A stretch of 64,000 bases of DNA from a bacterium. GTDB taxonomy: Bacteria; Armatimonadota; UBA5829. Both the position numbers and the translations under genes were made by a program. The stretch lies in the NCBI GenBank assembly GCA_021371935.1, contig JAJFVF010000002.1:372001-436000 (forward strand), given 5' to 3'. Below the pieces are notes generated by a model that saw only the letters and a program-made list of their open reading frames with translations, did no database searches and was not told where the DNA came from. Within the stretch, counting starts at the first letter, position 1, and the number at the start of each line of letters is the position of its first letter. This document shows positions 1 through 64,000 of this stretch, in pieces.

Positions 1-723
1 CTTGATGATGCCACCTTTGGTGCGCCGGTTGCTATGAGTATAGGTAACCTAAAGGAGATGGCGACGTGTACGGGCGCAGAGATCCAAGATGCACTGGTTA
101 CTGCTGAAGCACCATCGGTTTCGTATACAAGCACATCATATCCACGCAGATATATCCAGTGTGCTGATATCCCTGCAGGTATAGCCGTATTGTTTGACAC
201 ATCCAGAGGCACACCGCCGAGTGTGGGGGATAAGGTAACCATTAAGGGTGCACCTGTGTATGCGTGGAAAGAAGCTACACTGTTTGCTTACGATTGGACA
301 ACTACACAAGGACCGTTTACTCTGCCCGACCCGCTCGGAATGTCACAGAAGAGTATTGGAGGCAGTGCTTGCAATCAGATAGCGCTATATGCGTCGCAAT
401 ATGTATGTAATGTGGGGTCTCGCGTAAGGTTATGGGGTAAAGTGACGGATTCCAATTATGATTACACTGAGGGAGCCCAGATATGCCAGGTAGATGATGG
501 AACAGGCCTTGTCGATCCATATGGTGGCATCAAGGGAGTAAGGGTTAAGGTCATAGGTGGGGAAGAGGTCGCTACAGGCGATTACTTAATGGCTACGGGC
601 GTTCTTTCTATAGAGCATATTGACCCATACTATCCGCATGGCAGTTCTACAGGTGAATATGATGTCTACAGGCTGATTACCAATTCTGCGAGCGATTGGA
701 CCTGCATTCCAGCCGAGGAGTAA
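1..723 (+). CDS. Secreted-type protein with OB-fold-like domains, 3' part only
   Basis: The reading frame is open from the first base, so this is the C-terminal part (about 240 residues) of a longer protein whose start is outside the window. A first ATG at 34 exists but has no ribosome binding site. Two similar beta-rich units can be seen; the second contains a 'QVDDGTG' stretch followed by 'GVRVKVIGG', the same pattern as in the proteins at 24216-25079 and at the C-terminus of 41091-48290. In this type of organism such units are usually read as OB-fold-like domains of exported proteins. No enzymatic motif is visible. A hairpin follows at 750-776. Function is unknown. Confidence 0.6.
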   Translation, partial: LDDATFGAPVAMSIGNLKEMATCTGAEIQDALVTAEAPSVSYTSTSYPRRYIQCADIPAGIAVLFDTSRGTPPSVGDKVTIKGAPVYAWKEATLFAYDWTTTQGPFTLPDPLGMSQKSIGGSACNQIALYASQYVCNVGSRVRLWGKVTDSNYDYTEGAQICQVDDGTGLVDPYGGIKGVRVKVIGGEEVATGDYLMATGVLSIEHIDPYYPHGSSTGEYDVYRLITNSASDWTCIPAEE

Positions 724-749
724 AATCATCATAATATAACATAGAAAAC

Positions 750-776
750 AGCCCCGGTGACATTTTCATCGGGGCT
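750..776. terminator. Bidirectional hairpin between convergent genes
   Basis: An 11-bp stem (750-760 with 766-776, one G-T pair) closes a 5-base loop. Read on the minus strand it is followed by a T-rich stretch, so it probably ends the S41 protease transcript; it also lies 27 bases after the stop of the plus-strand gene. Confidence 0.7.
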
Positions 777-803
777 GCTATTTGCATTGCAGGTATCAGT
801 GCC

Positions 804-2177
804 TTACTTGTTTAGTTTGGCTGTAGTATTCATCATTTTATCTAATGTGCTTTTGGGCAGGAGCCCGAGTTTAACTTTGAGGACATCGACTGCTTTTGAT
901 AGCTGCACATCATATTTAGGATCGCTTGGATCATAGTCTTCTTTTTCTGCTTCTGGCAAACTCTTGAGCACAGTGTCGATATCTGGCTGTTCCACCACAA
1001 CATCAGGGGTGATGCCTTTCTTGTGGATATCGGTTCCATTTGGCGTCAGATATTTAGCTGTAGTGATTGCCACAGCGGAGCCGTCTTGCAGCGGCATAAT
1101 AGTCTGAACCCGCCCTTTACCGAATGTTGTCACTCCGACCAGTGTGCCTGCTTTATCGTCTTTTATTGCTCCCGATACAATTTCTGATGCGCTCGCGCTG
1201 CTACTATCTACCAGCACAACCAATGGATAGCGTTTATGGTTATGCTTATCCTCTTCTACGTATAACGGGTTGCGCTGTCCACCGCGTTCCTGGATTATCA
1301 CAACAGGACCGCTCTCGATAAACCGGCTGCCGATATCCACTGCGACCTGTAGGAGACCGCCGGGATTGCCCCTCAAATCGAGTATCAATCCTTTCAGATG
1401 CTTCTTTTCAAGCTCACCCATTGCTTTATCGAACTGCTCATCACTCTTTTCATTAAACTGATAGAGGCGGATATAACCTATGCCGCTTTTTTCATCGATC
1501 ATTCTCGAACGCACTTTCTGGAACTGGACTACCTGGCGAGTAATCACAATGTCCAGCATTTTTGCACGTCCTGGGCGTCTGATTGTGAGTTTGACTTTTG
1601 TGCCTGCCTTGCCCCGAATCAACTTAACCACATCTTCTATATCGATTCCCTTGATCGATTTTCCATCAACAGCATTGATTACATCGTTGCTCTTGACGCC
1701 AGCCCGCTGCGCGGGTGTATCAGGCAACGGTTCCTTGATATAGACCTCACCTTTTTTGTTTGTGTCCAATTGAGCGCCGATTCCGGTAAAAGTGCCCTCA
1801 TTTTCTTCACGCATACTTTTATATTCGTCCGGATCCATAAATCGCGTGAAAGGGTCGCCCAGCGCATGAAGTGTGCCTCTGATGGCGCTATAAGTAAGCT
1901 CTCTTTCGTCTACCTTATCGCCATAATAGTCGGCTTTCAAGCGCTCCATGACCGAAGAATATGTATCGATAAGAGGCAGTGTTATTTTATCTGATTTGTT
2001 GTCACTGCTGCCCTGCGCGTTCTCGATCTTCTGAGGCAGTAATTGAAGAGATGCGACCAGTTTGGAAATATTGAATCCGCTTGCTCGAACATCTTCGGCA
2101 ATAAATCCCATCCCAAATGCTGCGCACAGCAATAATATAATTAAAATGACCTGTGCGATCCGTGTTCTTTTCATCAA
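804..2177 (-). CDS. ctpA: C-terminal processing protease, S41 family (CtpA-like)
   Basis: 457 residues. Residues 8-26 form an uncleaved signal anchor or signal peptide, so the enzyme acts outside the cytoplasmic membrane. A PDZ domain covers roughly 125-215 and the S41 peptidase core follows. The core has the family motif SASASE with Ser329, and Lys354 in 'FGKG' exactly 25 residues later, the spacing of the catalytic Ser-Lys dyad in E. coli Prc and CtpA. This family trims or degrades exported proteins from their C-termini. The gene is the second of a two-gene operon, starting 2 bases after the stop of its paralog at 2180-3559, and is probably transcribed from the promoter at 3637-3664. The bidirectional hairpin at 750-776 lies downstream. 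The call is secure; the physiological substrate cannot be read from sequence. Confidence 0.92.
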   Translation of the reverse strand: MMKRTRIAQVILIILLLCAAFGMGFIAEDVRASGFNISKLVASLQLLPQKIENAQGSSDNKSDKITLPLIDTYSSVMERLKADYYGDKVDERELTYSAIRGTLHALGDPFTRFMDPDEYKSMREENEGTFTGIGAQLDTNKKGEVYIKEPLPDTPAQRAGVKSNDVINAVDGKSIKGIDIEDVVKLIRGKAGTKVKLTIRRPGRAKMLDIVITRQVVQFQKVRSRMIDEKSGIGYIRLYQFNEKSDEQFDKAMGELEKKHLKGLILDLRGNPGGLLQVAVDIGSRFIESGPVVIIQERGGQRNPLYVEEDKHNHKRYPLVVLVDSSSASASEIVSGAIKDDKAGTLVGVTTFGKGRVQTIMPLQDGSAVAITTAKYLTPNGTDIHKKGITPDVVVEQPDIDTVLKSLPEAEKEDYDPSDPKYDVQLSKAVDVLKVKLGLLPKSTLDKMMNTTAKLNK

Positions 2178-2179
2178 GC

Positions 2180-3559
2180 TTAACTCCTATTTCCATTGGC
2201 GGCGAGCAGCTTGACGGCTTCATTTAGCTGCGTATCATTCTTATCGCCGGATGCTACGTCGACATCAACTGAAATCCCTTTACCGGTGAAGTCGTTGCCT
2301 TTACTTGTAAGTAGTTTGCCGGTTGTCATAAGAACTGCGGAGCCATCTTTTTGCTCTATCAAAGTCACATATGCTGAATCGCCATAGGTCTTTTTGCCGA
2401 CTAGCCGAGCTGTTCCATTTTCTTTTAGGGCCGCAGCCAACACTTCGGCTGTACGTGCAGTGCTCGAATCCACAAGGACTATCACAGGTTTATTCCAGGC
2501 TGTGCTTGGATTTCCTGCGATCTCAATATTCGACTTTCTGTCCCTGGATTTTTGCAGAATTGCAAACCTTTTGCCTGGTGTCAATTGCTTTGCAACTGAA
2601 AGCGCTGATTCCACATTACCGCTTGCACACTGGCGCAAGTCGAGGACAAGCCCGCTCACGCTACTGGACCTGAAGCTGTTTATTGCTGAAGCAAAGTCAT
2701 CTTCCACACCAGGCCGCAGGCAGTTTATCTTTACATATCCAATTTGACCATTGTCAATTATTGAACTTGCTAAAGCCGCCAGGGTGATCTTTCGCGGTTG
2801 CAGCTTTATCGTCAGCTCTTTTGCTGAATTATTACGTTTCACGGTCAGTTCGACAGTCTTATTGTCTTCCGAAAGCAAAAGGTCTTGAGCGTCCATTATT
2901 GCGATGCCGTTATCAATTCTCTGCTGTTCGGATTTGAGCTGTTTTCGCAATTTGTTGCGATCAATTTTCCCGTTCAAATTATCCTTGACCAGCTTATTTG
3001 CCCTCATATAGGGATCGAAAGGAAGCACAATTTTACCGTTGACATTGATGATATCGTCTCCACTTTTAAGTCCCGCATCTGCTGCCGGTCCGGTTGGAAT
3101 AGGGGTGATCACTATCAGGTGTTCCTCGGTGAGGCCATCGGTTTTAATTCGTTTTATACCGAGCATTGCCCCTATCCCATGAAATTTTCCATCTTGCGCA
3201 TCCAGAATCAGTTTTTTCTGATCCGGATCTGTAAATCTAGTATTTGGGTCTCCTAATGAGGATAGCATTGCGCGCAAGGCATCATATGTCATAAGTCCTT
3301 CGTCTTTCTTTGTCAACTGCTCGACATAGTGCTCACGGAGGTTCTGCACCACCACATACAGTGTTTGTATGGGTTGGAAATTTATGTCTGCACCCTGCAA
3401 GTTGACGGCGGCGATTCGTGTCCCCTGTATCAATGATGGGAATTTCTTCTCTACAAGCGCAGTATTCTCTCTTGCGGTAATGCCAAGTCTTACTGTGTAT
3501 CCTGCCGTGAAACACAGCCCCACCAGCAAGCCTATCCCTATCCTGTAAATCGTTCGCAT
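2180..3559 (-). CDS. Catalytically dead S41 (CtpA-like) paralog
   Basis: 459 residues from the ATG at 3559, chosen because a GAGG sits 7 bases upstream and the hydrophobic segment then begins at residue 5; a 20-residue upstream extension has no ribosome binding site and would run across the leader hairpin. Domain order matches the neighbouring CtpA: signal anchor, PDZ-like region (about 125-255, with an extra basic insert near 185-215) and S41 core. Aligning the shared blocks 'VLVDSS' and 'QKDGSAV' places Arg369 where the catalytic Ser should be and Asp394 where the Lys should be, with the 25-residue spacing kept. The fold therefore seems preserved while the dyad is lost. It is first in the operon with ctpA and may act as a regulator, adaptor or substrate binder for the active enzyme; that role is inference. 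Confidence 0.85.
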   Translation of the reverse strand: MRTIYRIGIGLLVGLCFTAGYTVRLGITARENTALVEKKFPSLIQGTRIAAVNLQGADINFQPIQTLYVVVQNLREHYVEQLTKKDEGLMTYDALRAMLSSLGDPNTRFTDPDQKKLILDAQDGKFHGIGAMLGIKRIKTDGLTEEHLIVITPIPTGPAADAGLKSGDDIINVNGKIVLPFDPYMRANKLVKDNLNGKIDRNKLRKQLKSEQQRIDNGIAIMDAQDLLLSEDNKTVELTVKRNNSAKELTIKLQPRKITLAALASSIIDNGQIGYVKINCLRPGVEDDFASAINSFRSSSVSGLVLDLRQCASGNVESALSVAKQLTPGKRFAILQKSRDRKSNIEIAGNPSTAWNKPVIVLVDSSTARTAEVLAAALKENGTARLVGKKTYGDSAYVTLIEQKDGSAVLMTTGKLLTSKGNDFTGKGISVDVDVASGDKNDTQLNEAVKLLAANGNRS

Positions 3560-3573
3560 GTCAACCTCATTAC

Positions 3574-3601
3574 AAAAAAATACCGGGATTGACGCCCCGG
3601 T
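3574..3601 (-). terminator. Leader hairpin with T-tract (possible attenuator)
   Basis: On the minus strand a 6-bp ACCGGG/CCCGGT stem with an 8-base loop (3582-3601) is followed by A and seven T residues. It lies between the promoter at 3637-3664 and the ribosome binding site of the S41 operon, so it would end transcription before the first gene unless bypassed. Confidence 0.55.
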
Positions 3602-3636
3602 GCAATCAATCTGGTCCAATTCTATTCCTTGTTTTG

Positions 3637-3664
3637 ATTATACCACGCCAAGAAGGCATGTCAA
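3637..3664 (-). promoter_or_regulatory. Sigma-70-type promoter for the S41 operon
   Basis: TTGACA (3664-3659) and TATAAT (3642-3637), both perfect consensus hexamers, are separated by 16 bases. It faces the S41 pair, about 75 bases upstream of the start codon. Confidence 0.8.
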
Positions 3665-3909
3665 TTATTTCCGTCTGCCACAGAACATGACGATGTGTGC
3701 CTTATGATAGTTCTCTCCAAGCCTGTATACCGTGCAACACAAATAGAAGACGGTCGAAATTTGCAGGCATTGTCATTTTTCGATACATATTGGTTGTTTT
3801 TCGGTGGTGGGAGGCTGATTTCTCTGCTAATCTACTAAATGTAGAGGGACCAACTGGAAGCAATACAATTCTGGTATAATAAATGATGTAGTTATTGATA
3901 TTTTTGCCC

Positions 3910-3938
3910 TTGACAACCAGCGCAAACTAACCCATAAT
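3910..3938 (+). promoter_or_regulatory. Sigma-70-type promoter for the prepilin-like gene
   Basis: TTGACA (3910-3915), 17 bases, CATAAT (3933-3938). It gives a leader of roughly 130 bases before the ATG at 4073. The rest of the 3665-4072 intergenic stretch is AT-rich; an extra TGGTATAAT-like box at 3872-3880 has no good -35. I see no gene there. Confidence 0.65.
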
Positions 3939-4072
3939 ACATAATGTAATGTAAGCAAGAGAATCATGCGGTCAAAGCATGATTATGATAAAAAGTGATA
4001 ATTTGTCATTCCAATTAGCTGGCAGGCATAATGCGGCAGGGCAAATTTGATGTTAGGAAGAGGTAGATTATT

Positions 4073-4795
4073 ATGAGGAGAGGGTTTACATTAATCGAGT
4101 TATTAGTTGTGATTGCAATCATTGCAATCCTGGCCGCTGTTCTGTATCCTGTCTTTCTTAGCGCAAAAGATCAGGCGAAGCTTGCATCGTGCAGTGCGAA
4201 TCTTAAGCAGCTAGGCAATGCATATGCAATGTATGTGGACGAATATAACGGCTGGTATCCCGCAGCAGCACGCAATCTGGCGACTGATGAGGAGTTGATT
4301 GACCCACTTCATCAGGTATCAAGTGAACGAGTTTGCACATGGGATATTGCGATCTCCAAGTATGTGAAGAACTACAGTGTCTTCAAGTGTCCTTCAGACA
4401 CTGTCAAACGTCCCGCGAGCACGGCGACAAGAGAAATACTGCCGCGCACCTATGTGGTAAATACCCAGCCAAGGTCGCAATACAATATTGTTAAAAGTTG
4501 GAAAGATCACAAGGCTTGGTGGTCTGCAGCCGAGATGAAGCCCAGACCGTCGCATTACATTTTACTTTTTGAAGTGGCATATACTGGCGCGTATAATATG
4601 TATGGTTCCTGGAGTTGGGCTGAAGGCGATTCCGGGACTGGTGTCGGCACGGGCACACATAAGGGCGGCAAAGTGATGAACTATCTTTTCTTCGATGGCC
4701 ATGTAAAAAATATGAATCCCAAAATCGCCCGAAGTGACCCACATGGGCTATGGGGCTACCTTCCCGGCCTGGGTGATGATAGGGATGACCACTAA
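4073..4795 (+). CDS. Prepilin-like protein with N-terminal methylation motif
   Basis: 240 residues. It begins with a short basic leader (MRRG) followed by [19 protein letters not shown], the type IV prepilin/pseudopilin signal cut before the Phe and N-methylated. The globular part has a DUF1559-like organisation and ends with a His...'FFDGHV' block of the H-x9-DG type (here 11 residues separate His and Asp-Gly). Proteins of this family are abundant in Planctomycetes, Verrucomicrobia and Armatimonadota; their function is mostly unknown, probably surface pseudopilin-like. The start is supported by AGGAAGAGG upstream. The gene stands alone, with a promoter at 3910 and a hairpin at 4854-4890 behind it. 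Confidence 0.9.
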
Positions 4796-4853
4796 AAATC
4801 ACATCACGCTATTCTATTCCAACAAATAGTATATTAATTTAGTTGATGTATAA

Positions 4854-4890
4854 TTAAGTGATGGCCGTTATTATTCCGGCCATCACTTAA
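4854..4890. other. Perfect 14-bp stem-loop before the glycosidase operon
   Basis: Positions 4854-4867 are exactly complementary to 4877-4890 around a 9-base loop. There is no T-tract on either strand, so a simple intrinsic terminator is doubtful. A TATAAT at 4849-4854 touches its left edge, so it could instead be a 5' mRNA stem or an operator for the operon starting at 4925. Confidence 0.5.
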
Positions 4891-4924
4891 CGTAATTCCC
4901 CGAAATAGCACACGGAGGTCTATG

Positions 4925-7300
4925 ATGTCAAAGGTACTATCTTGCCTCGTATTATTGGGTCTGTCTTGTGTATCATCTCCCTTCGCATTTTCTCTTTCCA
5001 TCACATCCGACTCGCCCGGCAACATATTTGTGGCGGGTGCTCCCGTTGGGTTCACGTTTAATGATCCCCAAGGCGCGGTCAGCTATCAGCTAACCGACTA
5101 TTTTGGCAAGGTTGTAACAAGCGGCACTACAACTGCTGATATAAACCTGTCGGATATGCCTGCGGGCTGGTATGAATTGAAATGCAGCGATTCGGCGTCA
5201 GAGGTAACGACCTCAATAGGTGTCGTGCTCAATAGGGGGAAAGCGGCTCTGCCGGAGGACGGAAGGATATGCACTGATGCGGCTGCGGCATGGCTGATAG
5301 ATGTCGGCAAATACAAAGACTTGGCTCGGATTATGCGATTGGCAGGCATCCCATGGGCACGTGAAAGGTTCAGTTGGACAGGGACCGAGCCGGAAAAGGG
5401 CAAGTTCGACTGGAATAAATATCAAGCTGTTGCTGATGCCTACGCTTCCGAGGGAATTCGCCTATATGAATTGTGGCATGATTCACCGAAGTGGTCTCAT
5501 CCTGCCAGCAGCAGCATTTTTATCTGTCCTGATGATCTTCGCGATGTCTACGACTATGCGCGTGCGGCTTCGGGCCACTTTTCGCGTCAGGTAGAGGCCT
5601 GGGAGATATGGAACGAGCCGGACATCGAGTTCTGGTCCCAGCTCAGTGACCGTTACTCAGGTTATCTAAAGGCTGTGTATCTGGGTCTGAAAGACGGCAA
5701 TCCAAAGGCATATGTGCTGCAAGGCTCATTATTGCGGGGTGTAAGCGATTTCTTGCGTGGTCTGTATGATTCCGGCACAACCGGCTATTTTGATATATTC
5801 AACTGGCACAACTATCATGAGCCCTCAACTTACATTAAAACATTGAACGATCATATGGATCTCTTGGGTCAGTATTGTTCTACAGATCGTCCAATTTGGC
5901 TGACCGAGTGTGGAATCAGACTTGATGGCACCGAGGGACCAAAAAAAGAACTGCTCAACAGAGATGACCAGCATCTTCAGTGTCAGTTTATCCCTCGCAA
6001 TGCAGTTATGTCACTTGCGGCAGGTACGGATAAGAGCTTCTTCTTTGTGCTGCCCTCTTATCTGGAGCGTGGTATTCAGTTCGGTGCTCTGCATCCTGAT
6101 CTTACGCCATACCCGTCATTTGTTGCACTGTCTGCTGCGGCCAACATCCTCGGCCAGTCTACCTATAAAGGTGAATACAAGACAGGCAATCATGAAATAG
6201 TCGCGCAGGTGTTTTCGACACGCACGGGCAATGTGATGGTCGCATGGTCGGACATCAAGACCCAGATGAGCGTGCCGACAGACAAAAAGAGCATTCTGAT
6301 GGCGAACATATTCGGTCAGGAAAGCCATATTTCGACAGAAAAGGGCGAGTTGAATGTAAATGTTGGTCCTGATGCCATATATCTTATCGACATTGGCAAG
6401 TCTATCGAGAAAAAGCTTACCGGCAATCCCCGTCCGCGAGGCAGGCTGCCCAAGCTAAACCCGTCGCGTGTAATTGTGATGGGTCATTCTGATCTGCCGG
6501 TAATCAAGGAGGAAGACGTCTATAAGCTTACCAGCCGAAGTGCATTTGATTATAGCGTCGAGGTCTACAATTTCAGCGAAAAAAAAGCAGCAAAAGGTAC
6601 GGTCGAATTGGTCGCTCCGGATGGCTGGGGCATCGAGAACCCCGTACGCCATGTAACGCTCGAACCTATGGGGCGACAGGTACTCATCTTCCAGGTAAAG
6701 CCGGGCATACTTTCGGAGGGCAGGTTTAGAATCATTGCCCATGGCAATTTCGCAAATGAAAAGGTAGCCGACTGTGTCAGTTCGTTCTGGTTCAATCTAG
6801 CGGCTGTGAAACCTGTTGCCAGTAAGCCTCTGGGCTGGAACAATATTCCAGGCCAGTGGATTCCTCTTGCGTCCCAAAACTGCTCATTGAGGATTGACGA
6901 CCCAAAGCCGGGATTGCTTCGCATAAACACGAAATTTGATGACGACGGAGCCGAGCAATGGGCCTATCCTACGCTCAATTTTGCCAGGCCAGTCGACATG
7001 TCCGATTTCGATGGCATAGCTTTTGATCTCAATATGCTCGAAGACAGCTATTCTTCAATGATCCGGCTGGTCTTGGTAGAGCCAGATGGCACGAGTTATA
7101 TGGGTGCGACAAAGTCCCTTGGCAAAAAGCATCGTGTCGTCCTGCTTTTCAGTGATATGAAGCCGTTTGACGCTAAAGTGCCGGATGCGAACGGACACCT
7201 TGACTTGAAAACAATATCAAAAGTCAAATTCGGCTGCACATGTGGGCGTGAGTATCTGGCTTTTGAAGTATCAAATTTCGAACTCGTGAAATTCGATTAG
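4925..7300 (+). CDS. Secreted clan GH-A glycoside hydrolase, paralog 1 of 3
   Basis: 791 residues; the ATG at 4925 is better spaced (6 bases) from GGAGG at 4914-4918 than the ATG at 4922. A signal peptide of about 24 residues precedes an Ig-like N-terminal domain (to about 105), then a (beta/alpha)8 barrel. Glu231 in 'WEIWNEPD' and Glu328 in 'WLTECG' are the expected acid/base and nucleophile of clan A (GH39/GH5-like). A NEW3-like beta domain (about 505-595) and a C-terminal jelly-roll resembling CBM11/CIA30 (about 630-790) follow. It probably cuts a plant-type or microbial polysaccharide outside the cell; the substrate is not deducible. First gene of a three-paralog operon, 23 bases before the next. 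Confidence 0.85.
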   Translation: MSKVLSCLVLLGLSCVSSPFAFSLSITSDSPGNIFVAGAPVGFTFNDPQGAVSYQLTDYFGKVVTSGTTTADINLSDMPAGWYELKCSDSASEVTTSIGVVLNRGKAALPEDGRICTDAAAAWLIDVGKYKDLARIMRLAGIPWARERFSWTGTEPEKGKFDWNKYQAVADAYASEGIRLYELWHDSPKWSHPASSSIFICPDDLRDVYDYARAASGHFSRQVEAWEIWNEPDIEFWSQLSDRYSGYLKAVYLGLKDGNPKAYVLQGSLLRGVSDFLRGLYDSGTTGYFDIFNWHNYHEPSTYIKTLNDHMDLLGQYCSTDRPIWLTECGIRLDGTEGPKKELLNRDDQHLQCQFIPRNAVMSLAAGTDKSFFFVLPSYLERGIQFGALHPDLTPYPSFVALSAAANILGQSTYKGEYKTGNHEIVAQVFSTRTGNVMVAWSDIKTQMSVPTDKKSILMANIFGQESHISTEKGELNVNVGPDAIYLIDIGKSIEKKLTGNPRPRGRLPKLNPSRVIVMGHSDLPVIKEEDVYKLTSRSAFDYSVEVYNFSEKKAAKGTVELVAPDGWGIENPVRHVTLEPMGRQVLIFQVKPGILSEGRFRIIAHGNFANEKVADCVSSFWFNLAAVKPVASKPLGWNNIPGQWIPLASQNCSLRIDDPKPGLLRINTKFDDDGAEQWAYPTLNFARPVDMSDFDGIAFDLNMLEDSYSSMIRLVLVEPDGTSYMGATKSLGKKHRVVLLFSDMKPFDAKVPDANGHLDLKTISKVKFGCTCGREYLAFEVSNFELVKFD

Positions 7301-7323
7301 CTTGTATCCAGGAGAACATGTAA

Positions 7324-9675
7324 ATGCACAAGACAATATCGGCATTGATGGTACTGTGCGCACTTTGCGGTCCCGTTTCTGCTCTGACCATAACATCCAA
7401 CGCTCCATGCAATATCTTTAAGGAAGGAAGCCGTGTAAGGCTTGAAATTAAGGACGCTCAGGGAGCCGTTAGTTATCGGATATCGGATTACTTTGGCAGC
7501 AAGATAGCAGATGGGTCAACAAATGTAATTGATATAGCTGGGCTGAAACCCGGCTGGTATGAGGTCAAGTGTAAAGATTCAGCAGGGGAAACTTCCACGT
7601 CTATCGGCGTGGTAATTGACCGTGGAAACGCACCACTGCCAGAGGATGGCCGCGTATGCACCGATGTCGCCGGGGCATGGCTGGTAAAGGGAGATTCGTT
7701 CAAATCGCTCGTTCAAATGATCCATCTTGCGGGTATCCCATGGGTTCGTGAGAGATTGAGTTGGGGCGGCACAGAACGGGAGCGCGGCAATATAGACTGG
7801 GGTGAATATCAGACTCTTGCGGATTTGTATAAGGCCGAGGGTGTTCACATCTGTCAGCACTGGGGCGACTTTCCCAAATGGACTCAACTTGCAATCAAAG
7901 ATAATGTCAGTCGGGGTGACCTCAGGGACTATTACCGTTACGCGCGCGCGGCTTCGAGCAATTTTGCGCATCAGATAGAGACCTGGGAGATATGGAACGA
8001 GCCGGACGGCAGTCTGCCCTATGATTTTTACGCTGGAATGGTCAAGACTGCGTATCTCGGTTTGAAGGACGGCAATCCAAGGGCAAGTGTTTTTCTGGGT
8101 TCAATTGCCAGAGGAGTCACCAATTTCACACGCGGAATATACGATTCCGGCGTCACAGACTACTTCGATACGTTCAACTGGCATATTTACAGCAAGCCCG
8201 ATATATATCCGGGTGCTCTTGCTTCTCAGTTGGAACAGCTTAAAGAATTTGGCGCATCAACTCGTCCTGTATGGGTCACAGAAGCAGGCGTCGTGGTAAA
8301 GGGAACCGAAGGTCCAAGTAAACTCGAGTTGAACTCAGAGAATCAACATATTCAGTGTCAATATATGCCACGCGGCGCTGCTATGTCGCTTGCGGCGGGA
8401 AACGACAAATACTTCTTTTTCGTTCTGCCCAACTATACGGAAGGGAATATCCAGTGGGGCGCTCTGCACCCGGACATGACACCTTATCCGTCGTTTGTGG
8501 CTCTGTCTGCGGCAGCCAATATCATCGGCCAGTCAAGTTATCTGGGTGAATACAAGTCCGGCAATAATGATGTGACGGCGCAGGTATTCTCTACTCCCAA
8601 GGGCAACGTATTGGTTGCCTGGTCAGACAAAGAGTCCGAGATCATCGTTCCGACCGAAAAGCAGACGCTTCATATGGCGAATATATTCGGTCAGCAGAGT
8701 ACAATTAGCTGTCCGATGGGTTATGCCAGGCTTAAGGTAGGCCCGGATGCGGTTTATCTGCTTGATGTAGGCAAGTCCATTGAAAGTAAACTGACTGGCA
8801 AGCCGCGCCCTATGGGTAAACTGCCGAAGCTCAATCCTTCACGAGTCGTGCTTGTAGGCCATGCAAACTTTCCTGTCATGAAAGAGGCGGGAGCATATAA
8901 ACTTGCCGATCAAAGCGTTTTTGACTATGTCGTGGATGCATACAATTTCAACGATAAAGCCTCTGCCACAGGCACAGTAACGCTTGCCGCGCCCGAGGGT
9001 TGGATTGTCGAGGATGCCAAGCGAAATGTCGGGCTTGGAGTAATGGGGCGGGAGTCACTGACATTCAAAGTCAAACCAGGTTCACCAGGCGCAGAGTCAT
9101 CCAGGCTCATAGCTAACGGCAATTTCAAGAATGAAAAAGTGGCGCCAACTATTAGTTCATTCATCTTTGACCCTGGTATGGTCGAGCCCTCTGAGCGCAA
9201 ATCACTGGACTGGACAGACGCCTCGATATGGGTAAAAGAGGCTTCTCCAGTGGGCACTATCATGCTGACCAACCTGGATGCCAACACCCTGCACTTTGAT
9301 TTCACATTTGCTGGCAAGGGGGACAAGTGGGCATACCCGATACTTCGCTTCCAACAGCCGCTGAATATGTCGGGCTATGATGGTCTGGCTTTCGATTTGA
9401 ATGTGCCGGAGGATATGGGCTCGACGACGATGCGTATTATGTTTGTGGAGAGCAGCGGCGCTCACTATATAGCCTCCACACTTCCCACAATCGGCAAGCG
9501 GCGTGTAGTCTTTCTCTTCCAGAATCTTGAGCGTCTGGACTTCATGGGCAAGGATCCGAATGGACACTTTGATTCAGATTCGATATCATCAATAAAGCTC
9601 GGCTGCAATGCGGGGTCGGAGCATGTTGCTTTCGACGTATCCGGTTTCGAACTTGTGAAATTCAATAATCCTTAG
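7324..9675 (+). CDS. Secreted clan GH-A glycoside hydrolase, paralog 2 of 3
   Basis: 783 residues with the same domain order as its neighbours: signal peptide (about 1-20), Ig-like domain, barrel, NEW3-like domain, C-terminal jelly-roll. Both catalytic glutamates are kept: Glu226 in 'WEIWNEPD' and Glu320 in 'WVTEAG'. It departs from the other two paralogs near residues 180-198, where the loop reads WGDFPKWT instead of WHDSPxWS and the following ICPDD stretch is lost; this loop sits near the active site in the barrel order, so specificity may differ. AGGAG lies upstream of the ATG. Co-transcription with both neighbours is likely from the 23- and 12-base gaps. Confidence 0.85.
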   Translation: MHKTISALMVLCALCGPVSALTITSNAPCNIFKEGSRVRLEIKDAQGAVSYRISDYFGSKIADGSTNVIDIAGLKPGWYEVKCKDSAGETSTSIGVVIDRGNAPLPEDGRVCTDVAGAWLVKGDSFKSLVQMIHLAGIPWVRERLSWGGTERERGNIDWGEYQTLADLYKAEGVHICQHWGDFPKWTQLAIKDNVSRGDLRDYYRYARAASSNFAHQIETWEIWNEPDGSLPYDFYAGMVKTAYLGLKDGNPRASVFLGSIARGVTNFTRGIYDSGVTDYFDTFNWHIYSKPDIYPGALASQLEQLKEFGASTRPVWVTEAGVVVKGTEGPSKLELNSENQHIQCQYMPRGAAMSLAAGNDKYFFFVLPNYTEGNIQWGALHPDMTPYPSFVALSAAANIIGQSSYLGEYKSGNNDVTAQVFSTPKGNVLVAWSDKESEIIVPTEKQTLHMANIFGQQSTISCPMGYARLKVGPDAVYLLDVGKSIESKLTGKPRPMGKLPKLNPSRVVLVGHANFPVMKEAGAYKLADQSVFDYVVDAYNFNDKASATGTVTLAAPEGWIVEDAKRNVGLGVMGRESLTFKVKPGSPGAESSRLIANGNFKNEKVAPTISSFIFDPGMVEPSERKSLDWTDASIWVKEASPVGTIMLTNLDANTLHFDFTFAGKGDKWAYPILRFQQPLNMSGYDGLAFDLNVPEDMGSTTMRIMFVESSGAHYIASTLPTIGKRRVVFLFQNLERLDFMGKDPNGHFDSDSISSIKLGCNAGSEHVAFDVSGFELVKFNNP

Positions 9676-9687
9676 GAGCCAAAGTTA

Positions 9688-12060
9688 ATGATCAGGACTT
9701 TATCACTCACGGTGCTGCTGTGTTTTATAGGTGTGCCCAATGCGTTTGCTATGACGATCACATCCGATGCGCCAGGTAACACTATCAGGGCAGACGGTGC
9801 GATAACGTTACAAGTAAAAGATGCTCAGGGCAGCGTCAATTATGAATTGACCGACTACTTCGGCAGCAGCGTCAAAAGCGGCAGCGGATCAGAGATCAAA
9901 ATCACCGGTCTGAAACCGGGTTGGTATCTGCTCAAATGCAAAGACAACTCAACAGAAGTATCGGCTTCAATAGGCGTTGTGATAGACAGAGGCAATGCTC
10001 CCCTGCCTGCTGATGGCCGAGTCTGCACGGATGTCGCCGGAGCTTGGCTGGTCAAGAATGAAAATCACGACACGATGGTTCGTATGATCCATCTTGCGGG
10101 CATAAGTTGGGTTCGCGAGAGGCTTGCCTGGCGAAGCACGGAAAAAGAGCGCGGCGTATTTAGCTGGGGAGTATACAGGACACTTGCGGACAAATACGCG
10201 AGAGAAGGGGTTCATATCTGTCAGATGTGGCACGACAGCCCAGAATGGTCTCATCCATCAAGCAGTAATAACATCTGTCCTGATGATCTGCGCGACCTTT
10301 ATAACTTCGCTCGTGCAGCTGCAAGCGAGTTTTCGGGTCGAATAAGCGTCTGGGAAATATGGAATGAGCCGGACACCCGTCTTTTGCTGGATGCGGCCGA
10401 CCGCTATTCAGGAATGGTAAAGGCGATCTATCTGGGTTATAAGGACGGTAATCCGAAGGCGACAGTGCTGCAGGGTGCGCTGCTAAAAGGGGTGACGCCG
10501 ACCGAGCAATGCATGTATGAGTCCGGCACAACAGATTACTTCGACATATTCAACTGGCACATTTATGACAAACCGTCCGTGTATCCCGGCGCACTGGCGG
10601 CTCACATAGAGCTGTTGAGCAAGTATGGCGCGGCCGACCGTCCGATCTGGCTCACGGAGGCAGGCATTGCTCTTGAAGGTTCCGAAGGACCTAATAAAAA
10701 GATATTGAGCTTTGAAGACCAGCGCACTCAATGCCAGTTTATACCTCGCTTCGAGGTAATGTCGGCAGTGGCTGGCACGGACAAGAGCTTTTTCTTCGTT
10801 TTGCCGAGTTACAATGAGGGTCCGGTCCAGTGGGCAGCGCTGCAGCCGGATATGACTCCGTATCCATCTTTTCTGGCTCTCTCGGCGGCGGCAAATATTA
10901 TTGGTGAGTCCACATACAAAGGTGAATACAAATCCGGCAATGATGTCGTCACGGCTCAAATGTTTTCCACTGCCAAAGGCAACGTGCTCGTAGTCTGGTC
11001 GGACAAAGACTCGGAGATTATAGTCCCGACTGACAGGGAGACGCTGCGCCTGGCAAATATTTTCGGTGCCGAGAGCACGATTGCCTGCAATAACGGCTAT
11101 GTTAGGCTGAAAACTGGTCCAGAGGCTGTCTATCTGCTCGACATTGGCAAGACCATCGAGAACAAGCTGGCTGGTACGCCTCGTGCACCGGGAAGACTGC
11201 CCAAACTCAAGCCTTCCCGGATCGTGATATACGGGCATGCGAATATGGATGTTTCAAAGGTAGAGAATGCATATAAGATGGCTGACCATAGCGCTTTTGA
11301 TTATACCGTGGAAGCATACAATTTCAATAATAAGACTGGAGCCAGTGGCAGTGTCGAAGTGAGTGTGCCGGATGGATGGAGCATCGGTAACCCGAAGCGC
11401 GACGTTACGTTGGAACCGATGGGACGCCAGGTACTGACGTTCAAAGTGCAGCCTGCCGGAAAGGTTGGTGATAACGAGTTCAGGGTTGTTGTGCACAGCA
11501 AATTTAAAAATGAGAAGCCTGCTCAATGTGTAAGCCTGTTCAGTTATGACCTGCTTGTTCTTCAGCCTTATGAACACAAAGCGCTGGGTTGGGCAAAGGA
11601 CCCCGATAAATGGGTTCCTGATGCTTCGGAAAATTGCGCACTAAAGATGAATAATCCCGAGCCTGATGTGTTGCGCATAGATACCAAATTTGAGGGTGAG
11701 GGTGACCGATGGGCATACCCAGTCATGCGTTTCGATAAGCCCGTAGACATGTCCGGCTACGACGCTGTGGCATTCGATCTGGATGTGCCGGTAGAGAGCT
11801 ACAAGTCGAAGATCAACATCATCTTCGTGCAGCAAGACGGCGCTGCATACGCAGGCACAATCGTGCCCAGCGACCCGGGCAAGCGTCATTTGCTTTTTAA
11901 ATTTTCTGATCTACAACCATATGGCAAAGAGGGTAAAGCAGTCGATGGACATCTCGAAACGAGTTCGATAGTTGAAGTAAAACTCGGCTGCGACGCAGGC
12001 AGGGAATATTTAGTGTTCGACACTTCGAACTTTGATCTGGTAAAATTCGACAAGCCATAA
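9688..12060 (+). CDS. Secreted clan GH-A glycoside hydrolase, paralog 3 of 3
   Basis: 790 residues, third tandem copy. Signal peptide to about residue 21, Ig-like domain, barrel with Glu227 (WNEP) and Glu324 (WLTEAG), NEW3-like domain and jelly-roll C-terminus. The active-site loop WHDSPEWSHP matches paralog 1, so paralogs 1 and 3 may share substrate while paralog 2 differs. Its ribosome binding site (AGGAG) overlaps the stop codon of paralog 2, which suggests translational coupling. No transporter for the products is adjacent; the sugar importer at 17774-22817 is the nearest candidate partner (inference). Confidence 0.85.
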   Translation: MIRTLSLTVLLCFIGVPNAFAMTITSDAPGNTIRADGAITLQVKDAQGSVNYELTDYFGSSVKSGSGSEIKITGLKPGWYLLKCKDNSTEVSASIGVVIDRGNAPLPADGRVCTDVAGAWLVKNENHDTMVRMIHLAGISWVRERLAWRSTEKERGVFSWGVYRTLADKYAREGVHICQMWHDSPEWSHPSSSNNICPDDLRDLYNFARAAASEFSGRISVWEIWNEPDTRLLLDAADRYSGMVKAIYLGYKDGNPKATVLQGALLKGVTPTEQCMYESGTTDYFDIFNWHIYDKPSVYPGALAAHIELLSKYGAADRPIWLTEAGIALEGSEGPNKKILSFEDQRTQCQFIPRFEVMSAVAGTDKSFFFVLPSYNEGPVQWAALQPDMTPYPSFLALSAAANIIGESTYKGEYKSGNDVVTAQMFSTAKGNVLVVWSDKDSEIIVPTDRETLRLANIFGAESTIACNNGYVRLKTGPEAVYLLDIGKTIENKLAGTPRAPGRLPKLKPSRIVIYGHANMDVSKVENAYKMADHSAFDYTVEAYNFNNKTGASGSVEVSVPDGWSIGNPKRDVTLEPMGRQVLTFKVQPAGKVGDNEFRVVVHSKFKNEKPAQCVSLFSYDLLVLQPYEHKALGWAKDPDKWVPDASENCALKMNNPEPDVLRIDTKFEGEGDRWAYPVMRFDKPVDMSGYDAVAFDLDVPVESYKSKINIIFVQQDGAAYAGTIVPSDPGKRHLLFKFSDLQPYGKEGKAVDGHLETSSIVEVKLGCDAGREYLVFDTSNFDLVKFDKP

Positions 12061-12179
12061 TATATGCCTGAAAATGGTAGAATATACCAGGAGAGGTAAG
12101 ATATTAGCAGGATTGACCGAGGTTTCTTACTTCTAGCCTCATACATCTAATTTCTGATTTGAGGAGTCTGGTATATCAG

Positions 12180-13031
12180 TTGGATGCAAGCACGATATAT
12201 GCCATAATTGGGGGCGCTGCTGCTGCAGGCCTTGGCGGCTATATGACATGTGAACAGTTTAACCTGCAGGTGCGGGAACTGGAGTTGGTATTTATGAATC
12301 TCCCTTCCGCATTTGACGGCTACCGGATACTGCACATATCAGACCTGCACCTTACCAAGCTTGGCTTGCTGGAAAAACGCACGATGGAGATCATCGGCAG
12401 GACCGAGGTCGACACGTGCATGGTTACCGGTGACGTTACATCCAAGCCTCGAGCGTCCGATATATTCCGGAGGGTGTGCTCGGCAATCACACATCGTGAT
12501 CCAATTTTTGCCGTTTTGGGTAACTCTGAGCACAAACCATGGGTAAGCACCCAGATCATCAGAGAAGCGCTGACGTTTGACGGTCTGGATATGTTGGTCA
12601 ACTCCTCAAGCAGGATCACCAGAGATGGTCAGAGCATTACGATTGTAGGTGTTGATGATCCGTATTCGCGCAGTGCGGATATAGATGCTGCTTTTGCTGG
12701 TGTTGACCCAAAGGATTTCATAATATTTCTCACACACTGCCCGTCATCAGCGCCGGATGGCATTGCCAGGGGTGCGGACCTGATTTTATCGGGGCATACT
12801 CATGGAGGCCAGGTGCGCATTCCCGGCATTAGTTGGTTTTGGACACATATGCGCGCCAATCGCAAGCTCAACGACGGCTTATATACACCTGATATGCTTA
12901 TGCGATTGTTGAAGGATGATGTTGGCGAGAGCACTTTATTTGTATGTCGGGGCATCGGTACCAGCCGCTTGCACATTCGTTTGTTCTGTCCGCCTGAGAT
13001 CGTTTATATTACTCTTCGCAGGAAATGCTGA
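12180..13031 (+). CDS. Metallophosphoesterase, calcineurin-like (YkuE type)
   Basis: About 283 residues from the TTG at 12180, the first start codon downstream of GAGGAG (12161-12166, a long 13-base spacer); an in-frame TTG at 12159 overlaps that site and is less likely. Residues about 5-22 are hydrophobic, suggesting a membrane anchor. The two-metal motifs are visible: SDLHL (Asp55, His57), GDV (Asp85), GNSEH (Asn115), THC and SGHTHGGQ. The usual GNH(D/E) reads GNSE, so the His after Asn is replaced by Ser. Relatives hydrolyse phosphodiesters or pyrophosphates of lipid or nucleotide type; the substrate is unknown. It follows the glycosidase operon by about 120 bases without a clear promoter. 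Confidence 0.82.
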   Translation: MDASTIYAIIGGAAAAGLGGYMTCEQFNLQVRELELVFMNLPSAFDGYRILHISDLHLTKLGLLEKRTMEIIGRTEVDTCMVTGDVTSKPRASDIFRRVCSAITHRDPIFAVLGNSEHKPWVSTQIIREALTFDGLDMLVNSSSRITRDGQSITIVGVDDPYSRSADIDAAFAGVDPKDFIIFLTHCPSSAPDGIARGADLILSGHTHGGQVRIPGISWFWTHMRANRKLNDGLYTPDMLMRLLKDDVGESTLFVCRGIGTSRLHIRLFCPPEIVYITLRRKC

Positions 13032-13173
13032 ATTAACTTTTGTTAAGGCCAACGATTTTTTAGCCGATATATTTTCTGGGAGAACACAAGAAGTTGTTTT
13101 ATCGGGAATCCTGCCGAGGTACATGCGCGTATAAGAGTTTGTCAGGCGGATAGGCAATTGGCAAGCTCATCTG

Positions 13174-13202
13174 TTGACACGAACTTGTGTGTCTTGTACA
13201 AT
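13174..13202 (+). promoter_or_regulatory. Near-consensus sigma-70 promoter for the sigma factor gene
   Basis: TTGACA (13174-13179), exactly 17 bases, TACAAT (13197-13202). It lies 40 bases before the ATG of the sigma factor and separates that gene from the upstream phosphoesterase. Confidence 0.85.
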
Positions 13203-13242
13203 GAGGCTCGTACCACTACTTTGATAGTTGGGAAGTTTGTAA

Positions 13243-14013
13243 ATGAGCGCACCTAATTTGCAGGTGATCTGGCACAGGTACAAGATCGGTGGAGATGTGA
13301 AGGCGCGAGATACGCTGATCCAGCATTATGCGTATTTGGTGAAAATTACTGCCGGACGTGTAGTAACGAGTCTTCCTCCAAATGTTGAGCGTGACGATCT
13401 GGTAAGCGCGGGAATTATTGGTCTTATAAAAGCTATAGACCAGTTCGATACCAAGCGCGAAGTCAAGTTCGAGACGTATGCAATCGCTCTGATTCGTGGA
13501 GCGATTCTGGAGATGCTGCGTGAGGAAGACTGGGTGCCACGGTCGGTCAGAGAGAGAGTCAAGGCTCTTGAAAGGACCTATGTCGAGCTGGAGAGCCATC
13601 TTGGGCGACCTGCCACTGAAGAAGAAGTGGCTGAAGCGATGGGTTTGGAGATGGATGCATTTCATACGCTGCTTGCCGACACAGGCCGTGCATCGCTCCT
13701 GAGTTTGGACGACATTGTCCTTTCTAGTGAAGGCAATGAGAAGATACATCTGGCGGATGTGGTCTGTGATGATTCCGCAGACACTTCAGGTGATGTAGAG
13801 TCGTCAGCGATGAGACAATCTCTTGGCGAGGGTATCGACCGACTGCCTGATAGGGAAAAACTGGTAATTGCTCTTTACTATTATGAAGGTCTCACATTCA
13901 AAGAGATCGGAAAAATTCTTGAGGTATCAGAGTCCAGGGTCTATCAGCTTCACACGCAGGCTGTCCTGAGGCTGAGGGGCTATTTACAGCGCGACTTGGC
14001 GCTGTTCCATTAA
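13243..14013 (+). CDS. RNA polymerase sigma factor, FliA/WhiG type
   Basis: 256 residues. Region 2 (about 15-95) includes the conserved 'DDLVSAGIIGLIKAIDQFD' core-binding stretch and the 'FETYAIALIRGAI' DNA-binding part; region 3 follows ('VPRSVRERVKALERTY', 'GRPATEEEVAEAMG') and region 4 contains 'LPDREKLVIALYYYEGLTF' and a helix-turn-helix 'ESRVYQLHTQA'. The order and the RxRV motif are those of sigma-28/FliA/WhiG. No flagellar, chemotaxis or anti-sigma (FlgM) gene is in the window, so it may direct development, stress or surface functions instead. The start has GGGAAG upstream and its own promoter at 13174. A foldase gene follows 22 bases later, perhaps in the same transcript. Confidence 0.92.
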   Translation: MSAPNLQVIWHRYKIGGDVKARDTLIQHYAYLVKITAGRVVTSLPPNVERDDLVSAGIIGLIKAIDQFDTKREVKFETYAIALIRGAILEMLREEDWVPRSVRERVKALERTYVELESHLGRPATEEEVAEAMGLEMDAFHTLLADTGRASLLSLDDIVLSSEGNEKIHLADVVCDDSADTSGDVESSAMRQSLGEGIDRLPDREKLVIALYYYEGLTFKEIGKILEVSESRVYQLHTQAVLRLRGYLQRDLALFH

Positions 14014-14035
14014 ATTCTGAGAGGAGCGCATTTTA

Positions 14036-15043
14036 ATGCACAAGATTAGATTTAGTCTGATCGCTATAGTGGTACTGGCAATATTGAGCACACTACTTGC
14101 AGGCTGCGGAAGGAAGGGCCTTGTCAAGATAAATGGCGAGAAAGTCTCGAAAGATGAGTTCTATTCAAGACTCGAGCAGGTGCCCGTACAGACTCAGCAG
14201 GGGACAAAAATGGCGGGTCAATATGTGATCGAGCAGATCATCGGTGAGAAGCTCATTCAAGGGCTTGCCGAGAAGGAAGGCGTGGCGCCGACTTCGCAGC
14301 AGATCGACAAAAAGATTACAGCGATCAAAAAAGAGAGCGGGGGAGACCTGGCAAAGGTACTTGCTCAGCGCAGTATGACGATGGACGATCTCAAGAAACA
14401 GCTCACCATTCAGCAAGCTCTGGTGAATGTTGTTTCCAAGGGTGTCACCGTCCCTGATGCTGATGTCAAAAAGGCATATGAACAGGCCCTTGCGGCAAAG
14501 AACTCGCCATTCAAGCGTCCGGCTCAGGTGTTCGTAAGTGTCATTATCAACTCAGACAAGAAGGCTGTGGACAAAGCCTACAAGATGATTTCGAGCGGCA
14601 CTGATTTTACCACAGTTGCCCTGCAGACCAACGACATTCCAATGCTCAAGCAGAGCCAGGGTAAGCTCGGCTGGGTCGGCAAGGAAGATAAGCAGTTCGG
14701 AGACCAGATAAGAAACTTTGCTTTTTCATCCGAGACGGGTAAGTTCAGCAAACCGTTTGAGGATGGCGGCAAGTGGGTTATTGTGAGAGCAGAGCGCAAA
14801 CGGCCGCAGCGGATCCAGAAATATAATGACGTGAAGGATATGATCCGCGAGCAGATTGCTGTTGCAAAAGGTTCGCAGACAGGCACATTCCGCGAGGATA
14901 TGCAGAAGTTTACCAAGGAATCGGACATTGTAGTCAATGCCGAGAGATACAAAGGAATAGTAGATAATATCAAGAAGGAAGCAGCCAAGAGCCTGGAAGA
15001 AAAGCTCAAACCGACTTCCGATAAAACTCCGGTTGCCAAGTAA
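14036..15043 (+). CDS. PpiC/SurA-type peptidyl-prolyl isomerase lipoprotein
   Basis: 335 residues. The N-terminus has a lipobox LLAGC (Cys at about 24), so the mature protein is lipid-anchored outside the cytoplasmic membrane. Residues 30-150 form a SurA-N-like chaperone region, and about 160-275 form a parvulin (PpiC) domain with the typical 'GKLGWVGKEDKQFGDQI' stretch. A basic coiled helix closes the protein. The layout resembles PrsA of Firmicutes or SurA-like foldases, which help exported proteins fold; the many secreted proteins in this window would be natural clients. GAGAGGAG precedes the ATG. The hairpin at 15072-15095 ends the unit. Confidence 0.88.
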   Translation: MHKIRFSLIAIVVLAILSTLLAGCGRKGLVKINGEKVSKDEFYSRLEQVPVQTQQGTKMAGQYVIEQIIGEKLIQGLAEKEGVAPTSQQIDKKITAIKKESGGDLAKVLAQRSMTMDDLKKQLTIQQALVNVVSKGVTVPDADVKKAYEQALAAKNSPFKRPAQVFVSVIINSDKKAVDKAYKMISSGTDFTTVALQTNDIPMLKQSQGKLGWVGKEDKQFGDQIRNFAFSSETGKFSKPFEDGGKWVIVRAERKRPQRIQKYNDVKDMIREQIAVAKGSQTGTFREDMQKFTKESDIVVNAERYKGIVDNIKKEAAKSLEEKLKPTSDKTPVAK

Positions 15044-15071
15044 TTCTATAATAATATACTGAGAGGCTATA

Positions 15072-15095
15072 TCGGGCGCGATCAATCAGTCGCGC
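15072..15095. terminator. Intrinsic terminator between convergent genes
   Basis: Perfect 8-bp GC-rich stem (15072-15079 with 15088-15095), 8-base loop, followed by AATTTGTT on the plus strand. It separates the foldase gene from the ABC exporter operon on the other strand. Confidence 0.75.
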
Positions 15096-15103
15096 CCAAT
15101 TTG

Positions 15104-15907
15104 TTAGCTGCCGGTCGAGCAATAATGCCTGACTCCGATTTTCCAGATGTGTAGACATACTACAAGAAATGCAACTCCCACCCCTGGTGCAAGCCAGGGC
15201 AGCATTATGGGCAGCGATGCATTCTCAGGCCGATCCAATATGGCCAATGATGGAAAGTAGTTGACAAACGCCAGTGGCACAACAAACGTGAAAAATCGCT
15301 TGAACCATGGTTTGTAGATTGAGATTGGAAATTGAGCAGTCTCCACTCCTCCGTCCGTGAGAGTATTTATGATCTCCAGACTGTCGATTGTCCAGAATGC
15401 CATTGTAGCCTGCATTACGAACAGCCCAAAGAAAAAGCATGCTCCGCCTATAATAGCTCCCATTGTTAGTGCAATTTTTGCAGGTGTCCAGATTATCTGC
15501 AAAGTGTTTGCGCCCCAGAGGAGCACAAAAAATCCCTGTGCAAAACGCCCGATCTTGGTGAATTGAATTTCCTGGCCCAATATCTGAAGTACGGCGTTTC
15601 GTGGCCTGAGTAGTACGCGGTCGAAATTACCGGACTTTATCATCCCTGGAAACACATCAAACCCACGTGGAACCGTTTCACCTATAGCAAATGCGACATG
15701 GACGATCCCGTATATAACAGCAGCTTCGGGCAGTGTCCAACCGTTGAGCGCCTTGAACCTGTCAAACAGAGCCCACATCATCATGAATTCCATAGCCGTG
15801 ACCAGAAGATTTCCAATTGCACTCATGGCGAATGACAGCCGGTACTGCATTTGTGCGCGTATTGCAATTGTCACATATCTAAAATAAAGCCCGATCGTGT
15901 TGGACAT
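15104..15907 (-). CDS. ABC-2 type exporter permease (second permease)
   Basis: 267 residues from the ATG at 15907, chosen because a GGGGGG run precedes it; the upstream extension overlaps the previous gene in another frame. About six membrane segments are visible. The sequence has the look of the DUF990/ABC2_membrane_6 permease family (for example 'MFDRF..NGW' followed by 'SGNFDRVLLRP'), which pairs two different permeases with one ATPase. It is the last gene of a three-gene minus-strand operon, one base after its partner permease. The substrate is unknown; related systems export lipids, drugs or polysaccharide pieces. Confidence 0.85.
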   Translation of the reverse strand: MSNTIGLYFRYVTIAIRAQMQYRLSFAMSAIGNLLVTAMEFMMMWALFDRFKALNGWTLPEAAVIYGIVHVAFAIGETVPRGFDVFPGMIKSGNFDRVLLRPRNAVLQILGQEIQFTKIGRFAQGFFVLLWGANTLQIIWTPAKIALTMGAIIGGACFFFGLFVMQATMAFWTIDSLEIINTLTDGGVETAQFPISIYKPWFKRFFTFVVPLAFVNYFPSLAILDRPENASLPIMLPWLAPGVGVAFLVVCLHIWKIGVRHYCSTGS

Positions 15908-15908
15908 A

Positions 15909-16700
15909 TCAGCCCCCCTGCACCACCAGCATGCGAGTGCCTCGGGATATAATCCATCGTCCAAAAATCACCAGTGCAATCGTCCATGCTGCTTGACGGG
16001 TCAGAACAAGCCATATGTCAGATGCAGGAATATGTCCCAAGTAGAGCCTGAAGGGCGTATCGACCAGATCGCGAAATGGAAGCGCATACAATATGTTTTG
16101 AACCCATCCGGGCAGCAGCGGCAGTGGGATTATAGACCCTGAAAACATCCATACGGCTATTGGAATCAACCGACTCGCGCCTTCGCCTGAAATCGTCCAG
16201 AAGAGCGAGACGGATATGAGATTGGTAATCGCGCATCCGACAGCCAAAGCGCCGATCATTGCAGCGGCCCATGCGAGTCCTGACCCAGCCGAGGCAGGCG
16301 GCTTCATGCCAAAAAATGGCATAGCAATTATCACTAGCGGAATGGCTCTAAGTACAGTGGGAGCAATGCGCATCGCCACCGCTCGGCAATACCAGGTCCA
16401 GTAGAGGTCCAAAGGACGAAGCAATTCGTACGCAACTGTCCCTGTGCGCATCATAGCTCTGATATCACTGTCCATACTCCACGGCAGCATGGCGAAGAGT
16501 GCCTGACCCAACCAAATGTACGTCACCACCTCTGGATATGTCATCGGCTGGCTCGACTTTGTAGAATGATAAAAGGCGCCGAAAATCATGATACGAATCA
16601 GCCCCCAAAACAACTGAGTCCCAAAACCGGCAACTGCTGCCGCACGATACTGCAGCAGCATGCGAAACCTCGCGCTTATTATTGCCCAATATGTTCTCAT
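15909..16700 (-). CDS. ABC-2 type exporter permease (first permease)
   Basis: 263 residues with about six membrane segments and the same DUF990-like features ('GTVAYELLRPLDLYWTWYCR' region near 95-115). Its start overlaps the stop of the ATPase gene by 4 bases (ATGA), which indicates translational coupling. Together with 15104-15907 it should form the heterodimeric channel. I cannot assign a substrate. Confidence 0.85.
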   Translation of the reverse strand: MRTYWAIISARFRMLLQYRAAAVAGFGTQLFWGLIRIMIFGAFYHSTKSSQPMTYPEVVTYIWLGQALFAMLPWSMDSDIRAMMRTGTVAYELLRPLDLYWTWYCRAVAMRIAPTVLRAIPLVIIAMPFFGMKPPASAGSGLAWAAAMIGALAVGCAITNLISVSLFWTISGEGASRLIPIAVWMFSGSIIPLPLLPGWVQNILYALPFRDLVDTPFRLYLGHIPASDIWLVLTRQAAWTIALVIFGRWIISRGTRMLVVQGG

Positions 16701-17680
16701 CGGCCTATCTTTCTATAGAGACGTGCGATTATTTCTTCAATCGGCGGGTTTTCTATAAACAAGTCCTGCACAGCATGCTTGCCTGCAATCCTGCATATAA
16801 GCTCCGCAGGCGAAATTCGATCAGGATAAAACCGCATATGGACTCTGCTGCCTTCCCGACTGATAACTTCGGCGTCTGGGTCGCTGATCTGGCTGTTTTC
16901 ATCAACAAGATCCACAATAAGTCTGCGTTCAGTGCTGACGCTGATGCGCAAATCATCAAGCGTGCCGTCAGAAAGGATGCGTCCGCCGCCTATTACGATT
17001 ATCCGACTGCACAAGGCTTCAATATCATCCATGTCATGTGTCGTGAGGATTACGGTGGTTCCTTTTTGATGGTTCAGCCGTTTTATGAAATCTCGAACCG
17101 CGAGTTTTGAGACCGCATCCAGACCGATTGTAGGTTCATCCAGAAAGAGAATTGAAGGTGAGTGAATGAGCGCTGCAGCAAGATCACATCTCATTCTTTG
17201 ACCCAGACTGAGCTGACGGACGGGCGTATCTACCAGATTTGCCAGACCAAGAATCTCAACGAGTTCGTTTCTTGTTTGCAGATATTCTTTATTCGAGACC
17301 CGGTAGATATCTTTGAGCAGATCAAAAGACTCGATTACGGGTAAATCCCACCAAAGCTGTGTGCGTTGTCCGAACACAACACCTATATCGCGTACATGTG
17401 CCACACGCTGTTTCCAGGGGACTCTACCAAGTATCTCACACATTCCCGAGTCGGGAACCAGAATTCCCGAAATCACTTTTACGGTAGTCGATTTACCTGC
17501 GCCGTTTGGACCGACATAACCAACCAGTTCACCCGGTTCAATTTGGAACGAGATGCCATCGAGGGCGTGCACGGTTTGATAATTGCGCCGTACCAGTCCT
17601 TTGAATGCTCCCCACGTGCCCGAGGTTCGTTGGGCGACACGAAACGTTTTGACGATATTATCGGCAATAATCTGTGGCAT
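16697..17680 (-). CDS. ABC exporter ATP-binding protein
   Basis: 327 residues. Walker A GPNGAGKS at 57-64, Q-loop near 105 ('VFGQRTQLWWDLP'), signature LSLGQ at 157-161 (the common LSGGQ with Leu), Walker B ILFLDEP at 177-183 and an H-loop His after 'VILTTHD'. A C-terminal regulatory region follows. The 'GQRTQLWWDLP' Q-loop is characteristic of ATPases that work with DUF990-type permeases. It is the first gene of the operon and powers the two permeases behind it. Upstream 17681-17773 holds no clear promoter or hairpin. Confidence 0.9.
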   Translation of the reverse strand: MPQIIADNIVKTFRVAQRTSGTWGAFKGLVRRNYQTVHALDGISFQIEPGELVGYVGPNGAGKSTTVKVISGILVPDSGMCEILGRVPWKQRVAHVRDIGVVFGQRTQLWWDLPVIESFDLLKDIYRVSNKEYLQTRNELVEILGLANLVDTPVRQLSLGQRMRCDLAAALIHSPSILFLDEPTIGLDAVSKLAVRDFIKRLNHQKGTTVILTTHDMDDIEALCSRIIVIGGGRILSDGTLDDLRISVSTERRLIVDLVDENSQISDPDAEVISREGSRVHMRFYPDRISPAELICRIAGKHAVQDLFIENPPIEEIIARLYRKIGR

Positions 17681-17773
17681 TGGACATACCCGATGTAAAG
17701 TAGAAGTAGAGACGAAGCTACAACTTCGACCAGCGCATCAGATATTCCTTCGTAGACGTGCGATTTTTACTCG

Positions 17774-19786
17774 TTATTTATATGTCGGAATAATAATGCC
17801 ACGCAGGATCACATTCTGAGCGAACATAAACACTACCATAGTCGGAATGGCTGCGATTACCAGGGAAGCCATTACCATCGGCATCGTATGTTTTTGTTGG
17901 AATTCATAGATGAAGACCATAAGTGTCCACATCTTGGGGTCCTGACAGACCAGGAATGCGTGCATAAAGGCTCCATATGCCGCTCCGAACGCACCAAGCG
18001 CAATGACAGCCAGTATGGGTTTGCAAAGCGGCAGGGTAATGCTCCAGAACATACGCATTTCCCCCGCTCCATCTATCAAACCGGCTTCATACACTTCGGG
18101 GGGCAGGCTGTCAAAGAACCCCTTGAGCAGGAAGATACCATATCCATTGGCAAGTCCCGGCAGCACAAGTGCCCAGTATGAGTTCATCAGACTTGCGGAT
18201 ATGTTGAAATGGAGGGCGGACGCGACATGTGGCAGCACCCAACCCGCAAGCACTCCTGTGACAACCAGTGCAAGCGTTGCGCTCAGCATCAACGGCATTT
18301 TGGAGCCGAACTTCTTTTGGAACAAAATAAACCCTAGTGTACAGGCTGCTACCACAAGCAATCCACCGAGAGGGAAGCTTTTTACCATCAGGAAACTTGG
18401 GATCATCAGCACTTCCGCTGGGAATGCCATCGTGGCAAGCAGAAATACCAATATATGATAAGTCTCCTTAAGCCTGAAGCGCGACATTGCATATGCTGCA
18501 AGTGGGTTCACGGTGAGCGTTGTGCCTATGGTGAGCAAGATATAGATCACTGTGACCCAGAGAGCATGACCGTGAAGCGCGATATAGTTGATGACGGTGG
18601 CGAAGTTATAAACCATATACTGCCGCCGGATTGAGTCTTTATGCGACAGGAAATAATCATAATGCAGGACAGCATATGGTATTCTGACGGTTTCAAATGA
18701 AGAATAGCTGGTGCCGTATGCTTGGTTTACATCCTCTATATTAGCGTATTTGTGCTTCAAGTATTGCCGCCAACTGTCTTCGGGTCTCATCAGCGATATC
18801 GCGCCCAGAGGGCAATTGGTTTGTATGAATCGGTTCCATAGAGCCGCATCGGTTTCTGTGATGGGTTCCGTATCTGTGAGCCGGGTGGAAATAGGTTTAT
18901 TGTTTTGAGCGAGATATGCTTTCCAAGCGGGAGTAGCCTTCGCCATATCGAGCCTTATATATTTTGCCCATGCAGACTGGGTTAGGAAGTCATGTTTGAT
19001 ATCAGGTCCCAGTTTTCCTGTAATAAGATCATCGTAGGTGATTTTTGAAAGTATAGGGTGGCCATTCGCGTCTCTTGGGATTGACTTCAGAGTCGTTGGT
19101 ATATTGGCAGTGCTTAAAAATTTGTATAGAACAGTGTCCGCATCAAAAAGCGCGGTGCATTCAGGACTGCGCGTCTCGATGAACTTGCGCCAATCCTTTG
19201 ATCGATTGCTGCCGTCCGGCTTACGATGGTCTGACTGAGTTGGAATTCCAAAGTCCTCCCAAGTCTGCGCAGTATCGGTATAGGCCTTATTTGCCGCCGA
19301 AACGGTGTGATATTTGGTTTTTAGCCATTTGAAATATACAGCTTGCAATGCAAACGGGCTGTCACTAACAGTGGTGTCCAGGAAGAGCGGCTGTTTGAAT
19401 TCAGCGGGACAGACGTTTGCTATGAAGTCACGTGCATCCGAAGCGGCAGCTTTGCGATGGCTGGCTGGCACTTTTTGCAATTGACCAAAATCAGATGCCT
19501 GTATATCGCGGACTGTAAACCAGTTGTCTTTGTCGAACCATACGCTCAGCGATTCAATCGGCGCGGCATCAAAAATATACTTCTTAAACAGGATAGAATC
19601 GTTTGTCCAGTATGCAGGAATTGGATTAAACTCCACTGAATCGGATTTGCCGCTCGTTGCCATACATACCATCAGCAAAAACGGGTAGACCATTGTCACA
19701 GCGCCGACCATCAGCAGGAGATACATTGCCAAAAACATTAATCTGACCTTAAGGGACTTGCGTCCAACCACACTTACCAGAGACAT
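17774..19786 (-). CDS. MalG-type sugar ABC permease with a very large insertion
   Basis: 670 residues, more than twice the usual 270-300. TM1 lies at about 15-42. An insertion of around 300 residues (about 60-390) then precedes the standard permease core; by topology it lies outside the membrane. It holds two copies of a motif: residues 150-181 ('FKWLKTKYHTV...NKAY') and 339-370 ('RQYLKHKYANI...NQAYGTSYSSF'), reminiscent of a stretch found in GH42-type enzymes. A second insertion (about 472-533) adds about two membrane segments before 'NSYWALVLPGLANGYG'. The EAA loop 'YEAGLIDGAGEMRMFWSITLP' region begins near 566. It partners the fused gene 10 bases upstream. No ATPase is encoded nearby, so a shared MsmX/UgpC-type ATPase elsewhere is likely. 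Confidence 0.85.
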   Translation of the reverse strand: MSLVSVVGRKSLKVRLMFLAMYLLLMVGAVTMVYPFLLMVCMATSGKSDSVEFNPIPAYWTNDSILFKKYIFDAAPIESLSVWFDKDNWFTVRDIQASDFGQLQKVPASHRKAAASDARDFIANVCPAEFKQPLFLDTTVSDSPFALQAVYFKWLKTKYHTVSAANKAYTDTAQTWEDFGIPTQSDHRKPDGSNRSKDWRKFIETRSPECTALFDADTVLYKFLSTANIPTTLKSIPRDANGHPILSKITYDDLITGKLGPDIKHDFLTQSAWAKYIRLDMAKATPAWKAYLAQNNKPISTRLTDTEPITETDAALWNRFIQTNCPLGAISLMRPEDSWRQYLKHKYANIEDVNQAYGTSYSSFETVRIPYAVLHYDYFLSHKDSIRRQYMVYNFATVINYIALHGHALWVTVIYILLTIGTTLTVNPLAAYAMSRFRLKETYHILVFLLATMAFPAEVLMIPSFLMVKSFPLGGLLVVAACTLGFILFQKKFGSKMPLMLSATLALVVTGVLAGWVLPHVASALHFNISASLMNSYWALVLPGLANGYGIFLLKGFFDSLPPEVYEAGLIDGAGEMRMFWSITLPLCKPILAVIALGAFGAAYGAFMHAFLVCQDPKMWTLMVFIYEFQQKHTMPMVMASLVIAAIPTMVVFMFAQNVILRGIIIPTYK

Positions 19787-19796
19787 ATATTTTGCC

Positions 19797-22700
19797 TTAC
19801 CCCTTCGCGCCTTTTGCTTCTTGTTCGACAGATGTGTTTCGGAATTGGATTTTGTTAAGAATCTGAAGCTGCTTCAGCGTAAACCCGAGCAGTATCGCGC
19901 CCATAATCCAGGCCATGGCCGTAGACAAGCCAAAGTTGAGGAACATGAATGCGTTATACCAGATATACAGGCCGGTTGTCATAGTCACATCCTGCGGTCC
20001 GCCGCCGGTCATCAAGAAGATGTTGGTAGACTCCTTGAATCCTCCCACGACCGCTCCCACGAGGTTGATGATGATAAGAGCCTGCAGGTTCGGATACATG
20101 ACATTTATGACTTTCTGCCAGAAACCCGCTCCATCCAGGTCTGCTGCTTCATACTGTTCTTCCGGTATACCTTTCATTGCGGCAAGGTATATCAGACACC
20201 CGGGACCTGTTCCTGCCCATATGACCGGGATCACCAGCCACAGCATAGCCAGGCTCGGGTCTCTCAGGAACGACTGTATACTGAAATTGAATTTGCTGCC
20301 GAAAGCCGTAGAAACGGCGTGCAGTCCACCCGTAAAAAGGAGACTGCCCAGGTAGCCGACAATGATGACACCCAGCGTGCCCCCCAGCACACCAGCCAAC
20401 CATCTTTCCCGTTTTGAGTTTGTTGTGGCTGTAGACTGCAAGAGTAGTGAAATAGTAATCATTATGCCGATTGCAAGCACGGCGAGTTTAATAAATATTG
20501 CGAGCGGACCTGGCAGTGTGTTAAACCAAAGGATAAGGCTGTTGATGATGCCATATTCCGTAGGATCATAGATCAGCCATTTCCAGAGGAAGAGTGTGAC
20601 CACTCCGGTCGTCACAGCGGGCAGATAAAATATAGTGCGGAACAACACCTTGCCTTTTGGTATTTCGGTAAGCAGTATTGCAAGTCCGATTGGCGCCAAA
20701 AAGCCCAATCCGACAAGCATCACCATATACTGGAATGTCTGCAGTAGGTATTGCCAGAACTTGGGCTCGCTTGCAGCTTCGATAAAGTTTCTCAGACCGA
20801 CAAAACTGGACCCGCCCAGTATTTTATAGTCCTGGAATGCCATTATCATTCCCCGCATAAGCGGATAATATGCCCAGATAAGTATTGTGCCGACAGCGGG
20901 TATCAGGAAAAGCCATGCGTAAAGCCGTTTGCGCTCTTTGTTTCCGCCCACACCAAAGCCTTCATTGTCATTGACCTTGGCCTGACTGCTCATTGCAAGT
21001 TTGACGACTTTATTGGCAGCCCACACTAGCGCAAGGGCCATTATCGCAAAGATGCCCCAACCGATCCTCGACCGGCGCTTGACCTCTGAATCCGGCATTT
21101 TGCCTAATATCATGGTGTTTACATTGCGTACAGACTCATCCATGATTTTCTGGGGATCGTATTTGAACTTGCCTGTATTTGGATCGGGCGTGTCGTTTAT
21201 GAGTGTCTCGATCGGCATGTTCAGCTCTCGCGTTTGAACATTGGTCCAGCCGGGGCAGTATGGCTCGACTCTGCCGTTTGTCTCGATATCTTTCCAGAGC
21301 TGTCGCATAGTTGCCGGTTGACGAGCAAGCAGGTCTGTGTATCCGATTTCTTTTAGGATGGAGGGACGTACATACTCACCCATGCCATAGCCGATCAGCG
21401 TTTGGGCTATAATGCGCTGCGCTTCGGAACCTGTGCAAAACTCAATGTATTTCCATGCGGCATCCCTGATAGCGTTGACATTGCGCCTGCCTAGTTTGTC
21501 TTCCGCTTTGATCCCCGCGCTTATAGCCAGATAATCGCCCGCAACGTATGCCACATGCTTCTCATTTTTATAAGAAGGGATAGGCGCAACAAAGAATTTG
21601 TATTGATCGAGAACATCAGCGTCACTGAGAGTGGATATTTCCATCGCATAAGAGACATTCACTCCTCCGAGCCTGCCGGACTGATTGTCTTTTGCCTGAG
21701 TGACACCCCAATAGATGCGTTTACGGACAGCCTGGTCTTTGAGGTCAAATACTTTGCCGGTCTGTGGGTCTATAGCTTTGCCAGATTTGAACATCGCCGG
21801 CGTAATATCAAACTCATGATCGCCATTGCGCATCCATGGCTGATGGATCAGCTTTCTGTAGAAATAGAATGCTCGCATGGCTTTTGGTTCGTTTGTAACC
21901 ATTCGCCATTCAAGATCATATGCCGAATAACCTGTCGGCACACCCAGTTTACGAAGGGTTTCATCGGCGTTTTGCAGTCTTGGATAGTATGTTGCCGCAT
22001 CCGATATTGTTATATTCAAATGGTTGTAGTCAGCCATAGGTGGAGGCGTAGGTATAAGGGAATCATTTTTGCGATAGTATGAGCGCACCACTTCCCCGCC
22101 GCCAGACCATACATAGTCAATAAAGTGCCATCCTGCAGAAAACCCTGTGAGCATTGAAAGCCCATATTGCCTGCGGTCTCCTGGTTTGGAGTCAGGTTCT
22201 TTTCTCGGATCGATTGTCATATGGCGCGCATATCTATAGAGTTCATCCCAGTCTTTTGGAGCGCGGCCTGCCAGTGCCCCTCTGGCAAAACAGGCTTTGT
22301 CACACTTGAGCGCAAGAGCATAAAACGATTGCGGGATGGCAATTACCGATTTGCCGTCAATGGCCGGTTCCCAGGCGGCACTCGGGGCAGCAATACCGGT
22401 AAAATTTTTGCCTGTGCTTTTGCGATATCTTGTGAGGTAATCGTTCAATGGATAGCAGAATTTCTGCTGACGATAGGCTGGGATTTTACGCACATATGGG
22501 GTCAGTACATCTGGTGCAACTCCACCTGCCATGGCAAGGAACTCATTACTTTCATATGCAGGGCCTTCTTGAACCGCTAGAGGCGAAAGCACTTTTACTC
22601 TGATTTCCGGGTGTTTGCGGCAAAACTCTTCAAACACTCTGCGTCTCGCCACGAAACGAGGGTCGGCAATAGACTTGTCTGGAACGTTCCACAGTCGTAG

Positions 22701-22817
22701 TTCCACCTTTTCACGTGCAAAAACAGCAGGCAGCGATACAACAAAAGTTGTGATGAACAGCAATGTGGAGAATATAAATTTCAGAGAGGCTGCTTTCCAG
22801 AACTTAAGACTGATCAT
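19797..22817 (-). CDS. Solute-binding protein fused to MalF-type permease
   Basis: 1006 residues. A signal-like hydrophobic segment (about 13-34) leads into a family-1 solute-binding domain (about 36-560, with 'VELRLWNVPD', 'MAGGVAPDVLTPY' and 'AAWKYIEFCTGSEAQR'). A membrane segment (about 586-603) and basic linker connect it to a MalF-type permease (about 630-985), with an extra membrane pair near 765-835 and an EAA loop 'YEAADLDGAGFWQ' at about 905. Normally these are two proteins; here the sugar receptor is tethered to its channel. It is translated first, 10 bases before the MalG partner. The weak ribosome binding site (GGGATA) suggests modest expression. The substrate is probably an oligosaccharide (inference from family). 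Confidence 0.87.
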   Translation of the reverse strand: MISLKFWKAASLKFIFSTLLFITTFVVSLPAVFAREKVELRLWNVPDKSIADPRFVARRRVFEEFCRKHPEIRVKVLSPLAVQEGPAYESNEFLAMAGGVAPDVLTPYVRKIPAYRQQKFCYPLNDYLTRYRKSTGKNFTGIAAPSAAWEPAIDGKSVIAIPQSFYALALKCDKACFARGALAGRAPKDWDELYRYARHMTIDPRKEPDSKPGDRRQYGLSMLTGFSAGWHFIDYVWSGGGEVVRSYYRKNDSLIPTPPPMADYNHLNITISDAATYYPRLQNADETLRKLGVPTGYSAYDLEWRMVTNEPKAMRAFYFYRKLIHQPWMRNGDHEFDITPAMFKSGKAIDPQTGKVFDLKDQAVRKRIYWGVTQAKDNQSGRLGGVNVSYAMEISTLSDADVLDQYKFFVAPIPSYKNEKHVAYVAGDYLAISAGIKAEDKLGRRNVNAIRDAAWKYIEFCTGSEAQRIIAQTLIGYGMGEYVRPSILKEIGYTDLLARQPATMRQLWKDIETNGRVEPYCPGWTNVQTRELNMPIETLINDTPDPNTGKFKYDPQKIMDESVRNVNTMILGKMPDSEVKRRSRIGWGIFAIMALALVWAANKVVKLAMSSQAKVNDNEGFGVGGNKERKRLYAWLFLIPAVGTILIWAYYPLMRGMIMAFQDYKILGGSSFVGLRNFIEAASEPKFWQYLLQTFQYMVMLVGLGFLAPIGLAILLTEIPKGKVLFRTIFYLPAVTTGVVTLFLWKWLIYDPTEYGIINSLILWFNTLPGPLAIFIKLAVLAIGIMITISLLLQSTATTNSKRERWLAGVLGGTLGVIIVGYLGSLLFTGGLHAVSTAFGSKFNFSIQSFLRDPSLAMLWLVIPVIWAGTGPGCLIYLAAMKGIPEEQYEAADLDGAGFWQKVINVMYPNLQALIIINLVGAVVGGFKESTNIFLMTGGGPQDVTMTTGLYIWYNAFMFLNFGLSTAMAWIMGAILLGFTLKQLQILNKIQFRNTSVEQEAKGAKG

Positions 22818-22991
22818 TACTGGTAAATATCCCTTATTTGTAATTGTATAATTTGTTTACTTGAGTATATCATAACTCAGCTCATCAGCAAAATTACAAG
22901 TCCGTTGTAAAGATAAGCTACATTAGAATGTTAATGCGTTGGTTGTGCAAAATATAGGGTATCAACACTTATCAAAATAAAAGGTGCACAA

Positions 22992-23393
22992 GTGGAACGT
23001 GAAGGCTGGACAGGTATGAGAAAAATGTCGGAGGCTTGCTGGGCGCAGGCGCGTGCCAATTATGCAGCAGCCGTAACGCTTCTGGATGCTGGGGTTTATT
23101 TTGCCAGTGTGTTTTTTGCGCAGCAGGCTGCCGAGCAGGCTCTAAGGGCTGCCACAATTCAGCAGGAACAGAAAATTCCACGTGGTCATAATCTGATACA
23201 GATGTGCAATGGACTCGAAGCGCCACTGGAGGTTATGAATGCAGCCGCTGAACTGAACCCCGAGTTTCTTGCCACTCGCAGTCCTGAAGCAGTCTCAGGC
23301 GTGCCTTCTCAAAACTATGATCGCAAATCCGCACGTCTTCACCTACGCTGTGCTCAGACAATAGTTGACTGGATCAAAGAGTCGATGTATTGA
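22992..23393 (+). CDS. HEPN-domain protein
   Basis: 133 residues from the GTG at 22992, supported by AAGGTG five bases upstream; ATGs at 23016 and 23025 are alternatives. The sequence matches the HEPN family (PF05168-like): 'FFAQQAAEQALRAA' followed by 'PRGHNLIQM', then a helix with 'DRKSARLHLRC'. HEPN proteins often pair with a minimal nucleotidyltransferase as toxin-antitoxin or act as RNases using R-x4-6-H; an R-x5-H is present (RKSARLH), but no nucleotidyltransferase gene is adjacent. It sits alone between two minus-strand operons. Function unknown. Confidence 0.75.
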   Translation: MEREGWTGMRKMSEACWAQARANYAAAVTLLDAGVYFASVFFAQQAAEQALRAATIQQEQKIPRGHNLIQMCNGLEAPLEVMNAAAELNPEFLATRSPEAVSGVPSQNYDRKSARLHLRCAQTIVDWIKESMY

Positions 23394-23447
23394 CTGTGTA
23401 TTAGCGAATATTACATACCTAGTCGGATATCTCCGCAGCATGTAAAG

Positions 23448-24179
23448 CTAAACCTCCTTATTAACAAGGTACTTCACGACCATCTTTATGATATATGGAA
23501 AAGTTTGCAGCAGGATTTTGCAATCGAGAAGCAACGACCAATGGCTGACATACCATGCCTCCATTCGTACTCGTTCAGGATAATCCGTATCTTCAGTTCT
23601 ATGAATTTGCCACCAGCCGGTCATGCCGGGTTGCACCGACAGGATCAATTCTCTCGAATCACCGTATATCAAAGTTTCCTCATATAACACGGGTCTAGGT
23701 CCAACAAGGCTCATATCACCAAGTATGACATTGATTAGCTGTGGAAGTTCATCAATGCATGTTATTCTAAGCAGTTTTCCAATCGGAGTTACGCGCGGGT
23801 CATCGGCCAGTTTGAAACTAGACTTATAGTGCTCTCGCATTCGCTCATCTCTACGTATTACCTCTTCGGCTCCAACTTCCATTGATCTTAGCTTTAGAAC
23901 AGTAATCAGCTTTCCATTACGGCCTATTCGCTGCTGGCGGAAAAGCGCTGGCCCACCGTCACGTCTTATGACAAGGGATAAGATGAAAATCAATGGGGCA
24001 GTAATAAATAGAAAAAGAATCGCTACTAAAAGATCAGCCCAGCGCTTTGCTGTAGAGCTAGCCTGCAGTTCTTTATGAAGCATTGAAGTGGGTGCTGTAT
24101 CAATGGAACTGAGATCGACTTCATAAGAAGACACTCTGCACTCGGCATCTATATCCTGATCAATGACTTTATTCATCAT
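23448..24179 (-). CDS. Undecaprenyl-phosphate sugar-phosphate transferase
   Basis: 243 residues from the ATG at 24179, chosen because GGAG stands 6 bases upstream; a GTG at 24206 would extend it by 9 residues. One membrane segment (about 45-70) is followed by the cytoplasmic PGT domain of the WcaJ/PglC bacterial sugar transferase family: 'FRQQRIGRNGK', 'VLKLRSM', 'DDPRVTPIGKLLR', 'IDELPQLINVILGDMSLVGP' and 'QPGMTGWWQIH'. The Asp-Glu pair in IDELPQ is catalytic in this family. It lacks the N-terminal multi-TM part of long WbaP-type enzymes. It loads the first sugar phosphate onto the lipid carrier and is the last gene of the exopolysaccharide operon. Confidence 0.92.
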   Translation of the reverse strand: MMNKVIDQDIDAECRVSSYEVDLSSIDTAPTSMLHKELQASSTAKRWADLLVAILFLFITAPLIFILSLVIRRDGGPALFRQQRIGRNGKLITVLKLRSMEVGAEEVIRRDERMREHYKSSFKLADDPRVTPIGKLLRITCIDELPQLINVILGDMSLVGPRPVLYEETLIYGDSRELILSVQPGMTGWWQIHRTEDTDYPERVRMEAWYVSHWSLLLDCKILLQTFPYIIKMVVKYLVNKEV

Positions 24180-24215
24180 CAAAATCTCCATTCCAGTTCC
24201 TGGCACCGACCAATA

Positions 24216-25079
24216 CTACCTGCCTATCATGCGGACTCTATCACTGACAATTCCTTTGCCATCGTATCTGATCCTTAATCCACGAATTCTACCAACGCCT
24301 TGAATGTCTTTGCTTGTGGACAATCCTTCAACCTCAACTCTGGTACCATCTCTGGTTGGGAAATGAACACTCGGATCAAATACATCAGTGCCTCTCATGA
24401 TCCTTACACCCTTATAGCCATTATCGTTGGGCACTCCGCTTCCATCGTCCAGAAAAAACCATTCAGACTCTCCATTCTTACCATAGCCACTGGATATGCC
24501 TTTGACTTTTATAAGCATACTATCAGTATTCCGTCCCACAGCGTTTACTGTACCGGGAGTGTTGCCATCTTTAGCACCACCACATTCCCTCACACTCACA
24601 CTAATCGCTTCCGGTATATCCTGAGGATTACCCGGCGAATACTTCGGAACGGCAGCCAGCCGAAATACTCGTCCTGCGTACCAAACTGATTCCAGTCTAC
24701 CTTTCATATAAACGATCTTGTCACCCTCAGCTAATGGATCAGGCAAAAACATGCCATGATTTGTCTCGACCCATAAACCTGCACTTGCATCACGAGCTTC
24801 AATTGAAAACCACGATGCCTTCGTCTTCAGGTTTTTTTCAATCCTTATGAACGTTACCACTGGCTCATTGCCACTGCACGGTCTGAATATTATTTCTCCG
24901 TCTTTAGCTTGTTTAATTTCTGCAAGGGTGGAATATATGCGCACTGAATGAGAGCTGTCATTAGTATTTGTCGATGGTGAAGCTGCAGATATTCGATCAA
25001 TACCGCCCCTGCAGATGACAATAATTGCGATCAACAGTGATATCCATAATAAGCCTCGCTCATAAATCATGCTTTTCAT
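24216..25079 (-). CDS. Exported OB-fold-like protein in the EPS operon
   Basis: 287 residues. A hydrophobic segment (about 10-30) acts as signal peptide or anchor. Two OB-fold-like units follow: about 45-135 ('IKQAKDGEIIFRP', 'GRLESVWYAGRVF') and 165-285, the second with 'FFLDDGSGV' and 'GVRIMRG', the same pattern as in the proteins at 1-723 and at the C-terminus of 41091-48290. Its ATG overlaps the stop of the polymerase-like gene by 4 bases. It could bind a nascent surface glycan or a partner in the export machinery; there is no direct evidence. Confidence 0.75.
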   Translation of the reverse strand: MKSMIYERGLLWISLLIAIIVICRGGIDRISAASPSTNTNDSSHSVRIYSTLAEIKQAKDGEIIFRPCSGNEPVVTFIRIEKNLKTKASWFSIEARDASAGLWVETNHGMFLPDPLAEGDKIVYMKGRLESVWYAGRVFRLAAVPKYSPGNPQDIPEAISVSVRECGGAKDGNTPGTVNAVGRNTDSMLIKVKGISSGYGKNGESEWFFLDDGSGVPNDNGYKGVRIMRGTDVFDPSVHFPTRDGTRVEVEGLSTSKDIQGVGRIRGLRIRYDGKGIVSDRVRMIGR

Positions 25080-26944
25080 CTTTCTTGTCCTTTGCTCAAA
25101 GGTTCGAGTGTGATTCTAAGTAATGTTGGACCGTGCTCCACCTGTGAAAAATCGGTTACTTGATCTTTGTAGCCATTGCAATGGAGTTTCAGATGATTGC
25201 TTTGCCCCACCGGTATTTTTCGTATATGCTTGAACAGACAATCACCATTTTTGTCGGAGAAACATTGCTTCCTATATGGATGAAGAGTTAACGTTACTCC
25301 TTCAATGGGTTTCCCCGATTTATTTATTGTCCGGACCTGGATATCGCCAAAAGGCAGTTCGCCGGCATCACCCATCACAAACCACTTGTGACTCAGTTTT
25401 TTTGCATAATCTTGATAATTCACCGGCAGAGATTTAGCTGATAAAATCGAAATCAGCGCCATTCCTGCCACCGTTGTTATGGCAAACATATATCTTTTGA
25501 TATTACTCGTTCCAACGATATATGATGCTGAGTTGCTGTCTTTTGAAGCCATATAGCCCATCCAAGTGCCTATCAGCGCTGGAATAATCGGCATGACAGC
25601 TTGATACCAATAAATTACATCAACCGCAAGCGATAATATAAATCCAAAAATTCCTGCTGCACAGGCGATCAGAGCATTGCGTTCAGCCGGGTTATCCAAA
25701 GATTCTCGCGCATTGGCAAACACTTTATAGCAACAATAGAAAACTAGTACGAAAATAAACAAGCCGACAAGGCCCATATTGCACAGTATTTCGCCGAAAA
25801 TGTTGTGGCAATGAAGGTGATCTTCAGTCAGAGGCAGATGTGCACTAATAAGATGCTCAGTGTATGATGAGTGCCAGGAGCCTATGCCATTTCCGATCAA
25901 TGGACTGTGCGCAAATTCTCGCATTGCCCAGACAAGCATCATTCCACGCTCTTCATGTGGCTGGCGAGCTATTGTAAGCATAGTTACAATAAGAACCACA
26001 GCAATAGCGACAAGCACCAGGCTAATAACTATTCGACGGTCTATCTTGCTGTTGCGCGGCTGTTGTAATATAAAAAAGAGTGCTCCAGCAAGCATCCCAA
26101 CAAGAGCTGCACGGGTTTGAGTTAGAAACAGGCATACAATAAAAAATCCCGTAATGATGATTGCCGGGAAGCGAGCTTTCTTGGAAGCATAAATCAGTGA
26201 ACCAACAGATATGCCTATAATTAGAAGCATGTAATGCCCGACAGTGCTGGGACCTGCAAGAGAGTCTGCGCCGAACCGTGGAAAAGATGGTTGAGCTATA
26301 TAATAACTTAAGCTGAGAGCCAGCAATTCCAGGCATGCAATTGATATTGCTAGCAGCAGGACTCGTACTCCACGAGCGAGAAAAGCTGCCTGATAAGCAA
26401 TGACAAAGCTGAGTATCCAGATAGGGAGCTGGCCGAATTGTAAATTATATGGTAGACCCCAAATACCAAATAGCAATAGCGCAAACATCCACGAGGGCAT
26501 TGCCGAGGCATGTTTGGTTCGCCGGGTGAGGATGATTATTAAGAGTGCAATGGGCAATGCAGATAGTGTGAATGTCGCAATTGCCTGTGGCTTGTCGGCT
26601 GTCTCAAAAAATGTATACCTATGAAAATATATATAACTCATCACCGAGAATAAGGCATACCAAACCAGTCCAATGATTAGAAAAGCATTCCAAATTTTGC
26701 TGCATGGTATATTCAGTCTCGGAATGAATGGCAGGGGAACTGCAGCCACCAGCACTGCCATCGTCGCAAGAAGGAAAGAGACGTCATCGATTGGCAATTT
26801 GCTATGCAGTTGTTGTATTGCAGAGAATCCAAGCAGGATGCCAAGTCCAATTTGAAGAATCCAGCCCGCTGTTTGCCCACTATCAATTTTTTTCAAAGTC
26901 GGCAGTGAGTCTATTTCAACATTATCGATAGTTTGCTGTTTCAT
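25076..26944 (-). CDS. O-antigen ligase/polymerase-like membrane protein
   Basis: 622 residues from the ATG at 26944, which has GAGG 6 bases upstream; an ATG at 26956 would extend it by 4. About 12 membrane segments cover residues 25-490. The Wzy_C/O-antigen ligase signature lies near 350-400: 'HSPLIGNGIGSWHSSYTEH', then 'DHLHCHNIFGEILCNMGLVG'. After the last membrane segment, about 110 residues form a soluble C-terminal domain with a carboxypeptidase-regulatory-like beta fold ('VRTINKSGKPIEGVTLTLHP'). It most likely polymerises or ligates the lipid-linked repeat units at the outer face of the membrane. It overlaps the preceding glycosyltransferase gene by 23 bases. Confidence 0.85.
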   Translation of the reverse strand: MKQQTIDNVEIDSLPTLKKIDSGQTAGWILQIGLGILLGFSAIQQLHSKLPIDDVSFLLATMAVLVAAVPLPFIPRLNIPCSKIWNAFLIIGLVWYALFSVMSYIYFHRYTFFETADKPQAIATFTLSALPIALLIIILTRRTKHASAMPSWMFALLLFGIWGLPYNLQFGQLPIWILSFVIAYQAAFLARGVRVLLLAISIACLELLALSLSYYIAQPSFPRFGADSLAGPSTVGHYMLLIIGISVGSLIYASKKARFPAIIITGFFIVCLFLTQTRAALVGMLAGALFFILQQPRNSKIDRRIVISLVLVAIAVVLIVTMLTIARQPHEERGMMLVWAMREFAHSPLIGNGIGSWHSSYTEHLISAHLPLTEDHLHCHNIFGEILCNMGLVGLFIFVLVFYCCYKVFANARESLDNPAERNALIACAAGIFGFILSLAVDVIYWYQAVMPIIPALIGTWMGYMASKDSNSASYIVGTSNIKRYMFAITTVAGMALISILSAKSLPVNYQDYAKKLSHKWFVMGDAGELPFGDIQVRTINKSGKPIEGVTLTLHPYRKQCFSDKNGDCLFKHIRKIPVGQSNHLKLHCNGYKDQVTDFSQVEHGPTLLRITLEPLSKGQER

Positions 26945-28088
26945 AAATGACCTCATCTGTTCTAGCTGGAGCAGCAGGCGGTGGAATATGTCCTGAAATC
27001 CAAGCGGGTAATCTTTCGTTTAGGGTTGAACAAAATGATTGTTTGAAAGCCTCAATTGAGAAATGTTCAGCATTCTTACGTGCTCGAGTTGGATTCAAGG
27101 TCATTGATTCTAGTTGAACGATGGATTCGCAGAGTGAATCGACTGTCGGTTCTTTGAAAAGCAGGCCTGTAATTCCGTCGATTACCGTCTCAGTGGCACC
27201 TCCACGGCCATACGCCACTACCGGTCTGCCACATGCTTGAGCCTCCACAGGAGTCAGGCCAAAGTCCTCTTCTCCTGGGAAAAGAAGCGCTCTACAGTGA
27301 GATAAAGTATTTGCGACTTCATAATCAGGCTGGTTTCCTCGAAATTCGATGGTTGGGCCTGCGATTTTTCTCAGCAATCTTTCATCAGGACCGCTGCCTA
27401 TAATGATCAGTCGACGTTTTAGCTTATTAGCAGCATTTATGGCTAGATCAATTTTCTTGTACGGAACCAACCTTGAAAGCACAAGATAATAGTCACCAAT
27501 GTCATCACTAATCTGAAAGCGAAAAATGTCCACACCGGGATATACAACATCTGCTTCACGCCTGTAATATTTCTTTATTCGATCCTTGGTGGTATTTGAG
27601 TTTGCTATAAAGCAATCCACTCTGGCCGCGCTGCAGTAATCCCATAGCCTTGCCCAATGCATTGCGGCAGCCATAATGGACTTACTTAAGCGATTGGTTC
27701 TCTTTGAGTAGAAAGAAGCTGGATCAGTGGTCCAGGCATATCGCAGTGGAGAATGACAATAGCACACATGAACAGTATTAGGCCCGCAAATCACCGATTT
27801 TGCTGCGCAATGGCTACTGCTTATGACAAGATCATATTCCGATAAATCGAGTTGCTCAAAGTAAAGTGCCATCAATGGCAGGAATAGCCGATGGTTCCTG
27901 TGGGCTAGTGAAAAACGTTGCAGGCTTGACGTGTGGATGTCCCAGCTTTTCCATGATTTAGGCAGGCAATCCATATCTGCGATGCTTGTGAACACCGGTG
28001 CGTTCGGGAAAAGCTCATGTATGTGTCCGAGCACTCTTTCCGAACCGGCATAAACATTTAGTCTGTCATGTACAAGCGCAACTTTCAT
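26922..28088 (-). CDS. GT4 family glycosyltransferase (WbaZ-like)
   Basis: 388 residues with a two-domain GT-B fold. The N-terminal domain begins 'MKVALVHDRLNVYAGSERV'; the C-terminal donor-binding domain has 'YYLVLSRLVPYKKIDLAI', 'IIIGSGPDERLL' and the retaining-enzyme EX7E motif Glu274...Glu282 ('EDFGLTPVE'). It resembles mannosyltransferases of O-antigen clusters (WbaZ type). It is a cytoplasmic or membrane-associated enzyme that extends the repeat unit. The start overlaps the stop of the radical SAM gene by 4 bases. Confidence 0.9.
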   Translation of the reverse strand: MKVALVHDRLNVYAGSERVLGHIHELFPNAPVFTSIADMDCLPKSWKSWDIHTSSLQRFSLAHRNHRLFLPLMALYFEQLDLSEYDLVISSSHCAAKSVICGPNTVHVCYCHSPLRYAWTTDPASFYSKRTNRLSKSIMAAAMHWARLWDYCSAARVDCFIANSNTTKDRIKKYYRREADVVYPGVDIFRFQISDDIGDYYLVLSRLVPYKKIDLAINAANKLKRRLIIIGSGPDERLLRKIAGPTIEFRGNQPDYEVANTLSHCRALLFPGEEDFGLTPVEAQACGRPVVAYGRGGATETVIDGITGLLFKEPTVDSLCESIVQLESMTLNPTRARKNAEHFSIEAFKQSFCSTLNERLPAWISGHIPPPAAPARTDEVIYETANYR

Positions 28089-29242
28089 ACTTTTGCCTTC
28101 TTTTGATGGTCGAATGTCCGCTGGACACTTGGATTTGGCAAACGGCGATGCAGTGCGATTCGAAAAAGTTGATCTAGAGTAAGCGTGCAGCTAAAATACG
28201 AACAATTACTGCAGACCGGGAACAGGTGCTTTTTTAAATGATTCTTGAGTCGCCTGCGAGTATCTGATTCCCAGATGTCGCGAATACTGTGGTCATGAAC
28301 ATTACCCATGGAGAACTCGGCAAGGTGCGGACATATAGTTGTTGCACCGTCCGGCATCACCATTAGGACATTGGATATATTTACGCATCGCTTGATCGGA
28401 AATATGCCGGTCTCAAAAGACTCGTCTGGCAGACTCCTCACTGGATCAGCCAGCACCCAAACGTTCTTTGTTTCAGGTATATTATTCAAACCCTCTCGAA
28501 TAGCCCTAAGGCCATCGGCATCGACATAAAGTTTCTCATCATCCAGAACAGCAAATCTCTCTGAAGAAACGCATTCACCATCCAATAGCGATTGTTCGAC
28601 AGCCCACGTCGGTGAGGCGCACACATAGTGCAGTGACAGAATGTCGGCACCCAGTCGGTCAGTAAACTCGACCATATCGGGAATGCAATCAGCATTGGTT
28701 TGAGTCAATACCGTGCTAATATGAATACGAGGCCTCGAACAGCTGTTTTCCCGCTTATAATCCAGTAATTGGCGAATACCGTTTACGGCTCTTTCAAATG
28801 TTCCTTTAACTCCCCGGATTACATCGTGTCGCTCGTCGGGTGCATCTATTGAGATATACACCATATCGGCGTATGAGCATATTTCATGTGCCCATTCGCC
28901 AAGTCTAGTGCCATTGCTGTTGAATGATACAGTCATACCTCTGAGATTGGCGTGTTTGATCATTCTGCCAAAGCCGGGTAGTATTGTCGGTTCACCACCG
29001 CTTAGATATATGCGTTCGCATCCGTAATCCGCAAGTTCATCGATAACTCTCAGCCATTCGTCTTCACCGAGCTCATTTTTCCATCTTGGATTTTCGTCAC
29101 ACCATACACCACACATTTGGCAGCGCAAGTTGCATTTGAAAGTGACATCAAGAAGCGCTTGCTTGAGCCGGCATTCCCGGAACTCTCGCTCCCTGCGTAT
29201 AATCTTTCCTATATAACCTAAGGCTACCCCGCTCTTGCTCAA
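28085..29242 (-). CDS. Radical SAM protein with SPASM-like C-terminus
   Basis: 385 residues, TTG start at 29242 with GAGG 10 bases upstream. The cluster motif CNLRCQMC (Cys37, Cys41, Cys44) binds the [4Fe-4S]-SAM cluster; 'YLSGGEPTI' is the SAM-binding GGE motif. A Cys-rich C-terminus ('CVNISNVLMVMPDGATTICP', then 'PVCSNCSYFSC') looks like a SPASM-type auxiliary cluster region. Embedded between two glycosyltransferase genes of an exopolysaccharide operon, it may modify a sugar or lipid carrier or make a small peptide; none of these is shown by sequence. No peptide precursor gene is evident next to it. Confidence 0.88.
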   Translation of the reverse strand: MSKSGVALGYIGKIIRREREFRECRLKQALLDVTFKCNLRCQMCGVWCDENPRWKNELGEDEWLRVIDELADYGCERIYLSGGEPTILPGFGRMIKHANLRGMTVSFNSNGTRLGEWAHEICSYADMVYISIDAPDERHDVIRGVKGTFERAVNGIRQLLDYKRENSCSRPRIHISTVLTQTNADCIPDMVEFTDRLGADILSLHYVCASPTWAVEQSLLDGECVSSERFAVLDDEKLYVDADGLRAIREGLNNIPETKNVWVLADPVRSLPDESFETGIFPIKRCVNISNVLMVMPDGATTICPHLAEFSMGNVHDHSIRDIWESDTRRRLKNHLKKHLFPVCSNCSYFSCTLTLDQLFRIALHRRLPNPSVQRTFDHQKKAKV

Positions 29243-29258
29243 CTGTTTGATGCCTCTC

Positions 29259-30440
29259 TTAGTGAACTAGTGTAAATCCAACAGAGGGTTGCTCGCTGAT
29301 TTCTTCAGCCAAAGCTAAAATTTTTTTTGCTGCTGCGTGCCAGGAAAAAGAACCGGTTTCTCTGACTCTTGCATAACCTTTTTTGACTAAATGCTGGCTG
29401 AGTTTGCGATCCAGAAGTGCCATTTCTACTGTGTTCGCCATTGAATTCACGTCTTCAGGATCAAATAATACGGCCGCATCTCCCACAACCTCCGGAATTG
29501 AGCCTGCATTCGAGGCAGCTATAGGAACTCCAAAACTCATAGCCTCAAGCAAAGGCAGCCCGAATCCTTCAATCAGTGACGGCAATACAAATAATGAGGC
29601 TCCCTTATAAAGCTCCAACAGCTCATCCGAACTTACTGCACCCAGCACGAATATGTCCCTTCGATTATGCGAATGGACTTCTCGCATTAAGGCCTGCGTT
29701 CCGGCTTCCTTTCTCCCAGCAATTATCAATGCATGGCTGATTCGAGTTCTGTCTTTCATCATTACAAATGCCTGAACGAGTCTCACAAGATTTTTATGCG
29801 GATGATGATATCCGACAAATAAGATATAAGGCTGCTTAATTTTGCTTAGTATATTCTTGCCGTTGCAATTACTGGCAGTCCCTCTCAAGTTTTCATCGAC
29901 ACCATTATGGACGACTTCTATTTTTTCAGCAGGTATGGCGAGGCGATTTATAATATCCTGCTTCGTAAACTCTGAAATCGCTGCAATTCTCGTAACAGCC
30001 CTGGCTGATGCACCGATAAGGGCAGGAAGAATTTTCTCTCTGACGTATCCTATCTGTCCCGGCAGATTCGCTGCACAATAATGCCGAATAAGATCATGAA
30101 TAATAAGCAAACTCGGGCACGGACATCGCAAACATCCAATATTAGAAGTGAAGATCATTACATCAATGTCAAGGCGCTTGATCTTGCCGGGAAGAACAAG
30201 CTGCTGATATAAAACACGCAGACAGGTGTTAAGACCTTTAATAGCTGACATCCGGCATACATTCACCTGTATATTTTTATGGCCGAAACTTAAGGCATCG
30301 GCAGCCTGCGGAAGCGCGAAAACCAGATATTCATATTGCGTATCAATAGTTGCGATGTTCTTGATGAGATTGTTGATGTATGTTTCCACGCCTCCCGTAT
30401 TTCCGGGGACAAGGGTGAGCGCATCTATACCAATTTTCAT
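29259..30440 (-). CDS. GT4 family glycosyltransferase
   Basis: 393 residues, GT-B fold. '[20 protein letters not shown]' forms the acceptor-side glycine loop; the donor domain has '[20 protein letters not shown]' and the EX7E motif Glu291...Glu299 ('EGFGLPLLE'). The sequence resembles mannosyltransferases with the 'GxxHPHKN' motif. Its ATG overlaps the stop of the ABC exporter gene by 4 bases. It should add a sugar to the lipid-linked repeat unit. Confidence 0.9.
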
Positions 30441-32245
30441 TTATAGTATTGCGCCTGCTTCTCAAACATACTCGCGTACACATTACCAATGCTTATCAAC
30501 TGATCATGAGTACCGCTTTCAATAATCCTCCCACGCTGCATCACGTAAATATAGTCTGCCATTTTGACCGTTGAGAACCTGTGACTGATAATAACGGCGG
30601 ATCGTCCCTGGGCCAGCTGACGGAAATTCTCGAAAAACTCATATTCTGCGTTTGGGTCCATTGCACTTGTAGGTTCATCAAGGACTATTATCTGGGCATC
30701 TCGGAGAAAAGCCCTTGCAAGTGCCAATTTTTGCCACTGGCCAAGGCTAAGCTCTTCGCCATCTTGAAATGCCTTGCCAAGAACTGTATCGTATCCATCT
30801 TTTAAATTTTCTATTGCAATGTCTGCCCCCGATTGCCTAGCCGCCGCCACAATTTTATCCTTGTTTGGTTCTTTGCTTACATCCCCAAACCATATGTTTT
30901 CACCAGCAGTCGCATTATACCGAGCGTAATCCTGGAAGATGACTCCTATCTCTTGTCTTAACCCTGCAGTAGACATTTCACGTAGATCTGTCCCATCAAT
31001 CTTAATGGAGCCATCGGTGGGGTCATATAGACGGCACAATAACTTGACCAGTGTCGATTTACCGGAACCGTTTTCGCCCACCAGCGCAATAATCTCACCC
31101 GGCTTTATGGAAAGATTAATTTCCTTGAGAGCGAACTTGTCGCTCTTCGGATAGATGAATGCAACATCAGTAAAGTTGACACCTGATTTCATCGGTCGGG
31201 GTACGGCTACTGGTTTGCTTGGTTCCTTGACGAGAGTCGGCAGCTTAAGGAACTCATCGAGACTTGAGAGAAAAAGATTATCTTCATATAGTTCGGATAA
31301 TGCTGTTAGAGCCTGCTGCAATGATGCTTGGCCGCGCTGAAATGCTTGGAACAGCATAAAGAGAGAACCAAGTCTGATATCCCCTACGATCGTTTTATGA
31401 GCGATAAACGCGTAAGACCCAAATAGGGCTAAAATGGTTCCTAACTCAGCAGCAGACTCAGAAGGAATATGGTTGATTGCGAGCCTTAGCCTGGCATGCC
31501 TGAGCTTGTCGCATACTTGGCGGTATATCTTTGAAAATGTCTCTCCAAGGCCAAAGACTCGAATCTCTTTTGTATATATATCCTTGGTTAATACTTCACT
31601 GTAATAGTGAGACTGTCTTAATGCATAGGTTGCGAGAATGTGCCACTTAAAAAGCTGACGAGCATATTTAACCTTCATTAAAAGGCCGGGTATGGCGGCT
31701 AAAAATAGTATAAATGCAATTTGCCAGCTGAATGTTAGCAAAAGTACTGCAACAGCCAATACAGAAATAATGCTCTGACCCGCTTGAGTCAGCCCATTTG
31801 CTATTCTTGCTGGTCTGTAAGATGCTTCTCCCAAGGCACGATGAAGTATATCGTGATAATCAGGATTGTCGTAATATTCCAGGTCGACACTTATGGATTT
31901 TTCGTGGATTAGGCGGTGTGTGTAGTAAGTGAGGGCCTCTGATTGGGCAACGAATACCAGATTGGAAATTGATCGGCAAATTGCCAGGATAACGGCAATT
32001 ACTGCCGAAATTCCGAGAAATACAAGAATCCGATGCAGTTTGTCTGAATTGCTTGCTTGAGATGATACTATATCGATCACCAGCTTGGTCATATATAGTA
32101 TGGCAAGCGGCAGAATAGCTTGGACTATAAGTAATCCTAGATTCGCAATCATCCATCTAGGACCACTCAACCACATTAGCCTTAAGGCGCGCCCGAGTCG
32201 TAGACTATCTGCTATTCTCGATCTTGCGAAACTTCCGTGTGCCAT
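30437..32245 (-). CDS. ABC transporter, fused permease and ATPase (exporter)
   Basis: 602 residues. The N-terminal type-I exporter domain (about 25-320) has six predicted membrane helices; the ATPase domain has Walker A GENGSGKS at 390-397, a signature ELSLGQWQ (Leu for the second Gly), Walker B 'IIVLDEPTS' and the His switch 'VIISHRFS'. This half-transporter type works as a homodimer flippase, as for MsbA or Wzk/PglK, and probably flips lipid-linked sugar units across the membrane. It is the first gene of the exopolysaccharide operon, behind the promoter at 32312-32340. The operon has no Wzx flippase, which fits this role. Confidence 0.9.
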   Translation of the reverse strand: MAHGSFARSRIADSLRLGRALRLMWLSGPRWMIANLGLLIVQAILPLAILYMTKLVIDIVSSQASNSDKLHRILVFLGISAVIAVILAICRSISNLVFVAQSEALTYYTHRLIHEKSISVDLEYYDNPDYHDILHRALGEASYRPARIANGLTQAGQSIISVLAVAVLLLTFSWQIAFILFLAAIPGLLMKVKYARQLFKWHILATYALRQSHYYSEVLTKDIYTKEIRVFGLGETFSKIYRQVCDKLRHARLRLAINHIPSESAAELGTILALFGSYAFIAHKTIVGDIRLGSLFMLFQAFQRGQASLQQALTALSELYEDNLFLSSLDEFLKLPTLVKEPSKPVAVPRPMKSGVNFTDVAFIYPKSDKFALKEINLSIKPGEIIALVGENGSGKSTLVKLLCRLYDPTDGSIKIDGTDLREMSTAGLRQEIGVIFQDYARYNATAGENIWFGDVSKEPNKDKIVAAARQSGADIAIENLKDGYDTVLGKAFQDGEELSLGQWQKLALARAFLRDAQIIVLDEPTSAMDPNAEYEFFENFRQLAQGRSAVIISHRFSTVKMADYIYVMQRGRIIESGTHDQLISIGNVYASMFEKQAQYYK

Positions 32246-32311
32246 TGCTCATCATCCGTAATTTTTTTATTGCGCAATGTCGATCAAGGATAATTGTATA
32301 GCTGATTGCTA

Positions 32312-32340
32312 ATATTAGCTTGCTTTGAATGATCTGTCAA
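32312..32340 (-). promoter_or_regulatory. Promoter of the exopolysaccharide operon
   Basis: On the minus strand TTGACA (32340-32335), 17 bases, TAATAT (32317-32312). It lies about 67 bases upstream of the exporter ATG. A palindromic ATTGCGCAAT lies in the leader. Confidence 0.65.
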
Positions 32341-32394
32341 GTCTATTATGAATTAAATGTTGCAATATATATTATGCGGAGGATAAAATAATAC

Positions 32395-32424
32395 TTGACA
32401 GGCAAGTTGTTGTTGAGATATTAT
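32395..32424 (+). promoter_or_regulatory. Possible upstream promoter of the TPR gene
   Basis: TTGACA (32395-32400), 18 bases, TATTAT (32419-32424). It is about 280 bases ahead of the TPR gene and overlaps no gene. The 32246-32707 intergenic stretch otherwise contains only this, the promoters at 32312 and 32577, and AT-rich sequence. Confidence 0.45.
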
Positions 32425-32576
32425 TCATCCGCATAGCTCGATTATACCGAAATAGTAATTAAATAGTCCCCACTTATCCAGATAAGTCTTGATTAGTATG
32501 GCGAAAGAGAATATTATCTAAATTAATGCCCGGTCTAATTTCATTTAGGCGCAAAAAACATAATGCTTGACAACAG

Positions 32577-32605
32577 CACGAGTATGCGCTAGCATGCACC
32601 CCAGT
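32577..32605 (+). promoter_or_regulatory. Promoter of the TPR gene
   Basis: TTGACA (32577-32582), 17 bases, TAGCAT (32600-32605), about 100 bases before the start codon at 32708. Confidence 0.55.
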
Positions 32606-32707
32606 GACGCAATAGTGATAATAGCAGTAAATTAGCATTAGATAATTAGTACGCTATAGTTATAGAATCAAAGTAAGGCTCTTTATATCGAACAAGGAGG
32701 GTCGATA

Positions 32708-34252
32708 TTGAAAGCTAAAGTAAACGCACTATTGTCTGTTACAATAACGCTCCTTATACTTACAGCTGGCAACGCTTTTACAGCCAACACTGTTTCCAGT
32801 CAACAAATGCGTGATTGCCTGAAAAATCAAGATTGGCAAGGCGCAACCTCTCAACTAAAGCTGTTGATATCCCAGTCACCAAAAGATGCGGCATCATTTG
32901 TTATTGATGATGAGAACAAAGAGCTCTGGGGTGAAAAAATTTTGGATGCCGTTGAAGTATTGAAAACAGCGTCACAATCAACTCCAAGGGACGCCACTGG
33001 TTTCAAACTTAGAGTTGCACTGCTTGATTGTTACAAAAATTTGGAGATTTGGGATCAGGCATTCACTCTTATCGAAACCATCGCATCAGATTATCCCGAT
33101 GATAAGCTGAGCTATCATAATTTCAAAGCTATCTGCTATTACTATCAAAACAAGCATACTGAGGCGTTGGTTGAGATCAAGAAAGCGGCAGAACTATATA
33201 ATGGAACTCAGGTTGATAAAGAACTGATAGGCTACGTTTTGCAATGCTACCCCTACGATGATACCAATCGAATTATTAGAGTCGCTTATACTATGATTCG
33301 CTACTTGCCCGACTGCACTGATAAGCAGAGGGCTTCGATATATGGATGGGCATGGAATATGTGTATGGACTCAGGGTGTATGACTGAAGCGAACGCTATA
33401 TGCAGTAAGGCTGCTCCCTGCTGGGAAAAAGTCAAAAACGACGGTGATTTGGGAACATTAACTGTTCTGATCCATGCTTATCTTGATGCCAGAGACTATG
33501 AAAAAGCAATCCCACTTTGTAAAGAAATCGCTGCAAGTAAACCCGAAAATGCTGTTGATGCTCTTACAGTGCTGGCTGAATGCTTACATGCATTAGGAAG
33601 AGACCAGGAGGCACTTGATTATCAGGTGGACTATTACCGGCAACATCCTGAACTAAAACTTGAAGCTGATTGGACTTATGCTCGGACTAAATTTTATACG
33701 GAGCAAGATAAATCGACTACAATTTCTCTTCTAGAGAAACTGCAGGCGGATTATCCTGAATTCCCGCATAAATATGAGCTTCAGTCTTATCTTTATTATG
33801 CCTACAAGGCGGGCTGGAAGACATCCAAGCTAATTAACTTGCTCAAAGAAATGCAAAACACCTGCCCTGAATATAGAAGAGCCGAAGTGTCGACTAAATT
33901 GGCGGAGGTTTACATTTTGGTCAATGCTACCAAAGCGGAAACCTTGCTCAACCAGCTTATCAAAGACAATCCAGATCACTATCTAGTTCCTAAATGGAAG
34001 ATCGATCTGGCTAACTGCAGTTTTTCCAAAGGTGATCTGGCGACGGCTCGAGATGCATACAAAGCTGTTTACGAACATTACCCTAACAATAAATATGGTT
34101 ATAATGCTCATTTTGCATATGCTCACTGCTGCATATGTCAGGGTGATCTAGCTGTGGGCGAAGCTGTATTACGAGAAATAGTCGAAAAATGCCCCGACAA
34201 GAAATCTGTTGATGATGCAAAAGAACGACTCTCGCTGCTCAAGAAAAAATAG
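32708..34252 (+). CDS. Exported TPR-repeat protein
   Basis: 514 residues with a TTG start; a strong AAGGAGG lies 7 bases upstream and decides it. A signal peptide of about 26 residues ends near 'GNAFTA'. The rest is helical repeats of TPR type, seen for example as 'GDLATARDAYKAVYEHYPNN' near 450-470 and 'YEKAIPLCKEIAASKP' near 270-290. TPR arrays mediate protein contacts; an exported one next to an exopolysaccharide operon could organise export or envelope assembly. It is probably co-transcribed with the PKD protein 80 bases later. Confidence 0.85.
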   Translation: MKAKVNALLSVTITLLILTAGNAFTANTVSSQQMRDCLKNQDWQGATSQLKLLISQSPKDAASFVIDDENKELWGEKILDAVEVLKTASQSTPRDATGFKLRVALLDCYKNLEIWDQAFTLIETIASDYPDDKLSYHNFKAICYYYQNKHTEALVEIKKAAELYNGTQVDKELIGYVLQCYPYDDTNRIIRVAYTMIRYLPDCTDKQRASIYGWAWNMCMDSGCMTEANAICSKAAPCWEKVKNDGDLGTLTVLIHAYLDARDYEKAIPLCKEIAASKPENAVDALTVLAECLHALGRDQEALDYQVDYYRQHPELKLEADWTYARTKFYTEQDKSTTISLLEKLQADYPEFPHKYELQSYLYYAYKAGWKTSKLINLLKEMQNTCPEYRRAEVSTKLAEVYILVNATKAETLLNQLIKDNPDHYLVPKWKIDLANCSFSKGDLATARDAYKAVYEHYPNNKYGYNAHFAYAHCCICQGDLAVGEAVLREIVEKCPDKKSVDDAKERLSLLKKK

Positions 34253-34332
34253 CGTCACATTTACATCACCGATCCAAAACGGCACACCCGGGAGCTGTTA
34301 GGATAAACCAACCCAAGAAAGGGGAGAAAAAC

Positions 34333-34731
34333 ATGACTAAGTGGTTTTGTGTAGTAGCAACAATTGCATTGGTATTGGTTGCTATGACTTCTGTATTGGC
34401 TTGCCCAATACCCGATTTCGTAACACGATCAGTGTTAACGTCAGGTGTAGAGGCCTCATTTGATGTCTATCGCCCAGGCATGCATTACCCGCAGACTATA
34501 GATATCGATGAAGAAATTGATTATCTGGGGCTTGATTCTGTAACGTACACCTGGAATTGGGGTGATGGTACTAGCGATAGTACTGGTGTGGGAGTTTCTC
34601 ACACCTACACCTATGGCGGTGAATACATGATCACAGTGACTGCAACTGATGGAGACATTTATTCAATTCAGGATGATCCGGATGTTGTCTATCAGTTCTA
34701 TGTCAGAGTCGATTGGGCTCAGCCGGAGTAG
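34333..34731 (+). CDS. Small exported PKD-domain protein
   Basis: 132 residues. Signal peptide to about residue 23 ('VLACP', with a Cys that might be a lipobox but the context is weak). Residues about 45-128 form one PKD domain, with the typical 'WNWGDGTS' and 'HTYTYGGEYMITVTATD' motifs. PKD domains bind carbohydrate or protein on cell surfaces. AGGGGAG precedes the ATG and a strong terminator follows at 34817. Confidence 0.85.
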   Translation: MTKWFCVVATIALVLVAMTSVLACPIPDFVTRSVLTSGVEASFDVYRPGMHYPQTIDIDEEIDYLGLDSVTYTWNWGDGTSDSTGVGVSHTYTYGGEYMITVTATDGDIYSIQDDPDVVYQFYVRVDWAQPE

Positions 34732-34816
34732 TTCTTAATATGTTAGTTAACCTGGCGCAATAAATGGTGTCTTAATGTAGAGATGCTTAACAGCGGCGGG
34801 TTTAGCAAACATGGCT

Positions 34817-34865
34817 ATGGGTGCTTTTCTGAAATAAACAGCCAAAGGAAAAGCACCCATTTTTT
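34817..34865 (+). terminator. Strong intrinsic terminator after the PKD gene
   Basis: Perfect 13-bp stem (34817-34829 with 34848-34860), 18-base loop, followed directly by a run of T. Confidence 0.9.
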
Positions 34866-34974
34866 ATCTTGAGATCAGCTAGACGTTTCATGAGCACATT
34901 GATGTCGTGGCCATGTCTAGAATCTCCATGAGTTTCGCGGTGGCCATTGTAATATCGCTCCTCATGCCGGCTTG

Positions 34975-35676
34975 TTATCCAAAGACTTCAACAGCCGCTG
35001 ATGCAAAGGCCTTCTCGAGAATGACTGGATCAGAAAAGGCCCCTAGTTCCTTCAGCGTAACAATAAAGTCACTATGGCTCCTACCATCTCGATAATCCGG
35101 TTCCTTTGATGGGTACTTCAAAACATCTTCCATCAACTTGCGATCTATATCGACCAGCAGTGTTCCATGCAAAAGTATCGATTTCCACTTGCGAGCCTGT
35201 GCATTACCGGAAACCTTAAGCTCGCCTACAGCAACATCGGATACACCACGCTGCCAGGCGTTCACACCAAATCGAGCAAGGACTTTAATAATCAGATCGG
35301 CACCCTGCCTGAATACTCTGTCCATATCCATCCGGCCACCGCTTGGTGCTGTGTACGAATAGTTGAATACGCCGGGAGTCTGTAGGACTGTCCCGCCGCC
35401 GGTGATTCTTCTGACCCATTCGATTCCACGCTTTCGACATTCATCGAGATTTAGCGCCAGCTCGGGTTTGTCTCCACAACCGAGAACAATAGTAGGACCA
35501 CTGCCCCACCACAATCGTACAGTCCGATTGCCACTTCGAGCAGCGCATTGAGCGAACTGCGCGTCTATCTTCAGGTTTGCATCGACAGAAGGTTCCGACC
35601 AGCGAATTACCTCTAGGTTTCCCGATGAGCAAATATGTCTCATCTGCTGATATTCAACAACATTATCTGGCTGCAT
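34975..35676 (-). CDS. Lipoate-protein ligase/octanoyltransferase family protein
   Basis: 233 residues of the BPL/LPL fold. Visible motifs: 'RRITGGGTV' (89-97) for lipoate/ATP binding, Lys154 in 'GELKVSGNAQ' at the position of the catalytic Lys, and 'LLHGTLL' (168-174). There is no C-terminal accessory domain, so the protein is short like LipM/LplA-single types. The family attaches octanoyl or lipoyl groups to a lysine of carrier domains. It is the last gene of the ArsR operon and overlaps the CcdA-like gene by 14 bases; the likely target is the H-protein domain encoded at 37922-38764. Which reaction it does (ligase or transferase) cannot be told from sequence. A start at 35643 is also possible. 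Confidence 0.85.
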   Translation of the reverse strand: MQPDNVVEYQQMRHICSSGNLEVIRWSEPSVDANLKIDAQFAQCAARSGNRTVRLWWGSGPTIVLGCGDKPELALNLDECRKRGIEWVRRITGGGTVLQTPGVFNYSYTAPSGGRMDMDRVFRQGADLIIKVLARFGVNAWQRGVSDVAVGELKVSGNAQARKWKSILLHGTLLVDIDRKLMEDVLKYPSKEPDYRDGRSHSDFIVTLKELGAFSDPVILEKAFASAAVEVFG

Positions 35677-36361
35677 AAATCAGATAGACTCCACCAAGCA
35701 TTACCAGCACTCCGCATATTCTCTTTACAATATTGGCGCCCTTTGATCTCTCATTCCAATTCAGGTAGTTCTGGACTGCTTCCGTGGAAGTGCCTGCTGC
35801 CACAATAACCGTGCAATGTCCTATTCCATAGACGGCAAGTAACAATGCGGCATAGAAAAAACTGGTAGCTGCGACCTTGAGGGAGAGTGTGAGCACAGGT
35901 GCCATATAGGCAAATGTGCATGGGCCGAGCGCGACTCCAAATACAAGGCCGAGAATGAAAGACGCCGCAAGTCCCTTACGTCTGATGTTTATGCTGCCCG
36001 GACCGGAAAACGGCATCGGGATTATGCCGACCAGGTGCAATCCGACTATGAAAAATACTGCTGCGACAATGTAGTTGCCATACTTGCCTACATCACCCAT
36101 CATTCGACCCATAGCGGCAGTCACTATGCCGATCACCGCTATAGTTATGAGTATCCCAAGTCCGAACAGGAAAGAAAGCCCGAACGCTTTTTTTGTGGTG
36201 AGGTTGCCCTGTTCGCTGATGAAACCAATTATCAGTGGGATACTTGACAGGTGGCAAGGGCTCAGGATCACGCTCAGTATGCCCCAGATGAATGAGGCTC
36301 CCAGCGCAATCGGTACAGCACCCTCCATTGCCTTGGTAAACGTTATAAAAAGATGCTCCAA
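35663..36361 (-). CDS. CcdA/DsbD-like thiol-transporting membrane protein
   Basis: 232 residues with six predicted membrane segments. The paired cysteines of this family are present: Cys36 in 'LSPCHLSSIP' and Cys148 in 'LGPCTFAY'. Proteins of this kind carry reducing power from a cytoplasmic thioredoxin through the membrane to an outside thioredoxin-like protein. The gene directly upstream (36384-36809) encodes such an exported thioredoxin and a small thioredoxin is encoded earlier in the operon, so all three parts of a thiol relay are present. Start ATG at 36361, 22 bases after the previous stop. Confidence 0.88.
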   Translation of the reverse strand: MEHLFITFTKAMEGAVPIALGASFIWGILSVILSPCHLSSIPLIIGFISEQGNLTTKKAFGLSFLFGLGILITIAVIGIVTAAMGRMMGDVGKYGNYIVAAVFFIVGLHLVGIIPMPFSGPGSINIRRKGLAASFILGLVFGVALGPCTFAYMAPVLTLSLKVAATSFFYAALLLAVYGIGHCTVIVAAGTSTEAVQNYLNWNERSKGANIVKRICGVLVMLGGVYLIYAAR

Positions 36362-36383
36362 AATTACTTAACCTCTATTTATA

Positions 36384-36809
36384 TCATTTCTTTGGTTTCG
36401 CCGGCTCTTTCAGTTTTATGCCGTGGTCTTTGAAAGCCTTCACGATATCATCCTTTGAAATAAACCCCGTATGCCGGTATATCTCTTTGCCTTTGGCATC
36501 AAAGAATATTTGAGTTGGAATGCTTTGTATCTTATATTTCTTGGCAGCAGACTGGTCTTTCCAGACATCAATGAACTGAACCTCCAACTGTCCCTTATAC
36601 TCCTTTTTAAGATCATCAAGAACAGGGACCATCATTTTACAGGGTATGCACTTGGTGGCTCCGAGATCAAGGAGCTTCGGAAGTTGTTTGGCGGCAGGTT
36701 TCGCTGGCGGCTTTGGGGCCTTTTTGTCTGCTGCATAGCCGGCGGTGATGGCTGCCATTACTACAATCATCAATATCGCTGAGAATCCTTTGAGCCAGTT
36801 ATTCTTCAT
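36384..36809 (-). CDS. Exported thioredoxin-like protein
   Basis: 141 residues. A signal peptide or anchor (about 5-26) is followed by a Lys/Pro-rich linker and a thioredoxin fold with active site CIPC (Cys54, Cys57) and the cis-Pro stretch 'IQSIPTQIFFD'. It should work outside the cytoplasmic membrane, probably reduced by the CcdA-like protein encoded next. Four bases separate it from the upstream DGC gene. Confidence 0.9.
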   Translation of the reverse strand: MKNNWLKGFSAILMIVVMAAITAGYAADKKAPKPPAKPAAKQLPKLLDLGATKCIPCKMMVPVLDDLKKEYKGQLEVQFIDVWKDQSAAKKYKIQSIPTQIFFDAKGKEIYRHTGFISKDDIVKAFKDHGIKLKEPAKPKK

Positions 36810-36813
36810 TGTT

Positions 36814-37494
36814 CTATTGCCTCCTGTATTTCTTATATGCTGATATCAAAGCTGTCTTGTATACATTCTCTTCTTCAGGCTCGATCTGATGATAGATTTT
36901 TACCGTTTCAAGAAGTTTGTCTCCACACAAATCGTCAGCGGCAAGACCGTTCTCTGCCAGGTGATCGAATATGAGAGACAGTCCAGCAATTGTGACGGGT
37001 CTGCCATCAACTTCAATCACCATACCCGGAAGTGGCTTCGAGCACGCGCACTCGCCAGTATCCGCATTTTCTACCGAGCAGCAGCAATTTTCAGATATGA
37101 TTGAGTCCACTGCTTTCGCAATTTCCTCAGAAACCAGCCAGACTGCTTCTTTATCTGTTTCGGTTTGGCATTTAGCCGACCTGGCACAACACGCACCCTC
37201 GCCGTTTAGTATTTCAGAGACTACTATAGCGGCACTCACCGGCCCGCTGTGTTTTTCAGTGCCTTTCTTTGCGCATAACTTGCTGCATCCATCCACAGTT
37301 ATCGTCGGGTGCTTTGTTGCAAACTCACGCTCCGCTTCATTTCCAGCGAGGAACAATGGCAGGCAGATCGTCACCGTATTATCAGGTCGCATAAGTTCCA
37401 ACACTCTCCGGGTCGCCAGGCGGGATATGGTTCCCTCAGGTATCTCCTCACCACTGCATGATATAATTCCTACTTTGATCTCTCCGTCAGCCAC
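36814..37494 (-). CDS. DGC-domain protein with Cys-rich C-terminal extension
   Basis: 226 residues. The first 110 form a DGC (PF08859-like, 'putative zinc-binding') domain: Cys13 in 'SCSGEE', and Asp-Gly-Cys with Cys70 and Cys74 in 'VDGCSKLC'. A Cys-rich middle ('GACCARSAKC', 'ENCCCSVENADTGECAC') could bind metal or iron-sulfur. The C-terminal 75 residues are a helical domain I do not recognise ('VTIAGLSLIFDHLAENGL'). It is the longest of three DGC proteins here, 2 bases after its neighbour. No DGC protein has a function I can name with confidence; cysteine-based metal or sulfur handling is likely. Confidence 0.75.
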   Translation of the reverse strand: MADGEIKVGIISCSGEEIPEGTISRLATRRVLELMRPDNTVTICLPLFLAGNEAEREFATKHPTITVDGCSKLCAKKGTEKHSGPVSAAIVVSEILNGEGACCARSAKCQTETDKEAVWLVSEEIAKAVDSIISENCCCSVENADTGECACSKPLPGMVIEVDGRPVTIAGLSLIFDHLAENGLAADDLCGDKLLETVKIYHQIEPEEENVYKTALISAYKKYRRQ

Positions 37495-37496
37495 TG

Positions 37497-37907
37497 CTAG
37501 CTCACCTCGCCTTCGCGCTTATTACATATACCCCCGGCTATCTCGCTGACTATCGTCCAGCCGTCGTCAGCTAGCTTAGTTGCAGTGCCGGGCTCGGCAC
37601 CCCGATAATTCTTGAATGCATCCACAACTCTAATTGATCTGACGATCTTGCCTCCAGCCATCTCGACATTCTTAGCTGCACAAAGTTTGGGACAGCCGTC
37701 CACTGTGATGCAATCCATTTTCTTGATTTTTGCGAGTGCCTCTTCATCTCCCGAAACAAGCAGCGCAAGGCACATCGGCTCAAAACTATCCGGCGCCAGT
37801 TCATCCGTCACTGCATATGTGGCTTCACGAGCGATAAGCCCATGCACTTTTCCAATGCCACTGCAGGGCATTACGATTATCTTTTGTTTCTTTACATCTA
37901 TTGTCAC
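37497..37907 (-). CDS. DGC-domain protein
   Basis: 136 residues, essentially a single DGC domain: Cys15 in 'MPCSGIGKVHG', then 'VDGCPKLC' (Cys72, Cys76). Two more cysteines (46, 66) lie near. It starts 14 bases after the stop of the DGC-lipoyl fusion and ends 2 bases before the next DGC gene. Three DGC paralogs in a row point to a multi-protein complex or stepwise transfer. Confidence 0.8.
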   Translation of the reverse strand: MTIDVKKQKIIVMPCSGIGKVHGLIAREATYAVTDELAPDSFEPMCLALLVSGDEEALAKIKKMDCITVDGCPKLCAAKNVEMAGGKIVRSIRVVDAFKNYRGAEPGTATKLADDGWTIVSEIAGGICNKREGEVS

Positions 37908-37921
37908 TTAACAAACCCCTC

Positions 37922-38764
37922 CTAATTCGCTTCAGCGGCTTTCTTTTCGACGATCCTGGAGTAGGCGGCCGCGTCAAGAAGCACTTCTTTATCCGATTCA
38001 AAATCATCAAGTTCGACTTCAGCTATCCAGCCCCTGCCGTATGGATCCTCGTTTACCAACTCGGGTGAATCGACAAGTTCTGTGTTGACTGCTACAATCT
38101 TACCGGATACGGGCGATAAGGCATCCATCATCGATTTTCCTGATTCCAGAGAGCCTACCTCATCAAACTGTTCGATCTCTCTGCCTACCTCGGCAGGCTC
38201 AAAGTAGGTTATGTCGGTCAAATTCTGCTGAACAAAATCCGATACACCAATACGGGCCCTATTGCCGATTACACGAACCCAGCAGTCATTCTCACTAAAC
38301 AGGTAATCATGTGATGGAATCTTAAAAATGAATTTGTCATGGGTGACGGTTATGAAGTCAACTGGGGAGTCAAAACCGGCACTGGCTTCCTCTACAGATA
38401 TCTGTCTCGACACCAAGCACTCTTTGGATAAAAGCTCAATTAGTTGCATCCCCACCGGCCCCAGCCGCAGCGATTTGCCGACTTCCAGACCAGTCGTCTT
38501 CGCCTCCTCCGATATCAGTACCTTATCGTCTACCTTAAGGCCGAGCTTATTGGCGAGCTTTGAGGCGCAACGAGTAGGACAACCATCAACCACCAAGAGC
38601 GACGATTCAGCCAGAGTCTTTTCATATCTGTCGGGAGAGTTGTTGAGCAAAACAGGGCAGATAATCTCCGTCCCTTGTGTTTCAGAGAGCTTTAGTGCCA
38701 GTTCTCGCGCGAGCGATCCAAATTGCTTATCCATACCATTACAAGATAAAACTGCACGCTTCAT
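37922..38764 (-). CDS. DGC domain fused to a lipoyl H-protein domain
   Basis: 280 residues. Residues 1-110 are a DGC domain with Cys8 ('LSCNGMDKQFG') and Cys62/Cys66 ('VDGCPTRC'). Residues about 135-270 match the GcvH/lipoate carrier fold: 'CWVRVIGNRARIGVSDFVQQ', the lipoylation loop 'LESGKSMMD' with Lys210, and 'LSPVSGKIVAVN', 'LVNEDPYGRGWI'. No gcvP, gcvT or lpd gene is in the window, so it is not a glycine-cleavage carrier by context. A lipoate-ligase-like gene lies in the same operon. The dithiolane on Lys210 could exchange with the DGC cysteines of the same chain. Its ATG overlaps the ferredoxin stop by 4 bases. Confidence 0.85.
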   Translation of the reverse strand: MKRAVLSCNGMDKQFGSLARELALKLSETQGTEIICPVLLNNSPDRYEKTLAESSLLVVDGCPTRCASKLANKLGLKVDDKVLISEEAKTTGLEVGKSLRLGPVGMQLIELLSKECLVSRQISVEEASAGFDSPVDFITVTHDKFIFKIPSHDYLFSENDCWVRVIGNRARIGVSDFVQQNLTDITYFEPAEVGREIEQFDEVGSLESGKSMMDALSPVSGKIVAVNTELVDSPELVNEDPYGRGWIAEVELDDFESDKEVLLDAAAYSRIVEKKAAEAN

Positions 38765-39048
38765 TGCTCCCCTTCTTCCTCGCGGATCTGTTTGATCTTT
38801 GCGATGGTCTCAGGTTTGCTGGGAAATGAGATGGCATCCGGGCCGCATGTCTTCGCACATGCTCTGCAAAAGACGACGCAGTTGTGCGGATTTGCGACCA
38901 CCAGCTTGGGATTTTCATCACGCCGCTCAAACACCTGGTGAGGACAAAACTTGTCGCACTCCATGCAAAAGTCACACTTTGAATAGTCGATGGTCGGGCA
39001 CCAGTCTATCTTCTCGCGCTTCACGCCCATGAACGTGTCATCAGCCAT
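38761..39048 (-). CDS. 2[4Fe-4S] ferredoxin
   Basis: 95 residues from the ATG at 39048, chosen for the GGAG four bases upstream; longer versions run deep into the previous gene. Two clusters are expected: Cys25, 28, 31, 35 (C-x2-C-x2-C-x3-C) and Cys57, 61, 64, 68 (C-x3-C-x2-C-x3-C). An additional Cys17 exists. It overlaps the HdrA-like gene by 8 bases and the fusion gene by 4. It likely supplies or takes electrons in this pathway. Confidence 0.9.
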   Translation of the reverse strand: MADDTFMGVKREKIDWCPTIDYSKCDFCMECDKFCPHQVFERRDENPKLVVANPHNCVVFCRACAKTCGPDAISFPSKPETIAKIKQIREEEGEQ

Positions 39049-39418
39049 CCTGCTCCACCCCCATCTCAGAAAGCGCTTTGGACACTTTCTCGACCGCTTC
39101 ATCCGTGGTCATCTCGCGGATATCCAGCGGGATCATGTCAGTTTTGATATCCATTCCTGCAGCTTCAAAGGCGTCACGGAAAAGTTTCATCTGCATATTG
39201 GGAGCGCAGCCGGCGATCACCAGCTTCCTCTTTGCCTTGAGCATATCGGCAAGGAATCGGTCACCATCTTCTTCACAGAGTTGCGGATGAATAAATCCAT
39301 ATTCCACAGGCAGTTCCACACGCACTCTGTTGATGAAGTCCCAGATGTCCATTTTGGCAAATCCAGGACACTTGCCGGTGCATACGCACATAATCAGTCC
39401 AGGCAGTTGATCGGTCAT
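39041..39418 (-). CDS. Stand-alone HdrA N-terminal-like protein
   Basis: 125 residues resembling the N-terminal domain of heterodisulfide reductase subunit A: 'IMCVCTGKCPG' (Cys11, 13, 17), 'HPQLCEEDGDRFL' (Cys48) and 'KLVIAGCAPNMQMKLFRDAFE' region (Cys71). In HdrA this domain precedes the FAD part; here the flavin and ferredoxin parts are absent, while a separate ferredoxin is encoded next. GGAGG stands 7 bases before the ATG, and the start directly abuts the thioredoxin stop. Iron-sulfur binding is plausible. Hydrogenase or reductase subunits are not encoded nearby. Confidence 0.75.
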   Translation of the reverse strand: MTDQLPGLIMCVCTGKCPGFAKMDIWDFINRVRVELPVEYGFIHPQLCEEDGDRFLADMLKAKRKLVIAGCAPNMQMKLFRDAFEAAGMDIKTDMIPLDIREMTTDEAVEKVSKALSEMGVEQDG

Positions 39419-39664
39419 TTAGTCACCTCCAGCAGCAAGGATCAGCTTCTTGATATCTTCAGGGGAAAGCACCCGTCCCGCCGCTTTGACTTCGCCATCG
39501 ATAACCAATCCCGGCGTCATGAGGATATTGAACTTCATGATCTCTTTGATATCCTCAACTTTCTCGATTTCAGCATCTATCCCAACAAGCTCGACGGCTT
39601 TCTTCGCGTTCTCAGCAAGCGTTTTACACTTGGCACAGCCTGTGCCAAGAACCTGTATCTTCAT
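39419..39664 (-). CDS. Small thioredoxin family protein (TM0996 type)
   Basis: 81 residues from the ATG at 39664, where AGGAGG lies four bases upstream; the upstream extension covers the regulatory region. Active site CAKC (Cys10, Cys13) and 'FNILMTPGLVIDGEV' with the cis-Pro. This family ('redox-active disulfide protein 2') often follows ArsR-type regulators and permeases. Cytoplasmic; probable electron donor for the CcdA-like protein. Confidence 0.9.
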   Translation of the reverse strand: MKIQVLGTGCAKCKTLAENAKKAVELVGIDAEIEKVEDIKEIMKFNILMTPGLVIDGEVKAAGRVLSPEDIKKLILAAGGD

Positions 39665-39733
39665 ACAACCTCCTATATATTGGCTAATTTCGCAATCTGC
39701 CAACTAGTCAATAAAATAATATGCGGGTAAGGG

Positions 39734-40060
39734 CTAACATACACAAGATATTATTTGTTCTTTTGTTTTAGCGTCTTCTTTCATCACTGCTTCAATACAA
39801 CTGAAGAACTTGATAATGCAGGGCACGCGCAGGCGATAGAATACCTGCAGACCGACCTTTCGATCATCAACAATCCCTGCATTCTTCATCACGGATAAAT
39901 GCTTGGATACTGTGGAGATATCGGCTCCGACCAATCCGGTGAGTTCACATACACATTTTTCACCTTCGGCAAGCGCATCAACCATCATCAGGCGGCTCGG
40001 GTGAGCTAACGCCTTGATAATCTTTGCTTTCATCTCATATTCTAGCTTGTTTGTATTCAT
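39734..40060 (-). CDS. ArsR family transcriptional regulator
   Basis: 108 residues from the ATG at 40060 (AGGAG close upstream); a TTG at 40096 would add 12 residues but lies inside the likely operator. Winged helix-turn-helix with 'VGADISTVSKHLSVMKNAGIV' as recognition part. Cys36-x-Cys38 in 'GEKCVCEL' is the ArsR-type CxC sensor motif; Cys81, 88, 106 and 108 add thiols. Members sense As(III), metals or persulfides and release DNA. No arsenic genes are near, so a sulfur or redox signal is equally likely. It may bind the TTGG-N8-CCAA elements at 40080 and 40459. Confidence 0.9.
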   Translation of the reverse strand: MNTNKLEYEMKAKIIKALAHPSRLMMVDALAEGEKCVCELTGLVGADISTVSKHLSVMKNAGIVDDRKVGLQVFYRLRVPCIIKFFSCIEAVMKEDAKTKEQIISCVC

Positions 40061-40079
40061 ACGCTCCTGTCGCCTTGTT

Positions 40080-40097
40080 GTTGGCAAGTCAACCAAC
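40080..40097. promoter_or_regulatory. Putative operator 2 (GTTGG-N8-CCAAC)
   Basis: Five-base inverted arms separated by 8 bases, 20 bases upstream of the arsR start. The core TTGG-N8-CCAA is shared with the element at 40459-40480. A third region at 39680-39703 has TTGGC and GCCAA half-sites, but 14 bases apart. Confidence 0.45.
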
Positions 40098-40143
40098 TAT
40101 ATCTCTTATACGAGTAAAGATGTCTTGCGGTTCCTCTGCCGTA

Positions 40144-40410
40144 CTATTTTTCTAGTTCATGCTTTATATGTTGATATTCTTCTTTGGTGATTTCTCCCTC
40201 AGCATATCGACACTTGAGGATTCCTAAAGCATCCGGCATGCCGCAGCTCATCATGCCCTTCATTTTGCCACAAATCTTGCCCATCAGCTTATGCCCTCCG
40301 GCCATCATAATAGCCATCATTGCCGTGCAACAAGCCATACCGCCCAACGCTCCCCAAAGCATGTTGCGAATCCTGTTCGCCCGCTGAGGAGTATCATCAG
40401 ATCGAATCAC
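40144..40410 (-). CDS. Small membrane protein with SHOCT motif
   Basis: 88 residues, GTG start at 40410 with GAGG 10 bases upstream (an ATG at 40362 is possible). One hydrophobic, Met/Gly/Cys-rich segment (about 17-40) and a C-terminal SHOCT-type helix pair ('LKCRYAEGEITKEEYQHIK'). It is the first gene behind the promoter at 40467-40494 and precedes arsR. Cysteines at 26, 27, 47, 56 and 66 could respond to metals or thiols. Function unknown. Confidence 0.7.
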   Translation of the reverse strand: MIRSDDTPQRANRIRNMLWGALGGMACCTAMMAIMMAGGHKLMGKICGKMKGMMSCGMPDALGILKCRYAEGEITKEEYQHIKHELEK

Positions 40411-40458
40411 AGCAATTGCGCCTCACTTCCTGAATGCACATCACTAATATCAACTCTC

Positions 40459-40494
40459 TATTTGGTATGTTAGCCAAATATGCTGTAGTGTCAA
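40459..40494 (-). promoter_or_regulatory. Promoter with overlapping operator 1 (TATTTGG-N8-CCAAATA)
   Basis: Minus-strand TTGACA (40494-40489), 16 bases, TAACAT (40472-40467). A 7-bp inverted repeat with an 8-base spacer (40459-40465 and 40474-40480) covers the -10 box, a position typical for repression. The N8 spacing equals that reported for persulfide-sensing ArsR relatives of the SqrR/BigR type (from memory). Confidence 0.6.
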
Positions 40495-41090
40495 CCTGGT
40501 TTTTGAGAATCCGACGGCGCACAGTCTCAAATTGACCTCAAACAGATGTAAATGATGCATGAACTGTAGGATTTCCTCTCTTAATAAAGTGGTAGAAGAA
40601 ATTACACATCTATGCGATTACTAAGGCCGCGAGGGATGGTGATAAACTTGACAGCTTCTGGTAACACATCCGCACAACCCGCAGACATTGAGAGACCACA
40701 TAGGAAAGTGACGGCTTGACTTGGGACCAAAGTTGATAGTCGTTGAAGATATGTCTTTGCAATGTTCAGACAGTAACCCTGCCAGGATGTAAGTGAGTAG
40801 TAAAAATTGGCTGTAAGGAACTTGAAAAGAAACACTGGTAAGCTTGTTGCTTGCTATATAATGAAATTCAAAAGTTCTAATCGCTATTAGAATTAAGCTC
40901 AATATCCTGTTCGGTTTCTGGTTTATCTATAGTTTTTTCAATAGCTTTGTTTAACAAAGCAGATATTAATTGCCCGTTGACGATCTAGTCATGTAATGAT
41001 ATATTGCAAGCAGCAGAGCTTTTACTTATCTTCTGCAGTTTTACCTCGTTTTTTTGCATTGATCTTCTTACTACTAACATAGAGGGCATT
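40495..41090. other. Intergenic stretch with no recognised gene
   Basis: About 600 bases between the divergent operon promoter and the subtilase start. Short open frames here lack ribosome binding sites and resemble nothing I know. A TTGACA at about 40648 has no fitting -10. I see no convincing element. Confidence 0.5.
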
Positions 41091-44000
41091 ATGGTGAAGA
41101 AAATCCTGTCTGTGATATCAGTGTTTGTCACTCTTTCCTGTTGTTCGACGGCTATTGCGATTGCTTTAGATGACGCTGGGCAGGCAACAAATGCCGAACT
41201 ACAAATGCCGACGTCCAAGCCAAAAACGCAGGGAAGTTCCTCCGAGTTTGTCGCTGGAGAAATAATCGTTAAGTTCAAATCCACCGCGGCAGCGGGTATT
41301 GTCAGCACAGCGCAGAGTATTGAGGCATCGCAGTTAGTACCTTCATTGCAAAGCTTATCGAGGCTGAATACCAGATATAAATTGAAGGAGATGGAAGCCC
41401 TTTTTAAGTCTGTTTCTCGTTCCGAGCAGCGCAAAATCAGTGAAGGAAGAAAAGGTATATTCAAACAGGATTCCACGGAGCAAAGTCGAGGCTTTGAAAA
41501 GATTTTCAAACTCAAATTCGATAAAGATGCCGATGTGCAACGTATTGCCCAAGCTTATGCCCTTAATGAAAACGTCGAGTTTGCCCAACCGAACTATATT
41601 TATAAAGCCGATATGGTCCCAAATGACTACTATTACAACACCGATCTGCAGAATCTGCCAGTTCATTCTTGGTTCCAATCGTATCCTGATCTTTGGGGGA
41701 TCAAGCAAATAGACTGTGAACAAGCATGGGATTATGCACAAGGTGAAGGTGTGGTAGTAGCCGTTGTAGACACTGGTGTAGACCGCAGTCATCCGGATTT
41801 GGCAGACAATATGTGGACCAATTCAAACGAAATTCCCAATAATGGCATTGATGATGACGACAATGGCTATGTGGATGATGTTTTCGGCTGGAATTTCTGC
41901 AACAATACAAATGACCCGAGTGATGACTATGGTCATGGCACACACTGTGCCGGCACTATTGCAGCGATAGGCAATAACAGCATAGGCGTCATCGGTGTTG
42001 CTCCACAAGCAAAGATTATGGCACTCAAATTCCTCAGTTCAAGCGGTTCGGGAACCAGCGATAATGGCGCTCTTGCAATTTGCTATGCCGCTGACAACGG
42101 TGCAAAAGTAATAAGCAATTCCTGGGGGTCTGATGGTACCACATCTAATCCTGTGATTGAAAATGCAATAGATTATGCAAGATCACTGGGATGTGTAGTA
42201 GTTGTGTCTGCCGGCAACTCAAATCATGATGTTGCCAACGCTTCACCGGCAGGTTATGCACCTGCAGTTACCGTGGCCGCACTAGATTATCAAGATTGCA
42301 GGGCTTATTTCTCGAATTTTGGCAGCGGTGTGGATGTTAGCGCTCCTGGCGTCGATATCCTTTCGCTCAGAGCCAGTGAAACAGATATATATAAAAATGG
42401 CGGAAGCCAAGTAGTCGACAGCATCTATTATAGAGCAAGTGGAACGAGTATGGCCTGCCCACATGTGTCGGGAGCAGTTGCCGTGATAATGTCAAGCCAT
42501 CCGGATTGGACCAGTGACAAGGTTGAAGAATTTCTGACACATACCTGCGACTGTATTGATGAAACCAACCATGATTATGTGGGTTTGCTTGGATATGGCA
42601 GAGTTAACCTGTCAAATGCGATATTGACCGATAGCTCACAACCGAACCTGAACATATCACGGATTGATACAAACGAATTATCCGGGAACCTGGACGGTAA
42701 GATTGATCCTGGCGAATCAATTGTAATGAATCTAACTCTGAAAAACATCTGGCAGGATGCGAGCGGTATCTCGGCATTAATCTCCTCGACCGATCCATAC
42801 GTAACCATTACGTCCGCAGAAGCGATATATGGCAGCATTGAAGAAGGACAAACCGCGAGCGAAGACTACTCTTTCACCGTATCTGCGGATGCGCCATATG
42901 GCCATTCTCTTGATTTCAGTCTTGAGATTACGGCGGATGATGATTACTCGGTCACTCGGCATATAGGTATTATGATTCCATGGCCTGTGAGATCAGGATG
43001 GCCTAAGAATATTGTGCCCAGCAGTATAACTCCAGTGGATGTCGATGGGGACGGAATCAAAGAAGTGATTATAACAGGCGAAGATATGCTCGGCATATAT
43101 ACCGCTGCTGGCACCTCATATAGCTCTGTGTGGCCCATGAGTGTTCCGAGCATTCGGCATGATCCAAGCATCGGTGACATAGATGGCGACGGTCAGGCAG
43201 AAATTGTGTATCCCACGTTAGGCGCTAGCGGCAGCCGGTCCAAAATCTATGCATATAAGCTTGACGGAACTTTTGTTCAGGGATTTCCTGTACAGATGCA
43301 AAAAACATCGGATATCAGCCAGGTGGTTTTAGCGGATATTGACATGACCTCGCCCGGCTTGGAACTGGTGCTGACAACCGAGTATTACGGAAGTTCAACT
43401 ACTGCGAGTAGTGCGGCATTATATGTGCTCTACGGAAACGGCCAGGTGAAGAGTGGGTTCCCCTATCAGTTCGGCAATGCGGATACCGTATTTTATGATG
43501 CCAACGGGTCTATTGCTGTGGGAGATATAGATAACGATGGCAAGCCAGAGATAGTGGTTGGTGCATATGAACCGGAGTGTGCGAAGTTCTACGCTTTTGA
43601 TACCGATGGGCAGATCAAGGATGGGTGGTCATGCACTTTTTCGGATAATATGAAGCCTATGAATATTGTAATGGGTGATCTGGATAATGACGGCAAGAAA
43701 GAGATTGTTATTTGCACGGCGATAAACACGGTTGTTCTCACTAACGATGGGCAGCTATACAACTCAAATTGGAATAATATACAAATTCCCGGCTCTTCGC
43801 TTGCTTTGGGCGATTTGGACGGAGATGGCGACCTGGAGATTGTCATTGGTGCCGGTCTCAAATTAATCTATGCGTTTCATCATGATGGCACACCAGTAAA
43901 CGGATGGCCTGTGGACAGCAAGGGATACAGTAATTTTGCTGGAGCTGTGGTGGGAGCTATTGGTGATATCGACAATGATAGGGAGATGGAAGTAATTACT

Positions 44001-47000
44001 TCCTGTAACTCGCGAATTACTGTATTTAAACCAGACGGCACGCCAATGGCAAGCGCAGACCCATTGGCCGAAACATCCATAACAGACTCCAGCATGGTAA
44101 ATTTTCTTTGCTTACCATCAATTGCGGATATGACGGGCATTGGCTGCCTAACTGTTTTGGGGGGCATACGTGAGGCGGATGGCTATGTCTGCTTGTGGGA
44201 TTGCACAACGTCAGGCTACACAGACAACATAGCCTGGGCAATGCAGGGCCACGATCCACAGCGTACTGGCTGCTATGACGGATTACCTGGGCTTAAGGGT
44301 CTCAAAGTCGGACCCAACTACGGTATAACATTCAGGGGATCGGTAAACGGCCCGTTTGATTCGACAAGTAATACCTATAAACTGTTCAATAGCAGCAGCG
44401 CTGATTTGAACTGGTCCGCCTCATCCGATCAAAACTGGGTTACCGTTTCTCCTGCAAGTGGGACAATACCTGCCGGTGGATTGACTTTAGTAAGTGTTCT
44501 GCCTACTTCGGAGGCTTTGGCGAAACCTGCAGGTAACTATGCTGCCTCGATTACATTCACCAATTTGACGACCAGTGTAGGAAATACCAGTCGGCCTGTG
44601 AGTCTGGTCGTCAGCAATGGCATTCTAGCTGTCACTCCTGCTGCTACCTTCACTTCATCAAGGCAGCCGGGTGGACAGATAACTCCGAGATCATGCACCT
44701 ATACTATTACCAATACCGGATACGCAAATATGAGCTGGTCTGCAGCGAAGAATGCGGATTGGATATCGCTATCAAAAAGCAGCGGTACATTATCACCTCA
44801 GGAAAGCACAACCGTTACAGTGTCAATTCTCAGCTCTGCAGACAGTTTTGCGGCGGGCACCTATACGGATACCATAACATTTACAAATACTACAAACGGT
44901 ATAGGCAACACTACTCGATCTGTGATATTGACTATCACAGCCGGATATCTGTCTGTGACACCGTATACAGAGCTGCTTTACATAGGTGAGTCCGGCGGAC
45001 CGTTTAGCACATCAAATGATACATACATTCTGGAGAATACTGGTTACAGCAGCATATCATGGACTGCCTCAAAGGAACAAAACTGGTTGGCTTTGTCATC
45101 CGAATGTGGCACGCTTTTACCCGGTGAAAGCACAACCATTATTGCTTCGGTCAACTCCGATGCCAATACTCTAGTCAATGGTGTTTATTCCGACACAATC
45201 GTGTTTGCAAATGTCACCAACGGCACGGGCAACACCACTCGCCCCGCTAAATTGGCAATCGGCAAAATAGTCTATGTTGACATTAACTGTATAGGTTCTA
45301 TCCATGACGGCAAGTCCTGGTCTACGGCGTATAGAACAATTGCCGATGGACTAAAAGTGGCTGTAACCGGACAAGAGGTCCTGGTGGCAGGCGGTGATTA
45401 TGGTGAACGTCTTTCGCTCAAGAGCGGTGTTGCAGTTAGAGGCGGCTATAATGCGTCGGACGGCACCAGAGATATCAGTGGAAATGTAACGACTATCAAA
45501 TACGTTTTTGGAGCTGATTCGTCTATACTCGATGGCTTCACAATTTCCGGGATTGCAACTAATGGTGTCTTCTGCGGCGACGCTTCTCCGACAATCATTA
45601 ATAATACTATTATAAACCATCAAACCTCAGGCAATAGTTATGGCGTATACTGCACTGGCAGTATGAGTAATCCAACGATCAACGGAAATCGATTCGCCAC
45701 AAGTGACTATGGGATTTTCTGTAATGCATCAAGCAGCGCAGTCATAACAAACAATATCAGTGACGGCAATAATATTGGGATTGCAACTGAAAATGCTAAA
45801 GCAAGGATTAATAACAACCTTATTATCAATGCCAGCTCTGGAATAACTACGAATGCAAGCAATGGAATCACTACAAGTGGATTAGAGATCAGCAACAATA
45901 TAATCTGTAATTGTAGTACTGGAATACTTGCAAGTGCAAATGGCACTGCGCCGATGCTTTCAAATAATGTCCTTTTTAGCAACGGAACAGATTATGATGG
46001 CATCACGATCCATTCGAGCGACATACACGCCGATCCGATGCTGTTAGATGCTGAAGCCGGCGATTTTCATATACCGTTTGACTCACCTTGTATCGATGCA
46101 GGAACCTCCATAAATGCGCCTGAAGACGATGCAGACGGAAATCTGCGGCCTGTTGACGGCAATGGAGATGGCGTTCCGGCAGTCGATATAGGACCATATG
46201 AAGTGCCTTGGATGATCAGAGGGTTGGTTGTAACACCATCGACTGGCCTCAATATAATAGCGAATTCTGGCGGTCCTTTCAATCCTTCTAGCATTACATA
46301 TACTATAAAAAACATCAGCAGTTCAGATATTGACTGGACTGTTTCTAATAGCCAGAATTGGCTGAGTTTGTCTGCACTCGGAGGATGCCTTGCTTCCGGA
46401 CAGATCACAACAGTTACCGCATCGCTTAATACAAATGTATCGAATCTTGCAAATGACGCATATGAAGACACCCTCATTTTTACCGATCTGACTACAGGTG
46501 AGGGGACTACTACACGATCCGTGAAACTACTTCTCGGTGCAGTATATGTAGATGTAAATTCCGTCAGCAGCGTCCATGACGGCAAGAATTGGGATACGGC
46601 ATTCCTTACGGTACAGGAAGGCGTGGATAAAGCCGTGCCGGGTCAAGAAGTGTGGGTTGCGCAAGGTACATACACCGAGAAAAATATAATCATTTCAAAG
46701 AACATCACGCTTAAAGGGGGATTTTTAGGTTCCGGTATCACGCGTGATATAGATGAATACAAGACAATTATTCAGAGTCCATCGACCCGCGCATTTTGGG
46801 TTAAAAACTTATGTACCATCGATGGTTTTACAGTGTCTGGGGGCGATCAAGGTATTTTTCTCAGCCATGTTCCAGCCGTTATTACAAACAACACATTTAT
46901 TGAAAACGAGGACAAGAGTATAAGCTGTTCCTGCAGTAAAGGTGCAATAATAGCTAATAATAAGTTTGTTAATGAAAAAATCGATGCCATATCAACATAT

Positions 47001-48290
47001 AAGAGTTCACTTACAATTACCGATAACACATTCAGTAATTGCTGGAGAGCGATATGGGTAGGGTTTGAAGGTGCGGTGTCTGTACAAAGCAACAAAATCT
47101 TTGGGGGCAGATCTGGAATCAGTTTTTTTGAGTCACCGATGATGTCGATATACAACAACCTAATTGATGGCTGTACCTATCAAGGTATACAAACGAGCAA
47201 CGCAGGTTCCGTGATGAATAACACGATTGTAAATTGCGTTTGGGGTATTAAGTGTAATGGCACAATATTACCATACGTTGCTAACAATATTTTTGCATAC
47301 TGTGATACGGCCATTTGCACTTCGATCACAGGATATACAATAAATCTTGTAAGTAATGATGTGTATAGATGCGAAACGTCCTATGACCCAACGAATATAC
47401 GACATGCTACAGATTTGGCATGTGATCCTTTATTCTTTGATATGTCAGCAGGTGATTACCATCTTCTACCTGGCTCAGGTTGTATTGATGCAGGCGATAC
47501 GAGCAGAGCACCATCTGATGATATCGACGGCTTGGCACGACCAAGAGACGGAGATGGCGATGGAACTGCCGTAGCAGATATAGGCTGCTATGAAGCTCCA
47601 CACAATTATATGGATCTACCCAGTACTAAGAGCGTTCCCGACGGCTCACCTGTGGGCATCGCATGCTACACAACAACTGCTGCTTTCTCCGACAGATTTT
47701 ATGTCGAAAGTGCCGATAGAGTCAGCGGAATCGGTGTTTTGGGAACAGTGTCCGGCACAGGAAAGACCGTTACAGTCGAAGGCACAATGAATACGGTGGA
47801 CGGGGAACGCGTTATTACGAGTTCTTTGGTTAATGAATGTGCCAATACATCTATACCGCTGCCTTTCTATATGAATCTTAACGCGCTCGGCGGCGGACTG
47901 CTTGGATTGCAGTGTGCTGTTCAGGATTATCGCGTAATCAAGCATTTTGACGATAATGATCAACCGTATTGGTCAAGGGATTTGTTCACAAACGGCGGAG
48001 CGAATAACATAGGGCTGTTGGTCAAAACTACAGGGCGAGTTACAAGAATCGCAAATGACGTGTTTTACATAGATGATGCAGTTAGTTTCGATGACGGTGA
48101 TATAAATCTAAAAGGCATCGCAGTTGCTTGGCCGTTTGGCGAGGAGACGATGCCGCCAGACGGCGCACTAATTGATATTCTGGGAATCAGCAGTTGTACC
48201 ACAAAAAACGGAATTGTGGTGCGCATGCTCAGACCAGTCTCTGAAGACTCCTATACATTAATCCAGAATGTAATTATTCCAAGTGATTAG
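41091..48290 (+). CDS. Giant secreted subtilase with FG-GAP, BACON-like and beta-helix domains
   Basis: 2399 residues from the ATG at 41091 (AGAGGG just upstream, signal peptide immediately after); an upstream ATG at 41004 would hide the signal. Order: signal peptide (1-25), fervidolysin-type propeptide (about 50-170), S8 peptidase (170-520) with Asp227 (VVDTGVD), His282 (GHGTHC) and Ser453 (SGTSMACPHV); beta region (540-630); FG-GAP/VCBS-like repeats (635-1067); three BACON-like units (1076-1390); parallel beta-helix (1394-1705); fourth BACON-like unit (1710-1813); second beta-helix (1817-2170); OB-fold-like end (2177-2399). No LPXTG, PEP-CTERM or type IX signal is obvious. Probably a secreted or surface protease with carbohydrate- or surface-binding parts. 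Confidence 0.9.
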   Translation: MVKKILSVISVFVTLSCCSTAIAIALDDAGQATNAELQMPTSKPKTQGSSSEFVAGEIIVKFKSTAAAGIVSTAQSIEASQLVPSLQSLSRLNTRYKLKEMEALFKSVSRSEQRKISEGRKGIFKQDSTEQSRGFEKIFKLKFDKDADVQRIAQAYALNENVEFAQPNYIYKADMVPNDYYYNTDLQNLPVHSWFQSYPDLWGIKQIDCEQAWDYAQGEGVVVAVVDTGVDRSHPDLADNMWTNSNEIPNNGIDDDDNGYVDDVFGWNFCNNTNDPSDDYGHGTHCAGTIAAIGNNSIGVIGVAPQAKIMALKFLSSSGSGTSDNGALAICYAADNGAKVISNSWGSDGTTSNPVIENAIDYARSLGCVVVVSAGNSNHDVANASPAGYAPAVTVAALDYQDCRAYFSNFGSGVDVSAPGVDILSLRASETDIYKNGGSQVVDSIYYRASGTSMACPHVSGAVAVIMSSHPDWTSDKVEEFLTHTCDCIDETNHDYVGLLGYGRVNLSNAILTDSSQPNLNISRIDTNELSGNLDGKIDPGESIVMNLTLKNIWQDASGISALISSTDPYVTITSAEAIYGSIEEGQTASEDYSFTVSADAPYGHSLDFSLEITADDDYSVTRHIGIMIPWPVRSGWPKNIVPSSITPVDVDGDGIKEVIITGEDMLGIYTAAGTSYSSVWPMSVPSIRHDPSIGDIDGDGQAEIVYPTLGASGSRSKIYAYKLDGTFVQGFPVQMQKTSDISQVVLADIDMTSPGLELVLTTEYYGSSTTASSAALYVLYGNGQVKSGFPYQFGNADTVFYDANGSIAVGDIDNDGKPEIVVGAYEPECAKFYAFDTDGQIKDGWSCTFSDNMKPMNIVMGDLDNDGKKEIVICTAINTVVLTNDGQLYNSNWNNIQIPGSSLALGDLDGDGDLEIVIGAGLKLIYAFHHDGTPVNGWPVDSKGYSNFAGAVVGAIGDIDNDREMEVITSCNSRITVFKPDGTPMASADPLAETSITDSSMVNFLCLPSIADMTGIGCLTVLGGIREADGYVCLWDCTTSGYTDNIAWAMQGHDPQRTGCYDGLPGLKGLKVGPNYGITFRGSVNGPFDSTSNTYKLFNSSSADLNWSASSDQNWVTVSPASGTIPAGGLTLVSVLPTSEALAKPAGNYAASITFTNLTTSVGNTSRPVSLVVSNGILAVTPAATFTSSRQPGGQITPRSCTYTITNTGYANMSWSAAKNADWISLSKSSGTLSPQESTTVTVSILSSADSFAAGTYTDTITFTNTTNGIGNTTRSVILTITAGYLSVTPYTELLYIGESGGPFSTSNDTYILENTGYSSISWTASKEQNWLALSSECGTLLPGESTTIIASVNSDANTLVNGVYSDTIVFANVTNGTGNTTRPAKLAIGKIVYVDINCIGSIHDGKSWSTAYRTIADGLKVAVTGQEVLVAGGDYGERLSLKSGVAVRGGYNASDGTRDISGNVTTIKYVFGADSSILDGFTISGIATNGVFCGDASPTIINNTIINHQTSGNSYGVYCTGSMSNPTINGNRFATSDYGIFCNASSSAVITNNISDGNNIGIATENAKARINNNLIINASSGITTNASNGITTSGLEISNNIICNCSTGILASANGTAPMLSNNVLFSNGTDYDGITIHSSDIHADPMLLDAEAGDFHIPFDSPCIDAGTSINAPEDDADGNLRPVDGNGDGVPAVDIGPYEVPWMIRGLVVTPSTGLNIIANSGGPFNPSSITYTIKNISSSDIDWTVSNSQNWLSLSALGGCLASGQITTVTASLNTNVSNLANDAYEDTLIFTDLTTGEGTTTRSVKLLLGAVYVDVNSVSSVHDGKNWDTAFLTVQEGVDKAVPGQEVWVAQGTYTEKNIIISKNITLKGGFLGSGITRDIDEYKTIIQSPSTRAFWVKNLCTIDGFTVSGGDQGIFLSHVPAVITNNTFIENEDKSISCSCSKGAIIANNKFVNEKIDAISTYKSSLTITDNTFSNCWRAIWVGFEGAVSVQSNKIFGGRSGISFFESPMMSIYNNLIDGCTYQGIQTSNAGSVMNNTIVNCVWGIKCNGTILPYVANNIFAYCDTAICTSITGYTINLVSNDVYRCETSYDPTNIRHATDLACDPLFFDMSAGDYHLLPGSGCIDAGDTSRAPSDDIDGLARPRDGDGDGTAVADIGCYEAPHNYMDLPSTKSVPDGSPVGIACYTTTAAFSDRFYVESADRVSGIGVLGTVSGTGKTVTVEGTMNTVDGERVITSSLVNECANTSIPLPFYMNLNALGGGLLGLQCAVQDYRVIKHFDDNDQPYWSRDLFTNGGANNIGLLVKTTGRVTRIANDVFYIDDAVSFDDGDINLKGIAVAWPFGEETMPPDGALIDILGISSCTTKNGIVVRMLRPVSEDSYTLIQNVIIPSD

Positions 48291-48596
48291 AAGATATTTC
48301 AGTTGTGAAAATTTTAAATACCAAGGCTATAGTGTCGTATTGATGATTGGTTTTTCAGGCCGGTAAGATGGATAATGCAATAGTCCACACTTGCCAGCCG
48401 CCTTGAGTTGCAGATGGCTCAAAAGGCACTGAAAACGAATAATGCTTGCGTTCAGTGTTGTCGAGCAACGTGGTGTATTTACAGCAAGTGCGTTCACTAT
48501 ATGTGAACAACATTTAGCTTAAATATCATGGCCTGTTAATCACATTTTGCTTGAGTTGTCGTCTTATAATTATGGGAGAACAATTTGTAGTGGAGT

Positions 48597-48620
48597 CTCG
48601 GGGAAACCCGAGGCTTTTTT
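48597..48620 (+). terminator. Terminator before the terminase genes (possible attenuator)
   Basis: CTCGGG-GAAA-CCCGAG hairpin with a GNRA loop, then GC and six T (48615-48620), only 30 bases before the terminase start. A TATAAT box at 48565-48570 (no good -35) would give a transcript ending here after about 45 bases. Apart from this, 48291-48596 shows no gene. Confidence 0.8.
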
Positions 48621-48649
48621 GTATTCCCAGACACCTCAGGGAGGCTATT

Positions 48650-49012
48650 ATGAAAGCAAGAATGCGTTCTGCCATTGAACTGTTGATGTGCCATCCAGAC
48701 AATATGGTAGCCGAGATGCTTGGGGTCAAATTGCCTACCCTCAGAGGCTGGATGCGCGAAGACAGCTTTATGGAGGCACTGCGGGAACGCGAGAAGGAGC
48801 AGGCTTCGGAGTCTAGAAGACTTGCCAGGCAAGCCGCTCTGAACGCTGCATCGGCGCTTTGCCGGATGACATCTGAGTCGACAAAGGCAGATGGCAAGGT
48901 TCTGCTCGAAATTCTAAAGGCTAGTGGTGCATTCGAGACTCCCGAGGTCGACCCAGGAGAAGCACTCGCAGAGATAATAAGACGAGCCTCTGAGGATAAA
49001 GATGAAGACTGA
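48650..49012 (+). CDS. Terminase small subunit-like protein
   Basis: 120 residues from the ATG at 48650 (GGGAGG five bases upstream); longer starts would run through the terminator at 48597. The N-terminal part looks like a helix-turn-helix ('MVAEMLGVKLPTLRGWMRED') used to recognise phage DNA; the C-terminal half is helical and charged. It ends 11 bases inside the large terminase gene. Small terminase subunits choose the DNA to be packaged. The assignment rests mostly on position. Confidence 0.7.
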   Translation: MKARMRSAIELLMCHPDNMVAEMLGVKLPTLRGWMREDSFMEALREREKEQASESRRLARQAALNAASALCRMTSESTKADGKVLLEILKASGAFETPEVDPGEALAEIIRRASEDKDED

Positions 49013-50315
49013 TGCATCGATCAGACTCCGGCTGGCAAAACTGCTTTGGGGTTGGAAGCCACACAAGACTCAAAGGCAGTGGATGCTCAACGAGGCAAAA
49101 GTAAAAGTGGCGTCATGCGGCAGGCGCTGGGGAAAGACCGAGTCTGCAGCCATAGACGCTGCGACTATGGCAATTTTCGAGCCGGGCAGCGTTCAAATGA
49201 TAGTCTCCGCTACATATGATCAGGCACGCTTGATATTTGACAGCGTGGAACGGCTTGTAACCGGCTCAAAATATCTCAGGCATGCAGCAAAAGCAGTGCG
49301 GACGCCTTATCCAAGGCTCACCATAGGCAGGAGTATAATCACAGCGCGCACAGCCGACGAGGACGGCCGCAACCTGCGCGGTAACAGTGCCGATCGGATT
49401 ATTGTCGATGAGGCCGCGTATGTGCGTGACTGCGTGATCCAGGAAGTTATTTCGCCCATGCTTGCCGACCGTGACGGACGTCTGGTGATGATCTCGACGC
49501 CATTTGGCAAGAACCACTTTTATAGAGCGTTTATGAGAGGGATAGCGGAGTCCAACAGCAAAAGGCATGCGTCATTCAGCTTTCCGTCTTGGACAAACCC
49601 ACATATCAGTCGTGAATATATAGAAGAGCAAAGACATGAGATAAGTCCGAGGCAGTTTGCTGTCGAGTATGAGGCTGCGTTTATTGATGACCAATGCAGT
49701 GTGTTTTCATGGAAAGACATCGAGTTTGCCACGGCGCATTCTGATACTGCTGCTGCAGACAGCGATTATGTAGTGGCCGGGATTGACTGGGCGAGGTATT
49801 CAGACTATACGGCAGTCGTCGCCATGAGCATAAGCGATTCGGGCTGTAGGGTAATTGGAATCGACCGTTTCAATGCTATGAGCTGGAACAGTCAGATTGA
49901 GAGAGTAGTGGATTTCCTATGTCGGTATAGAGTTAGCTCTGCGCTTACGGACCAGAGCTCAATAGGCGATCCGCTCCTCGAACAGCTAAAATCAAAGCTA
50001 TGGGAGTGCGGTGCTGATATATCCGTTGAGGGTTATACTTTTACCAACCAGTCCAAGCGGGATTTGATAGAAAACTTGTCACTTCAATTTGCTCATAATG
50101 CAATTTCTATCCCGCACGACGAAGCTCTTATGCGGGAGTTGCAATACTATGAATACGAGCTTACGGACTCGGGCAATGTCCGCATGAACGCCCGCTCCGG
50201 CTACCACGATGATCTGGTGATAGCTCTGGCCTTAGCATGCCACCAGGCGAAGTCATCCGGCTTTTCTGGAAGGTATTTGAGCAGGAATGGAAGTGTGGCT
50301 GCGGAAGAATGGTAG
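49002..50315 (+). CDS. Phage terminase large subunit
   Basis: 437 residues, complete. ATPase part: Walker A-like 'SCGRRWGKTES' (38-48) and Walker B 'RIIVDEAAY' with Asp136-Glu137, plus a coupling motif 'MISTPFGK'. Nuclease part (RNase H fold): Asp262 in 'GIDWARYSDYT', Asp317 in 'TDQSS' and Asp403/404 in 'YHDDLVIALA'. All catalytic residues are intact, so it is probably functional. It pumps DNA into preformed heads and cuts it. Confidence 0.95.
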   Translation: MKTDASIRLRLAKLLWGWKPHKTQRQWMLNEAKVKVASCGRRWGKTESAAIDAATMAIFEPGSVQMIVSATYDQARLIFDSVERLVTGSKYLRHAAKAVRTPYPRLTIGRSIITARTADEDGRNLRGNSADRIIVDEAAYVRDCVIQEVISPMLADRDGRLVMISTPFGKNHFYRAFMRGIAESNSKRHASFSFPSWTNPHISREYIEEQRHEISPRQFAVEYEAAFIDDQCSVFSWKDIEFATAHSDTAAADSDYVVAGIDWARYSDYTAVVAMSISDSGCRVIGIDRFNAMSWNSQIERVVDFLCRYRVSSALTDQSSIGDPLLEQLKSKLWECGADISVEGYTFTNQSKRDLIENLSLQFAHNAISIPHDEALMRELQYYEYELTDSGNVRMNARSGYHDDLVIALALACHQAKSSGFSGRYLSRNGSVAAEEW

Positions 50316-50356
50316 TTCTCGATTCCCTGAGGCAGTAGTCTGCTCTGCTATTCTTT

Positions 50357-50399
50357 CCTCCCAGAGTTGGTATAAGTAATACAACATTACTCTGGGAGG
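50357..50399 (+). promoter_or_regulatory. RBS-sequestering hairpin of the aquaporin gene
   Basis: A perfect 11-bp stem pairs 50357-50367 with 50389-50399 around a 21-base loop. The 3' arm contains GGGAGG, the ribosome binding site 8 bases before the ATG at 50408; the 5' arm is its exact complement. If transcribed from upstream, translation would be blocked unless the stem opens (protein, ligand, temperature). Confidence 0.7.
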
Positions 50400-50407
50400 G
50401 TCTTATC

Positions 50408-51181
50408 ATGCCGGGCAACAACACTTCAAGCACAGACAATATGATGCGCGCAAGCATTGCAGAGTTTATCGGGACTTTTATTCTCGTCTTTGCAGGCACA
50501 TCCGTAGCCACTTCGGCTATACTCAGCCGGCCAATCGCCGGAATGCCGCTCAACTCGCTTTCGGTAGGGCTCACATTCGGGCTGGTGCTGGTGGCTCTGA
50601 TAGGCGCACTAGGCCATATATCAGGCGCGCACTTCAATCCTGCAGTCACAATTGGACTCTATAGTATTGGGCGGTTTCCGGGAAAGTATGTGGTCACCTA
50701 TATTATCGCTCAGATTGCGGGAGCAATTGCTGCTTCGGCGGCAGTGTGGGCAACCTTTGGAGATGCAGCCAGAAATACAGCCTTTCTCGCTGCCACATAT
50801 CCTACCGCCATGGCAAGCGAACTGCAGGCATTCCTGATGGAGGTTATCATAGCCTTTATCCTGCTCTTCACTATCGTCTCGATCTCGACAGACGAGCGGG
50901 CTAATATGACCACTGCAAGCCTGGCGATAGGATTTGCGCTCGGTGTCGGTGTCCTGATCGGTGGACCGGTGAGTGGAGGGTCTGTGAACCCTGCGCGCAC
51001 ACTCGGTCCGATGATTATGTCTGGCAACTTCACCAGCGTATGGGTGTATCTGGTCGGTCCGGTCGTCGGGGCTGTTGCTGCGGCTATGATCTATCACTAC
51101 TTCATATTTGCAGCAAAGGCTCCTGCACCTGAGGAAGAAACCAGTGTCCTTGGCAGGGCAGGTGAGGCAGGAGCAACATAA
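50408..51181 (+). CDS. Aquaporin/MIP family channel
   Basis: 257 residues, six membrane segments and two half-helices with NPA motifs at 77-79 ('AHFNPAVTIG') and 194-196 ('GSVNPARTLGP'). Arg197 of the selectivity filter is present. Residues before the second NPA are Gly/Ser-rich ('GPVSGGS') rather than His-containing as in AqpZ, so small solutes other than water may pass. It lies between the terminase and portal genes of a phage-like module, on the same strand, and is an evident cargo gene. An acidic C-terminal tail follows the last segment. Confidence 0.93.
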   Translation: MPGNNTSSTDNMMRASIAEFIGTFILVFAGTSVATSAILSRPIAGMPLNSLSVGLTFGLVLVALIGALGHISGAHFNPAVTIGLYSIGRFPGKYVVTYIIAQIAGAIAASAAVWATFGDAARNTAFLAATYPTAMASELQAFLMEVIIAFILLFTIVSISTDERANMTTASLAIGFALGVGVLIGGPVSGGSVNPARTLGPMIMSGNFTSVWVYLVGPVVGAVAAAMIYHYFIFAAKAPAPEEETSVLGRAGEAGAT

Positions 51182-51315
51182 CGCGAATTACTATATAGTG
51201 ATTTCCAACCAGCGCTCTTGCGGTCTATCCGCAGGGGCACTTTCATTTGGTTGTGCTGTATCAGCCTTTATGTGGAATGAACAATTGTGAAAATCGTGCG
51301 TCCCGGGAGGCTCAT

Positions 51316-51903
51316 ATGGCACATCGACTGGTGCGGTCGTTTATCTTTGTAATTCTTTTTGTTGCATCATACTGCGCGTGCAACGCAGCAGAGTTTTGCG
51401 CTGATCTGAAAATCAAAGTGGGAGACAAGCTCTCTAGTGGTAGAGTGTTTGTTAAAGGCGATTACATACGTATGGACATAAAGGAGGGCGGCAAAACGTT
51501 TATGACGATGCTTGCCCAAAACGGCTGCCCGACAATCTGGTATTACGATTCGGATCTAAAGCTCTATTGGAGTTTACAGCGTGAAGTGCCATATAATTTG
51601 TTGAATTGCCAATCCGAATGTGCTTCATGGCAAGGTGCAGACTGCGGCATAGCTAAAATCGATGGGGTAAAGTGCAGAAAAATAGTCTATCCGACTATGG
51701 GAGGCAAGGAGACCCGATGGTACTCTGAAAAGTTGAAAGTGCCGGTGAAGATTGCATCAGAAAGACTCGGCAAGAGGTTTGTAATTCAATATTGCAACAT
51801 TAAACAGAACAAGCAGCGCGAAGATATCTTTATGATTCCCGGTGGTTATCAAAACAGAGAGCCGGACTACTGGACAAAATTCAAATCAGTGTTCGGCAAC
51901 TAA
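51316..51903 (+). CDS. Secreted protein, DUF4412/LolA-like
   Basis: 195 residues from the ATG at 51316, with GGGAGG five bases upstream; earlier starts do not have one. Signal peptide to about residue 26 ('CACNAAE'). The mature part is beta-rich and resembles DUF4412 or LolA-like lipid-binding proteins ('KLSSGRVFVKGDYIRMDIK', then 'MIPGGYQ'). Several cysteines (about 7) are present. Second cargo gene in the head module, ended by the terminator at 51930. Function unknown. Confidence 0.7.
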   Translation: MAHRLVRSFIFVILFVASYCACNAAEFCADLKIKVGDKLSSGRVFVKGDYIRMDIKEGGKTFMTMLAQNGCPTIWYYDSDLKLYWSLQREVPYNLLNCQSECASWQGADCGIAKIDGVKCRKIVYPTMGGKETRWYSEKLKVPVKIASERLGKRFVIQYCNIKQNKQREDIFMIPGGYQNREPDYWTKFKSVFGN

Positions 51904-51929
51904 TCTATAATCAACGAATCTTTCAACAT

Positions 51930-51963
51930 GCGCCTCTGCAGGCAGATGCAGGGGCGCTTTTTT
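51930..51963 (+). terminator. Intrinsic terminator after the cargo genes
   Basis: 11-base arms (51930-51940 with 51947-51957, one mismatch), six-base loop, then six T. It separates the cargo genes from the portal gene. Confidence 0.88.
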
Positions 51964-52003
51964 ATGCCCGATTTATTTCACATTTCCCAACAGGAGGCTG
52001 TAT

Positions 52004-53212
52004 ATGTCTACATCGGTTCTATCCAAATTCAGGGATAAGCTCCGCTCCAGGAAGCCGCCACCCCTGAGCGAACTCGCATCCGCCAGAGGATCAGTTACAT
52101 CCGCCATCGGCTCGATTATGCCGTATAACCCCGATGACCTGATAGGTAAACGTGGCTACGGTATTTACGATCAGATGCAGCGTGACACACAGGTGCATGC
52201 TTGCCTTATGATTAAGAAATTCGCCGTGCTTTCGCATGGCTGGGAGGTGCACCCGGCGTCAAGTGATCTAAAGGACATTCGTGTCGCGGACTTCGTACGA
52301 TGGGCATTTGAGGATATGCGCGGATCGATTCTGGATGTGCTCTACAACGTTCTCGATGCTTTGGCGAAGGGCTTCAGTGTTATGGAGATCAACTATCGCG
52401 TGATTGAGGGCTCACCATATGATGGATTGATCGGGCTCGCCTCGATCAAGAGCAAGGACCCCTCTACATTTACGTTCGATACGGATGAGTTCATGAATGT
52501 GCGTTCGCTGCAAAGGACGTGCGGAGGCAAGGAAGACCTTCCACCTGAGAAATTTGCAATCTACTCATATCTGCCCAGATATGAGTCACCCTACGGCACA
52601 TCAGACCTGCGCGCAGCCTACAAGCACTTCTGGAGCAAGGACGTGCTGATGCGGTTCTTGAATGTCTACCTCGAAAAATATGGCTCACCGACAGCCAAGG
52701 GCAGCTACAAACGAGGCACGCCCAAGACTGCTCAGGATGACCTTTTGAAGATACTCGACAAGATTCAGCAGCAGACGGCGATCGTGATACCAGAGGATGT
52801 GCAGATTGAGCTTATCGAGGCCCAGCGCGGCGGCGAAGCCGGGTATTTGGATGCAATCGAGTTTCACGACAGGCAGATTGCTAAGGCCATCCTCGCCCAG
52901 ACAATGGTTACTGACGAAGGTGCGGGCACAGGTTCATATGCCATGGCAAATGTCCATTTGAACGTGCTTAAGATGTGCTTGCAAAAGCTCAAGCGAGACC
53001 TGGAAGAGAGCGTCATGCGTGAGCAGATTATCAGGCGGCTGGTCGACTATAACTTCAAAGTCAGTGCGTATCCGACATTCAGCCTGGGACCTCTGGAGGA
53101 CAAAGACCTGGAATCGCTGTCGAATGCAGTCACAAAGCTCATCTCAGGCGAAGTGATCCGACCCGACGAGGGTTGGATACGCGAGTATTTGGGTCTGCCT
53201 ATTGCGTCGTAA
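52004..53212 (+). CDS. Phage portal protein, DUF935 (Mu gp29-like)
   Basis: 402 residues. The sequence matches the DUF935 portal family ('DTQVHACLMIKKFAVLSHGW', 'KYGSPTAKGSY', 'DAIEFHDRQIAKAILAQTM'). Portals form the 12-mer at the head vertex through which DNA enters. GGAGG precedes the ATG. Its length is somewhat shorter than Mu gp29 (about 500). It ends 32 bases before the protease/scaffold start. Confidence 0.88.
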   Translation: MSTSVLSKFRDKLRSRKPPPLSELASARGSVTSAIGSIMPYNPDDLIGKRGYGIYDQMQRDTQVHACLMIKKFAVLSHGWEVHPASSDLKDIRVADFVRWAFEDMRGSILDVLYNVLDALAKGFSVMEINYRVIEGSPYDGLIGLASIKSKDPSTFTFDTDEFMNVRSLQRTCGGKEDLPPEKFAIYSYLPRYESPYGTSDLRAAYKHFWSKDVLMRFLNVYLEKYGSPTAKGSYKRGTPKTAQDDLLKILDKIQQQTAIVIPEDVQIELIEAQRGGEAGYLDAIEFHDRQIAKAILAQTMVTDEGAGTGSYAMANVHLNVLKMCLQKLKRDLEESVMREQIIRRLVDYNFKVSAYPTFSLGPLEDKDLESLSNAVTKLISGEVIRPDEGWIREYLGLPIAS

Positions 53213-53244
53213 CGTCACTATGTCAAAATGTGAAAGGAGAAGAT

Positions 53245-53988
53245 ATGGATACAATCGAACGAGAAGCCAAGCTCTTTGAAGCCGGCGCATACCCGGACAG
53301 GGGGATTGAAATCACCGAAGAGGATCTCGACTCGCTGATTGAGGGAACCAGCAATGCACCCGTGCGGATTGAGCATACATCCACGCCGTTTGACGGCGCT
53401 ATCGGGATGCTCAAGTCTGTCTATCGCAAGGGAAAAGAGCTCTTCGGAAGGCTGTGCTTTACTAGCGCTGCATGGGAGCTTATCAAGGAGGCGAATGCGA
53501 AGCGGCTCTCCGTCGCAATAAAGAAGGACAAAAGCGCAATAGCCGAGGTTTCTCTTGTGCGTGAGCCGAGGATCGCAGACGCAGCAGTCTTCAGTGCGGA
53601 TGATACGGTTCAGATCAATGAGAGTGAGATTGAAGTAGATGCAGAATTCAGCTCTGATATTGATGATCCCGAGGTAGACAGGCTCAGGGCTGAGCTTGCA
53701 GATAAGAATGCACAGAGTGTTATTGACGATCTCAAGCGTTCCGGGAAGCTCACTCCAGCGTCTGAAGTATTTGCCAAGGCACTGCTCCGCTCTGAAGACT
53801 CAAATGTAATCACATTCGGCGGCTCGGTTACGCCTGTGAGCCAGGTTTTCAGATGGTTTCTGGAGTCTCAGCCCAAGGTGATCGAGTTTTCAGAAATTGC
53901 AACTGCTGAAGCTGATGTCGATGAGCCTGAGATATTCGCAAAGCTCGGGGTCACAAGTGGGCAGGTGGAAAAATATCGTGGGAGATAG
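53245..53988 (+). CDS. Phage protease/scaffold, Mu I-like
   Basis: 247 residues from the ATG at 53245 (AAGGAG five bases upstream). N-terminal 120 residues resemble the Mu-I type prohead protease ('VRIEHTSTPFDGAIGML', 'KRLSVAIKKDKSAIAEVSLV'); the remaining acidic, helical part looks like a scaffold. A catalytic triad cannot be assigned with certainty. It should help build the procapsid and is then processed. Confidence 0.72.
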   Translation: MDTIEREAKLFEAGAYPDRGIEITEEDLDSLIEGTSNAPVRIEHTSTPFDGAIGMLKSVYRKGKELFGRLCFTSAAWELIKEANAKRLSVAIKKDKSAIAEVSLVREPRIADAAVFSADDTVQINESEIEVDAEFSSDIDDPEVDRLRAELADKNAQSVIDDLKRSGKLTPASEVFAKALLRSEDSNVITFGGSVTPVSQVFRWFLESQPKVIEFSEIATAEADVDEPEIFAKLGVTSGQVEKYRGR

Positions 53989-54009
53989 TTGAGAGCAGAG
54001 GACAGAAAT

Positions 54010-54459
54010 CTAGCGCCTATTTCTAGTCCTAACGCCAATTCCAAGAATTATTGTCATCAATCCCGATATGACGGCAATGAATATCGCGAATCCGATCGAA
54101 CGCGGAGCAACTACTGCCGAAGCTATTGCATTCCAAACAAGCACAGAGGCAACTGCAACCAGCCAGGCAGCAGGAAGTAAACGTGGACAGAACCAGTATC
54201 CACCTATATATCCAACGCAGAATGAGATTAACATTGCTACCAGTATTAACTCAAGGAAATGTGTAATCAACAATACAAACGTCACACCAGTCAATAGAAG
54301 CCAAACAGTGGCTAGCTGTGCCAATGGATGTCCTGACCCAGTAAATTGTTGGGTAGATCTGAAGGTTGATGGGTTGTTTTGTCGAAGTGCTTCTCTGCAG
54401 TCAGCGCATGTATCGAACCCGTCTCGATATTCCGTCCCGCATTTGGGGCACCAGGGCAT
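54010..54459 (-). CDS. Zinc-ribbon membrane protein on the opposite strand
   Basis: 149 residues from the ATG at 54459 (GAGGAGG eight bases upstream). Begins with a zinc ribbon: 'MPWCPKCGTEYRDGFDTCADC' ends the pair of CxxC knuckles (Cys4, 7, 18, 21). About four membrane segments follow (55-140). It interrupts the plus-strand head genes in antisense, like a phage moron with its own expression. It has no phage-like relatives that I recognise; similar zinc-ribbon membrane proteins are chromosomal. Confidence 0.75.
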   Translation of the reverse strand: MPWCPKCGTEYRDGFDTCADCREALRQNNPSTFRSTQQFTGSGHPLAQLATVWLLLTGVTFVLLITHFLELILVAMLISFCVGYIGGYWFCPRLLPAAWLVAVASVLVWNAIASAVVAPRSIGFAIFIAVISGLMTIILGIGVRTRNRR

Positions 54460-54595
54460 ATCGCTCGCCTCCTCGCCATTGCCTAAAGTGATTGTATGAC
54501 GACGTCGCCTTAAGTATTGTTCGCGCACAAATCAGCAACACACCGACGCGTTGAGATGTGACGCGCCGACACAAGTATATCGAAAGGAGCATACC

Positions 54596-55012
54596 ATGAC
54601 AGCAACAACAACCGCAAGAGAAGCAAAGAGAAAGGACGGCGAGATCATATCCTACCCGATGGCAGCCGTCAAAATCCCAAAAGGAGCGCTGGTGAACATC
54701 AACGCAGCGGGTTATACCACCAATGCCACGGATACCTCCGGCGAGACATTCGCAGGCGTAGCATATGAGACTGTGGACAACTCAGCAGGAACTGCAGGAG
54801 CGCTCAATATCAGAGTCGAGACTGTAGGCACATTCGTATTTGTCGACGGCGGAGCCAATGGCGCTCAGACAGATGTCGGCGTCACATTCAAAATCGCCGA
54901 CAACCAGACAGTCACTGATGCTGCAACAAGCAACAATATTGTTGCCGGTGTCGCAGTCGAGTCAATCTCCACGACCAGCGTCAGGATCAGGATCGACCGT
55001 TACGCAAGCTAA
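54596..55012 (+). CDS. Capsid cement/decoration-like protein
   Basis: 138 residues from the ATG at 54596 (AAAGGAG upstream). Ala/Thr/Gly/Val-rich beta protein of the DUF2190 kind ('PKGALVNINAAGYTTNATD', 'FAGVAYETVDN'), lying directly before the major capsid gene, the usual place for head decoration proteins. The assignment is by composition and position. Confidence 0.65.
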   Translation: MTATTTAREAKRKDGEIISYPMAAVKIPKGALVNINAAGYTTNATDTSGETFAGVAYETVDNSAGTAGALNIRVETVGTFVFVDGGANGAQTDVGVTFKIADNQTVTDAATSNNIVAGVAVESISTTSVRIRIDRYAS

Positions 55013-55128
55013 GCACTGTTTTGTGTTATGAGTTTAAGTTTTGTGTTCCTTGTAAATGCCACGCCATTCCGGCATTCAACACTCAATAGTAAACTGCAAC
55101 TGTAACTTATATTTGAAAGGAGCTAAAA

Positions 55129-56025
55129 ATGCCGCTTACAAAATCAGATATGCCCAACCTGCTCGAGGACGGGCTGAAAACAGTATTCTTTGAAGCGATG
55201 GATGCAACGATCGGCAACTATGAGCGCATCGCGACCATAGTTCCGTCTGAATCCGACGAGGAGGCTTACCCCTGGCTGGGAGCAGTGCCGAATATGCGCG
55301 AGTTCAAGGATGAGAGGATGCCCTTGGGCTTGCTGGAGCACAGCTATTCAATCAAGAATAAGACCTGGGAGTCTTCAATAGCCGTCGAGCGTGAGGCTAT
55401 CGAGGACGACAAATTCGGTCAGATCAGGCTGCGTGTGCAGTCACTTGCCCGCGAGGCCAAGCGCCATGTCGACGAGCTGGTCTTCACCCTTCTGAAGAAC
55501 GGTTTCGCGACCACTTGCTATGACGGTCAGTATTTCTTCGATACGGATCACTCCGAAGGTGAGAGCGGCACGCAGTCAAACAAGGGCACTACTGCCCTTG
55601 ACGCATCCGCGCTTCAGGCAGCGATCACGGCAATGATGAAATACAAAGACGACCGCGGCAAGTTCCTCGGTATAGTACCTGACCTGCTCGTAGTGCCGCC
55701 GGATCTGCAGTGGACAGCTATGGAACTGCTGGAATCGACCTACTGGCCGACCGACAACACCAAGCAGGCATCAAACGTACTTAAGGGCAAACTCGACCTG
55801 CTGGTGTCGCCATATTTGACGGACACAAATGACTGGTTTGTCCTCTCTACCAAGGGAATTGTAAAACCTGTGATCCTGCAGTCAAGAATGCCCATAGAGT
55901 TCGCGGCGCTTGAAGCCGACTCAGAGAGCGGCTTTATGCGCGACCAGTATATCTATGGTGTTCGTGCCCGCTACAATGCAGGTTATGGACTCTGGCAGAT
56001 GGCCTATGGAAGTCAAGTCTCTTGA
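55129..56025 (+). CDS. Major capsid protein, Mu gpT-like
   Basis: 298 residues. Matches the Mu-like major head subunit family: 'TVFFEAMDATIGNYERIATIV', 'YPWLGAVPNMREF', 'EREAIEDDKFG', and 'YGVRARYNAGYGLWQMAYGS' at the end. HK97-type fold expected. Complete, with a clear AAAGGAG. The length agrees with Mu gpT (about 305). Confidence 0.9.
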   Translation: MPLTKSDMPNLLEDGLKTVFFEAMDATIGNYERIATIVPSESDEEAYPWLGAVPNMREFKDERMPLGLLEHSYSIKNKTWESSIAVEREAIEDDKFGQIRLRVQSLAREAKRHVDELVFTLLKNGFATTCYDGQYFFDTDHSEGESGTQSNKGTTALDASALQAAITAMMKYKDDRGKFLGIVPDLLVVPPDLQWTAMELLESTYWPTDNTKQASNVLKGKLDLLVSPYLTDTNDWFVLSTKGIVKPVILQSRMPIEFAALEADSESGFMRDQYIYGVRARYNAGYGLWQMAYGSQVS

Positions 56026-56068
56026 TCTAGTATTGAGTATTTGAGATTGAGTATTTGGTGAGATATTG

Positions 56069-56100
56069 TGCCTCCGGGCAAAAAGCCTGGAGGCATTTTT
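56069..56100 (+). terminator. Intrinsic terminator after the capsid gene
   Basis: 11-base arms (56069-56079 with 56085-56095, one wobble), A5 loop and five T. The ribosome binding site of the next gene begins right after it. Confidence 0.88.
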
Positions 56101-56109
56101 GGAGGTGAT

Positions 56110-56559
56110 ATGAGAATGATAACGGCTTTGAATGAAGACACGAATCTCGTGCAGGATGTTACCACCACCGGAGATGGCCGACTACGAGTTGAGGTCACTT
56201 CCAGGTATGCGGGCATGAGATCGCTGGTGGATGGCAATGAAGGTGGAAACGGCTATACGATCGCAGCTGGTGCATATACCACGCCGGTCGTCATTACAGA
56301 TTTGGCATGGACTAGATATGCTCTGTATTTCTATAAATCCAACTCCACAGGCACGTTGTATTTGTCACGCATAGACGACGAGGGAAATGTGTCTGAGGTT
56401 GAAGGGACAATCAGCAATGTGTTCTCCGTTGCCAGCGGTTACTGGCGCGACATGCTTACCACCAGTCCAATATTATGCAGCGAGTCAATTCAACTAAGGA
56501 TAAAGAACACAGGCTCATCCGCAGGTGACTATTGGCTCAAAATTGCGTTCTTTGGATAG
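56110..56559 (+). CDS. Uncharacterised phage-module protein, possibly virion
   Basis: 149 residues from the ATG at 56110 (GGAGG just upstream, behind the terminator); ORF starts further upstream lie inside the hairpin. Beta-rich with 'TTGDGRLRVEV' near the start and 'IRLRIKNTGSSAGDYWLKI'-like end. I do not recognise it; its place after the capsid suggests a head fiber or decoration protein. Confidence 0.6.
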   Translation: MRMITALNEDTNLVQDVTTTGDGRLRVEVTSRYAGMRSLVDGNEGGNGYTIAAGAYTTPVVITDLAWTRYALYFYKSNSTGTLYLSRIDDEGNVSEVEGTISNVFSVASGYWRDMLTTSPILCSESIQLRIKNTGSSAGDYWLKIAFFG

Positions 56560-56573
56560 ACAGGAGGATTTGA

Positions 56574-56795
56574 ATGGAACAGTTGATTTCTAATCTTGCA
56601 AATGCCGGTCTGATATCTGGAAACACTATTGTGCTTGACCAATACCAGCGCGTGGATATTACCGATTTTGAAACATTATTCGGGTCAACAGATGGCAGCT
56701 ACGCCGAGCTATGTGAAGCCGATGACAACGGTGATGGCACAACCAAAGGATATAAGCGGTTCTTCGACGCATGGCATGCATCTGGGATATTGTAA
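56574..56795 (+). CDS. Small uncharacterised protein
   Basis: 73 residues, AGGAGG upstream, 14 bases after the previous stop. Acidic, with an Asp-rich 'EADDNGDGT' stretch that resembles a calcium-binding loop. No family recognised. Confidence 0.6.
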   Translation: MEQLISNLANAGLISGNTIVLDQYQRVDITDFETLFGSTDGSYAELCEADDNGDGTTKGYKRFFDAWHASGIL

Positions 56796-56884
56796 AACAA
56801 ATCAGCCTGCAATAGACCGAGCGGTGACTGGTATGACACAGCGCTCTCCACTCTCCGCTCTCAGCAACCAAAGGAGGGCCACCC

Positions 56885-57310
56885 ATGGCTATTACAATAA
56901 CTGCTGCAGATGTCAAGCGCAAGGCCATGATCGACTCGAGCACCTACGATACTTCCATCACCTCACTTATCACGGAGATGCAGTCTGCGCTGCAGTATTC
57001 CATAGCAGATGTCTATCTTAACGATACTAACGCCAACCTTCAGGCCACTCTTAAGCTGGGAATGCTCGAAATCATTACAGGTGAATTTATCGAGCAGCTT
57101 GGCAGGGAAGCGGGCGCGTCTGAAGATTTTTCAGCGGGAGGTGTGACGATAGGCTCACCGTCTCTGCGTGGGGTAGACCTGATAGAGCAGGGAGCTTCGC
57201 GACTGGCTCCTTATCTGAAAAGCATGCTGCCGATGATGTCTGAGAGCACTTTCGACTCCACGACCATCGATACCGACACCTGCTTTTCAAATGACGAGGA
57301 GGTGTGGTAG
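56885..57310 (+). CDS. Head-tail connector/adaptor-like protein
   Basis: 141 residues, AAAGGAGG upstream. Helical N-terminal part ('MAITITAADVKRKAMIDSS', 'ITSLITEMQSALQYSI') resembles phage gp6/Gp7-type head-completion adaptors, which bind below the portal. Position before 57311 is the standard place. It is inferred from fold pattern and order. Confidence 0.6.
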   Translation: MAITITAADVKRKAMIDSSTYDTSITSLITEMQSALQYSIADVYLNDTNANLQATLKLGMLEIITGEFIEQLGREAGASEDFSAGGVTIGSPSLRGVDLIEQGASRLAPYLKSMLPMMSESTFDSTTIDTDTCFSNDEEVW

Positions 57311-57622
57311 ATGTCTTTTCTGGACCGTGTAAAGAAGAAACTGGCCAAATACGGTGAGTCATTTACCGTTACCGGAGGGACATACCAGGGCATCTTCCGC
57401 ATGCTCAGCTCATCCACTATGAACACATATCTCGACGACATTGAGGTATTGGGCGTCGGACATCCGGGACTGCTTCTGATAACTCAGGGAGATGCAGATA
57501 TCAACGTTGATGACACACTCACTCGCGATGGACGCTCCTATACGGTCGCACGAATTTCCCAGCATCGTATCGGAGATGTTTGCGTGGTAAAGCTGGCGAT
57601 TCTTGTGCATTGGGGTGAGTGA
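57311..57622 (+). CDS. Head-closure (stopper)-like protein
   Basis: 103 residues starting at the base right after the previous stop codon. Small beta protein with 'SFTVTGGTYQGIFR', as in SPP1 gp16-like stoppers. These close the portal before the tail is attached. No tail genes follow in the module. Confidence 0.55.
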   Translation: MSFLDRVKKKLAKYGESFTVTGGTYQGIFRMLSSSTMNTYLDDIEVLGVGHPGLLLITQGDADINVDDTLTRDGRSYTVARISQHRIGDVCVVKLAILVHWGE

Positions 57623-57626
57623 TCAT

Positions 57627-57908
57627 ATGACTGCAAACGAGAGACTCAAACAACTATCACAGATGTCAGACCATGAACTGCTTATGATAGCGACAAATGA
57701 CATCGCTCACATAAAAGACGAAATCTCCCAGATCGCACGAGGTGAAACAGCGCACTGTGCCGCGGAACATGCCCGTGTCGAATGCGCCGAACAGCAGATA
57801 GAAAAACTCTGGAAGAGCCGTGCCTCGGCAATCAGTCTGAACCTGCTCTGGAGCATATCAGTAACTGTCTACGGCGCTCTAATCTTATACTTGGTCACCC
57901 GGTTTTAA
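57627..57908 (+). CDS. XhlA-like lysis or holin accessory protein
   Basis: 93 residues from the ATG at 57627. A charged helical coiled-coil region (about 10-60) is followed by a single membrane segment near the C-terminus ('AISLNLLWSISVTVYGALIL'), the arrangement of the haemolysin XhlA family that helps holins. It precedes a second holin-like gene and an endolysin. The weak ribosome binding site overlaps the upstream gene's end. Confidence 0.65.
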   Translation: MTANERLKQLSQMSDHELLMIATNDIAHIKDEISQIARGETAHCAAEHARVECAEQQIEKLWKSRASAISLNLLWSISVTVYGALILYLVTRF

Positions 57909-57916
57909 TTTGTGAT

Positions 57917-57947
57917 GCCCGCCTTTATCGAAAGGCGGGCTTTCTTG
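57917..57947 (+). terminator. Intrinsic terminator before the holin gene
   Basis: Perfect 10-bp stem (57917-57926 with 57931-57940), ATCG loop and TTTCTT. Confidence 0.85.
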
Positions 57948-57962
57948 TTACAGGAGGACAAT

Positions 57963-58271
57963 ATGGACTCACAGATACTCCACATCATTATCAGTTCACT
58001 GGGCTATCTTGTGCCCTTGGTCGTTGCTTATCTGCTTAAATCACCGCTCGGGACTTATATTCCCACGGCAGTAGCAGAGGTACTCGAAAAACTCGATGCA
58101 AACTCTATACGTGAGCTATATGATGCAGTCGATACTGCTGCCGAGCGCCGCGAAACGGCAATCAACGCGATTATGACTATCAGCGCAAAATATGGTGTGG
58201 CCGTGAGCAGCAAGACTGCTGCGGCTGTTGTTGATTACATCACCGCACGCATCAGGAAACTTGCCAAATAG
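57963..58271 (+). CDS. Holin-like membrane protein
   Basis: 102 residues from the ATG at 57963 (AGGAGG five bases upstream). N-terminal membrane segment (about 5-28), then helical region 'ELYDAVDTAAERRETAINAI'. Looks like the LLH-type phage holin family. It would open the membrane for the endolysin encoded 200 bases downstream. Confidence 0.65.
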   Translation: MDSQILHIIISSLGYLVPLVVAYLLKSPLGTYIPTAVAEVLEKLDANSIRELYDAVDTAAERRETAINAIMTISAKYGVAVSSKTAAAVVDYITARIRKLAK

Positions 58272-58281
58272 GAGGAACTCG

Positions 58282-58470
58282 ATGATGGTCAAGTGCCCGG
58301 TTTGTAAAGTCGAACTCTCTGGCGATGGCAAGGTACTATATATGCTCAGCGGTGCCAAACCAATCGAGGGCTATACCCTCTTTCACAATGGCGAAACATA
58401 TCGCCTCTGCTCAAAAGAATGCCGTGATGCCTTTGAGGCAGAGCCTGAAAAATATACAGGCGGAGGTTAA
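58282..58470 (+). CDS. Small YHS-like zinc-binding protein
   Basis: 62 residues from the ATG at 58282 (GGAGG six bases upstream). Motifs 'CPVCKVEL' and 'YRLCSKECRDAFEAEPEKY' are the Cys pairs of YHS/TRASH metal-binding domains. It is wedged between a holin and an endolysin, which is unusual. Confidence 0.8.
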   Translation: MMVKCPVCKVELSGDGKVLYMLSGAKPIEGYTLFHNGETYRLCSKECRDAFEAEPEKYTGGG

Positions 58471-58472
58471 TT

Positions 58473-59048
58473 TTGGGAAAAAGTTCTGTAATAAAAATAG
58501 CACTCGATGCAGGGCATGGCTGCCGTGGGAAGTCATCACACACCGGTGCGGCTGCAAATGGCCTGATTGAGGACGAGATAGTGCTTGATTTTGTCAAAAG
58601 GATCGGCCACCACATAAGGCTTGCTGGATATCACACACTCTATACCCGTTCGGATGATACAATGACGGCTCTGTCGGCACGCGGAAAGATGGCGGTCGCA
58701 GGCAAGTGTGACCTCTTTCTTTCGATCCACTGCAATGCCGGTCCATCCAGCGCGCAGGGAGTTGAGGCCTTTGTAGCCGAAGCAGATACACGCAGTGCTG
58801 AAATAGCAATGGACCTGGTCACCTGCGTGGTTGGAAAAGGAATGGCCAATCGTGGTGTGAAGTGGGACTCGCAGAGTCAGCATACCAAACTTAGAGTGCT
58901 CAGAGATACATATAAGCACATGCCCGCCGTGCTCCTCGAGATCGGCTTCCTGACGAATGTCAGCGATTCCGCACATCTGAAAGACAAATTCTTCCGAGAA
59001 GCTGTTTCGATTGAGATTGCTAAAGCATGCATACAGTGCATCAAATAA
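58473..59048 (+). CDS. N-acetylmuramoyl-L-alanine amidase (endolysin, Amidase_3)
   Basis: 191 residues, TTG start with GGAGG six bases upstream. Amidase_3 zinc residues can be placed: His15 (DAGHG), Glu33 (LIEDE), His86 (SIHCNAG) and catalytic Glu156 (LLEIGFL). No signal peptide, in keeping with holin-dependent release. It cleaves peptide stems from peptidoglycan. Last gene of the module. Confidence 0.92.
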   Translation: MGKSSVIKIALDAGHGCRGKSSHTGAAANGLIEDEIVLDFVKRIGHHIRLAGYHTLYTRSDDTMTALSARGKMAVAGKCDLFLSIHCNAGPSSAQGVEAFVAEADTRSAEIAMDLVTCVVGKGMANRGVKWDSQSQHTKLRVLRDTYKHMPAVLLEIGFLTNVSDSAHLKDKFFREAVSIEIAKACIQCIK

Positions 59049-59051
59049 AAG

Positions 59052-59075
59052 TGAGGCCGTCGCAAGACGGCCTCA
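59052..59075. terminator. Bidirectional terminator
   Basis: Perfect 10-bp stem (59052-59061 with 59066-59075), GCAA tetraloop; T-rich on both exits. Ends the endolysin gene and the accDA operon. Confidence 0.85.
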
Positions 59076-59082
59076 TCTTGAT

Positions 59083-60060
59083 TTATTGTTCGGATGGTTC
59101 CTTAAAGGAACCCATGCTTTTGAATTTCTTGTAACGCTCATCCAAAAGCTTTGGTGTTTTTACTTTTTCGAGCTGGTCCAGATGCTTGATAAGCGCAGTC
59201 TTTATATTCCGTGCGGCAATATCCACATTCCTGTGAGCGCCACCCGGCGGCTCAGCGATTATCTCGTCTATTACACCAAGTCTCAAAGCATCGCGGCTGG
59301 TTACCTTCAGGGCTTCAGCCATTTCTCTATGCTTTGTCGGGTCACGCCAGAGGATAGCCGCGCAGCTTTCAGGTGGTATTACAGAGTAGACTGCATGTTC
59401 GAGCATCAAAACACGGTCGGCAACTGCAATACCCAATGCGCCTCCACTGCCGCCTTCACCTATGACAACAGAAATTACTGGCGTCTCCAGAGTCGACATC
59501 TCCATCAGATTGCGGGCAATCGCCTCGCTTATACCCCGCTCTTCCGAGCCGACACTGCAGTCTGCGGCGGGTGTATCCACAAGGCAGATAACCGGCCTTT
59601 TGAATTTTTCTGCCATCTTCATCAGCCTGAGTGCTTTTCTATATCCCTCGGGCTTGGCGCTGCCGAAGTTGCGATACTGACGGTCCTTAAGATCGCGACC
59701 TTTCTGTTGGCCGACAAACATGATCTGCCTGCCGTCGAGCGTGGCGATACCCCCCACCATTGCATGGTCGTCCGCAAAGAGTCTGTCGCCCGAAAGCTCT
59801 GTATAATCATCGAACATCACCCTGACGTAGTCGAGCGTATATGGCCGCTTCGGGTGACGCGCCAGCAATACTCTATCCCACGTACTTAAGTTTGCAAATA
59901 TCTCAGCCAAGAGTCTGTCACGGTCTTTTTCAAGAGTTGCGATATCGTCAGAGCGGTCTTCACCGCGTTCCATGGTGAGCCTTTTAATCTCAGTGATCTG
60001 GTTGTCGAGTTCTGCAATAGGTTTTTCAAAATCAAGCACATTCCATTCGCTAGGCGGCAT
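59083..60060 (-). CDS. accA: Acetyl-CoA carboxylase carboxyltransferase, alpha subunit
   Basis: 325 residues, the usual length. It starts 'MPPSEWNVLDFEKPIAELD' and has the crotonase-fold core with 'GEGGSGGALGIAVADRV' and 'LEHAVYSVIPPESCAAILW'. With AccD it transfers the carboxyl group from biotin to acetyl-CoA, making malonyl-CoA for fatty acids. It overlaps accD by 11 bases. No biotin carrier or carboxylase gene is in the window. Confidence 0.95.
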   Translation of the reverse strand: MPPSEWNVLDFEKPIAELDNQITEIKRLTMERGEDRSDDIATLEKDRDRLLAEIFANLSTWDRVLLARHPKRPYTLDYVRVMFDDYTELSGDRLFADDHAMVGGIATLDGRQIMFVGQQKGRDLKDRQYRNFGSAKPEGYRKALRLMKMAEKFKRPVICLVDTPAADCSVGSEERGISEAIARNLMEMSTLETPVISVVIGEGGSGGALGIAVADRVLMLEHAVYSVIPPESCAAILWRDPTKHREMAEALKVTSRDALRLGVIDEIIAEPPGGAHRNVDIAARNIKTALIKHLDQLEKVKTPKLLDERYKKFKSMGSFKEPSEQ

Positions 60061-60919
60061 CTTCCTTCTCCTTACAGCCGCAGAACTGCAGCACCTTTAT
60101 GAGTGTGGACTTGAGTTCTCTGCGCGACACAATCCTGTCGATCATGCCGTGTTCGAGCTGGAACTCTGATGTCTGGAAGTTGTCCGGTCGATGGATGACA
60201 CCGGCCTGCTGGGCAACTCTGGCACCTGCGAAACCTACCAATGCTCCAGGCTCGGCGAATATAAAGTCGCCTATTGATGCATAACTGGCATGCACACCTG
60301 CAGTAGTCGGGTCTGTGAAGACGACTATGTACGGCAGGCCGGCCTTGCTCAGTCGTGCGCATGCCGCAGCAGTTTTGGCCATCTGCATTAGTGAAAGAAT
60401 ACCTTCCTGCATCCTTGCGCCGCCTGATGTGGTAAACTGGATCACAGGCAGCTTATTCTCTATGGCATGCTCAATAACCCGCACTACCTTTTCACCGACA
60501 ACACTGCCCATGCTTCCGCACATAAACCTGCAGTCCGCCACACCGAGCGCCACTTCGATTCTGTTTATCTCGCCGGTTCCTGTCACTATAGCCTCGCTGA
60601 GGCCGGACATCATTCTGCCTTTGGCGATCTTGGTCTCATACTCGGGGAAATCCAGTGGATTGACAGCCGTAAGGCCTGCATCCATCTCGACAAACGTCCC
60701 ATCATCTATCGTAATCTCGATGCGTTCCAGGGCTCCGAGTTTGTAGTGATATCCACACTTGCTGCAGACGCGCAGATTTTTTTCCAGTTCCTTATTGAAC
60801 AGTATTTCGCTGCACTTCGGGCATTTTGTCCACAGTCCATCGGGCAGCGCATCCACGCTCTTTCGAGCAGTTTTACGTGCAGCCTTGTCCTTTAGTCCAA
60901 ACCATGGTCCAGGCGTCAT
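60050..60919 (-). CDS. accD: Acetyl-CoA carboxylase carboxyltransferase, beta subunit
   Basis: 289 residues from the ATG at 60919. ATGs at 60964 and 60985 lie inside a double-hairpin repeat (60943-61013) and would add 15 or 22 residues foreign to the family; the choice is not certain, as the GGAGG for 60919 is 11 bases away. A zinc ribbon (Cys33, 36, 52, 55) precedes the crotonase-fold domain ('CGSMGSVVGEKVVRVIEHA', 'SGGARMQEGI'). Partner of AccA, encoded next. The leader holds an attenuator-like hairpin and the repeat. Confidence 0.93.
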   Translation of the reverse strand: MTPGPWFGLKDKAARKTARKSVDALPDGLWTKCPKCSEILFNKELEKNLRVCSKCGYHYKLGALERIEITIDDGTFVEMDAGLTAVNPLDFPEYETKIAKGRMMSGLSEAIVTGTGEINRIEVALGVADCRFMCGSMGSVVGEKVVRVIEHAIENKLPVIQFTTSGGARMQEGILSLMQMAKTAAACARLSKAGLPYIVVFTDPTTAGVHASYASIGDFIFAEPGALVGFAGARVAQQAGVIHRPDNFQTSEFQLEHGMIDRIVSRRELKSTLIKVLQFCGCKEKEDAA

Positions 60920-60942
60920 ATCCTGCAACACCTCCCACTTAG

Positions 60943-61013
60943 TCCGTATATGCGGTAAACGCATAATACGGGTCTCCGAGAGCATTATTCATGTTCCTCG
61001 TGAATAATGCGGG
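60943..61013. repeat. Double-hairpin repeat, copy 1
   Basis: About 71 bp: a degenerate hairpin (60943-60974), a central TCTCCGAGA palindrome, and a 12-bp hairpin (60982-60993 with 60999-61010, one wobble). It matches copy 2 at 61578-61649 base for base over most of its length. It lies in the 5' region of accD. Confidence 0.85.
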
Positions 61014-61018
61014 TTAGG

Positions 61019-61051
61019 TAAAAGAAACCGGAGTTACTCTCCAATCTCCGG
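61019..61051 (-). terminator. Leader terminator of accDA (possible attenuator)
   Basis: On the minus strand CCGGAG (61051-61046) pairs with CTCCGG (61033-61028) and is followed by TTTCTTTT. It lies downstream of the -10 box at 61087-61092 and upstream of accD, with no other minus-strand gene it could serve. Confidence 0.6.
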
Positions 61052-61086
61052 CATCCTAAACCCAACACCTAATACCTATTTGATCT

Positions 61087-61095
61087 ATTATAACA
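61087..61095 (-). promoter_or_regulatory. Extended -10 promoter for accDA
   Basis: Minus-strand TG-T-TATAAT, an extended -10 box with perfect TATAAT; no good -35 is seen. Confidence 0.5.
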
Positions 61096-61171
61096 GATTG
61101 TCGGGTTTTCGCCGAATCAGGTGGGTAAACTTCACATGAGAACTGGTTAATCTCTTTTAGGAAGTGCTTCA

Positions 61172-61501
61172 ATGAAAATAGCATATGTATTTGCCTTCGC
61201 GGCTATTATTGCCATTACTGCGGGTTCAATGTCGGCTATGGGCGCTGAGTGTAGAGCATGCTACGGTCAGCCGGACTTGAGCACAGTTTGCCCGACTTGT
61301 CAGGCTCCTGCATGGGATAGAACACCATTGTGCGAAGTGAGAGCGCCTGCATGTAACACTTGTCCATATACAGCCCCTACCATAGTCCGGGTCGACCCAT
61401 GGGCAAGATGCGGAGCGTTCTGCAGTGCAGGCCAGATACCAGTCGGCTGGCCATATGGGTGGAATGCGTCATATTGGCTTCAGCCGAGCAGCAATTTCTG
61501 A
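61172..61501 (+). CDS. Small secreted cysteine-rich protein
   Basis: 109 residues with AGGAAG upstream. Signal peptide to about residue 25. The mature 84 residues hold nine cysteines (27, 30, 40, 43, 54, 61, 64, 80, 84), partly as CxxC pairs, with many Pro and Trp residues. Either a disulfide-rich or a metal-binding protein. No family recognised. It lies between two copies of the double-hairpin repeat. Confidence 0.65.
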   Translation: MKIAYVFAFAAIIAITAGSMSAMGAECRACYGQPDLSTVCPTCQAPAWDRTPLCEVRAPACNTCPYTAPTIVRVDPWARCGAFCSAGQIPVGWPYGWNASYWLQPSSNF

Positions 61502-61577
61502 GAAATAGGTAATAGGTAACAGGAAATAGTAATTGATGGTTGGTAAGGCGCGATCCCTTCGGGCCATTCTATCCTAA

Positions 61578-61649
61578 CCCGTATTATGCGTAAAGCGCAT
61601 AATACGGGTCTCCGAGAGCATTATTCACGTTTCTCGTGAATAATGCGGG
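61578..61649. repeat. Double-hairpin repeat, copy 2, with flanking inverted repeats
   Basis: A perfect 13-bp hairpin (61578-61590 with 61596-61608), TCTCCGAGA, and a perfect 12-bp hairpin (61618-61629 with 61635-61646). Outside it, GCGATCCCTT (61550-61559) and AAGGGATCGC (61652-61661) form an exact 10-bp inverted repeat, so the whole unit is about 112 bp. The two hairpins are related to each other in sequence. Confidence 0.85.
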
Positions 61650-61668
61650 CAAAGGGATCGCATGTGCT

Positions 61669-63762
61669 TCAGCTCACCAGTTTAAAGAAGACCTTAACTA
61701 TTATAGGGCTGAACGGTGGTATTTGAAGATCGAGGATTAGTTTGTCCCCGACAAGTTCGTAGGCTGATCCGTCCACAGCCACGTCTTCATAGAGTCCCAA
61801 GTCACTTAACCTCAACGCTACTTTACGTGAGACGTGTGTGTCAGTGAGATTGAATGAGTTCACCACACATCTGCCGGACTCAGCAAGCAGATGTATATGA
61901 GTGAGTTCATCTATCCCAAAGAACCTGCCTCGACAATATAGGTCCTTAAGTTCCTTATACTGCATCATTGCCTGTTTATATGCTTCAAATCGTGCCGGAT
62001 TATCCTTGCCGCCGCCTATGCCCAGATGCCGTATCGTACTTGCATACCACCAGAACGCGAGGCAGTTGTCATTGTCCTTATCCATGTTGATATGCAGGTA
62101 TAGCGGAATTTCATAGCACAAGTTGTAGTAGAAGAGACTCAATGCCTTACCCGAGAGCAGGTCCTCGAATGGGTCCCACATAAACTCGAATGCCCACGCT
62201 TCATTGAAGACTCCACCGCCATGCAGATAGTACATCGGCAAGTAACGTACACCCCATGGCCACACCGGATCATGCACTTCTGTCAGTATATTTGGATGGC
62301 TCTCATGGAGCTTGCGAGAAAGCTCTACAACCGCCCGCGCATGCATATTTGGGGTGGTGGGTACCGGGTGGCCATGATTCGGGTCATAGCATGCTCCTCG
62401 CCAGTCGAACTCATCAAACATTACAAAGCTCATTCCTGCATCTGCGAGCTTGCGAATTCTCTGGAGTTTCTCCTCCTGATACCGAGTGTAGCATACACAC
62501 GGTTCATAAAAGGGCTTGTAATCGTCTGGCTTGCAGTAGTAGCCTATGTTGCCGTCCGCGCGATGAGCGTACATATCAGGATAGCTATTACAATAGCTGC
62601 GGCCGATCGTGCGAAATGCCGTCTTGAGGCCATATTTGTTTTCTATGGTTTTTACGAATTCTGCAGTATCACCCAGACGCTCAGTATCCCAAATGGTCTC
62701 ACCTTCGCAGACCTCCCAGCCTGGGTCGAGGTATAATGCCTCACAGCCGACATCGCGAGCCATGCCTGCCTCTCGCTCCAGCGCCTCAATTGAACAATGC
62801 TGTGCCAGAGCCTGTCGATTGTTGTGGTGCCAGCCGATGTTATAAAGCTCGTTCCAGTGGACAGGCGGATCATAATTTTCCGGTAAACCGTGTCCCCGCG
62901 AGTTCATAAATTCGCGGAACATATAGCTTCCCTGTCTCCACAATCCTTCATAAAAATGATAGCGAGTCTTTCCAAAGATGAAAGCCGCGCCCGACTTCAG
63001 ACTATGCGCCTCGGTCGGCTCGTCATAGAGTGACGCCGACGCTCCGCCAAATGTAAGGTACCTCGCGCCTTCACGAAGCTCTGTGTCGAGCATAGAATAC
63101 TCTATGGAATCGGGATTATACTTAATGATCAGCAGTCCATTTTCGCCATCTGTCCATGCCCATCCTTCAGATCTGGCTCTACTCTTGTCAACTACTTCCT
63201 GCGCCAAACGCTGTGGATGGTGGTTCTCTGAGCACTCATACCGGGCTTTATAGAGATCATCGAGCTGATAGTCATGCTTTTTGCCGTCAGTTTGGAGCCT
63301 GAATGGGAGAGCAACAAGCCTGTAATCTTCAATGTCTATTCCAGGACCGCCATAACGGCTGGGTTTTTCAAGCTTCTTGCGAAATCCGAACCGATAGCCG
63401 CGAAGTACAAGGTCGTTTTTTCCCAAGTTACGAATAGTAATCTGTTCTTCCAGGTACTCGTCGCCTTCGGGCAGAAATAATTTATGTGCCACTCTTACCA
63501 ATTGTCCGCCGTCGGCCGCACCTAAAACGCCTGTGATGGTCACGACTTTGCCTGAGCTTGTGATCTCTTCGTTGATGACGGGTGTGAACAGCCCATCAAG
63601 ATATACGATCTTATCGTCATACTCGACTATTGCTGAGTATCTATATTCGCTGTCCGCAAAAAGGACGCCTGTGTAAGCGTCCTTAAGTACTATTTTCTGC
63701 AGCCGATTATCATATTCCAAGTCGAGCTGATATCTGCTGGTATGAAAACTCTCCAGGTTCAT
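61669..63762 (-). CDS. GH36-like glycoside hydrolase (alpha-galactosidase superfamily)
   Basis: 697 residues from the ATG at 63762 (GAGG seven bases upstream). No signal peptide. Order: N-terminal beta-sandwich (1-300), (beta/alpha)8 barrel with 'LYLDPGW' (Asp346, possible nucleophile) and 'FVMFDEFDW' (Asp450/Asp453, possible acid/base region), then a C-terminal beta domain. The layout follows clan GH-D, but identity to known GH36 motifs is low; GH31 relatives or a new family are possible. Cytoplasmic location suggests it cuts imported oligosaccharides. Confidence 0.7.
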   Translation of the reverse strand: MNLESFHTSRYQLDLEYDNRLQKIVLKDAYTGVLFADSEYRYSAIVEYDDKIVYLDGLFTPVINEEITSSGKVVTITGVLGAADGGQLVRVAHKLFLPEGDEYLEEQITIRNLGKNDLVLRGYRFGFRKKLEKPSRYGGPGIDIEDYRLVALPFRLQTDGKKHDYQLDDLYKARYECSENHHPQRLAQEVVDKSRARSEGWAWTDGENGLLIIKYNPDSIEYSMLDTELREGARYLTFGGASASLYDEPTEAHSLKSGAAFIFGKTRYHFYEGLWRQGSYMFREFMNSRGHGLPENYDPPVHWNELYNIGWHHNNRQALAQHCSIEALEREAGMARDVGCEALYLDPGWEVCEGETIWDTERLGDTAEFVKTIENKYGLKTAFRTIGRSYCNSYPDMYAHRADGNIGYYCKPDDYKPFYEPCVCYTRYQEEKLQRIRKLADAGMSFVMFDEFDWRGACYDPNHGHPVPTTPNMHARAVVELSRKLHESHPNILTEVHDPVWPWGVRYLPMYYLHGGGVFNEAWAFEFMWDPFEDLLSGKALSLFYYNLCYEIPLYLHINMDKDNDNCLAFWWYASTIRHLGIGGGKDNPARFEAYKQAMMQYKELKDLYCRGRFFGIDELTHIHLLAESGRCVVNSFNLTDTHVSRKVALRLSDLGLYEDVAVDGSAYELVGDKLILDLQIPPFSPIIVKVFFKLVS

Positions 63763-63817
63763 TAACAATCCTCTTGGTTATAGACAGGCACACGATGGGC
63801 ACCTGCAGTATTTCTTA

Positions 63818-64000
63818 CTATCCCGGTTCAACCCACGAGCGAAATGGAGTGAGTGGAGAAAATACGCCTGAAGCATCCACAAGGGCCCGCATCGCGTCCC
63901 CATCTGTCTTGATCTTGCCGAGTTGCCAGGCATACATTGGGTCCAGATAGCCAGTGTATAGTTTTGCGAGTGTTTGGACATCCATTCGCAGCTTGTTGTT
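63818..64000 (-). CDS. Eis-like GNAT acetyltransferase, C-terminal end
   Basis: The last 60 codons of a gene that continues beyond the window edge, ending at TAG 63820-63818. The end of the protein ('LAKLYTGYLDPMYAWQLGKI', then 'ALVDASGVFSPLTPFRSWVEPG') is the SCP2-like C-terminal piece typical of Eis/GNAT proteins. It precedes the GH36-like gene by about 55 bases on the same strand, so they could be co-transcribed. Confidence 0.7.
   Translation of the reverse strand, partial: NNKLRMDVQTLAKLYTGYLDPMYAWQLGKIKTDGDAMRALVDASGVFSPLTPFRSWVEPG

Follow-up and report, generated by a model that had tools for sequence, protein, structure and literature searches.

A DGC domain fused to a lipoyl H-protein in a putative arsenic-response operon of Armatimonadota

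The window, a 64,000-nucleotide stretch of an Armatimonadota genome, carries on its minus strand an operon in which a DGC domain and a lipoyl H-protein domain are joined in one polypeptide. Read along that strand, the genes encode a SHOCT-domain protein, an ArsR regulator, an ArsE-type thioredoxin-like protein (Trx3), an HdrA_N-like protein, a ferredoxin, the DGC–H fusion, two further DGC proteins (DGC2 and DGC3), a thioredoxin, a DsbD/ArsG-like membrane protein, and a lipoate-protein ligase (LplA). The intergenic gaps range from -17 to +47 nt, the overlap of 17 nt being smaller should the conserved ATG be the true ferredoxin start, and the fusion ORF shares a 4-nt overlap with the upstream ferredoxin gene. 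The features are as follows.

40459..40480, no strand: operator-like palindrome TATTTGG-N8-CCAAATA, ahead of the SHOCT gene and the operon (pattern search)
40144..40410, minus strand: small SHOCT-domain protein, probably the first gene of the operon (PF09851; a homologue lies beside the ars-island copy of the operon)
39734..40096, minus strand: ArsR/SmtB metalloregulator with a KCVCEL motif (C48, C50; NF033788, E 1.8e-24)
39419..39703, minus strand: MTH895/ArsE-type thioredoxin-like protein (CAKC; TIGR00412, E 1.9e-31)
39041..39418, minus strand: stand-alone homologue of the HdrA N-terminal domain, 125 aa with five cysteines (profile against PDB)
38761..39048, minus strand: two-cluster ferredoxin-like protein (PF00037 and others)
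37922..38764, minus strand: DGC–H-protein fusion, 280 aa, ATG start (ORF and Pfam)
38501..38755, minus strand: DGC domain of the fusion, residues 4-88, with invariant C8, C36, C62, and C66 (Pfam, alignments)
38381..38491, minus strand: linker, residues 92-128, little conserved (pLDDT <50; length varies in the alignment)
37943..38299, minus strand: H-protein (lipoyl) domain, residues 156-274 (PF01597; superposition on 1htp)
38135..38137, minus strand: codon of K210, the predicted lipoylation site (ESGKSMMDALSPVSG; sequence, alignment)
37497..37907, minus strand: second DGC protein, DGC2 (PF08859, E 3.3e-14)
36814..37494, minus strand: third DGC protein, DGC3, with a Cys-rich C-terminal part (13 Cys; PF08859, E 7.2e-16)
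36384..36809, minus strand: thioredoxin (CIPC), probably exported, with an N-terminal hydrophobic segment read by eye (PF00085, E 3.2e-14)
35663..36361, minus strand: DsbD/CcdA-type membrane protein (PF02683; best NCBIfam match ArsG NF040495, E 2.6e-13)
34975..35676, minus strand: LplA catalytic domain (RRITGGG, LKVSGNAQ; PF21948, E 6.3e-38)

Some of these assignments carry qualifications. The ArsR may have its conserved start at an internal ATG (MNTNKLEYEMK). The HdrA_N-like protein gave no Pfam match, and its assignment comes from a 12-homologue profile that matches the HdrA N-terminal domain in PDB (E 1.1e-6). The membrane protein reaches 49.9 bits against the ArsG model, below the cut-off of 200. 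Elsewhere in the window, positions 41004-48290 of the plus strand encode a predicted secreted subtilisin-like protein of 2428 aa, in which repeated BACON-like and right-handed-repeat-like segments were read by eye.

Both halves of the fusion are recognized well above model thresholds. In hmmscan, PF08859 (DGC) covers residues 4-88 (E 2.3e-18; 66.6 bits against a gathering cut-off of 27), and PF01597 (GCV_H) covers residues 156-274 (E 1.1e-32; 113 bits against 22.2), bearing out the fusion that the initial annotation had reported. The H half also passes the cut-offs of the NCBIfam gcvH models. That annotation listed C8, C62, and C66 as all three of the DGC cysteines; these residues are correct, but the set is four, since C8, C36, C62, and C66, along with D60 and G61, prove invariant when the fusion is aligned with other DGC proteins. 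The proposed lipoylation lysine, K210, was confirmed in the sequence and the alignment. Lysine occupies the equivalent position in 42 of the 44 other Armatimonadota H domains compared, and K210 and its surrounding motif are preserved in every fusion (5/5). The idea that one chain combines a dithiolane arm with a cysteine cluster is likewise supported, with a ligase encoded in the same operon.

Structure prediction places the two domains on either side of a low-confidence linker. The AlphaFold model built from 13 aligned rows (mean pLDDT 81.8, pTM 0.56) has a Rossmann-like alpha/beta domain at residues 1-90 and an H-protein fold with an additional N-terminal beta hairpin at residues 137-280. 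Between these confident domains, pLDDT falls below 50 over the ~37 residues from 92 to 128. The H half was taken from this second model, as the first (five rows) had a good DGC half and a mean pLDDT of only 54 over the H half; DGC pLDDT was about 75-94 in both. The modelled H half superposes on the pea H-protein 1htp with Z 22.8 and an rmsd of 1.0 Å over 131 residues, and more weakly on Streptococcus pyogenes GcvH-L 5a35 (Z 15.5). The placement of the two domains relative to each other is not predicted, so that the arm is held neither against the cysteines nor away from them. With such a linker, the geometry of the model therefore neither proves nor excludes exchange between lipoate and the DGC site, while a tether of ~37 residues would let the lipoyl arm reach the DGC cysteines. 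A Foldseek search with the first model gave no significant match for the DGC domain, which says nothing for a new fold. The DGC profile returned only G-protein matches from PDB, which were judged implausible, and the similarity of residues 59-113 to designed repeat proteins in PDB was dismissed as spurious.

The fusion recurs in related genomes. A search with the fusion alignment detected it in five of 291 Armatimonadota genomes: that of the window (G000), two of the same genus (G003 and G004), and two from two other families (G034 and G071). Identity to the window fusion is 75% in G004, 74% in G003, and 51% in G034. The four further homologues have the same architecture, are spread over three families of the phylum, and always have the same flanking genes. 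Chance or assembly error is therefore excluded for the window fusion, and the combination of PF08859 with PF01597 singled out in the initial annotation is shared with relatives, contrary to the absence from all of them that the annotation had named as a refutation. In a maximum-likelihood tree of the five fusion H halves and 44 ordinary Armatimonadota H-proteins, the former group together as a single clade with support 100/100, set apart by a long branch (1.22 changes per site). This fits a single origin followed by later loss or transfer, two histories that these data do not separate.

The recurrence survey covered one phylum, and other phyla were reached solely via narrow patterns and plasmid records. 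A narrow-pattern scan of genome contigs found one carrier only, Armatimonadetes bacterium UBA5829, which appears to be G003, as the locus reads the same; with patterns so narrow, the fusion may also occur in other phyla. Searches of a plasmid collection with the DGC half of the fusion and with the HdrA_N-like protein gave no matches. No paper that combines DGC with GcvH, or that places lipoyl proteins in ars operons, turned up in the open-access literature searched.

The H half is separated from glycine cleavage in most of its carriers. GcvT (PF01571) was not found in G000, G003, G004, or G034, and is present among the five carriers solely in G071; as a positive control, the same search gave matches in 11 of 14 control genomes. 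In the four genomes where GcvT was not found, the H half therefore cannot serve glycine cleavage, and this role was rejected for the fusion. The protein has the H fold and the lipoyl-lysine motif of a GcvH, with a GcvT partner in the genome only in G071. A second H-protein is encoded in G034 (L204:4131-5417, on G034:C44), despite GcvT not being found there.

Ligase genes follow the fusion within the family tested. G000 encodes both the E2 acyltransferase of a 2-oxoacid dehydrogenase and LipA, and thus makes lipoate for other enzymes. LplA/LipB-type matches number three in G000 (one generic, the operon copy, and a truncated copy on contig C5), two each in G003 and G004, and one each in four family relatives without the fusion. 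The extra LplA tracks the fusion across this family; in the clusters of G034 and G071, no LplA was found.

A palindrome links the window operon to an ars island elsewhere in the genome. The motif has a single match in the window, where the mean expected by chance is 0.01, and three sites in the 3.54-Mb genome, against none for the reversed control pattern. One site precedes the window operon and two lie in the ars island on contig C5 (L206/L207; G000:C5:92728-92749 and 93530-93551), where one of them overlaps a TTATAAT box before ArsR. The palindrome core also precedes ArsR orthologues in G003, G004, and G005, in the last of which it lies 19 bp before the ArsR gene of an ACR3-DsbD-Trx-DGC-Trx3-ArsR operon. 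Of all the observations, this shared putative operator points most directly to an arsenic regulon that includes the stand-alone operon of the window; this regulon is the strongest functional clue, and the initial annotation had missed it. The ArsR of the operon has a CVC pair, which in known ArsR/CadC proteins binds As(III)/Cd(II), and CVC-type ArsR proteins also sense Cd, Pb, and Zn.

Cluster copies lie close to arsenic genes wherever a carrier has ACR3. In all four ACR3-bearing carriers (G003, G034, G071, and G000 through its C5 copy), a copy sits 1-6 kb from the single ACR3 of the genome, with ArsM and/or ArsC close by; in the G003 island, both ACR3 and ArsM score above their cut-offs. No ars genes were found beside the operon in the window or in G004. 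In G004, no ACR3 was found, though the operon is present, so the operon can be kept without the pump. Homologues of the HdrA_N-like protein also occur in genomes without the fusion, and in 10 of 13 ACR3-bearing genomes one lies on the same contig as the only ACR3, at a distance of at most 7 kb. Such proximity is expected in 0.4% of cases per genome; the resulting P of ~4e-22 under an independence model is overstated because the genomes are related.

DGC genes of this phylum share the same kind of neighborhood. All 28 Armatimonadota DGC loci that were read (28/28) have as a neighbor an ArsE-type thioredoxin, an ArsP-like permease, a thioredoxin, DsbD, or ACR3, the ArsP identity having been confirmed on one protein. 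In G005, the whole operon consists of ArsR-Trx3-DGC-Trx-DsbD-ACR3. Weaker-scoring tandem DGC pairs adjoin a MIP-family channel in most loci read (one Pfam-confirmed), and ArsC is near in two. By contrast, the DGC genes examined on plasmids of Klebsiella, Cupriavidus, and Halomicrobium lie outside ars contexts. The domain is therefore not specific to arsenic, and we limit the arsenic link to Armatimonadota.

Other proteins were noted at DGC loci and in ars islands. A regulator at L190:3948-4715 (G234) joins a MerR DNA-binding domain to Thioredoxin_3; divergent from it runs an aquaporin-family gene, behind which come a tandem DGC pair and ArsC, and L187, L188, and L195 look similar by eye. A thioredoxin is fused to a MerB-like domain (alkylmercury lyase family) at L110:6080-7306 (G254), in a large ars island. 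DUF6951 (PF22263) recurs next to genes for DGC, ArsM, and thioredoxin, at L031:10872-11306 and in many of the phylum's ars islands, which suggests an arsenic-related role for this family. A DUF169 protein (PF02596) also recurs in ars islands (L110:8771-9541, tested; L112:10908-11666, by eye).

The genome holds a second, reduced copy of the operon. It occupies positions 7745-12469 of L064 (G000:C5:81001-97221) and adjoins ACR3-ArsC-ArsM. Here, the DGC half continues as DGC3 beyond residue ~103, with deletion of the H domain and DGC2, and LplA is truncated to 181 aa. Homologues of ArsR, Trx3, the HdrA_N-like protein, ferredoxin, thioredoxin, and DsbD remain. The H domain and LplA have decayed together, as expected if carrier and ligase cooperate, although the LplA truncation may be an assembly error. 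The copy nearest the pump is the one missing the lipoyl domain, and the window copy is intact.

Taken together, the evidence gives good support to an operon of the arsenic response that includes a dedicated lipoyl protein independent of glycine cleavage. This statement rests on the domain architecture, the dedicated operon, the shared palindrome, the lack of GcvT in four of five carriers, and a ligase that tracks the fusion. The operon very probably belongs to an arsenic response. As the best overall explanation, we tentatively favor, at somewhat less than even chances, a fusion that acts as a lipoyl carrier independent of glycine cleavage in an ArsR-controlled response to arsenic or a similar thiophilic metalloid, its carrier chemistry included.

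The proposed mechanism has four steps. The in-operon LplA would lipoylate K210, which we consider highly probable. The dihydrolipoyl dithiol would then bind trivalent arsenic, inorganic or organic, and swing on the linker, delivering its load to, or collecting it from, the four-cysteine DGC site of its own chain and of the two sister DGC proteins; this arsenic-carrier chemistry we consider somewhat less likely than not. The HdrA_N-like protein, the ferredoxin, the ArsE-type thioredoxin, and/or the thioredoxins could keep the thiols reduced. Finally, the load might exit via the DsbD/ArsG-like membrane protein, or pass to ArsM/ACR3 where these are present. We infer direct exchange between lipoate and the DGC cysteines, as had been proposed in the initial annotation, and the fusion probably passes either As(III) or electrons between the arm and these cysteines. 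The most far-reaching version, a protein-bound dihydrolipoyl arm that serves as a swinging As(III)/methyl-As(III) chaperone for the four-cysteine DGC site, within an ArsR regulon and with its own ligase, is rather doubtful. Reduced lipoate is a recognized target of trivalent arsenic (PMC6453569). For Caenorhabditis elegans DBT-1, one arrangement considered is three-point coordination of arsenic, with both lipoyl thiols and a protein cysteine as ligands; the authors note that this cysteine may be too distant from lipoate (PMC6453569).

The principal alternative, which we regard as unlikely, has the lipoyl dithiol/disulfide carrying electrons in place of arsenic. Electrons would pass from the ferredoxin and the HdrA_N-like protein to the lipoyl disulfide, on to DGC/thioredoxin thiols, and via DsbD to the exported thioredoxin, either keeping metalloid-stressed thiols reduced or reducing arsenicals. 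The operon does encode a ferredoxin, an HdrA_N-like protein, two thioredoxins, and DsbD, and the extremely oxidation-sensitive Cys44 of AnvM (PMC6650552) aligns with C36. However, redox roles usually need one vicinal pair, and four invariant DGC cysteines resemble a metal(loid) site; the operon also lacks genes for a flavoprotein or a dihydrolipoamide dehydrogenase.

A third, distinctly unlikely reading is a carrier of sulfane sulfur (or selenium) like LbpA of the sHdr system, with a persulfide moved between the DGC cysteines and an Hdr-like partner. The combination of a GcvH-like protein, a dedicated LplA, an HdrA-type domain, and ArsR reproduces the sHdr layout in outline (PMC6067878), and the ArsR of the operon matches a BigR-type ArsR model, below its cut-off. 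Nevertheless, the two conserved cysteines of LbpA are absent from the H half, the operon has no HdrB/HdrC, TusA, or DsrE genes, and the carriers have their CCG-domain genes on other contigs or at a distance. The common operator and the ACR3/ArsM/ArsC neighbors point instead to arsenic.

Two simpler roles are much less probable. A lipoylated fusion might act as a decoy that soaks up As(III) and shields the E2 lipoyl domain of the 2-oxoacid dehydrogenase, with no transfer; the cell does retain E2 and LipA, the classical arsenic target, but a sponge needs no three DGC proteins, ferredoxin, HdrA_N-like protein, or membrane protein in its operon, and we rate this as very unlikely. Slimmer still is the chance that the H fold serves protein–protein contact only, with K210 unlipoylated. 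Lipoylation of K210 is a prediction and the G034 and G071 clusters have no LplA, yet the lysine and its motif are kept in all five fusions, and the additional LplA both follows the fusion and degenerates in the copy that has lost the H domain. An ordinary glycine-cleavage H-protein, as its passing of the NCBIfam gcvH cut-off might imply, or an assembly chimera is highly improbable given the lack of GcvT in 4/5 carriers, the presence of the architecture in five genomes, and the fully supported branch of 1.22 changes per site.

If the fusion does carry arsenic on its lipoyl arm, lipoic acid, a classical victim of arsenic, would have become a cofactor for handling that element, and lipoyl proteins would have a third kind of role besides those in carbon and sulfur metabolism. 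Lipoate research has long regarded arsenic purely as a poison of the cofactor; a dedicated carrier and ligase under an ars-island operator would allow a use of lipoate–arsenic chemistry to be tested on a single purified protein. A concrete biochemical setting would also be gained for the DGC family (PF08859), whose usual annotation is just “putative zinc-binding”.

The closest parallel in organization is LbpA of the sHdr system (Cao et al. 2018, PMC6067878), a GcvH-fold lipoyl carrier outside carbon metabolism with a dedicated in-cluster ligase, an HdrA-type partner, and an ArsR-family regulator. In LbpA, two cysteines located towards the N- and C-terminal ends of the H domain are strictly conserved (PMC6067878). 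In the fusions, the H half carries C161 in some members but not in others and lacks a C-terminal cysteine, and membership of the LbpA family was rejected. The hdrC1B1A-hyp-hdrC2B2 cluster was not found at the fusion: the operon holds an HdrA N-terminal-like protein only, with the CCG (HdrB-type) genes elsewhere. A dedicated LplA-like ligase is present in the window cluster (34975-35676) and absent from those of G034 and G071. In contrast to LbpA, the window protein is fused to DGC and tied to arsenic genes and an operator-like palindrome.

The GcvH-L/LplA2 pair of the SirTM operon (Rack et al. 2015, PMC4518038; PDB 5a35) offers another parallel: in a stress operon, a GcvH-like protein that is independent of glycine cleavage is paired with a lipoate ligase specific to that operon. 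Sirtuin, macrodomain, and luciferase-like monooxygenase were not among the Pfam matches of ten window-operon proteins. The stress is also different, and the H half is much closer to canonical GcvH than to GcvH-L (Z 22.8 against 15.5).

The ArsE-type thioredoxin-like protein and the DsbD-fold membrane protein, which best matches the ArsG model below its cut-off, recall the ArsEFG system. ArsEFG, with ArsG, was reportedly described by Chen, Zhang & Rosen in 2019, and we know of no lipoyl component in it. Haft & Tolstoy are said to have described in 2025 the neighborhoods of the Tso selenoprotein and a “GcvH-related protein” (NF045810). Compared by model names, and hence as a lead only, these neighborhoods suggest an ArsR-type regulator and DsbD-like and thioredoxin-like proteins, NF045810 being a GcvH-related desulfobacterial family, against which the H half scores 31 bits where the cut-off is 150.

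The DGC half has a studied counterpart in AnvM of Pseudomonas aeruginosa, so the statement in the initial annotation that the family lacks a known role goes too far. AnvM has the same PF08859 domain with four cysteines, and the residue that aligns with C36, Cys44, is the most oxidation-sensitive cysteine reported in the P. aeruginosa proteome (PMC6650552). Protein recovered from inclusion bodies contained no significant Zn, Cu, or Fe (PMC6650552). AnvM differs from the fusion in being a stand-alone, redox-linked regulator with no lipoyl domain. Lipoyl carrier–ligase pairs are already known; it is the setting and the fusion to DGC that are new.
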